Shown piece after piece: positions 1-31,236 of a stretch of DNA of 31,236 nucleotides. Source of the stretch: a virus; IMG/VR virus record IMGVR_UViG_3300029448_000229, positions 1 to 31,236 of that record; one strand, written 5' to 3'. A model generated the notes under the pieces. The model saw only the letters and a list, made by a program, of their open reading frames with translations, had not been told where the DNA came from and searched no databases. The position numbers and the translations under genes are program-made. Position 1 is the stretch's first letter; each line of letters starts with the position of its first letter.

Positions 1-146
1 GAACTAGATGGTCATCTAAATTATGTACAGCGTAAATAAATTATTAGTCGTACCAGGCAAAAGCGACACTACCCTCCCCCTGGCCCAAACCTATAGCGTG
101 GGGGTCTCACAAAAATATTTCCCATTTTTTCATAAAGGAGTTTTAG
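1..146 (+). promoter_or_regulatory. Non-coding leader upstream of the first late gene
   Basis: No gene fits here. Visible elements are the right part of the GT-centred dyad (TAGATG at 5-10, CATCTA at 13-18, TGTACA at 24-29), a pair CCAGG (51-55) and CCTGG (79-83) that could close a loop, and a run CCCCC (76-80) that could pair with GGGGG (100-104). An AAAGGAG ribosome site lies just before the ATG at 147. I could not find a convincing sigma70-type promoter, so the leader role is inferred from position. Confidence 0.4.
2..99. repeat. Left copy of the 98-bp terminal overlap
   Basis: These 98 bases recur exactly at 31139-31236, in the same orientation. The base before the repeat differs (g at 1, a at 31138). 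The simplest reading is the overlap of a circular or circularly permuted assembly, giving a unique length of about 31,138 bp. A true short direct terminal repeat cannot be excluded from sequence alone. Confidence 0.9.
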
Positions 147-407
147 ATGGATAAAGAAACATTAGACTTAGTTCAAGCTAAGAATTACACCGACAAGGAA
201 GGCAATGAGAAGACCCAGTGGATTAAGGTAGGCAAGCTGTTTACCAAGATGGGTGTTCCGAGTTCTATGAAATTAGATTGTTATCCTATACCTGATGACA
301 AGGGTGAAGTATGGCTAAAGATATTTCCAAAAGATTATAAGGCTGTAGACCAGGCTAATGGTTTTGATAGTAGTAATGCAACCCTGGAGAGTGATATTGA
401 CTTCTAA
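147..407 (+). CDS. Small SSB-like (possible OB-fold) protein
   Basis: 86-residue acidic protein with a good AAAGGAG ribosome site. A central beta-rich stretch (residues about 13-63: YTDKEGNEKTQWIKVG, then a Lys/Asp/Pro segment ending in IFPKD) resembles small single-strand-binding-like proteins that are common in environmental phages. The last six residues, ESDIDF, recall the acidic SSB tail that docks partner proteins (DDDIPF in E. coli). If so it could protect single strands during RecT/exonuclease recombination, although it sits at the head of the packaging block. The family match is from memory and the tail is short, so the role is tentative. Confidence 0.5.
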   Translation: MDKETLDLVQAKNYTDKEGNEKTQWIKVGKLFTKMGVPSSMKLDCYPIPDDKGEVWLKIFPKDYKAVDQANGFDSSNATLESDIDF

Positions 408-804
408 GAGTAGAGTTATTCCCAAGATGAATAGTCTTGGTGGTGTAAGAGATATCAAGAAAAAGTTAAGAGGATCAGATGTTATATTTGAAAATAGGGA
501 GAAGCTTGCAGAAGCTCTACTATCGATTAGTCAGGCAAAAGTTACTGATGTTGTGGATTGGGATGATCAAGGCAAGGTTACTATTAAGAATATGGATGAA
601 ATACCGGAGCATGCACTACAATCCATTAAGAAGATTAAAGCGAGACCAGTGGGTGATAATTACGAAGTCGAAATCGAAATGATTGATAAAGTAAGAGTTC
701 TGCAAATGCTGGCTAAGAGTGCTGGTATTTTGGATAAGGAACATGAAAGTGAGAAGCCGAGTGTCATAGAAGTTAACATGGTTGGACCTAATGACAAAAC
801 TTAA
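397..804 (+). CDS. terS: Putative terminase small subunit
   Basis: About 135 residues if translation starts at TTG 397, which has GGAGA six bases upstream and overlaps the previous stop; the alternative is ATG 427 (125 residues), which has a poor ribosome site. The C-terminal part (EIEMIDKVRVLQMLAKSAGILDK) has the look of the end of phage terminase small subunits, where a helix with an LQ/LL-A pattern precedes a short tail. The small subunit binds phage DNA and hands it to the large subunit. Its place just before the large-subunit block supports the call. The gene between it and the large subunit is a GNAT protein, which is unusual. Confidence 0.6.
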   Translation: MTSKSRVIPKMNSLGGVRDIKKKLRGSDVIFENREKLAEALLSISQAKVTDVVDWDDQGKVTIKNMDEIPEHALQSIKKIKARPVGDNYEVEIEMIDKVRVLQMLAKSAGILDKEHESEKPSVIEVNMVGPNDKT

Positions 805-1249
805 TGCTATTCCCATATCATTGAAAGATAGTAATGAATATATTGAAAACTTTCATAGACATAACAAACCAGTACAAGGCAGTAAATTTTCTATTGGTTG
901 TATTTACCAGGATAAATTAGTTGGAGTTTGTATTGTTGGTAGACCTATATCAAGATTCAAAGATGATGGAGTTACAGCCGAAGTTACAAGAACTTGTGTA
1001 TTTGATGATGCTCCAAAGGGTGTAAATAGTTTTTTATATGCCAGGGCTTGGAGAGCTTGGAAGGCTATGGGTGGCAAAAGAATAATCACATATACCCTTC
1101 AGTCTGAAAGTGGTGCATCTCTTAGAGGGGCTGGCTGGAAAGTATTACATGAAGTTGAGATAAATAATAATCAAGGCTGGTTATCAAGAGATAACAGAAA
1201 ATTACAAGACGTTTCAAAACAACCTAAATTTTGCTGGATGTATGCATAA
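791..1249 (+). CDS. GNAT-fold acyltransferase-like protein, XF1762/Mom-like
   Basis: 152 residues from ATG 791, which overlaps the terminase small gene by 14 bases. The pattern is distinctive: FHRHN (21-25), FSIG, GRPISR (50-55), DDG, EVTR (64-67), ITYTL (99-103) and SGASLRGAGW (107-116). It matches the XF1762 family of GNAT-fold proteins as I know it, which resembles the Mu Mom DNA modification protein. Mom changes adenines in phage DNA to block host restriction. Lying between the two terminase genes, this protein could modify DNA before packaging. That function is inference; the GNAT-family call is the firmer part. Confidence 0.65.
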   Translation: MTKLNAIPISLKDSNEYIENFHRHNKPVQGSKFSIGCIYQDKLVGVCIVGRPISRFKDDGVTAEVTRTCVFDDAPKGVNSFLYARAWRAWKAMGGKRIITYTLQSESGASLRGAGWKVLHEVEINNNQGWLSRDNRKLQDVSKQPKFCWMYA

Positions 1250-2766
1250 TGGAAAAACCTGATAAATTAAATTTAGATTTTAGCACCTCACCTACAGTGT
1301 GGAAGTTCTTAAAGGATGATAGCTTTGTTAGAGGATTGATTGGTCCGGTGGGGTCAGGTAAGTCCTATGCTAGTTGTGCTGAGGTGTTTAAAAGGGCTGT
1401 ACAGCAAAAGCCGTCACCCAGGGATGGTGTAAGATATTCTAGGTTTGTTGTTGTAAGAAACAGTTATCCTATGCTCAAAACGACTACGATAAAAACCTGG
1501 CTGGAATTATTCCCTGAGAATATTTGGGGTAATTTGCATTGGTCTCCACCGATCAAACATCATCTAAAACTGCCGGCTAGAGGTAATGCATCCGGTATAG
1601 ATTGTGAAGTAATATTTCTTGCATTAGATCAACCCAAGGACCAACGTAAATTGCTTTCTATGGAACTTACTGGGGCATTTGTAAATGAAGCACGAGAGCT
1701 TCCAAAAGCTGTTATTGATGGGTTGTCTCATAGGGTAGGAAGATATCCTTCTATGGCCGATGGTGGGTGTACCTGGCGAGGTATATGGATGGATAGCAAC
1801 CCATGTGACGATGATCACTGGCTGTATAAGGTTGCTGAAAAAGAAAGGCCTAAAGGTAAGTTTGCCTGGCATTTTTACCGGCAACCAGGTGGAGTGCTTG
1901 AAGTGCCATTGAAAGATGTTCCAAAAGAAATACCGGAAGCCCAGGGATATATATCGGCTGGTGGTAAATGGTTTAAAACTAATCCTAAAGCTGAGAACTT
2001 ACATAATCTGCCGGATGGATATTATGATCAGTTGCTAGGTGGTAAGAATCTAGATTGGGTAAGATGTTATGCTGAAGGCAAGTATACTTATGTCCAGGAA
2101 GGCAGACCAGTATGGCCTGAATATGATGACAGCACTATGTCGGCTGATCTTGTCGTTGATGAGAATATACCAGTGCAAGTTGGATTAGACTTTGGATTGA
2201 CACCCTCGGCAGTCTTTGCTCAGAAAATGCCTAATGGAGCTTGGCATGTACTGCATGAAGTTGTCACTTTCGATATGGGCCTGGATAGATTTGTAAATAT
2301 TTTAAAATCAGAAATGGCTATCAGGTTTCCCAATAATGAATTTATGGTTTGGGGTGATCCGGCTGGTGCTTCAAGAGAAGGTATCTATGAGCAGACATCT
2401 TTTGATTTTTTAAAGACCAATGGCATATTAGCCAGGCCGACTGCCACTAATGATTTCAAAGTTAGAAGAGAAGCTGTGGCCATGCCCATGAATAGATTGA
2501 TACAAGGCAAGCCTGGGTTTTTGGTAAATAGAAAATGTCTTAGACTTAGAAAATCTTTAGCTGGTGGTTATCACTTTACCAGGGTAGCTGTAGGGGCTGG
2601 CCAGGAACGCTACAAAGATAGGCCGAATAAAAACGAACACAGTCATGTTGGAGACAGTGTTGGCTATTGTCTGCTTGGTGGTGGTGAAATGAGAAGAATG
2701 ACTAGAGGAACAAGAACTTTTACTCAGCCCATAGTAGCCCAAACAGATTTTAACGTATTTGCATGA
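1249..2766 (+). CDS. terL: Terminase large subunit
   Basis: 505 residues; ATG 1249 overlaps the preceding stop (TAATG), and no good ribosome site is seen, so coupling is likely. The ATPase domain has a Walker A motif GPVGSGKS at residues 32-39 and an acidic Walker B/catalytic segment with VNEARE at about 145-150. The RNase H-like nuclease domain shows LDFG (Asp about 314), GDPAG (Asp about 370) and HVGDSVGY (Asp about 469), the expected acidic triad. It packages DNA into the prohead and cuts it. Length and motif order are normal for the family. Confidence 0.93.
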   Translation: MEKPDKLNLDFSTSPTVWKFLKDDSFVRGLIGPVGSGKSYASCAEVFKRAVQQKPSPRDGVRYSRFVVVRNSYPMLKTTTIKTWLELFPENIWGNLHWSPPIKHHLKLPARGNASGIDCEVIFLALDQPKDQRKLLSMELTGAFVNEARELPKAVIDGLSHRVGRYPSMADGGCTWRGIWMDSNPCDDDHWLYKVAEKERPKGKFAWHFYRQPGGVLEVPLKDVPKEIPEAQGYISAGGKWFKTNPKAENLHNLPDGYYDQLLGGKNLDWVRCYAEGKYTYVQEGRPVWPEYDDSTMSADLVVDENIPVQVGLDFGLTPSAVFAQKMPNGAWHVLHEVVTFDMGLDRFVNILKSEMAIRFPNNEFMVWGDPAGASREGIYEQTSFDFLKTNGILARPTATNDFKVRREAVAMPMNRLIQGKPGFLVNRKCLRLRKSLAGGYHFTRVAVGAGQERYKDRPNKNEHSHVGDSVGYCLLGGGEMRRMTRGTRTFTQPIVAQTDFNVFA

Positions 2767-2774
2767 GGTGATTT

Positions 2775-3260
2775 ATGTTTACATCAGATGAGATTATGGA
2801 TGTCATGGGTGTCGATGGTATGAAACATAGGATAGTACCCTTTCATCAAAGACATATCCACATGGCTAACTTTAGATCATTTGAACAAGAACTCATTGAT
2901 GGTTTTGGAAGGCCACATATATCCGATTATGGTGTCGAAGGATTATCATTTACAGCTATTAGAAATTCTAAAGTAATTGTTATATGGGGATTGTATCCTC
3001 TATGGAAGGGAGTAGCTGAAGCCTGGATGCTTCCAACACATGATCTTGAAGAAAGTAAAATGATTTTTCATAAAGGAACATTGAAGTTTTTTGAGTATGC
3101 AACCGAGAAATTAAAGCTTCATAGGCTTCAAACCTATGTCTGTTCGACAAATTACCGAGCAATTAAGTGGATGGAAATGTGTTACTTTGATCGTGAGGGT
3201 TTATTAAAAAGATATGGCCCTGATATCAAAGACTATTATGTTTATGGGAGATTGTTTTAA
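2775..3260 (+). CDS. GNAT-like protein, resembles T7 gp13 type (DUF2833)
   Basis: 161 residues, preceded by GAGGTG. It has an acetyltransferase-like plan: an internal beta strand with VIVIWGLYPLWKGVAEAWML, then a helix FHKGTLKFFEYATEKLKLHRLQ and YVCSTNYRAIKWMEMCYFDREG, the usual GNAT ending in which an Asn/Ala pair precedes the last helix and a bulky aromatic strand. T7-like phages have a related small protein (gp13) near the head genes that is needed for a complete particle. No acyl substrate can be read from sequence. It is the second GNAT-like gene within 2 kb but is not an obvious duplicate of the first. Confidence 0.65.
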   Translation: MFTSDEIMDVMGVDGMKHRIVPFHQRHIHMANFRSFEQELIDGFGRPHISDYGVEGLSFTAIRNSKVIVIWGLYPLWKGVAEAWMLPTHDLEESKMIFHKGTLKFFEYATEKLKLHRLQTYVCSTNYRAIKWMEMCYFDREGLLKRYGPDIKDYYVYGRLF

Positions 3261-3493
3261 TGGGTGGTTTATTCGGAGGATCAAAACCTCCTCCAGGTCC
3301 AAGTCCTGAAGAGATTGCAGATCAGGAGGAAAGAGAAGAAAGAGCCGAAAGGCGAGAAACTGAAGAAAAAAGAAAGATAGCTTCCAGGCAAATCTCTAGA
3401 AGTAAGCGTAACAAGATGCTTATGTCAGGTGATGCAACCGGTGTTGAAGCACCCAAAAGAACATTAGGGCCAGGTAGAAATCCAAGGGCATGA
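3260..3493 (+). CDS. Small charged coiled-coil virion-associated protein, unknown
   Basis: 77 residues; the start overlaps the previous stop (TAATG). The N-terminus is Gly/Pro rich (GGLFGGSKPPPGPSP), followed by a highly charged helix with many Glu and Arg (residues about 19-48) and a basic tail ending GPGRNPRA. Similar short proteins sit just before the portal gene in many podoviruses and are thought to be minor virion components, but I do not recognise a defined family. Function is unknown. Confidence 0.65.
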   Translation: MGGLFGGSKPPPGPSPEEIADQEEREERAERRETEEKRKIASRQISRSKRNKMLMSGDATGVEAPKRTLGPGRNPRA

Positions 3494-3636
3494 GATCATA
3501 TCCTCGTAATCCTAAGAAGTTTGAAAAAGGGTTACCTATCTGCCCTATCTGCAAAATTGCTATGGCCAAGGTAGAAGAGGATGATGAAGTAAAGTTTGTA
3601 TGTCCGGCATGTAAAGGCCGTTCCGATGGTAGCTAA
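3490..3636 (+). CDS. 48-residue zinc-ribbon microprotein
   Basis: A short gene starting ATGA at 3490 on the stop of the gene before and overlapping the next gene by 11 bases. It encodes two Cys pairs, CPIC (residues 18-21) and CPAC (38-41), separated by 16 residues, a classic four-Cys zinc ribbon, with a basic N-terminus (RNPKKFEKG). The exact overlap on both sides and the intact metal motif argue that it is real. It may bind nucleic acid or a protein partner during packaging or portal assembly; the sequence does not say which. Confidence 0.7.
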   Translation: MRSYPRNPKKFEKGLPICPICKIAMAKVEEDDEVKFVCPACKGRSDGS

Positions 3637-3898
3637 AAAATTTCAGAACCCTGAAGGTGGATTGAATGAAGCTGGCAGAAAACATTTTAAAAAAACCGAA
3701 GGATCAAATCTCAAAAGACCACAGAAAACCGGAACAGATGGCAGACGAGTATCTTTTGCTTCTAGGTTTGGTGGGATGAAAGGTCCTGAAAAAGATGAAA
3801 AAGGAAGGCCAACAAGATTAAAATTAGCTCTCAAAGCGTGGGGTTTTGGAAGTAAAGAGAGTGCTAGAAACTTTGCAAATAGGCATAAAAAGACATGA
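3626..3898 (+). CDS. Small basic protein, conserved unknown of marine phages
   Basis: 90 residues from ATG 3626, which overlaps the zinc-ribbon gene by 11 bases. It is rich in Lys, Arg and Gly: GGLNEAGRKHFKKTEGSNLKRP, RRVSFASRFGGMKGP, RPTRLKLALKAWGFGSKESARNFANRHKK. The FASRFGGM...GKPT/RPTR...WGF....A..FA..H pattern is one I associate with a domain of unknown function found near head genes of environmental phages. High charge suggests DNA contact. It overlaps the portal start by four bases (ATGA), so it is translated with it. Confidence 0.7.
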   Translation: MVAKKFQNPEGGLNEAGRKHFKKTEGSNLKRPQKTGTDGRRVSFASRFGGMKGPEKDEKGRPTRLKLALKAWGFGSKESARNFANRHKKT

Positions 3899-5469
3899 CA
3901 AAATTAAATCCAAAAGACCTCAAAAAAAGATATGAAAATGCTGAACGTCAAAAAGCTCACTGGCGATCAATATACGAAGATGCCTACCGATATGCCCTAC
4001 CGGATAGAAATTTATACGATGGATATTATGAAGGCAATGTGCCAGGGCAAGATAAGATGTCCAAGGTTTTTGACTCCACTGCCATGCAATCGACACAGAA
4101 GTTTGCTAATAGAATACAATCCGGTCTATTTCCTCCCCAGCAATCTTGGTGTCGGTTGCAACCAGGTGATCAAATACCTGAAGAAAGACAAATAGAAGTA
4201 CAGCAAATACTAGATAGATATTCAGGGCAAATGTTCTCAGTTATGAGACAATCAAAGTTTGACCTGGCTATTGGTGAGTTTCTACAAGAACTGGCTATTG
4301 GAACGGCTGTCTTACTAATTCAGCCTGGTAATGATGTAGAGCCAATAAGATATAGTTGTATCCCAACCTTTTTAATCTCATTTGATGAAGGTCCTAATGG
4401 CAGTGTCGAAAGAGTTTATAGACGTATGAAAAGACCTTTTGAGGTTTTGGACCAGGAGTTTCCGGATATAAAAATACCACCTTCAATGGTTAGTCGATAT
4501 AGAGAAGACCCAACTGAAATGGTTGAATTGATTGAAGGCACATATTACGATAAAACTACCGGCAACATTCACTATCAGATTATATCCGACAATGGTGAAG
4601 ATGAATTAGTTTATCGAGAACTTAAAAGTTTTCCCTGGGTTATTTCAAGATACAGCAAGACAGCCGGTGAAAGATATGGAAGAGGTCCGGTATTGCTGGC
4701 CTTGCCTGATATTAAATCACTAAATGTTACAAAACAATTAGCCCTGAAGAATGCGAGTTTATCTATTGGTGGTGTCTTTACAGCTAGTGATGATGGTGTT
4801 TTAAATCCAAATACTGTTCGTATAGTTCCAGGAGCTATCATACCAGTGGCTAGAAATGGTGGCCCTCAAGGTGAAAGTCTGAAGCCCCTACCGAGATCAG
4901 GTGACGTTCAGCTAACCCAGTTTACCAGCAATGATCTTATTTCATCTATCAAGACAATCATGCTGGATGAAAGTCTGCCACCGGATAATATGTCAGCCAG
5001 GTCAGCAACTGAGATACAAGAAAGAATGAAACAGTTATCTCAAAACTTAGGATCAGCTTTTGGCAGATTAATATCTGAGACCATGTATCCGATTGTTAGA
5101 CGAACATTAGAACTTATGAACGAGCTTGGTATGATAGAACTGCCGTTGAAGGTCAATGGTTTGCAAGTCAAGATTAGTCCGACTGCTCCTCTTGCTATGG
5201 CTCAGAATATGGAGAAAGTTCAAGAAGTTTTAAATTATATGCAGATACTGCAAGGCCTTGGACCACAAGGCCAGTTATTTATGAACCAGGATAAGGCTAT
5301 GGATTTTATAGCTGACAATCTTGGCATACCGGCAAGTTTAAGAACGACACCGGAAGAAAGACAAGCATTGTTACAACAAGCCCAGCAAATGGCACAAATG
5401 GCACAACAACAAGGAATGATGAATGGACCAGGACCAGGCACAGAAGATCAGATACCTGAACAGCAATAG
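3895..5469 (+). CDS. Portal (head-to-tail connector) protein, T7 type
   Basis: 524 residues, normal length for the podovirus head-to-tail connecting family (T7 gp8). It opens with a helical Lys-rich segment and YRYALPDRN, then SKVFDSTAMQSTQKFANRIQSGLFPPQQSWCRLQPGD, a block typical of this family. The middle carries FLQELAIGTAVLLIQPG and FPWVISRYSKTAGERYGRGPVLLALPDIKSLN, and later SATEIQERMKQL and FGRLISETMYPIVRRTLELM. The C-terminus is a Gln/Met-rich tail (about residues 480-524). Twelve copies form the ring through which DNA passes and to which the tail attaches. Confidence 0.93.
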   Translation: MTKLNPKDLKKRYENAERQKAHWRSIYEDAYRYALPDRNLYDGYYEGNVPGQDKMSKVFDSTAMQSTQKFANRIQSGLFPPQQSWCRLQPGDQIPEERQIEVQQILDRYSGQMFSVMRQSKFDLAIGEFLQELAIGTAVLLIQPGNDVEPIRYSCIPTFLISFDEGPNGSVERVYRRMKRPFEVLDQEFPDIKIPPSMVSRYREDPTEMVELIEGTYYDKTTGNIHYQIISDNGEDELVYRELKSFPWVISRYSKTAGERYGRGPVLLALPDIKSLNVTKQLALKNASLSIGGVFTASDDGVLNPNTVRIVPGAIIPVARNGGPQGESLKPLPRSGDVQLTQFTSNDLISSIKTIMLDESLPPDNMSARSATEIQERMKQLSQNLGSAFGRLISETMYPIVRRTLELMNELGMIELPLKVNGLQVKISPTAPLAMAQNMEKVQEVLNYMQILQGLGPQGQLFMNQDKAMDFIADNLGIPASLRTTPEERQALLQQAQQMAQMAQQQGMMNGPGPGTEDQIPEQQ

Positions 5470-5716
5470 TGGCTGGGAAGGCATTGATGATCCACAAATG
5501 GTTTTTAAGAATGAGCCTAGTGAGATCGATAAAGCTTACATGAGAGTATTTACATCGGAAGAAGGTCAAAAGGTTTTAGATCATTTACGATCTATTACTA
5601 TTGATCAACCAGCCTGGACACCAGGAACTGAGCCTTCTTATGGATATTCTAGAGAGGGGCAAAACTCGATTGTAAGAGAAATTATTCAACGTATGAGGAG
5701 ATGCAGTAATGAATGA
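5423..5716 (+). CDS. Bbp19-like small virion protein
   Basis: 97 residues; the gene overlaps the portal 3' end by 47 bases, with AAGGAA placed seven bases before ATG 5423. The core AYMRVFTSEEGQKVLDHLRSIT...YSREGQNSIVREIIQRM has the Phe-x-Thr-x-x-Gly-x-x-Val-Leu and EGQ-x-x-x-Val patterns of the Bbp19 family, first noted beside portal and capsid genes of Bordetella phage BPP-1. Its role is not known; neighbours suggest head assembly. The long overlap could mean that the first 25 or so residues are dispensable, but no better start is seen. Confidence 0.65.
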   Translation: MDQDQAQKIRYLNSNSGWEGIDDPQMVFKNEPSEIDKAYMRVFTSEEGQKVLDHLRSITIDQPAWTPGTEPSYGYSREGQNSIVREIIQRMRRCSNE

Positions 5717-6485
5717 TGAAAAAGACGTAGCCCAGGAAGAACAACAATCTTCAGGTCTAATGGCCGAAGAAGCTGGGAATATAGAAAGCGAGGTAGCCAA
5801 TGAAGAAGAAGGAATCTCTCACATCCAAAATGAAGAAACTGGAGCAGAGGCAGAACTTGCAGAAGGCGAAGTCTATGAAAGGCCTGACTGGTTTCCGGAA
5901 AAGTTTTGGGATGAAACAGATGGTCCAAACATTGAAAACATGGCTAAAAGCATTAGTCACCTGGAAAAGAAACTAGGCGAGACAGCCCCTGATAAGTATG
6001 ATTTATCTGAAATTTCTGTTGATCCTGATGATGCAGTTATCCAGGCCGTCTTGGAGTTTGGTAAAGAAAAACAATTATCTAATAAATCTATTACTGGTTT
6101 GATCAATAAGGTTATAGATATTACTGGTGGTATAGAGAAAGAAGAAGAAATAAATACATCTCAAGAAAAAGAAAAGCTTGGTGTTAATGCTACTGAAATA
6201 ATTCAGTCTAATATTAACTGGAGTAAAAAACTTGTTGCAGATGGTGTCTTAACTCAAACTGATTACCAGGAGTTAGAGGTCCTGGGTGGTACTGCCGAAG
6301 GTCAAAGAGTGATGCAAAAACTTAGAGGTCTTATCAATGGCAAGCAAGAGATACCAACTGTATCATTACCTGGTGATATGCCTGATAAAACTGAACTCCA
6401 GGCTATGGTAGCTGATCCTAAATATCAATCTGATCCGGTTTATAGAAAGAAAGTTGAGCGAGCTTTTGAACAAGCTTATGGTTAA
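5709..6485 (+). CDS. Capsid assembly scaffolding protein
   Basis: 258 residues. The first 60 are very acidic (Glu-rich), followed by RPDWFPEKFWDE (58-69), a helix with MAKSISHLEKKLGE, then a long helical region and a basic C-terminal end (DPVYRKKVERAFEQAYG). The WFPEKFWD...LA.SY..LE motif is typical of scaffold proteins of T7-like and related podoviruses, and the gene sits directly before the major capsid gene. A basic C-terminus that contacts the capsid shell fits the family. The start has GAGGAG upstream and overlaps the previous gene by eight bases. Confidence 0.82.
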   Translation: MNDEKDVAQEEQQSSGLMAEEAGNIESEVANEEEGISHIQNEETGAEAELAEGEVYERPDWFPEKFWDETDGPNIENMAKSISHLEKKLGETAPDKYDLSEISVDPDDAVIQAVLEFGKEKQLSNKSITGLINKVIDITGGIEKEEEINTSQEKEKLGVNATEIIQSNINWSKKLVADGVLTQTDYQELEVLGGTAEGQRVMQKLRGLINGKQEIPTVSLPGDMPDKTELQAMVADPKYQSDPVYRKKVERAFEQAYG

Positions 6486-6658
6486 ATTTATTGTATAAGA
6501 ACTAGATATGTATTCTAGGGTTTACAAACTACTATATCTTGGTGTATCGTCTAATTAGATCGATAACTCTCGTCAGCCGATCATGCTTTAGTAAAGAGTT
6601 TAGGTCGGATTTTCCGGTAACCAAAACGATGTAATAATTTAACTATGGAGAAGTCTTA
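6486..6658 (+). promoter_or_regulatory. Leader region between scaffold and major capsid genes
   Basis: 173 bases without a gene, by far the longest gap in the structural block. It holds an inverted repeat CTAGA/TCTAG (6502-6506 and 6514-6518), a 10-bp palindrome TCTAATTAGA (6550-6559), the possible pseudoknot at 6565-6608, and a GGAG ribosome site eight bases before the capsid ATG. Capsid protein is needed in large amounts, so an extra promoter, a processing site or a stabilising RNA structure here would make sense. No clear promoter could be assigned. Confidence 0.5.
6565..6608 (+). ncRNA. Possible H-type pseudoknot in the capsid leader
   Basis: Two stems interlock: AACTCT (6565-6570) with AGAGTT (6595-6600), and CCGATC (6577-6582) with GGTCGG (6603-6608, one G-U pair). 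The order 5'A, 5'B, 3'A, 3'B, with only two bases between 3'A and 3'B, is the pseudoknot arrangement. A competing small hairpin CTTT/AAAG lies at 6586-6596. The structure is read by eye without energy calculation, and I match it to no known RNA family. Confidence 0.35.
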
Positions 6659-7513
6659 ATGGCTACAACTTTAAGTCCAGCGTTTGTAACGCTGTTTGAA
6701 GCTGAGGTTCATCAAGCTTATCAGGCATCTGCCACTCTAAGAAATGTTGCTCGTATGAGAACTGGAGTGGAAGGAAGCACTGCTAAGTTTCCGATCTTGG
6801 CTAAAGGATCAGCTTCTGTAAGAACACCTTCTACAGATGTTGTTCCATTAAATGGTACATTTTCAAGTGTAACTGCAACTCTTACTGATTATGTTGCTTC
6901 TGAGTATTCAGACATTTTTAATCAGGCAAAAATCAACTTTGATGAAAGACAAGAGCTTGCCAAGTTAGTTGGAAATGCAATAGGAAGAAGAGAAGATCAA
7001 ATCATTATTGATGCATTAATAGCTGGTTCTGCCGGTACTACAGTGGCTAATACTGTGGTGACAAGTGGTTCTGCCAGTGCTTCAGATTTGAATGTAGGAA
7101 AAATCATTGCAACGAAAAAAGGAATGGATGCTAAGTCAGTACCACCTACAGATCGTCACATGATTATCCATGCTAACTCACTAGCATCATTGCTTGGCGA
7201 TGAAAGAGCGATATCAGCAGATTTTGCTCAAGTCCAGGCTTTAGTCAGAGGTGAAGTAAACTCATTTATGGGTTTCACTATTCACATGATTGGTGATCGT
7301 GATGAAGGTGGACTTCCAAAAGATGGGTCTAATGACAGAACATGTTTAGCATTCCATAGAGATGCTATCGGTTGTGCCGTTGGTATCGCACCAAAGACAG
7401 AGGTCAACTACATTCCTGAGAAAACTTCCTTCTTAGTAACAGCAATGTATTCAGCCGGAGCAATCGTAATAGATGCGAATGGTCTTGTTGATGTAACTTG
7501 TAGGGAGAGTTAA
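6659..7513 (+). CDS. Major capsid protein
   Basis: 284 residues. It begins TTLSPAFVTLFEAEVHQAYQASATLRNVARMRTGVEGSTAKFPI, then GTFSSVTATLTDYVASEYSDIFNQAKINFDERQELAKLVGNAIGRREDQIIIDAL, the usual N-arm and E-loop to spine-helix plan of HK97-fold podovirus capsids of the shorter type. Later SVPPTDRHMIIHANSLASLLGDERAI and FMGFTIHMIGDR form the P/A-domain part. It follows the scaffold gene and has a long leader of its own. It assembles the icosahedral shell. Confidence 0.88.
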   Translation: MATTLSPAFVTLFEAEVHQAYQASATLRNVARMRTGVEGSTAKFPILAKGSASVRTPSTDVVPLNGTFSSVTATLTDYVASEYSDIFNQAKINFDERQELAKLVGNAIGRREDQIIIDALIAGSAGTTVANTVVTSGSASASDLNVGKIIATKKGMDAKSVPPTDRHMIIHANSLASLLGDERAISADFAQVQALVRGEVNSFMGFTIHMIGDRDEGGLPKDGSNDRTCLAFHRDAIGCAVGIAPKTEVNYIPEKTSFLVTAMYSAGAIVIDANGLVDVTCRES

Positions 7514-7515
7514 TC

Positions 7516-7791
7516 ATGGCATTTAGTAGAACTGGTATGAACCCAATAGGTGGTCAATCCAAAAAAGGAGTAGCCCCTCAAATGTGGACTTATACATCAG
7601 CCGATGCAATAGCTACTGTTAACACAGCCGGTTATTTCAACGACATGTCTGATGATTTGTCTGTAGGCGATGTTATCTTTGTACATGACAGTGGTACACC
7701 AACAATGAGTATTGTTATGGTTGCATCTAATGCATCCGGTGTTGTTGATGTTACAGATGGCACTACAGTGGCTATGACAGATAGCGACTAA
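7516..7791 (+). CDS. Small beta-rich head decoration-type protein
   Basis: 91 residues, two bases after the capsid stop. After MNPIGGQSKKGVAPQMWTYTSADAIATVNTAGYFNDMSDDLSVGDVIFVHDSG comes a run of short beta strands. The WxYxSxDxxAxVxxxGYFN...LxxGD pattern is one I have seen in small proteins next to capsid genes, often repeated in larger decoration or head fibre proteins. It probably sits on the capsid surface. This is inferred from position and fold type rather than a named family. Confidence 0.65.
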   Translation: MAFSRTGMNPIGGQSKKGVAPQMWTYTSADAIATVNTAGYFNDMSDDLSVGDVIFVHDSGTPTMSIVMVASNASGVVDVTDGTTVAMTDSD

Positions 7792-7809
7792 AAACTAAAA
7801 GGCGAGGAT

Positions 7810-8427
7810 ATGGCTGAAGGTGATACTGACGTAAGCATTTGTTCACAAGCTCTCCTTCTACTTGGAGCAAATCAAATCACTTCCTTTGCAGATGGCACTG
7901 CCCCTAGCTCAATCTGCTCAGTGCTGTATCCTCGTGTTAAAGCTCAAACCCTGGGAATGTATCCCTGGTCTTTTACTTTGACGAAACAACAAATAGGCCG
8001 TCTAACGACAGCACCAACAAACGTATATTTGTATGCTTATCAATTACCCTCAGATATGTTCAATGGTGTTCCCAGGGCTGTTTATGCTTCTTTATCAACT
8101 GGCACATTACCTAAGATAACCGAATATGAAATCCAGGGTGATCAGTTATTTACAAATCAAACAACAATAGTATTAGATTATCAAAGGCTGGTATCTGAAG
8201 TTGATTTGCCTTCATATTTTGTACAAATGCTTGTTTATCAAATGGCCTGGCATTTAGCCGAGCCGGTCACAGATCAAACGACTAAGAGTGATTATTGGAG
8301 AACGATAGCACTTGGAACACCTTCTGAGAATATGAGAGGTGGATATTTTAGACAAGCAATTAACATAGATGGGGCTGGGCAATCAAAAACAGTTATAGCT
8401 GACTACCTACTAACGGATGTTAGATAA
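7810..8427 (+). CDS. Tail tubular protein A (T7 gp11-like adaptor)
   Basis: 205 residues, with GGCGAGG ahead of the ATG. The start DTDVSICSQALLLLGANQITSFADGTAPSSICSVLYPRVKAQTLGMYPWSFTLTKQQIGRL is diagnostic for the gp11-like gatekeeper family: an N-terminal helix listing Ala/Leu, then the Y-P-W-S-F segment. The second half has YAYQLPSDMFNGVPRAVY and VLDYQRLVSEVDLPSYFVQMLVYQMAWHLAEPVTD. It forms the ring between portal and tail nozzle. Confidence 0.85.
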   Translation: MAEGDTDVSICSQALLLLGANQITSFADGTAPSSICSVLYPRVKAQTLGMYPWSFTLTKQQIGRLTTAPTNVYLYAYQLPSDMFNGVPRAVYASLSTGTLPKITEYEIQGDQLFTNQTTIVLDYQRLVSEVDLPSYFVQMLVYQMAWHLAEPVTDQTTKSDYWRTIALGTPSENMRGGYFRQAINIDGAGQSKTVIADYLLTDVR

Positions 8428-10460
8428 TGACCAGGGTTACACAGTATCAGTCAAACTTTACTGTAGGTGAGATTGATCCTCTTCTGCATGCAAGAATAGA
8501 TATAGCACAATATGCATCAGCTTTAGAAAAAGCACAGAACGTAGTCGTACTGCCCCAGGGTGGTTTTGAAAGACGGCCTGGTCTTAGATTCATGCTGGAT
8601 ATTTCATCTCACCTGGGTGGATCATTTACAACATTAGATGGTATTAGACTTATACCTTTTGAGTTCTCAACGACACAATCTTATATGTTAGCTTTTGTTA
8701 AAAATACGACAAGCAATACCAGGATGTTTGTTTTTGCCAATGGTCAGCAAATCACTAATATAAATAGTTCAGGTAATGATTATCTTGAATGTGCCTTGGG
8801 TGATGTTGATCTTGATAGATTATATTTTACTCAAAGTGCAGATACATTAATCCTGGTTCATGAGGATATGTCTCCTAAGTCTATTGTTAGAGGTGGTAGT
8901 AATTCGACCTGGACCTTTGCAACTATATCCCTCACCTCACCTAAACATGCCTTTTCAACATCTTCAAGTAATCCTTCAGCTACGATTACTCCGGATGCCG
9001 TAGATGGTACAGTTAATTTAACAGCATCATCAGGAGTATTTTCTTCAGGCAATGTTGATCAGTATATAAATGTTTTAAATGGTTTTGGTAGGGCCAGGGT
9101 TGTTGAGTTTACATCATCAACTGTCATAAAGGTTGTTACTGAGTTTCCTTTCTTTGAAGCAGATGTTGCGATAGCTTCCGGTGCTTGGGAATTAGAAACT
9201 GGATACGAAGATGTATTTTCCAGCACTAGAGGGTTTCCAAGAACATGTACATTCCATGAAGGAAGATTATTTTTTGGGGGTACAAAGTCTTTACCCAATG
9301 CATTGTTTGGATCAAAGATAGGTGACTTCTTTAAATTTAAAACACATGAAGCCCTGGCTGACGATGCATTGTTTGTATCCATAGCCACTGATAGTGTGAA
9401 TGCTATAACAGCTATGAGATCAGGAAGAGACTTGCAGATATTTACAACTGATGCTGAGTTCTTTGTTCCCCAGGCTGATCTTGATCCTATTACACCATCT
9501 AACCTGGTTATTAAGAATGCGACAAGACGAGGGTCAAAAGAAGGTATAAAGCCAGTATCGGCTGAAGGTGGTACATTATTCATACAGCGTGAAGGTAAAG
9601 CCCTAAGAGAGTTCTTATTTAGTGATGTTGATCTAAACTACCAGGCTAATAATATCTCACTGCTATCATCTCATTTATTAAAGACACCCAGGTCAATGGC
9701 CTTGAGGGTTGCTACCTCTACTGATGATGGTGACTTGCTTTTAATTACAAATGATCTTGATGGTACAATGGCTGTGTTTTCCATTCTTAGATCACAAAAT
9801 GTGGTTGCTCCTTCAGAGTTCATTACAGATGGTAAGTTTTTAGACGTAGCCGTTGATATTACTGACATTTATGTAGTTACAGAAAGAACAATCAATAGTG
9901 CAACAAAGCGATATGTCGAGATGTTTGACGATCAAAGAACGACTGATGCCAACATACAATACTTTTCAGGAGCTACAGCACCGGACCAGGCAAAACCAAG
10001 TAACACTACATGCTCTAGTCTATCCCACCTGGAAGGTGAAACTGTAGATGTTGTAAGAGATAATTTTGTTTTGACTGATAAGACTGTAGCTAGTGGAGCT
10101 ATAACAATAGATGCTGTACCTTCAACATTTGTTGAGGTTGGCCTTCCCTATTCTGTAGAAGTTAAAACATTGCCGGCAGAACCTAAACTGCCATCAGGTG
10201 TAGTTGTTAGCCGTAAACGTAGAATATTAGAAGCAACACCAGTTTTAGATAGAACACAAAATATTACAGTCAATGGTTTTGAAGTGGCCCTGGAAACTTT
10301 ACCTTACACAATGGGATCAGTGCCAACGACATTTACTGGCAGAAAAAGAGTTGCTCCCCTTTTAGGATACAGTGATACAGCACAACTTACATTTACACAG
10401 ACACAACCTCTATTCGCTACTGTATTAGGAGTAGAATACAAACTTAGTACTGGACAATGA
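8427..10460 (+). CDS. Tail tubular protein B-like (tail nozzle)
   Basis: 677 residues, sharing one base with the previous stop (TAATG). The opening YQSNFTVGEIDPLLHARIDIAQYASALEKAQNVVVLPQGGFERRPGLRFM is a well-known beginning of podovirus tail proteins placed after the gp11-like gene. Further on are LIPFEFSTTQSYMLAF, RTCTFHEGRLFFGGTKSLPNALFGSKIGDFFKF and RRGSKEGIKPVSAEGGTLFIQREGKALREFLF, consistent with a beta-propeller rich nozzle. It should form the hexameric tip of the short tail. Length is close to that of T7 gp12. Confidence 0.8.
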   Translation: MTRVTQYQSNFTVGEIDPLLHARIDIAQYASALEKAQNVVVLPQGGFERRPGLRFMLDISSHLGGSFTTLDGIRLIPFEFSTTQSYMLAFVKNTTSNTRMFVFANGQQITNINSSGNDYLECALGDVDLDRLYFTQSADTLILVHEDMSPKSIVRGGSNSTWTFATISLTSPKHAFSTSSSNPSATITPDAVDGTVNLTASSGVFSSGNVDQYINVLNGFGRARVVEFTSSTVIKVVTEFPFFEADVAIASGAWELETGYEDVFSSTRGFPRTCTFHEGRLFFGGTKSLPNALFGSKIGDFFKFKTHEALADDALFVSIATDSVNAITAMRSGRDLQIFTTDAEFFVPQADLDPITPSNLVIKNATRRGSKEGIKPVSAEGGTLFIQREGKALREFLFSDVDLNYQANNISLLSSHLLKTPRSMALRVATSTDDGDLLLITNDLDGTMAVFSILRSQNVVAPSEFITDGKFLDVAVDITDIYVVTERTINSATKRYVEMFDDQRTTDANIQYFSGATAPDQAKPSNTTCSSLSHLEGETVDVVRDNFVLTDKTVASGAITIDAVPSTFVEVGLPYSVEVKTLPAEPKLPSGVVVSRKRRILEATPVLDRTQNITVNGFEVALETLPYTMGSVPTTFTGRKRVAPLLGYSDTAQLTFTQTQPLFATVLGVEYKLSTGQ

Positions 10461-10461
10461 T

Positions 10462-10998
10462 ATGGCCTTTATGATCCCAATTATAGCATCAGCATCGACA
10501 GCCACATTAATATCTACTGGAATAGCCGTTGCAACTGCCTACTCTCAGATAAAGCAAGGTGAAGCGACTAAAAAAGCATATTACTCTAAGGCTGAATACG
10601 CAAGGTTAGAAGGCCGAGTAGAAGCTGTTAAAGCAAAAGAGCAAGGAATAAAAGCTTTGGAAGCCACACGAAAGGCTCTTGCTTCTGTAAACGCTTCTGC
10701 CAGGGCTGGTGGATTAGAACCTACTATAGGAACTCCAGTTGATATTGGAACATTCAATGTTATAAAACCTGGTACAACTGATTTCTTTACAGCAAGAGAC
10801 AATGCAAAGTTAGCCCTTAGTTCAGCAAATGCTCAAGCAGAAGATTTACGTTTTGCCGGCAGACAAGCAAAGAAACAAGGATATATAAGTGCCTTGGGAA
10901 CATTAGGCAGTAGTTTTGCAACAATGGCCGGCACTGGTGGTCCAACACCATCACAGCCTAATTATGGCTTTAGACCATCACAACAAGGTATTTATTAA
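10462..10998 (+). CDS. Internal virion protein, T7 gp14-like
   Basis: 178 residues. A hydrophobic N-terminal segment (IPIIASASTATLISTGIAVATAY) is followed by long Ala/Lys/Gln-rich helices (SQIKQGEATKKAYYSKAEYARLEGRVEAVKAKEQGIKALEATRKALASVNASARAGGLEPTIGTPVDIG) and a Gly/Ser/Pro-rich tail. Size, position after the tail tube genes and the membrane-then-helix plan fit the small ejection protein that forms the outer-membrane part of the DNA-injection channel in T7-like phages. The ARAGGLEP.IGTP segment is common in this group. Confidence 0.72.
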   Translation: MAFMIPIIASASTATLISTGIAVATAYSQIKQGEATKKAYYSKAEYARLEGRVEAVKAKEQGIKALEATRKALASVNASARAGGLEPTIGTPVDIGTFNVIKPGTTDFFTARDNAKLALSSANAQAEDLRFAGRQAKKQGYISALGTLGSSFATMAGTGGPTPSQPNYGFRPSQQGIY

Positions 10999-12791
10999 TG
11001 GCTAGAACTAGATATCCTACATTAGCATCTAGATTACAGTTATCTAATATAAGAGGTCCTTCAGGTATCGGAGCAAGAGAAGCATCTAGAACGTCTGATA
11101 TACTGCAAAGGGAACTCAATAAAATGAGTGACTTCTTTAGTAAAAGGGCTGTGGCCCAGGCTGAAATAGAAGGTGCTGAGTTCGGAGCTAAGAATGCTAT
11201 TACAGAAAAACAATTACGAGATGGTAGTTTATCAGGTGAAGAATTAGAAAACCAGTTAGGCGATACTAATACTGTTTTTGGTAGGGCCAGCCGTAAGGCA
11301 CAATTATCAATTCTTGAAACAGAATTAGAATTATCAGCAAGAAAACAAATCAGTGAGATTATGACTAATGCTGTTACTAATGATGTCGATGCTGACACAT
11401 TGTCAGATGATCTTGATAGTGTAACCCTGGCATATTCTAAGCTTGCCTTTGATGCATCCCCTATTGTAGCTCGAAGACTTACAGCTAGTCTTAATACAGT
11501 CTCATCATCCAAGTATCATGAGTATGCAGTAAAGAAGGCTAATGAAACTATAAAGATAACCAGGGCTAAAAACTTAGCTGTCATAAATAATAATCTTAAT
11601 GATTTATCCACTGCTTTAATTAAGTTAGTCAATGAAGCAGAAGATGAAGCTCAGATAGATGACATACTTAACAATCAAGTTAAATTTATGAAACAAAACT
11701 ATTTTAATAAAGTTACTAAGTTTGCCAAAACAGCCAAGCCAATCAATGACTTCTTAGATAAATTTGATGCAGAATTTGAAGAATTTAAATATAACTTTGT
11801 TCTTAGCAATACATTACAAAATGGTAAGCAAGGTGCAGTAGCCAGGGCTATATCAACAAATAATTATTCTAAGATAGATTTTAGATTAAAAAAAGTTATA
11901 GGTAAAATGAACCCTGATCAAAAAATGGAGATGTTTAAAAAGCTGAATGCCCAGGCAAAAGAAGTACAGCAAGCTGAAGATCAGAATGATGCAATAGCAG
12001 AAGCAAGCTCACAAGATAAAATTGTTGATCTAAAAATTAAAATATTAGAAAACCTTGGTGAAAAGAATAGAGATATAGACACGGCTAAAAGTTTATTAGG
12101 ACAACTTAAAACATTGGATAGAGATGGCGATGATTATCTGTCGTTGTCAGAAAAGCTTATAAAAGTACAAGATGAATCTGATCCTGATATTTATGATAGT
12201 CTTAAAGATTTATCTGATAGAGGTGTCCTTACATCCGAAGCACTTAATATAAATGCAGATAAGTTAAGTGGCAAAGATTTAGATCAGTTAAGGAATGAGC
12301 TTAAAACTATACAAAGTGCTAAAATGAAATTAGCTTTAAGTGATTTAACTGGTTACTTTAACACTGAGTTCCCTGGGTTTGATCCAAAGATTATTGATAA
12401 CATGGGTAAAAAAAATCAATTCTTAAAACCTTTAGCACAATACAAAAAGATAAAAGCAGAACTTGGCCGAGCTTTAGAAGAAGCACAAGCTGAAGGTAAA
12501 GATATAGATTTAGAAAAATTAACTAAGAACAAGTTTGATAATTTTAAAACAACTATTTTAGATAAAGTCGCAGAACAAAACTTAGCTAGGGCAAAAGCAG
12601 TCATTAAAAAGGTTAAGGCAACAATCGGTTCAGCATTTAGTCAATTAGAAAATATTGATGAAGATGATTACTCAACTATGTTTGAATTTCTAATATCTAA
12701 TAAAACAAAAATATCCGGTGGCAGTAATGCATTTACCAGTAGAGAATTTGAAATATTTAAGAAAAACCTCAAGACGGCATTAGACCAATGA
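10998..12791 (+). CDS. Large helical internal virion protein (ejection protein)
   Basis: 597 residues, overlapping its neighbours on both sides by one to four bases. Apart from the N-terminal TRYPTLASRLQLSNIRGPSGIGAREASRTSDILQREL it is almost wholly helical and charged, with long Lys/Glu/Asp stretches suggesting coiled coils (residues about 20-110, 320-420 and 490-560). It lacks catalytic motifs that I can see. Position between the gp14-like gene and two still longer genes suggests a member of the internal core that is ejected with DNA (compare T7 gp15 and gp16). Assignment is by place and composition. Confidence 0.65.
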   Translation: MARTRYPTLASRLQLSNIRGPSGIGAREASRTSDILQRELNKMSDFFSKRAVAQAEIEGAEFGAKNAITEKQLRDGSLSGEELENQLGDTNTVFGRASRKAQLSILETELELSARKQISEIMTNAVTNDVDADTLSDDLDSVTLAYSKLAFDASPIVARRLTASLNTVSSSKYHEYAVKKANETIKITRAKNLAVINNNLNDLSTALIKLVNEAEDEAQIDDILNNQVKFMKQNYFNKVTKFAKTAKPINDFLDKFDAEFEEFKYNFVLSNTLQNGKQGAVARAISTNNYSKIDFRLKKVIGKMNPDQKMEMFKKLNAQAKEVQQAEDQNDAIAEASSQDKIVDLKIKILENLGEKNRDIDTAKSLLGQLKTLDRDGDDYLSLSEKLIKVQDESDPDIYDSLKDLSDRGVLTSEALNINADKLSGKDLDQLRNELKTIQSAKMKLALSDLTGYFNTEFPGFDPKIIDNMGKKNQFLKPLAQYKKIKAELGRALEEAQAEGKDIDLEKLTKNKFDNFKTTILDKVAEQNLARAKAVIKKVKATIGSAFSQLENIDEDDYSTMFEFLISNKTKISGGSNAFTSREFEIFKKNLKTALDQ

Positions 12792-15016
12792 CAGATGTAT
12801 ATAAAGCAATAACTGAATATAATGAGCTAAGAGATACCGGCAAGAATGTTGAATATCACTTTGGTAAAGAAACAACTATTGGTTTAGAAGGTGGTGATCA
12901 GACCAGGTATGAAACAGTCGGTGATGCTTTAGTAGGAATTGTATCAACTGTAGGTGGTATGGTAAGTGGTGCAACAAGTGCTACTCTAGGATTGCCCAGC
13001 GATATCGGTGGTTTGTTTGTGGGTATTAAAGATGCTGTATCTGCCGAGGATGGACAAAGAATAGATGCATTTACTAAAGGATTTAGTGAGTTCTCAAAAG
13101 CTAACCTGGGATCAGAATATTACCGAGGTATATTTGATAACTTTGTTGATGGCCTTGATATAGACCCAAAGCTTAAAGAAGATACTAAGTCCGGTTTTAG
13201 TGCTGGTGAGTTCGGTGGGATTGGTGGTGCAGTTGCTAAAGGTCCTAAGATAGCTAAGAAGGGATTAGAGAAGCTTGGCGATAAAGCACAGCGAGAACTA
13301 GACCTAGATACTGATGGAGCTACCCTATCGTCTATGGGTGCTGGTGCATTAGATAAACCGATCAAAACAGCTATAGCTCAATTTTCTGCACAAAGAAGAC
13401 AAGCAAATGCATTATCTAAATTCATTAAAGATAACCCTGATGGTTTTACAATAAGCTTAAATAATTTTGAATCACCGGCAAAAGGAATAGCCGTTGCACC
13501 TAGTAAAATTTTAGAAATAAAAATAGATAAAAAAGAGTTTAGCCCAAGGATGGTTAGAGACTTAGTTAGGAATGTTGAAGAACTACAAAAAGCAAACCCT
13601 GAAATGGAAGCTTTAGCTGGTGGATGGTTAAATAATGATGATGGATTATATTACCTAGATGCCGTAAATTTACTTGATAAAAAAGACGATGCCCTTTATA
13701 CTGCTTTAGCTGGTAAACAAGAAGGAATATTTGATCTTGGAAACTTTGAATACACCGACACCCTCGAAGGAATCGAGCAACTCAAACAAGGTGGAACTTA
13801 CTCGGCTAACAAAGCAGATGAGTACTTCAGAAAAAGAGAAGCTATTGACAGAAGCGTTGATCCGTCAGGGTTGGAAGCTAGTAGCCGACAAGGACTAAAA
13901 GATAACCTTGTCAACATTTTAAAGATTAGGAATGAGGAAATGTCCAAAGCTCCTAAGGACAGAACTCAACCTTCAGGCGAACCATTTTTTTCACGAAATT
14001 ATGACACACAATTTGTAGATCAATCCGATGTAGGTGTTCCAGCATCAACTAATATTTTTCCCCTTAATAATAGAGCTATTGCTGTAAGAGATAAAGGTGA
14101 TGCGATAGCAGATGCCATTGCAGAAAAGCTTAGAAGTAAGGTTGGATCAAAAGAACAATTCTTTTACAACACTGGTCCTATTATAGAAAAAGCAAAAGAG
14201 CTTGGAGTAGATGAATCTATAGCTAAAGATAAACTTGCCATGTTTGCAACAAACTATGCCGTAACAAGTCCAAGAACAGCTACTGCACAAAACATGCTTA
14301 ATGCTTCAATGGTCAGTGCAAAGCAAACTGCAAACATTCCAGTACAAAAAATTATTGGACCTGGTAGTGGTGGTGCTAATGAAAAAGGTTATCCTATGAT
14401 AATTAATCCAGGTGGACTACACAGAAAGCTTATTGATGAGTCAGCAGTTGGCGAACTCAACATAAATACAAATCCAAAACCATTTAGTTTTGCAGAAAAT
14501 GTTTCAGGTAACCTAGAACCTTCTACAGTAGACACGCATAATATTAGAGCAATATTACTCACTATGAATGACATAGAACCTGGAAGCGTTCCTATTGAAT
14601 GGATAAAAAAACCAAAACAAGCACAATACAAAAAAGACCCATCATCATTAAATGCTTTAGATTTAGACGATGGTTTCAAAACACAAATGGTAAATGGCAA
14701 ATCATCAAAGCCTGAATATGGAGTATTTCATGAAATTAATAAAAAGGTCGGAGATAGGCTGAGTGTTAAGCCGGCAGAAGCACAAGCTCTTATGTGGTTT
14801 AATTTTGGAGATAGAACTAACCTATTATCAGAACCTAAAACAATAATAGAATTATTAGAAGATAGAATTGATGTAACATCGCAACTAACTAAAAAACCTA
14901 AAGACCAAGTTTTTAAAGAATTTTTCACCGGTGCTTCACCTCTTCTTTCCTTAGGTGGTTTGACATTGTTAGATAGTGGTGGTGCAGAGTATGAGGAGAG
15001 TGCCGATGAGTCTTAG
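12788..15016 (+). CDS. Large internal virion protein, unknown
   Basis: 742 residues; the ATG overlaps the previous stop (ATGA). A Gly-rich, weakly hydrophobic stretch (residues about 46-81: VGDALVGIVSTVGGMVSGATSATLGLPSDIGGLFVGI) could enter membranes, followed by mixed alpha/beta regions such as MVRDLVRNVEELQKANPEMEALAGGWLNNDDGLYYLDAVNLLD. No lysozyme or transglycosylase motif is visible, although T7 gp16 carries one. The last 60 residues end in a small hydrophobic patch (PLLSLGGLTLLD). It is probably an ejection protein judged by length and neighbours; enzymatic activity is not shown. Confidence 0.6.
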   Translation: MTDVYKAITEYNELRDTGKNVEYHFGKETTIGLEGGDQTRYETVGDALVGIVSTVGGMVSGATSATLGLPSDIGGLFVGIKDAVSAEDGQRIDAFTKGFSEFSKANLGSEYYRGIFDNFVDGLDIDPKLKEDTKSGFSAGEFGGIGGAVAKGPKIAKKGLEKLGDKAQRELDLDTDGATLSSMGAGALDKPIKTAIAQFSAQRRQANALSKFIKDNPDGFTISLNNFESPAKGIAVAPSKILEIKIDKKEFSPRMVRDLVRNVEELQKANPEMEALAGGWLNNDDGLYYLDAVNLLDKKDDALYTALAGKQEGIFDLGNFEYTDTLEGIEQLKQGGTYSANKADEYFRKREAIDRSVDPSGLEASSRQGLKDNLVNILKIRNEEMSKAPKDRTQPSGEPFFSRNYDTQFVDQSDVGVPASTNIFPLNNRAIAVRDKGDAIADAIAEKLRSKVGSKEQFFYNTGPIIEKAKELGVDESIAKDKLAMFATNYAVTSPRTATAQNMLNASMVSAKQTANIPVQKIIGPGSGGANEKGYPMIINPGGLHRKLIDESAVGELNINTNPKPFSFAENVSGNLEPSTVDTHNIRAILLTMNDIEPGSVPIEWIKKPKQAQYKKDPSSLNALDLDDGFKTQMVNGKSSKPEYGVFHEINKKVGDRLSVKPAEAQALMWFNFGDRTNLLSEPKTIIELLEDRIDVTSQLTKKPKDQVFKEFFTGASPLLSLGGLTLLDSGGAEYEESADES

Positions 15017-17831
15017 TAAGTTTACAAAGTTTCTCAAAGAGTTTGGCACTGAAGCTGAGAAAAGATCATATGGTGAGCCTGAAGCAAAACTTGTTACCGA
15101 GGGTAGTCGTGGAGATTTAATTATTAAGGGGCTGGATGACACAGAAATAAAAGCCCTCAATCAATCCCTTAAAGAAGATGGATATAAAGGACCTGGTCTA
15201 AATATGGGCCGTATAGGTGAATTGTTTGACGAAAAAGGACAGCTTAAATTGAAGTTGTTTGAAGGTAATATAGAGCAATCACTAGACATTTTATTGAACA
15301 ATGTAAAACAGCAAAACAAAGAATTGTTTGCCTACATGCGAAGAAATACACAAAGCATGGATGATATGCTGGCTATGGCTGAGACAACTGGTTTTGAAAA
15401 TATTCTAAGTGCAATGCTTAAAAGAAAGCCAGGAGAAGTACCACCACCTGAAGATATATTAGGTGGGCTTGTTGTCATGATAAAGATGGGTCAAGAGCTA
15501 CAGTTTGGTGCAAACAAATTTCTTAGATTAGATAATCAGCCTGATTTACAAAAAAAATTATTTGAACAACACAAAATGCTGGCCGGTGTACAATCTTTAT
15601 TAGCTAGTAATCTTTCAGGTGCAATATCAGAATATGGTCGTGGATTAGCTGTAGTTAGAAACATTGCCAAGTTAGATTTAAATCTACCTAAGTTTGCCGA
15701 AGATATGTCCAAGTTAGTGGAGACAGCCGGCAAATCAAATATACAATTGTATGGACATCAATATCTATCGCTAAACAATGCTACAGCTAGGGCAAATTAT
15801 TTAGAAAGAACTAAAGGCCAGGTACTTGGTGATTTTTTAATGGAAGCTTATATAAACTCTCTACTTTCCTCACCAGTAACACACATGGTCAACATAGCTG
15901 GTAACTTTGGCTTTCAATTACAGACAATGATAGAAAGAGGTTTAGCTGGTGGTATTGGTACTGTTAGAAGAGGTTTAAGACTAGGACCTGATGATCAGGC
16001 TTACCTTGCTGATGCTATGGCCGAAGCACATGGATTTTTTAATGCCCAGGCAGATGCTCTAAAAATTATGGGTCGAACTTTTGTCCAGGGTCAAACTAAG
16101 GATAAACTCAATAAAATAGATTTAAGAATACAGCAAGCTTATGGTGATGATGACAACCTGGCATCAATTATGGAACGAGCTTCTCAGGGTGATTTTAAAC
16201 AACTTGGCATAAATGGTTTGTCAGTTATGACAAGGCTACCAGGAAGATTTTTAGCAACTGAAGATGCTTATTTCAAAGTTGTTACAAGAAGAAGAGTACT
16301 ATATCGAGAAGCCCACAAAAGAGGTCAGCAAGAATATGACCTGGCAATAAAATCAGGAGCTACAAAAGAAAAAGCTTTGGAAATGTCTAAGCAAAAGTAT
16401 CAAGATATTATGACGAATACACCACAAGATATAACAGAAATGATGACTGATGAAGCTTTAAAAATGACATTTCAAACACCAGTAACCGGTAGACTTGCTA
16501 GTATTGGATCAGCAATACAAAACCCATTTTTAAAAGTTATAGTTCCTTTTTTCAATACACCTACCAATATTATTAATGAAGTTTTTGATAGGACAATTAG
16601 ATTTGATAAATTATACACCACACTTAAAAAAGGTGAAGGTGAAGAGTTTGATAAAGCCCTAAGTAAACTTGCTATTGGTAATGGTGTAGCAATGACTATG
16701 TTTGGTTTAGCATCAGGCTTCTTTGGAGATGATGTTGTTATCACTGGTCAAGGTCCTACTGATAGAAGAGCTAGGAAACTTATGAAGTTTCCACAGTACT
16801 CAGCAAGTTTTAAACAGCCGGATGGCACATATAGAAATTATACATTTAGCCGGTTTGACCCTATGTCAGGATTGCTGGCCATGGGTTCTGATTTATCACA
16901 CTACCTAAAACATGAGGATGATGCCAATGCAGTTGAATCAATGGTCAAAGCTTATACATTGTCAGTTGCAGAATATGCACATAACCTACCATTTCTTCAG
17001 GGTATATCAGAACTTACGAGTGCTATAGGTGGTTGGAATAACAGCACAGAAGATGTATTCCAAAGACTTATAAACTTTGGTGTATCGAAAGCAACCGATG
17101 TTGGTGGTGCTGTTACTGGTACTATAGATAGAAATCTATTTGGTTTGCCATCATACCTAGCAAGCCAGGCTGGTGTAGAGTATGTTGGCAATGATAGTTT
17201 TATAGCTACAATGGAAAGAATTAATAATCCTAATTCGTCTAATACAATGATTACTGATGATCAGCTAGAAGGTAATGCAAAAGTATCATCTGCAACCAAA
17301 GCTTTTTATGAAAGACTAAATTATTTTAAAAGTAGAAATCCATTTTTTAGTGATAGGTTGCCACCTAAATTAAACTTTTGGGGCGAAAGATTGTACCAGG
17401 GTGAAGGTAGATTTGATGAGTTTTTTAACCCTATGAAAGTAAGCACAAAAAGATTTACGGCTGTCGATAAAGAAATACTTAGATTGACTGAGAGAACTGG
17501 TCAGGTATTTGTGTCTCATCCAAGGAAAATTAGTATGGGTGATTCAGATAGATATCCTTTATCAGGCAATGAATATAATGAGCTAGTTATGATTACAAAC
17601 GAAATAGATGAAAATGGATTGCTTCCAGGTGACAATGGATATGACATCAACACTTCTTTGCTTACATCTCTAGAAGAAAAAGTGAATAGTGAAATGTATA
17701 ATAATTTAGAGTTCGATGAAGATAAATATGATGCATTGAATACGATTGTTCAGGATAGACGAAAGGATGCAAAGAAAAAAGTGATAGAGCAAAATTCAAG
17801 GTTAAGTGGATTATTGATGGAATTAAATTAA
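15006..17831 (+). CDS. Very large internal virion or polyvalent-type protein
   Basis: 941 residues from ATG 15006, chosen because GGAG lies seven bases upstream; ATG 14991 and GTG 14976 are possible but have poorer context. Recognisable blocks are LMEAYINSLLSSPVTHMVNIAGN (about residue 280), TRLPGRFLATEDAYFKVVTRRRVLYREA (about 415) and FQTPVTGRLASIGSAIQNPFLKVIVPFFNTPTNIINEVFDR (about 495). This series (a loop that holds TH-x-x-N, an ED-x-x-FK helix, a TPxN segment) is seen in big internal virion and polyvalent proteins of podoviruses. It should travel into the host with the DNA. Its exact activity is unknown. Confidence 0.7.
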   Translation: MSLSKFTKFLKEFGTEAEKRSYGEPEAKLVTEGSRGDLIIKGLDDTEIKALNQSLKEDGYKGPGLNMGRIGELFDEKGQLKLKLFEGNIEQSLDILLNNVKQQNKELFAYMRRNTQSMDDMLAMAETTGFENILSAMLKRKPGEVPPPEDILGGLVVMIKMGQELQFGANKFLRLDNQPDLQKKLFEQHKMLAGVQSLLASNLSGAISEYGRGLAVVRNIAKLDLNLPKFAEDMSKLVETAGKSNIQLYGHQYLSLNNATARANYLERTKGQVLGDFLMEAYINSLLSSPVTHMVNIAGNFGFQLQTMIERGLAGGIGTVRRGLRLGPDDQAYLADAMAEAHGFFNAQADALKIMGRTFVQGQTKDKLNKIDLRIQQAYGDDDNLASIMERASQGDFKQLGINGLSVMTRLPGRFLATEDAYFKVVTRRRVLYREAHKRGQQEYDLAIKSGATKEKALEMSKQKYQDIMTNTPQDITEMMTDEALKMTFQTPVTGRLASIGSAIQNPFLKVIVPFFNTPTNIINEVFDRTIRFDKLYTTLKKGEGEEFDKALSKLAIGNGVAMTMFGLASGFFGDDVVITGQGPTDRRARKLMKFPQYSASFKQPDGTYRNYTFSRFDPMSGLLAMGSDLSHYLKHEDDANAVESMVKAYTLSVAEYAHNLPFLQGISELTSAIGGWNNSTEDVFQRLINFGVSKATDVGGAVTGTIDRNLFGLPSYLASQAGVEYVGNDSFIATMERINNPNSSNTMITDDQLEGNAKVSSATKAFYERLNYFKSRNPFFSDRLPPKLNFWGERLYQGEGRFDEFFNPMKVSTKRFTAVDKEILRLTERTGQVFVSHPRKISMGDSDRYPLSGNEYNELVMITNEIDENGLLPGDNGYDINTSLLTSLEEKVNSEMYNNLEFDEDKYDALNTIVQDRRKDAKKKVIEQNSRLSGLLMELN

Positions 17832-17865
17832 TTTATAGTGTATAAATCCTAGAGAGGTATCTAAT

Positions 17866-19131
17866 ATGGCTACATATAATGTTACAGCACAGACAAGAAG
17901 AGTACAGTTTACCGGTGATGGTACGGCTGGTCCATTCGCTTTTTCTTTTCAGGTTAATGCTACTAGTGAAATAAAAGTCTATGTTGATACTACAGTCAAA
18001 ACAGAAAGCAGTCATTATACAGTATCACTAAGCTCTAGCACTGGTGCTGGTACAGTATCATTTACAAGTGGTAACCACCCTACTAGTTCTCAGACAATTA
18101 CTATTCTAGGATCAATACCTTTATCTAGGACATCAGTATATACATCCGGTGGTCAATTGACTTCAGCTTCCCTGGAATCTGATTTCGATACAAATATGTT
18201 TGTTCACCAGCAAACTAATGAAGAGATTGATAGATCACTTAGATTAGCAGAACATGATGTTATATCCGGTGCAGATATGACCTTGCCGGTAAAAGATACC
18301 AGGAAAGGAACAGTACTAGGTTTTAATGCTACAACTGGTAATCCTGAGGCCGGACCTACAATAGCTAATGTAAGTTCTTTATCAGCAATAACTACTAACA
18401 TAAATACAGTGGCAGGTATAAGTAGCAACGTCACAACAGTGGCAGGAATTAGTTCTAATGTAACGACTGTTGCAGGTATAGCATCAAATGTTACATCGGT
18501 TGCAGGGGTAGCATCCTTAATTACGTCTGACTTTGTATCTGATCTTAATACGTTGGCAACATCTGATATTGTTAGTGACTTAAATACATTGGCTACAGCA
18601 GATATTGTTTCAGATTTAAATGTTTTGGCTACCAGTGATATTGTTAGTGATTTAAATACATTGGCTACAAGTGATATAGTTTCTGATATAAACACACTTG
18701 CTACAAGTGATATTGTAAGCGATCTAAATTCTTTAGCTACATCAGATTTTGTGTCTGATTTAAATGCAATAGAAGCAATAAAAGCCAATGTTACTACAGT
18801 GGCAAGTAATGTTGCAGGTGTAAATTCTTTTGCAGACAGATATAGAGTCGCATCATCTGATCCATCATCTGACCTTGATGCAGGTGATCTAGCATTTAAT
18901 ACAAGTTCTAATCTTTTAAAGTTTTATAATGGTAGTGCATGGGAAACTGTAACTTCTGTAACAAGTGGGATATCAAATGGGAATGTTGCAACCTTTACAA
19001 GTGGTGTAGCAGATGATGATTTTTTAAGGGTTTCAGGAACATCTATTGAAGGCAGAAGTGCATCAGAAGTAGCATCTGATATTGGAGCAATAACAGTAGA
19101 TGAAGCCACAGCTTTAGCGATAGCTTTATAA
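17866..19131 (+). CDS. Tail fibre protein with T7-type N-terminus and repeat shaft
   Basis: 421 residues. Residues 1-140 (TAQTRRVQFTGDGTAGPFAF, then SSHYTVSLSSSTGAGTVSF, LGSIPLSRTSVYTSGGQ, FDTNMFVHQQTNEEIDRSLRL) form the T7 tail fibre N-terminal domain that binds the tail. Residues about 182-303 are protein-level repeats of two kinds, a probable trimeric shaft. After an AIKANVTTVASNVAGVNSFADRYRV knob-like stretch comes a C-terminus with DLAFNTSSNLLKFYNGSAWETVTSVTSG, found in many marine phage fibres. The fibre is short and has no large receptor-binding tip of its own, so the small genes that follow may supply it. Base usage changes inside this gene (see findings). Confidence 0.85.
   Translation: MATYNVTAQTRRVQFTGDGTAGPFAFSFQVNATSEIKVYVDTTVKTESSHYTVSLSSSTGAGTVSFTSGNHPTSSQTITILGSIPLSRTSVYTSGGQLTSASLESDFDTNMFVHQQTNEEIDRSLRLAEHDVISGADMTLPVKDTRKGTVLGFNATTGNPEAGPTIANVSSLSAITTNINTVAGISSNVTTVAGISSNVTTVAGIASNVTSVAGVASLITSDFVSDLNTLATSDIVSDLNTLATADIVSDLNVLATSDIVSDLNTLATSDIVSDINTLATSDIVSDLNSLATSDFVSDLNAIEAIKANVTTVASNVAGVNSFADRYRVASSDPSSDLDAGDLAFNTSSNLLKFYNGSAWETVTSVTSGISNGNVATFTSGVADDDFLRVSGTSIEGRSASEVASDIGAITVDEATALAIAL
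18409..18522 (+). repeat. 30-bp repeats in the tail fibre gene (VAGI unit)
   Basis: Four consecutive 10-residue units of the type VAG(I/V)(S/A)SNVT(T/S), starting at 18409, 18439, 18469 and 18499; the last diverges. Wobble positions differ between units, so they are old or purified at the protein level. They make the upper shaft of the fibre. Confidence 0.8.
18523..18774 (+). repeat. 36-bp repeats in the tail fibre gene (TSDIVSDLNTLA unit)
   Basis: Seven units of 12 residues, pattern T-(S/A)-D-(I/F)-V-S-D-(L/I)-N-x-L-A, starting at 18523, 18559, 18595, 18631, 18667, 18703 and 18739. The units differ mostly at wobble bases. They encode residues 220-303 of the fibre, probably a trimeric coiled or beta shaft, and may vary in number between related phages. 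Confidence 0.85.
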
Positions 19132-19141
19132 AGGAGATAAC

Positions 19142-19495
19142 ATGGCAAATTCTTTTAAATTAGTTACAAGGGATGTAGCTCCTGCTAGTGCAGGAACACC
19201 TGAAACAATATACACTGTACAAACTGGTAGTACGATTGTTCTTTTAGGATTAACACTTTGCAATGTTCATACAGTACAAGTTACTGGAACAGTACAAGTT
19301 GTAAGTACAACAACTCAAACATCACAAACACAAAACACAACTGCACATATTGCTAAGAGTATGCCAATTGCAGTCGGTCAAACAGTAGATGTAATTATAA
19401 ATAAAATAATTTTAAATGTTGGTGACATTGTAAAAGTGGACTGTTCAGTAGCAGATAAGCTTTCAGTGACATTTAATTATATGGAGATCACATGA
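19142..19495 (+). CDS. Small beta-sandwich tail-associated protein
   Basis: 117 residues with a strong AAAGGAG before the ATG. The sequence is nearly all beta: FKLVTRDVAPASAGTPETIYTVQTGSTIVLLGLTLCNV, then VTGTVQVV, SMPIAVGQTVDVIINKIILNVGDIVKVDCSVADKLSVTFNYMEIT. This plan (start TxxETIYTV.., middle xxVxxGxxLxN, end LxxGDxIxVxxxxxxxLxVxxSxxEIT) is widespread in small proteins next to tail fibre genes of marine phages, and is thought to be a fibre attachment or decoration domain. No experimental role is known to me. Confidence 0.7.
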   Translation: MANSFKLVTRDVAPASAGTPETIYTVQTGSTIVLLGLTLCNVHTVQVTGTVQVVSTTTQTSQTQNTTAHIAKSMPIAVGQTVDVIINKIILNVGDIVKVDCSVADKLSVTFNYMEIT

Positions 19496-19977
19496 TAACA
19501 ACACCTGATTTTCAAGGCACACATTTATGGGATAGACTGTGTTGGGCAAAAGAAAAGCTAGAGCCTTACAGATCAGAGTATTGTGTTGTATGGGAAGATC
19601 AAGAAGAACCTGATGCACCTGCAAAAGTAACTCACCCTGATCCAAATTGGTTAGCTTGTGCCATGCAAGGTGGGATATTGCCACCAGTAGAAGCCTATTG
19701 GGAACTAAAGAAAGATGAAGCAAAGCCTGATTTTACAAAGCACACTAGAGGTTATTTGTTACACAACAGTAAACCAATAGATGCAATGACAGAAGAAAGA
19801 GCCATTGAGTATTTAATTATGAAAGACCTGCCTAGTCATGTTTGGCAAAACTGGGATAAAGCAAACAAACCACGATTGGTTATATGCAAAAAATCACAAC
19901 TGCCTAGCACTAGAGTATGGCGAAATGCTTGGAAAATATCAGAAGAATTAACAATAACTAAACAAGAGGTGGCTTAA
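19492..19977 (+). CDS. Conserved protein with C-terminal RNAW motif, tail region
   Basis: 161 residues, coupled by ATGA to the gene before. It is rich in Trp, Pro and charged residues. The C-terminal block has RLVICKKSQLPSTRVWRNAWKISEELT, containing (R/D)-x-(F/W)-RNAW, which also occurs in the next protein. The first 110 residues (HLWDRLCWAKEKLEPYRSEYCVVWED..HPDPNWLACAMQGGILPPVEAYWELKKDE) match no family known to me; they could bind a fibre tip or act as assembly factor. Function is open. Confidence 0.6.
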   Translation: MITTPDFQGTHLWDRLCWAKEKLEPYRSEYCVVWEDQEEPDAPAKVTHPDPNWLACAMQGGILPPVEAYWELKKDEAKPDFTKHTRGYLLHNSKPIDAMTEERAIEYLIMKDLPSHVWQNWDKANKPRLVICKKSQLPSTRVWRNAWKISEELTITKQEVA

Positions 19978-20346
19978 ATGACAACTAACATTATTGATAA
20001 AGATGGGAAAAGTATTGATGCTTCAACAGCAACAGTACCATCTGACAGACACTTTAGAAATGCTTGGTCATTATCAGGTACAACTATTACTGAAGATTTA
20101 ACATCAGCTAAAGTTATATTTAAAGATAAAATTAGAGAAGTAAGAACACCATTACTTGCAGAAGAAGATGTTGTTTATATGAAAGCATTGGAAGCAGGTG
20201 ATAGTTCAGCACAATCAGCAAGTGTTACAAAGAAAAACGCATTAAGAGATGCACCTGCTAATTCAGCAATAGCTAATGCTTCGAGTATATCTGCTTTGAA
20301 ATCAGCTTGGGATACAAGTGTATTAGGTGACAGTCCTTACGCATAG
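19978..20346 (+). CDS. Phage tail-region protein of the RNAW/KALEAGD type
   Basis: 122 residues, directly after the previous stop. It has PSDRHFRNAWSLSGTTITEDLTSAKVIFKDKIREVRTPLLAEEDVVYMKALEAGD...VTKKNALRDAPANSAI, a very common arrangement in marine phage tail loci: an RxFRxAW strand, a Lys/Arg helix, a DxxYMKALEAGD helix and KKxxLRDxP. I suspect a tail fibre assembly helper or minor tail component, judged only by its constant position beside fibre genes. Confidence 0.7.
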   Translation: MTTNIIDKDGKSIDASTATVPSDRHFRNAWSLSGTTITEDLTSAKVIFKDKIREVRTPLLAEEDVVYMKALEAGDSSAQSASVTKKNALRDAPANSAIANASSISALKSAWDTSVLGDSPYA

Positions 20347-20355
20347 GAGTTAAAA

Positions 20356-20538
20356 ATGCAAAATCATATTGGTAAGAAAGCTGAAACAACAAGTTACGAA
20401 GCTATCATTCAGCAACATGAAAACACAATTACTGGATCATTAACTGTAGATGCAAGTAACAATGCCATGAGTTGTGGGCCTATAACTATTGATACAAGCA
20501 CAACTGTAACTGTTAATGGGAATTGGACAATCGTATGA
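20356..20538 (+). CDS. Short beta-rich tail-tip protein, unknown
   Basis: 60 residues, GGAG seven bases before the ATG. After a short helix (KKAETTSYEAIIQQHENTI) come strands LTVDASNNAMSCGPITIDTSTTVTVNGNWTIV, a left-handed-helix-like Thr/Val pattern that occurs at ends of phage fibres. Overlaps the next gene by four bases (ATGA). I know no family name. Probably part of the fibre tip set. Confidence 0.6.
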   Translation: MQNHIGKKAETTSYEAIIQQHENTITGSLTVDASNNAMSCGPITIDTSTTVTVNGNWTIV

Positions 20539-20984
20539 CTAGTCAATTAAATGTAGACACCATTGTAGATAAAGCAGGTAGTGGTGGCACGAATGTAAAG
20601 ATAGCAAATACGTCTGTTACTGTGGCTGAAGGTGGAAGTGGTACAACAAATACTGTGCAAGGCTTGGCAAAACAATGGAGCAGAGTATCAGGTGCAAGTA
20701 TGGCTGTTTCAGATTCATTTAATACAGCTTCAGTTACAGATGTAGCTACTGGCAAAGCACAACCAGCATTTACTTCTAATATGGGTGGTACAGTTTATAA
20801 TACAGTTTTTGGGGGTGATGATAAGCAAGATGGTGGTGGAGTTTTTGTTGTAAATATTGATGATTCTGTTGACCAATCAACAACAGGTTATAGATTTAAT
20901 ATTAAAAAACAAACAGCTTCATCAGTGGCACTCGCAGACCTTAACCAAAATGGTTCAAGCACAGTATTTGGAGATTTAGCATAA
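20535..20984 (+). CDS. Tail-tip paralogue 1 of 3
   Basis: 149 residues from ATG 20535 (ATGA overlap; an in-frame TTG at 20523 is less likely). It begins MTSQLNVDTIVDKAGSGGTNVKI, has VQGLAKQWSRVSG at about 44-56, DSFNTASVTD and SNMGGTVYNTVFGGDD in the middle, and ends SSTVFGDLA. The next two genes share the same frame of motifs: L(N/K)V start, QGL-K-W, D-FN-S, NM-Y, and GDLA end. Repeated beta strands suggest trimeric fibre tips or decoys. No receptor can be read from sequence. Confidence 0.7.
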   Translation: MTSQLNVDTIVDKAGSGGTNVKIANTSVTVAEGGSGTTNTVQGLAKQWSRVSGASMAVSDSFNTASVTDVATGKAQPAFTSNMGGTVYNTVFGGDDKQDGGGVFVVNIDDSVDQSTTGYRFNIKKQTASSVALADLNQNGSSTVFGDLA

Positions 20985-21409
20985 TGGCTAGTGTATTAAA
21001 AGTTAACACCCTTACTGGTGTAACCACAGCAGGATCAATCGCTGTTACTGGCGAGGGAAATTCAACAACAACTAATCTGCAACAAGGTCTACTAAAACAA
21101 TGGTCATCTTTTGGTCAAAATTCTTTACCCTTTGGAGCAAATACAGCAGGAGACACTTTCAATACATCGTCTCAAAGTGATGAATCCGTTGCTGTTGTTG
21201 TAGTAAATCTTTCTAGTAACATGGGTAATACAACTTATAGTGGTTTTAATTCACCTCACCATGATAGGGGAAATGGAAATAGAAATTATCCTAAAATGGG
21301 TGGTCAATGTGTGCAGACTACAAGTTCTTACAAAGCAGTTGGTGCATACGCCAATGGTAATATAGATGATTGTACAATGAGTTCTGGTGTAGCAGGAGAT
21401 TTAGCATGA
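20984..21409 (+). CDS. Tail-tip paralogue 2 of 3
   Basis: 141 residues; the ATG overlaps the previous stop by one base. It starts MASVLKVNTLTGVTTAGSIAVTGEGNSTTTNLQQGLLKQWSSFG, has DTFNTSSQSDES, SSNMGNTTYSGFNSPHHDRGNGNRNYPKMGG, and ends SSGVAGDLA. The middle is His/Asn/Gly-rich and differs most from the paralogues, the pattern expected for a variable recognition part between fixed ends. Two Cys (VQTTS region and the DDC near the end) are absent in the others. Confidence 0.7.
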   Translation: MASVLKVNTLTGVTTAGSIAVTGEGNSTTTNLQQGLLKQWSSFGQNSLPFGANTAGDTFNTSSQSDESVAVVVVNLSSNMGNTTYSGFNSPHHDRGNGNRNYPKMGGQCVQTTSSYKAVGAYANGNIDDCTMSSGVAGDLA

Positions 21410-21822
21410 GTACATTAAACGTAGATGCACTAGTCGGTGTTAGTTCTGCTAATGCTATAACAGTAAGAGGTGAGGGTTCAGCTACTACTAGTTTACAGCA
21501 AGGGTTGGCAAAGGCTTGGCTAAGTATGAATGGTGATGGCACAATAGCTATTCGTGACAGTTTTAACATAACAAGTATTAATGACCAAGGTGTAGGTCTT
21601 ACAACTGTCACAATAGCTAATAATATGAGTGATGGTAATTATTCATTAAGTGGTGCTAGTGGTACTTTTATTGGTAATAGTGATAATGTTAGATTTGGTT
21701 TATCAACCGAAACTGAACCACCTACATCAACTTTGTTTAGAACTATTACTAGAGAAGCAAATGATGACACCAACCGAGATGTGACTTACTCATTTGCACA
21801 AGTTTTTGGAGACCTAGCATAA
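21406..21822 (+). CDS. Tail-tip paralogue 3 of 3
   Basis: 138 residues from ATG 21406 in an ATGA overlap; a longer in-frame reading from 21370 would lie inside the preceding gene and is not favoured. It begins MSTLNVDALVGVSSANAITVRGEGSATTSLQQGLAKAWLSMNGDG, has RDSFNITSINDQG and NNMSDGNYSLSGASG, and ends FAQVFGDLA. Similarity to paralogues 1 and 2 is at both ends, so the three genes arose by tandem duplication and changed in the middle. Confidence 0.7.
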   Translation: MSTLNVDALVGVSSANAITVRGEGSATTSLQQGLAKAWLSMNGDGTIAIRDSFNITSINDQGVGLTTVTIANNMSDGNYSLSGASGTFIGNSDNVRFGLSTETEPPTSTLFRTITREANDDTNRDVTYSFAQVFGDLA

Positions 21823-21932
21823 TGGCACATATATATGATCTCAATCCAAAATTAAAACCGAAGCCCCTGGTAAAAGAAGAGAAACCAAAGCCGGTAAAAA
21901 AAGGTAGGCCTAAGAAAGAGGTTAAAGAGTAA
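21822..21932 (+). CDS. 36-residue Lys/Pro-rich microprotein with AT-hook-like motif
   Basis: Starts on the previous stop (TAATG) and ends on the next ATG (TAATG). It reads MAHIYDLNPKLKPKPLVKEE followed by Lys/Pro-rich residues, and contains KKGRPKK near the end, an AT-hook core (GRP in a basic setting). Perfect overlaps at both ends support translation. It may bind AT-rich DNA, or the Lys/Pro chain may only be a linker-type tail protein. The reading is new to me and rests on context. Confidence 0.55.
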   Translation: MAHIYDLNPKLKPKPLVKEEKPKPVKKGRPKKEVKE

Positions 21933-22171
21933 TGCCTGAACTAGATGGAACATTGCTGTGGAACATAATTATTACGATGGTCATTGTTCCTTTTGGGTGG
22001 GCCTTCAATAAGATGTTTAGTGAAGTAAAGCGTTTGCAATTGCTTCTATCTGAGACAAGGGAAAGTTATTCTACAAAACAAGATTTAAGAGATACTAGCA
22101 CCAGGATAATAGAAACATTACACCGGCTAGAAGATAAGTTAGACAAGGTACTAACCAATGGTAGTCGCTGA
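21932..22171 (+). CDS. Small membrane protein with C-terminal coiled coil
   Basis: 79 residues. One membrane segment at residues about 7-27 (LLWNIIITMVIVPFGWAFNKMF) is followed by a charged helix (SEVKRLQLLLSETRESYSTKQDLRDTSTRIIETLHRLEDKLDKVL) with heptad-like spacing. Such one-pass coiled-coil proteins are frequent before holin genes in marine phages and may act in lysis or as spanin-like or tail-to-membrane factors. No lipobox or typical spanin signal is present. Confidence 0.6.
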   Translation: MPELDGTLLWNIIITMVIVPFGWAFNKMFSEVKRLQLLLSETRESYSTKQDLRDTSTRIIETLHRLEDKLDKVLTNGSR

Positions 22172-22904
22172 AGTTCTAACTGGCATAGCCCTTCTCAAGT
22201 CAGCTACCTCTGCAATTAAAGATGCTATCGATACCGGCAAGGAAGCCACTGGTATTATGAAGCTAGTGCATCAGTGCTTTACAGCCGAGCAACAAATCCA
22301 AAAACAAAAAAGTCATAGTGTAACTGTCAAGGATCAGTTGGGTATGGAGAACATAGTCCAACAACAAATAGATGCGAAATTGGCAGACGAAATGATGCAA
22401 GAGGTTCGTACACTTTGTAACCTTAGATTTGGTCCTACCTTTTGGAGTGACTGCATTAGTGCCAGGAACAAGGCAATCGAAGAAGAGAAGGCAAGGCAAA
22501 AAAGAAAAGCAATCCAGGCAAAACAAAATGCCAAAGAAATGAGACAAAGTTTATTTACTTTGTTTTGTATCATCATAGGTGCTGGGATTATCTTTATGGT
22601 ATTTGTTTTATATCAACAAGCTTTTGCTAAAGAGTATACTAGAAACCAGCTAATCCACCAAGGCAAGATCAAGGAATATTCTTATACTACATGCCGGCTG
22701 TTTGCCCAGGACCTGAAGGACCAAGGAACAAGATGGTGTTTCTATTTAACCAGGGTAGGTTTTAAAAGATTATACAGCACAATAACACAAGATTCAGTAG
22801 CTAAATGTCAGCGTGAATTTCAGTGCAGAATAAGTGCTTTGACTGATGCCCCACCAAAAGAAGTAAACGATACAATGAAGAACTTAAACAAGGGATTTAA
22901 TTGA
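22158..22904 (+). CDS. Membrane protein of unknown function in lysis region
   Basis: 248 residues, overlapping the previous gene by 14 bases. It has a helical N-terminus (about 1-130) that ends in a very basic stretch (IEEEKARQKRKAIQAKQNAKEMRQ), one strong membrane segment at about 131-153 (SLFTLFCIIIGAGIIFMVFVLYQQ), and a Cys-containing C-terminal domain (YTTCRLF, TRWCFYL, KCQREFQCRIS) that would lie on the other side of the membrane; its Cys could form disulphides in the periplasm. It is not a known holin. Related-looking proteins occur next to 3TM holins in marine phages. Confidence 0.6.
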   Translation: MVVAEVLTGIALLKSATSAIKDAIDTGKEATGIMKLVHQCFTAEQQIQKQKSHSVTVKDQLGMENIVQQQIDAKLADEMMQEVRTLCNLRFGPTFWSDCISARNKAIEEEKARQKRKAIQAKQNAKEMRQSLFTLFCIIIGAGIIFMVFVLYQQAFAKEYTRNQLIHQGKIKEYSYTTCRLFAQDLKDQGTRWCFYLTRVGFKRLYSTITQDSVAKCQREFQCRISALTDAPPKEVNDTMKNLNKGFN

Positions 22905-23065
22905 TGGAACATAAAAAGAAACTCAGCGACAGCCAAGAAAAAACAATGAAGAAACATTCAAAGCATCACACATCTAAGCATATGAAGATGATGAGGTCTA
23001 AGATGATGCAAGGGATGAGCTTTGGTGAGGCACATAAAATGACACAGAAAAAGGTAGGTAAATGA
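22904..23065 (+). CDS. 53-residue Lys/His/Met-rich microprotein
   Basis: Begins ATG 22904 on the preceding stop (TGATG) and ends in ATGA shared with the holin gene. Sequence is strongly basic: MEHKKKLSDSQEKTMKKHSK, then several His, MKMMRSKMMQGMSFGEAH and KKVGK at the end. Six His and nine Met out of 53 are unusual. It is placed between a membrane protein and the holin. A metal-binding or nucleic-acid-binding part is possible but not shown. Confidence 0.6.
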   Translation: MEHKKKLSDSQEKTMKKHSKHHTSKHMKMMRSKMMQGMSFGEAHKMTQKKVGK

Positions 23066-23436
23066 TACAAGCTCTCATAGGTCCAGTAGCTGGATTATTA
23101 GATAAGTTCATACCGGATGCAGATCAGAAGGCAAAACTGGCACATGACATAGCAACAATGTCTGAGAAGCATGCACAAGAGATTGCCCTGGCACAAATCA
23201 AAGTGAATGAAGCAGAAGCAAAAGGTAATTGGTTTCAATCATCCTGGAGACCGGCAATAGCCTGGGTATGTGTTCTAGGTTTCCTTGTGAATTTTTTGGT
23301 CAGTCCTATATGTGCTGGGTTTGGTGTTGTTATTCCCCAGGCTGATACTGGAACAATGCTTCCGGTTTTGTTGGGCATGTTGGGCCTCGGTACAATGAGA
23401 ACTGTAGAACGTCTAAAGGGAAAGGATAGAAAATGA
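23062..23436 (+). CDS. Holin, 3TM gene-transfer-agent type
   Basis: 124 residues. The start (IQALIGPVAGLLDKFIPDADQKAKLAHDIA) is an amphipathic helix, then ALAQIKVNEAEAKGNWFQSSWRPAIAW (about 42-68) and two or more membrane segments (about 66-90 and 98-113), ending in a basic RLKGKDRK. The E-x-x-x-x-(N/S)-x-x-x-x-x-W-R-P motif just before the first strong membrane segment is diagnostic for the holin family named after the gene transfer agent. It makes holes in the inner membrane so that the lysozyme at 23992-24432 can reach the wall. Confidence 0.82.
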   Translation: MIQALIGPVAGLLDKFIPDADQKAKLAHDIATMSEKHAQEIALAQIKVNEAEAKGNWFQSSWRPAIAWVCVLGFLVNFLVSPICAGFGVVIPQADTGTMLPVLLGMLGLGTMRTVERLKGKDRK

Positions 23437-23642
23437 AGAAGCCCTACCCTAAAGAAAAGTTCAAACGAAAGTTTGCCAAAGTTCCTAAGACTAAAAAAGG
23501 TGTTCCGGTAAAGTATGTAGCTGGTGCAAAGAACCCTTCAGCAAGAGAAGCTGAGATCAAGAGGACTGCCAAGTTATATCGAGAAGGTAAACTTACACCA
23601 GCCATGATGGATAGAATAAGTAAGCAAAGGAGTAAAGGATGA
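23433..23642 (+). CDS. Small basic conserved protein, unknown
   Basis: 69 residues, coupled to the holin by ATGA. Very Lys-rich at the start (MKKPYPKEKFKRKFAKVPKTKKG), then VPVKYVAGAKNPSAREAEIKRTAKLYREGKLTPAMMDRISKQRSKG. The YVAGxKxPxxRExEIxxTAxLYRxG pattern is one I know from unnamed proteins of marine phages near lysis or structural genes. Role unknown; its charge would allow DNA or cell-envelope contact. Confidence 0.65.
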   Translation: MKKPYPKEKFKRKFAKVPKTKKGVPVKYVAGAKNPSAREAEIKRTAKLYREGKLTPAMMDRISKQRSKG

Positions 23643-23836
23643 AGTATTCAAGTATCCCTGGAGCATCAAGGTATAGCAAATCAACATTAGATAAAGTCTA
23701 CAAGAGAGGTATGGGAGCATACTATTCTTCAGGTAGTAGGCCCAAGGTGTCATCTCACGCTTGGGCTATGGGAAGAGTTCGATCTTTTGTCACTGGCAAA
23801 GGTGGAGCAAGGAAGGCAGATAAAGATTTAACATAG
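23639..23836 (+). CDS. Small basic conserved protein, DUF5824-like
   Basis: 65 residues, ATGA overlap with the gene before. SKSTLDKVYKRGMGAYYSSGSRPKVSSHAWAMGRVRSFVTGKGGARKADKDL has the KGxxAYxSSGSRP...WGxARVxSFxxGxGGARKADxDL pattern that I associate with DUF5824 of marine and cyanophages. Partners with the previous gene in similar genomes as far as I recall. Function unknown. Confidence 0.65.
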   Translation: MKYSSIPGASRYSKSTLDKVYKRGMGAYYSSGSRPKVSSHAWAMGRVRSFVTGKGGARKADKDLT

Positions 23837-23851
23837 AGAAAGGATAAGATC

Positions 23852-23992
23852 ATGCCAGGAAGTTATGGAAGTTACTCAAACAAACAAAAGAAAATTGCAA
23901 AGATGTCAGGCAATAAAAAGAAGATGGAAGCATCTGATTTTAAGAAGCTTAGAATGTTTAGCAAAAAGAAAAAGAAAACAGCTACTGCCTAA
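23852..23992 (+). CDS. 46-residue Lys-rich microprotein
   Basis: ATG 23852 follows AAGGATAAG; the stop TAA overlaps the lysozyme ATG at 23992. Reads MPGSYGSYSNKQKKIAKMSG then NKKKMEASDFKKLRMFSKKK and ends KKTATA. The tight coupling to the lysozyme and the good ribosome site support it. High Lys content is like the two genes before and the one at 22904. Function not known. Confidence 0.6.
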   Translation: MPGSYGSYSNKQKKIAKMSGNKKKMEASDFKKLRMFSKKKKKTATA

Positions 23993-24432
23993 TGGATATC
24001 GAAAAGCTTAGAGACCAACTCAGGATCGATGAGGGCTGTGTCAATTCTGTTTATCTTGATCATTTGAATCTACCCACTTGTGCCATAGGGCATTTGATAA
24101 ACGAGTGGGATGAAGAGTATGGCAAGCCAGTAGGCACAACTATATCTGATGATCGTGTAAATGAATTGTTTGATAAGGATGTCCAGGTAACAATCGAAGA
24201 ATGTAAATTATTATACAATGACTTTGATGAGTTGCCTGAAGAAGCACAACAAATCATAGCTAACATGATGTTCAATATGGGTAGGCCCAGGTTGTCCAGG
24301 TTTCATAATATGAAGAAGGCAGTCGATGCTAGAGATTGGATGAAGGCTAGTGAGGAGATGAGAGACTCTCGCTGGTACAATCAAGTAACAGCAAGAGCCG
24401 AGAGATTAATTGATAGGATGAAGGCCATCTAG
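23992..24432 (+). CDS. Endolysin, T4-type lysozyme (GH24)
   Basis: 146 residues. The start IEKLRDQLRIDEGCVNSVYLDHLNLPTCAIGHL carries the GH24 catalytic set: Glu14, Asp23 and Thr29, matching T4 lysozyme Glu11, Asp20 and Thr26 at the same spacing. Later ALxNMMFNMGRPRLSRFHNMKKAVDARDWMKASEEMRDSRWYNQVTARAERLIDRM follows the family plan through its C-terminal helix. It splits N-acetylmuramic acid to N-acetylglucosamine bonds of peptidoglycan. There is no signal peptide, so release depends on the holin. Its 3' end overlaps the opposing gene by 27 bases. Confidence 0.9.
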   Translation: MDIEKLRDQLRIDEGCVNSVYLDHLNLPTCAIGHLINEWDEEYGKPVGTTISDDRVNELFDKDVQVTIEECKLLYNDFDELPEEAQQIIANMMFNMGRPRLSRFHNMKKAVDARDWMKASEEMRDSRWYNQVTARAERLIDRMKAI

Positions 24433-24651
24433 GTCTAGAGCTATTGCTCTTTTACGACCAGGTAGTTTTTTAATCCATCCTCTTTCTTGCATACCTTTAA
24501 GATGAAATTGTATTGTTGATATTGCAACGATATTAAAGTGTTCAGCTATTTCCCATTGCATAGGCATCTCACCTTTTTCTTGATAGTAGTCTTTCATGAA
24601 ATGAAAAATTTGATTTTGTTTTTTAGTCATTGGTATCTTTGTCTGCGACAT
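24406..24651 (-). CDS. Stand-alone LexA-type DNA-binding domain protein
   Basis: 81 residues. MTKKQNQIFHFMKDYYQEKGEMPMQWEIAEHFNIVAISTIQFHLKGMQERGWIKKLPGRKRAI follows the LexA winged-helix domain through and through (LxxxQxxILxFI...xGxxPxxxEIAxxxx..S..TVxxHLxxLxxKGxIxxxPGxxRAI). The autoprotease domain of LexA is missing, so cleavage in the SOS response could not inactivate it directly. It overlaps recT by 29 bases and ends head-on inside the lysozyme gene. It probably regulates phage or host SOS-box promoters. Targets are not visible. Confidence 0.8.
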   Translation of the reverse strand: MSQTKIPMTKKQNQIFHFMKDYYQEKGEMPMQWEIAEHFNIVAISTIQFHLKGMQERGWIKKLPGRKRAIALDLDGLHPIN

Positions 24652-25495
24652 AGTACTTCTCCATTTCCATTTCTATTTCTGATTGTTCTAAAGAATTAAG
24701 CTTGGCAATCTCATCCATATTTTTTTGTCTAAGATCGTTGAACAAAATATTTTTTTTGTCCTGGCTGTTATTGCTTTTCTCGATTTGAGATAATGTATCT
24801 ACAAACTTCATGATGAAATCACTGGCATTGGCATAAACAATAGGTTCATGTGGGCCAATAAAATGCATTATGTATTTAACGTCAGTCTTAGCCTTCTCTA
24901 TAGACTTAACCTTGTTTTTGATATCATCAATCACATCAGTATTCTTACTGCTATCAGTGACGTTCTTAGGCTCTTTTTTTTCAGGATAATCTTGAGCTTC
25001 CTCGGCAGTGATCAAACCTTTGATGGCATCCGGAAAAGCATCCCTTACAGCAAAGCCCCTGGCCCTGAGTTGTAACATTCTTTTAGGATAGTTTTTCCAA
25101 GGACCAGGTTTGTTAGTCAAGCCGGCTCGCTGTGCATCCTTGTAAGAAAATTCAGAAGTTGTTTCCTCTACCTCACCATGCACATTTCTTTTGACCTGGC
25201 AGACAGCCTTATCTTCTTCTTCAATATATGTTTCAGTGATACCTCTAAAATCAGGATGAGCTTTACAGACAGCTATCAATGCATCTCCCCATAGTGAAGG
25301 TCTGCCATTTATAACAGCAATGTTCTGAAGAGCTTGCATAGGTGCTAGACCGATCTCATAGCCCCACTGAATAGCCACCAGGATATTATTAGGTTTACCC
25401 TGGAAGTCTTTTGGTATGTGTGATGATGTTGCTATGAACTTTGAGAACTCCATAGCTTCAGTCATGTTGGTTGGATTTAAAGTTGGTAACGACAT
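24623..25495 (-). CDS. recT: RecT-family single-strand annealing protein
   Basis: 290 residues, AAGGAG six bases before the start. The opening MTEAMEFSKFIATSSHIPKDFQGKPNNILVAIQWGYEIGLAPMQALQNIAVINGRPSLWGDALIAVCKAHPDF and KYPKRMLQLRARGFAVRDAFPDAIKGL-type block (PGPWKNYPKRMLQLRARGFAVRDAFPDAIKGLITAEEA) are textbook RecT. The C-terminal 100 residues are Lys/Asp-rich and variable. It anneals complementary single strands and pairs with the exonuclease gene upstream for recombination-dependent replication or repair. Confidence 0.93.
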   Translation of the reverse strand: MSLPTLNPTNMTEAMEFSKFIATSSHIPKDFQGKPNNILVAIQWGYEIGLAPMQALQNIAVINGRPSLWGDALIAVCKAHPDFRGITETYIEEEDKAVCQVKRNVHGEVEETTSEFSYKDAQRAGLTNKPGPWKNYPKRMLQLRARGFAVRDAFPDAIKGLITAEEAQDYPEKKEPKNVTDSSKNTDVIDDIKNKVKSIEKAKTDVKYIMHFIGPHEPIVYANASDFIMKFVDTLSQIEKSNNSQDKKNILFNDLRQKNMDEIAKLNSLEQSEIEMEMEKYYVADKDTND

Positions 25496-26422
25496 TTAGT
25501 TCTCCTTCTTTTCTATTTTAAATCTTCTGTAATAAGATGCTTCCTTGGCCGGCACGATCTTCTCAGGTTGTGCTTTTCTTTTAACGATAGGATGAAGTAT
25601 TTTGTACTCCCCTATCTCAGCCATCTCAGCATCGTTTTGTTCCATAACAAGTTCTAATGCTTCCTGGCATTCTTGCCTGGTAGTAGTCCATTCCCTTACT
25701 TCAGCATCAGCCTTGGCCCAATCCATTGCTATACGAATGACTTCATTCTTAGTCTTTAAATGGTCCAGGTTTATGGTGTAAGGTTTGCCATTATCTAATG
25801 GTGGGTAAGGCTCATCCAGGTCTACCTTCTGCCAAAACTCAGTAACCTTTTCCATAATGATATTATGAAGTTCTTGATCAGCTTTGTATGGCACTAGGTG
25901 AAGACGTTGTGATTTACCAAAGATTGCAATGATGCCCCACTTCAACCCACTACATAATAACTGTGTCTGAAGCTGTATTACCTGGTCATGCCTGGGAAAG
26001 TCATCAGTGTTTGTTGTCTTTATTTCTAATGCACCCATACCAGTTAAAATCATATGGCCTTTAGTCTGAGGGTCTTGCATTGTGATCTCACCATCTATCT
26101 GCACGATAGCATCAAGAGAAGCACATAAACCCAGGTCAGGTAATCTATGACCATCAGTTACTTCATGTAACCTTACATCGACAACACCCTCACCTATCTT
26201 AGCAAGCTTATCTAATGACCAATCAATTAGTACTGGTTCAAAACGATCACCTCGTTCTTTTGCTTCTGAGTTGAAATCTGATTCAATAAAGGGTATACCT
26301 TGTTTTGCATATAAAGTTTTTTGTCTTTCTCTTTCATTGGTAGAAAATTTAGTCTGACCTAAAACTATAGCTGGAACTCTTGATGCTCCTAATTCTTTTG
26401 CATCGTCTGAATATTTAGCCAT
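25496..26422 (-). CDS. YqaJ-type exonuclease (RecE/lambda Exo partner of RecT)
   Basis: 308 residues, GGAG six bases before ATG. PD-(D/E)XK layout: Glu62 in ERGDRFEPVLI, Asp104 in CASLDAIV, and ALEIKT with Glu133 and Lys135, followed by Q152 in VIQLQTQLLCSGLKWGIIAIF, the YqaJ helix. It should digest one strand from double-strand ends to give the single strands that RecT uses. The gene directly before recT on the same strand supports the pair. The region after residue 200 is helical and variable. Confidence 0.9.
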   Translation of the reverse strand: MAKYSDDAKELGASRVPAIVLGQTKFSTNERERQKTLYAKQGIPFIESDFNSEAKERGDRFEPVLIDWSLDKLAKIGEGVVDVRLHEVTDGHRLPDLGLCASLDAIVQIDGEITMQDPQTKGHMILTGMGALEIKTTNTDDFPRHDQVIQLQTQLLCSGLKWGIIAIFGKSQRLHLVPYKADQELHNIIMEKVTEFWQKVDLDEPYPPLDNGKPYTINLDHLKTKNEVIRIAMDWAKADAEVREWTTTRQECQEALELVMEQNDAEMAEIGEYKILHPIVKRKAQPEKIVPAKEASYYRRFKIEKKEN

Positions 26423-26666
26423 TTATCACTCCATAATTAAGAGCAAAACAAGCATCATCAATTAGACACACTACATGTAGTAGGTAATAGATGTAGACCA
26501 TTGCAAAAATAGATGCTAAAATATAACCAACCACCCTCAATGCTTTTACAAAAGCTAGAGGGCTGTGCCAAAATGTACTGAATCTCTGTGTTACATTGTA
26601 TATATTATGCGACAAACTGTTATTATTATAACGGCCCTTGTCGCTAAGTGTTTGTTTACTAACCAT
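26415..26666 (-). CDS. Small single-pass membrane protein, unknown
   Basis: 83 residues if started at ATG 26666, which has GAAGGAG seven bases upstream. The same frame is open further up to 26786, but that part overlaps the likely promoter and has a weaker start. Residues about 47-71 (ALRVVGYILASIFAMVYIYYLLHVVCLI) are a membrane helix, after a polar Asn/Ser-rich N-terminus. It overlaps the exonuclease gene by eight bases. It could anchor or inhibit something at the membrane (for instance superinfection exclusion), but nothing in the sequence tells which. Confidence 0.55.
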   Translation of the reverse strand: MVSKQTLSDKGRYNNNSLSHNIYNVTQRFSTFWHSPLAFVKALRVVGYILASIFAMVYIYYLLHVVCLIDDACFALNYGVING

Positions 26667-26694
26667 ATTTAAACTCCTTCTCATTAATGGTTTT

Positions 26695-26723
26695 TCTGTA
26701 CTACCTCTAGAAGTATGTGTCAA
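26695..26723 (-). promoter_or_regulatory. Putative sigma70-like promoter for the recombination genes
   Basis: On the minus strand TTGACA (26723-26718) is followed after exactly 17 bases by TACAGA (26700-26695), a weak -10. Start of transcription near 26688 would leave a leader of about 20 bases before the ATG at 26666, with its GAAGGAG site. A 10-bp direct repeat (TTAATGGTTT on the plus strand) lies on each side, at 26684-26693 and 26753-26762, and could be an operator. Confidence 0.4.
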
Positions 26724-26785
26724 AACACCCCCTAAATATAGTAATTCGATTTTTAATGGTTTGTTTTTGTTAGAAATATTATTCA

Positions 26786-27184
26786 TTATCTAAGCCCATG
26801 TATGCCGTATAAAGACATGAAGTATGATCTAGATTTTATACTAAAGTTTGTCCTGGTAATAGCTTCTTGTGCATCAACACATCTTTGAAATACTGATCTC
26901 GATGTATCACGCTGAATAGTCTGCAATTGCCTGGATAAATCCTTTAACTCCTGGGATGCTGATTGAATACTCTTTCTATCAATTATAGGTATAGTCATGC
27001 GAACAGCCGTCTTAGCTCCCTTATAATGCATATAATGTTCATGATTAAGGACAGCCTTGGCCACTTGTTCTTTTTGTGGACCAGTTAATGTTGGAAACAA
27101 GTCACCAATATTGTGACCATTTATATTTTTCTTACCGATCTTTTTGATTCTTGTTTCTAATATTTTACCAAACTTCTGTTTCAT
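26786..27184 (-). CDS. Unknown protein, basic and helical
   Basis: 132 residues. The N-terminus is Lys-rich (KQKFGKILETRIKKIGKKN), then GDLFPTLTGPQKEQVAKAVLNHEHYMHYKGAKTAVRMTIP, and a helix SASQELKDLSRQLQTIQRDTSRSVFQRCVDAQEAI. I do not recognise the family. It overlaps the winged-helix gene by four bases, so is translated with it. A DNA-binding or regulatory helper is possible from charge and context. Confidence 0.55.
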   Translation of the reverse strand: MKQKFGKILETRIKKIGKKNINGHNIGDLFPTLTGPQKEQVAKAVLNHEHYMHYKGAKTAVRMTIPIIDRKSIQSASQELKDLSRQLQTIQRDTSRSVFQRCVDAQEAITRTNFSIKSRSYFMSLYGIHGLR

Positions 27185-27735
27185 GATTGCACCTCGGATT
27201 TAACGATATCAATTTGATAGCCATCATCAATGCTTTGCGAGTTGGCAGTATCATCGGTATTCAGTGCCAAGTCAGTTTGCATCAATTGCTCAAAATTATA
27301 TAAAGCATTAAAAGCTGTACCAATAGTTGATTTGGTTATTTCTTTTCGCCACATGCAGTACTCAATGGTTTTGTCTACAAGCTCCGGTGTTGCTCGGCAT
27401 TGAACAGAATTACTTGTCCTTTTTACTTGCACCCAGCCTTCAGCTTCACACTCATTTATAATGGTTGCAACTGACTGTCTATTGGTATGCATATCATCAA
27501 CAAGCTCAGTTATAGTGTACCACCTATTGGCATAGACAGCGTATGTCATCCACCTGGCAAAAGCATTTCTAAGTGGAGTTGAATTAAAATATCTTTGTAC
27601 TTTATTATCCATCCTGGTTTGTCTTGCCTTATGTGTTGCCATCTCTATTTCTAAAGTTTTAAGCACATATTGATCTTCAAGAAACTGGTGTATTTCATTA
27701 GCTGAATTATTTCTTGTTTCTGTATTTCTTACCAT
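27181..27735 (-). CDS. Winged-helix (MarR-like) DNA-binding protein
   Basis: 184 residues. Residues about 60-125 (FARWMTYAVYANRWYTITELVDDMHTNRQSVATIINECEAEGWVQVKRTSNSVQCRATPELVD) fit a winged helix: the helix-turn-helix has TITELVDDMHTNRQSVATIINECEAEGWV and a wing follows. The N-terminus is a charged helix; the C-terminus (150-184) is acidic and loose. It starts one base inside the recombinase stop (TAATG). It may be a transcription factor for the early genes; its operator is not known. Confidence 0.7.
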   Translation of the reverse strand: MVRNTETRNNSANEIHQFLEDQYVLKTLEIEMATHKARQTRMDNKVQRYFNSTPLRNAFARWMTYAVYANRWYTITELVDDMHTNRQSVATIINECEAEGWVQVKRTSNSVQCRATPELVDKTIEYCMWRKEITKSTIGTAFNALYNFEQLMQTDLALNTDDTANSQSIDDGYQIDIVKSEVQS

Positions 27736-28481
27736 TATTTATTTTCCAATCTTTTAACGACATTACGAACTGTAGATGCATACCAATCACCACCTCTTGC
27801 CGTAGTTACACCCATTTGATTTAATTGTATGGCAATCTCTCTATAGCTATCACCACATTGTAGAAGCTTCATGATTGTAGGACCTACGATCTTAGCAAAG
27901 CCGTCACTCTCAGCCTTCACCACTTCACCAGCCCTGGCCCTTGCCTTATCCATATGATCATGGATACCAAGCTTAGTGATAGTACGGCCTGACCTGGTTT
28001 GATACTCGCCCTTCTCCCTGAGTTCTTGTTTGATTTTACTGAGACCTGACTTAGTTCTTTCAGCTATCCTACGTCTTTCCATAGCACCGAAGTAAGCTTT
28101 CATAGAAAACCTTTCCCAGCTTTCGGATATCTCAGGCTCATTGCAGACAACAAATTTGATCTTGCCCTTCTCCAGCTTCTCTTCAAAGAAATCTAATGTG
28201 TCTTGCATCCTACGACTGAATCTCTCCAGGTCAGCTACAATAATAGTAGCCTTGTTAACCTTGGCAGTCTCAATACATTTAGATAGCTCCGGTCTTTTAG
28301 AAGGTGAAATTTTACCTGAGACACCCTCTTCCTTAAACCACATAACCTGGTGATCACCACCATTGAGCCACTTCTTGATTTCCATTTCTTGCCTGGCAAC
28401 ATCCTGGCTGTCTGTCGATACCCTTACATAGGCACAATAGACACCAGCATGTTCATGACCGGCTGTATTCTTAACCCTCAT
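27735..28481 (-). CDS. Serine site-specific recombinase (resolvase/invertase family)
   Basis: 248 residues from ATG 28481, preferred because a GGGAG site precedes it and this 17-bp start context is duplicated at 28798-28814; an upstream start at 28508 is less likely. The catalytic domain has YVRVSTDSQ with the nucleophile Ser22, EEGVSGKISPSKRPEL (51-66), and ADLERFSRR (83-91) with Arg87 and Arg90. The E helix (MERRRIAERTKSGLSKIKQEL) follows. A C-terminal helix-turn-helix (GDSYREIAIQLNQMGVTTARGGDWYASTVRNVVKRL) binds the site. Too short for a large serine integrase; resolution of multimers, inversion or a simple integration are open. Confidence 0.9.
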   Translation of the reverse strand: MRVKNTAGHEHAGVYCAYVRVSTDSQDVARQEMEIKKWLNGGDHQVMWFKEEGVSGKISPSKRPELSKCIETAKVNKATIIVADLERFSRRMQDTLDFFEEKLEKGKIKFVVCNEPEISESWERFSMKAYFGAMERRRIAERTKSGLSKIKQELREKGEYQTRSGRTITKLGIHDHMDKARARAGEVVKAESDGFAKIVGPTIMKLLQCGDSYREIAIQLNQMGVTTARGGDWYASTVRNVVKRLENK

Positions 28482-28800
28482 TAGTTTGCTCCCTTTCCCA
28501 TTTATCAAAAAAATTGCCTAGTTCCTGATTGTATTTAGCTTCTTGTTTTAAAGCTTCTAAACTTTGATATTCACCATACATTTCAGGTGTTTCAACAATA
28601 CCTTTTGCAATCTTCATACGATTTAGATATTCACAAGATACAATGTCCAGGATGTAATCATCACTCAGCTTTTTGTTTACCTCTTCAATGCTACCATCTT
28701 CAAGACATCCACCCTCTTCCTTTAGTTCTGCACATTGCAAGACGTTATTTACGAATGTTTCTATTTTAAAAAGGTCTTTTACAATTTCTCTAATTGCCAT
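28471..28800 (-). CDS. Acidic helical protein, unknown
   Basis: 109 residues, overlapping the recombinase start by 11 bases. AIREIVKDLFKIETFVNNVLQCAELKEEGGCLEDGSIEEVNKKLSDDYILDIVSCEYLNRMKIAKGIV and a C-terminal ALKQEAKYNQELGNFFDKWERE are helical and acidic. No family recognised. Its start shares 17 bases with the recombinase start, so the two translation starts probably arose by copying. It may be a small early regulator or an inhibitor of a host protein, but this is a guess. Confidence 0.55.
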   Translation of the reverse strand: MAIREIVKDLFKIETFVNNVLQCAELKEEGGCLEDGSIEEVNKKLSDDYILDIVSCEYLNRMKIAKGIVETPEMYGEYQSLEALKQEAKYNQELGNFFDKWEREQTNEG

Positions 28801-29117
28801 TAGTTTGCTCCCTTGATCATTGCTTCTAACTCTTCATATTCGATGCCATCATTCTTATGTGGCTGACATTTAGGTTTCCAAGTTTTGATAAATCTTTTGA
28901 GTTGCATGATATCTTTTTTGTACATTGCATAATCAGGTTCATCGCTTTCCCAACTTTGTATTTCTTCTTCAGCAATACTCAAATGGTATTCAGCTTCTTG
29001 AATTATGTATGTGTCTGCATAAAATTCATCAACTTGTTCCCAGGTCATGTTGTCAATTTCTATAAACTGGTTGCATAGTTCAGATACATTCTTTGCACTT
29101 TTAACTATTGGTCTCAT
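28800..29117 (-). CDS. Acidic helical protein, unknown; first gene of the minus-strand operon
   Basis: 105 residues from ATG 29117, which has AAGGGG seven bases upstream; a GTG at 29141 would add eight residues but is less well placed. Reads MRPIVKSAKNVSELCNQFIEIDNMTWEQVDEFYADTYIIQEAEYHLSIAEEEIQSWESDEPDYAMYKKDIMQLKRFIKTWKP, mostly helix, negative charge, with several Trp/Tyr. No family known. First in the minus-strand block, so likely expressed early. Confidence 0.6.
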   Translation of the reverse strand: MRPIVKSAKNVSELCNQFIEIDNMTWEQVDEFYADTYIIQEAEYHLSIAEEEIQSWESDEPDYAMYKKDIMQLKRFIKTWKPKCQPHKNDGIEYEELEAMIKGAN

Positions 29118-29237
29118 TTTTAGCCCCTTTTTTGTTAACACCGATGTAAGACCGATGCCTTACCTATATACATATAGCACAACGATATCTAATATACAAG
29201 TCCTAGATGTAAAAAAAGTTAAATAGGTTATGTACAC
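29118..29237. promoter_or_regulatory. Divergent intergenic control region
   Basis: 120 bases between divergent blocks. It has an inverted repeat GTAAG (29146-29150) / CTTAC (29159-29163), a repeated ACCGATG (29140-29146 and 29151-29157), and a very AT-rich tract. On the minus strand TTGTAT and TATATG are 17 bases apart just upstream of the GTAAG/CTTAC repeat, so a promoter for the minus operon is possible, with the repeat as operator. The rightward start at 29238 has only a weak ribosome site. No firm assignment. Confidence 0.45.
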
Positions 29238-29495
29238 ATGGAAGATGAGATAGAAATAGTTCCCTTTTATTGTCGGTTATCAAAAGGTTGTTACGATATG
29301 TTAAAGCTTCAGGCAAAGAAAGAACGCTGGTCAATGGCTGGATTAACTGAGCATATATTACGAGAGGGATTAAGGAAAAGAATACCTGGATCAATTAGTA
29401 ACGATATCATATTCGATGATCAAAAGGAGCAGATAGAAGATTTACATATAGCTGAGAAGTTAGATCAGATGGTTAAAGCCAATGACAAAGTATAG
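29238..29495 (+). CDS. Ribbon-helix-helix-like small DNA-binding protein
   Basis: 85 residues. EIVPFYCRLSKGCYDMLKLQAKKERWSMAGLTEHILREGLRKRI is a ribbon followed by two helices: VPFYCRLS strand, GCYDMLKLQAKKERW helix, SMAGLTEHILREGLRKR helix, like Arc/CopG-type repressors. The remaining 35 residues are acidic. It is the first gene rightwards of the divergent region and overlaps the DUF1064 gene by 14 bases. It may control one or both promoters there. Confidence in the RHH fold is moderate. Confidence 0.65.
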   Translation: MEDEIEIVPFYCRLSKGCYDMLKLQAKKERWSMAGLTEHILREGLRKRIPGSISNDIIFDDQKEQIEDLHIAEKLDQMVKANDKV

Positions 29496-29817
29496 AGCTA
29501 TCAGGACTACAGTCGATGGGATTACTTTCGATAGTAAAAGAGAAGCCAATAGATATTCCGAGCTAAAGATGATGGAGAAGGCCGGCATCATAAACAGTTT
29601 AAAGTTACAGCCTGAATTTAAATGTCAGATAAATGGCAAGAAGATATGCACATATAAAGCAGACTTTGAATATCTAATGGTCGATGATATCGGACCTCAA
29701 GGACAAATAGGTTATTACATAGTTGAAGATGTAAAGGGATTTAAGACACCAGTTTATAAATTAAAGAAGAAGCTGGTCGAAGCATTGTTTCCTGGCACAT
29801 TTATAAAAGAGATATAG
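29482..29817 (+). CDS. DUF1064-type PD-(D/E)XK nuclease
   Basis: 111 residues. TTVDGITFDSKREANRYSELKMMEKAGIINSLKLQPEFKCQINGKKICTYKADFEYLMVDD, YYIVEDVKGFKTPVYKLKKKLVEALFPG contains the whole DUF1064 pattern: FDSKxEAxRYxEL, QP, YxADFxY, and (V)xDVKGxxT...KxK. Probable catalytic residues are Glu21, Asp61, Asp83 and Lys85. Members are found in phages where other genomes have RusA-like Holliday junction resolvases, so a junction-cutting role is plausible. It fits the RecT/exonuclease system here. Confidence 0.85.
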   Translation: MTKYRAIRTTVDGITFDSKREANRYSELKMMEKAGIINSLKLQPEFKCQINGKKICTYKADFEYLMVDDIGPQGQIGYYIVEDVKGFKTPVYKLKKKLVEALFPGTFIKEI

Positions 29818-30009
29818 ATGCCCTTTGATAATGGATTGACTGCCAAACAACAAGCCGAGATGGATGCAAAGTATGAGAATCTAATGGCCCAGGTAAAAGA
29901 AATAAATTTGAAATTATATAGAAAGCTCCGAGCTAATGAGCTACCTGGGTTTATTTCAGATACAGTTTATGTGGCTAACCAGGATGATCAACTAGAGATG
30001 TTGTTATGA
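29818..30009 (+). CDS. Small helical protein, unknown
   Basis: 63 residues, directly after the nuclease stop and overlapping the initiator start (ATGA). GLTAKQQAEMDAKYENLMAQVKEINLKLYRKLRANELPGFISDTVYVANQDDQLEML is mainly helical with an acidic end. No family recognised. The tight spacing argues that it is translated, perhaps as a partner of the initiator. Confidence 0.6.
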   Translation: MPFDNGLTAKQQAEMDAKYENLMAQVKEINLKLYRKLRANELPGFISDTVYVANQDDQLEMLL

Positions 30010-31130
30010 ATATGATTGATGTTCCTAAGATTGATAAGGCCCAGGAGATATTAAAGGCAAGAGAAGAGATCACACTGCCCCCTAAAAAGTATAGGATATC
30101 TAATGAGCAATCACCCTCACCTTACATCAATATACCTTCAAGAGCTTTAGCCGATATTCGTATCCTGGGTAATCCATCAGCACTCCAGGTGTTATGTGTT
30201 TTATGTTCTTATGTCTCAGGTCAATCAGGTACAGCCTTTCCTTCTCAGCTTCTCCTGGCTAAAAGACTAAGCCGGTCTCAGCAAGCAATATCCAGGCAGA
30301 TAGTTAAGCTTATTGATTGGGGATATATAAAGAAGATTATCAATGAGAATGCCCTACGTCAGAAAGGTAAAAAGACAGCTACATATCGTATCATATATGA
30401 TCCAGGTATAACCGATACTCAGCTTATCAAGACATCTACTGATCCTATTGTAGAACAGAATAAGGTAGATGCTACACTCAAGAAGATGGAAAAGAAGTAT
30501 GTGAAGTTATCTCCGGCACAAGAAAAGCTTGCTGAAGATATTACCCAGCGATACTTAAAAGATGAGACTGAGTTCTTTCCTTATGAGACAATACACAAAG
30601 CTATGGTCACTTATCTATCAGGTAAACAGACTATTGAAGCCTGGAATAAGATCGGTTGTGGCCTACTTTCACCCATAGAAAAAGGCTATTTAAAAGCCCA
30701 AGATATACAACGTAAGGTTGTGAATAAGAAGGAGTTATACAACACTAGAGGTTGTGCCGATACACAACACAATGATGTTGTACAGAACTATAATACTATA
30801 ACTAATAATATTAATATTAAGGATAAAGTTATTGAATTGTTAAGAAGCTATTCACATGCACTCGATGAAGTCACCAAGACAAGAGGTCAATGGAGATGGA
30901 CCAAGAGAGAAGAAGCAATAGGAGAAGAGATAATCAGGATTGGAGTAACCCAGGAACAGTTCATGTCTGAAGTTGTTAAGGTATTGAAAAGATGCAACCA
31001 GGATAGAACAAGACCTCCATACACACTGGCTTATTTCAGAAGCATATGGTTAACAGAAACAAAACCACCAAAGGATTCTAAGCAATTAATTAAGGGCCTA
31101 GTAAATAAAATGAATACAAGATACACTTAA
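30006..31130 (+). CDS. Winged-helix replication initiator protein
   Basis: 374 residues. Residues about 40-130 (NIPSRALADIRILGNPSALQVLCVLCSYVSGQSGTAFPSQLLLAKRLSRSQQAISRQIVKLIDWGYIKKI...KKTATYRI) form a winged helix of the HTH_36 or lambda O-like kind found in plasmid and phage initiators. A linker (about 230-275, Asn/Lys-rich) has the candidate origin in its DNA. The C-terminal domain (about 278-374: VIELLRSYSHALDEVTKTRGQWRWTKREEAIGEEIIRIGVTQEQF...RTRPPYTLAYFRSIWLTE) should contact host replication proteins. With no polymerase or helicase in the genome, it probably recruits the host machinery. Confidence 0.75.
   Translation: MNMIDVPKIDKAQEILKAREEITLPPKKYRISNEQSPSPYINIPSRALADIRILGNPSALQVLCVLCSYVSGQSGTAFPSQLLLAKRLSRSQQAISRQIVKLIDWGYIKKIINENALRQKGKKTATYRIIYDPGITDTQLIKTSTDPIVEQNKVDATLKKMEKKYVKLSPAQEKLAEDITQRYLKDETEFFPYETIHKAMVTYLSGKQTIEAWNKIGCGLLSPIEKGYLKAQDIQRKVVNKKELYNTRGCADTQHNDVVQNYNTITNNINIKDKVIELLRSYSHALDEVTKTRGQWRWTKREEAIGEEIIRIGVTQEQFMSEVVKVLKRCNQDRTRPPYTLAYFRSIWLTETKPPKDSKQLIKGLVNKMNTRYT
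30739..30830. other. Candidate replication origin inside the initiator gene
   Basis: ACAAC (30739-30743), GTTGT (30751-30755), ACAAC (30764-30768) and GTTGT (30777-30781) alternate at 12 to 13 bp spacing; GTTGTG/CACAAC and ACAACA/TGTTGT are perfect six-base dyads with six-base gaps. They are followed by about 45 bases that are nearly all A and T (from 30785), an unwinding-element look. The place in the linker-coding part of an initiator gene is the lambda/P22 arrangement. Strand slippage and coding limits could also give such a pattern, so it is a candidate only. Confidence 0.45.
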
Positions 31131-31166
31131 TGTACAAAAACTAGATGGTCATCTAAATTATGTACA
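31131..31166. other. 36-bp dyad with central GT: possible recombinase crossover site
   Basis: Structure TGTACA, five bases, TAGATG, GT, CATCTA, five bases, TGTACA. The two 17-base arms around the central GT agree at 14 of 17 positions in inverted orientation. This is the form of a small serine recombinase crossover site, which has inverted arms and a 2-bp centre. It lies in the gap between the initiator gene and the first packaging gene of the closed genome. The link to the recombinase at 27735-28481 is inference. It could instead be a repressor site or terminator stem, although no T-run follows. Confidence 0.5.
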
Positions 31167-31236
31167 GCGTAAATAAATTATTAGTCGTACCAGGCAAAAG
31201 CGACACTACCCTCCCCCTGGCCCAAACCTATAGCGT
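31139..31236. repeat. Right copy of the 98-bp terminal overlap
   Basis: Exact repeat of bases 2-99. It includes most of the dyad at 31131-31166 and the start of the leader upstream of the first gene. Reading across the junction joins the replication initiator gene (ending at 31130) to the packaging genes starting at 147, with an intergenic gap of about 153 bp. Confidence 0.9.

Follow-up and report, generated by a model that had tools for sequence, protein, structure and literature searches.

The window, by which we mean the whole stretch of 31,236 nucleotides that was analysed, is a podophage-type genome with a GC content of 38%, encoding a portal protein of the T7-type family, a terminase, RecT, RecE and a Holliday junction resolvase; a search of the window for a tyrosine integrase found none. 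The genome also encodes a small serine recombinase and a replication initiator, and immediately past the initiator gene, some 2.6 kb away from that of the recombinase, lies the 36-bp dyad considered here (Table 1). Some 60 bp 3' of the dyad there is a block of C and G runs, possibly related to packaging, which is kept in every member of the phage family including the integrated relative described below. Members differ in whether the first run of this block is rich in C or in G; a weak RNA fold covers the 5' part of the block only, and the block has no match in Rfam. A Mom-like DNA modification gene is found at 782-1249, between the two terminase genes, and among the relatives fetched a recognisable counterpart is present only in L054 (100% identical) and L107.

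Table 1. Features of the window discussed in the text, with their positions and strand
Feature	Position	Strand	Remarks
36-bp dyad, proposed crossover site	31131..31166	.	left half 31131-31147, centre GT 31148-31149, right half 31150-31166
Second reading of most of the same dyad through the end overlap	2..29	.	not another site
Small serine recombinase	27735..28481	-	Pfam Resolvase 5e-25; C-terminal HTH with TARGGxWxASTVRN
Second half-site pair, probable autoregulatory operator	29193..29236	.	TATACAAGTCCTAGATG, 10-bp centre, TGTACATAACCTATTTA reversed
Replication initiator (HTH_36)	30006..31130	+	stop codon abuts the dyad
Holliday junction resolvase (RusA type in relatives)	29482..29817	+
RecT-like annealing protein and RecE-like exonuclease	24623..26422	-	downstream of the recombinase, same direction
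Conserved C/G-run block, then GGGGGTCTCACAAAAATATTT	71..124 (also 31208-31236)	+	candidate packaging site or leader
Terminase small subunit	358..804	+
Terminase large subunit	1231..2766	+

The dyad reads TGTACAAAAACTAGATG GT CATCTAAATTATGTACA. The first-pass annotation had described two 17-base arms that match at 14 of 17 places around a lone GT, in the intergenic gap beside the initiator gene, and both points are borne out: the three mismatches fall at arm positions 7, 10 and 11, and the gap extends from the initiator stop codon, which ends at 31130, to the next ORF, which starts at 147. The window holds no second dyad with 17-bp arms matching at 14/17 or better at any centre from 0 to 12 bp, and no further copy of the site with a 2-bp centre. 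Chance expectation was estimated with dinucleotide-preserving shuffles of the window and of the 154-bp intergenic region (2000 shuffles). A shuffled window contained on average 0.08 such dyads when the centre was set at 2 bp, and 1.2 over all centres of 0-12 bp together; shuffling the intergenic region gave a dyad with a 2-bp centre in 0 of 2000 cases, and one with any centre from 0 to 12 in 0.15%. A reading of the dyad as an RNA hairpin was rejected, as the sequence folds but the region does so no better than its shuffles (z 0.39), and a search of Rfam gave no match.

The record is circularly closed by an identical end overlap of 98 bp (2-99 = 31139-31236), so that the right arm seen at 13-29 is the same site as 31150-31166. 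Base 1 is g where position 31138 is a, a difference which had been considered as a possible alternative junction. With g the arm becomes TGTACAAGAACTAGATG, which is the allele of L020, L036, L038, L046-L048, L051 and L054; g also corresponds to the allele TGTACAAG and is the base carried by most close relatives. Because it matches the allele of relatives, the difference is best read as a strain polymorphism, and the contig break as strain variation, although a site-specific exchange between strains could also have caused the break within the left arm. Two independent closed contigs, the window (1-10) and 3300020377_000005 (L018/L057), break inside the left arm of the dyad, both at positions that are polymorphic among relatives, and three more contigs begin 29-66 bp before the dyad. 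These contig ends in or near the dyad could reflect strain variation or recombination.

In the recombinase a catalytic domain of the resolvase type is followed by a short HTH region at the C-terminus. In an alignment of the window protein with 26 relatives (27 sequences), S31, R29, R72, R96 and R99 (numbered on the mechanical ORF) are invariant. The AlphaFold model (pLDDT 81) has a serine-recombinase fold and matches such enzymes as the TP901-1 integrase catalytic domain, Sin and Bxb1. The proteins of the family have 248-257 amino acids and end with the HTH, without the extended C-terminal domains of large serine recombinases, and the gene is found in every family locus that reaches far enough upstream. 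In the tree the family recombinases do not form one clade, those of L137, L124, L134, L103 and the cultured phage MEP301 falling on the side of plasmid enzymes, a placement that is tentative because of long branches.

The gene order recT-recE-recombinase / o85-hjr-initiator-[gap]-terS-terL is common to the IMG/VR relatives, down to about 30% recombinase identity. The first-pass annotation had proposed a search of related phages for the same dyad together with the recombinase gene, and this search found both, the dyad at the same place, in nearly all readable relatives. The dyad lies within or just past the 3' end of the initiator gene, nearly always opens the gap, and in nearly all members is the single best dyad genome-wide. 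The half-site consensus is TGTACAAAACCTAGACG. The arms drift and yet stay symmetric around a fixed spacing of 2 bp, and the centre varies (GT, TT, AA, GA, CA and others), as illustrated by the arms and centres of L030 (TATACAAAACCTAGACG TT), L097 (TGTACAAGCACCAGACG TT), L077 (TTTAGCAACACTAGAGT GA) and L117 (TGTACAAATGGCATACG AA), and by L109, which has TGTGCA in both arms. Since the initiator stop codon stands before the dyad in the window, inside it in L017 and L024 and past it in L137, what is conserved in the dyad is its DNA and not a protein sequence. The centre is non-palindromic in all 27 listed sites. L134 has no clear site and the site assigned to L108 misfits the phage matrix; no such site was found for the recombinases of phAPEC8 and the Actinomycetia phage DSL-LC01, nor in the controls that have no recombinase (Hodr, SI2, VA-RY-3 and Desulfovibrio prophages), and the best pair in BcepC6B scored 13.9, above background. 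In Microcystis phage Mwe-JY31 (L201) a related recombinase is preceded, at a distance of 134 bp, by a 15/17 dyad, TTTTCAAATCTTAAACG CT CGTTTAAGATTTTGAAA, so that the site format reaches an unrelated phage.

The same site format is found with plasmid resolvases. The enzyme of L137, to which the window recombinase is only about 37% identical, shares 47-55% identity with alphaproteobacterial plasmid resolvases, and dyads of the phage type precede several of these: TGTATAAGAACACAACG GA CGTAGGGTTTTTATACA upstream of the resolvase in Phaeobacter and Leisingera, TGTATAAAAACACAACG GT CGTAGCGTGTTTATACA in Paracoccus pPZ04 (L195), a RepABC plasmid without a phage-type initiator, and CGTATAAATCCGAAACG AC CGTTTCGGATTTATACG, matching at 17/17, in Methylobacterium pMNOD05 (L198). 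Of 12 plasmid loci, 8 had a site that was recognised by a matrix built from the phage sites alone, seven of them by a test of the 450 bp upstream (p 0.002 each) and the eighth being L198, where the site reaches the annotated start; one of 120 control windows scored as high. By the matrix a phage-type site was absent in this 12-plasmid test from L197, L199 and L200, and the dyads with a 2-bp axis in L191, L197, L200 and L205 are all weaker (12-13/17). A matrix-free test found dyads of at least 13/17 at a 2-bp centre in 9 of 17 plasmid loci and at odd centres in none of the 17. Upstream of the Vibrio 1.170.O and Calle_1 recombinases there is no such dyad. Outer hexamers close to TGTAYA accompany an HTH segment of the form TARGGxWxA(S/T/A)(T/S)V, and other HTH types go with other hexamers: outer-hexamer matches number 9-12 of 12 for the TARGG type and 2-11 for the others, with a rank-test p of 9e-6, uncorrected for relatedness, which is only a guide because the HTH classes were set after seeing the data and relatedness was ignored.

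Conservation together with the recombinase in phages, the plasmid site format and a hexamer that appears to follow the DNA-binding motif strongly support the dyad as the recombinase's site, as had been proposed, and the window recombinase is very probably its partner, because resolvases of plasmids that do not have this phage's initiator carry the same dyad upstream. The competing possibility that the dyad is bound by the replication initiator, as an origin or an operator, would agree with its position, since in every member it touches or overlaps the initiator gene at its 3' end, with the related half-sites upstream of the initiator operon, and with the several plasmids that also encode an initiator near the resolvase. 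Moreover, within the phages the divergence of the dyad tracks the initiator HTH (Mantel r 0.83), with which its distances correlate best, and the overall phylogeny more closely than it tracks the short recombinase HTH (0.46). Across phages and plasmids, however, the site and its outer hexamer appear to follow the HTH type of the recombinase, even if within phages the initiator correlates equally or better, and the dyad stands upstream of resolvases on replicons with unrelated initiators (pPZ04, pMNOD05), so that we regard binding by the initiator as improbable. Recognition by the terminase, as part of a cos or pac packaging site, appears still more improbable: the dyad does adjoin the terminase genes, 60 bp from the strongly conserved C/G-run block, and some contigs end near one or the other, but dyads also occur on plasmids without terminase genes, and genes inserted between the block and terS leave both dyad and block undisturbed (L019, L038).

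A TerL search of bacterial genomes led to a member of the family integrated in a 186-kb contig of Hyphomicrobiales (TerL 65%; L137, L180-L183; G001:C36:63502-98844). Its structural genes keep the order of the window, and it is adjoined by HflX and MazG genes at one end and by a metallo-hydrolase gene at the other. This prophage is bounded by 16-bp direct repeats, GTCGCATAAGACATAT (63502 and 98829), of which the right one is dif-like, and encodes its own tyrosine integrase at one end, beside the repeat; the dyad, TGTACAAGACCCATCCG GT CGTCTGGCTCCTGTACA, is whole and 8 kb inside. Given the dif-like repeats, the tyrosine integrase and the intact internal dyad, this phage integrates by another enzyme and at another site, and it retains both recombinase and dyad though integrated elsewhere. 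The dyad had been offered as a multimer resolution or an attachment site; the former function is favoured (or circularisation), and the latter is probably not the right one. It is accordingly improbable, about as much so as binding by the initiator, that the dyad is an attP serving for integration into the host chromosome by the serine recombinase. Its non-palindromic 2-bp centre resembles that of serine-integrase att sites and the window has no tyrosine integrase, but in the prophage (a single relative) the dyad is not split at the ends, the recombinase has no long C-terminal part like that of serine integrases, and no host/phage junction was found at the dyad.

We return to the recombinase as the partner, and propose, with a probability of roughly 80%, that the dyad is a crossover site (res- or lox-like) of the phage-encoded small serine recombinase, used for monomerising the phage genome and perhaps for circularising it. 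A recombinase dimer would sit on the dyad, each subunit placing its HTH on the outer TGTACA and covering the inner TAGATG with its catalytic part; exchange between two directly repeated sites would follow cleavage at GT, staggered by 2 bases. As the centre is non-palindromic in 27 of 27 sites, and the centre itself can fix direction in serine recombinases, direct repeats would be resolved, and with one site per genome multimers would be reduced to monomers. A terminally redundant linear genome might likewise be closed to a circle, as by Cre/loxP in phage P1.

The same recombinase probably also represses its own operon, by way of the half-sites of the second pair, which sits in the promoter region from which the recombinase operon and the o85-RusA-initiator operon diverge. 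The left half of this pair is kept in most close relatives and absent from L038 and L046-L048. A lone strong half-site, TTTACAAAAGCTAGAGG, occurs at 26545-26561 within a coding ORF and is kept in L011-L014, L023 and L026-L030; constraint on the coding sequence may be the whole reason. For the recombinase, binding and cutting of the dyad, monomerisation or circularisation of the genome and autoregulation are predicted activities.

What appears to be new, as far as sequence can show, is a system of the res/lox type, with a site adjoining the packaging region, in a lineage of podophages. It gives a likely target to a recombinase that had been annotated without a site across a broad podophage lineage, brings into view a family of compact directional sites with 2-bp centres common to phages and plasmids, and raises the question of why a monomerising recombinase should be needed by a phage that is packaged by terminase. 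A wider picture, which we put forward as a speculative possibility, is that of a widespread and largely marine podophage lineage with a serine counterpart of P1 Cre/lox, in which a directional 36-bp site beside the packaging region would circularise terminally redundant genomes on entry and split the multimers that arise in replication, while exchanging with a pool of plasmid resolvases that use the same site format; if so, phage and plasmid sites of equal centre might recombine.

Among known systems, site I of Tn3/gamma-delta res has inverted half-sites around a 2-bp crossover and is served by a resolvase made of a catalytic domain and an HTH. The phage dyad shares the inverted half-sites, the 2-bp centre and the format of the enzyme, but has 36 bp instead of 28 and a non-palindromic centre, and accessory sites II/III are not seen beside it: there is no further half-site within 150 bp of the dyad, and the only related pair is 1.9 kb off. 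In phage P1, loxP is located near pac. Like loxP, the dyad is a single site in a phage genome, near packaging genes; unlike Cre, the recombinase is a serine and not a tyrosine enzyme, and the centre has 2 bp against 8. No plasmid-borne members of the phage family were found in PLSDB at recognisable identity, which differs from the plasmid prophage of P1. The single site of Cre/loxP has been proposed to keep the P1 genome monomeric (PMC2409434). The cultured relative Methylophilales phage MEP301 (MW452941; TerL 64%) encodes a resolvase-domain protein and has a 12/17 dyad after its initiator, with diverged half-sites (AGTTGCAAGGCTAAAGG GA CGTTTAGCTCTACAACA); its authors took the absence of PF07508 as a hint that the phage might have no working serine recombinase (PMC8024684), and this suspect enzyme now gains a likely target. 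Comparable in format are the plasmid resolvases annotated as 'recombinase family protein' (Phaeobacter pP18_i, Leisingera, Paracoccus pLM20P5 and pPZ04, Methylobacterium pMNOD05), whose dyads, here upstream, share with that of the phage the length of 36 bp and the 2-bp centre and, in most, the outer TGTAYA; the plasmid sites are placed in the recombinase promoter, immediately upstream of the gene, whereas the phage sites lie past the initiator gene, beside the packaging genes.
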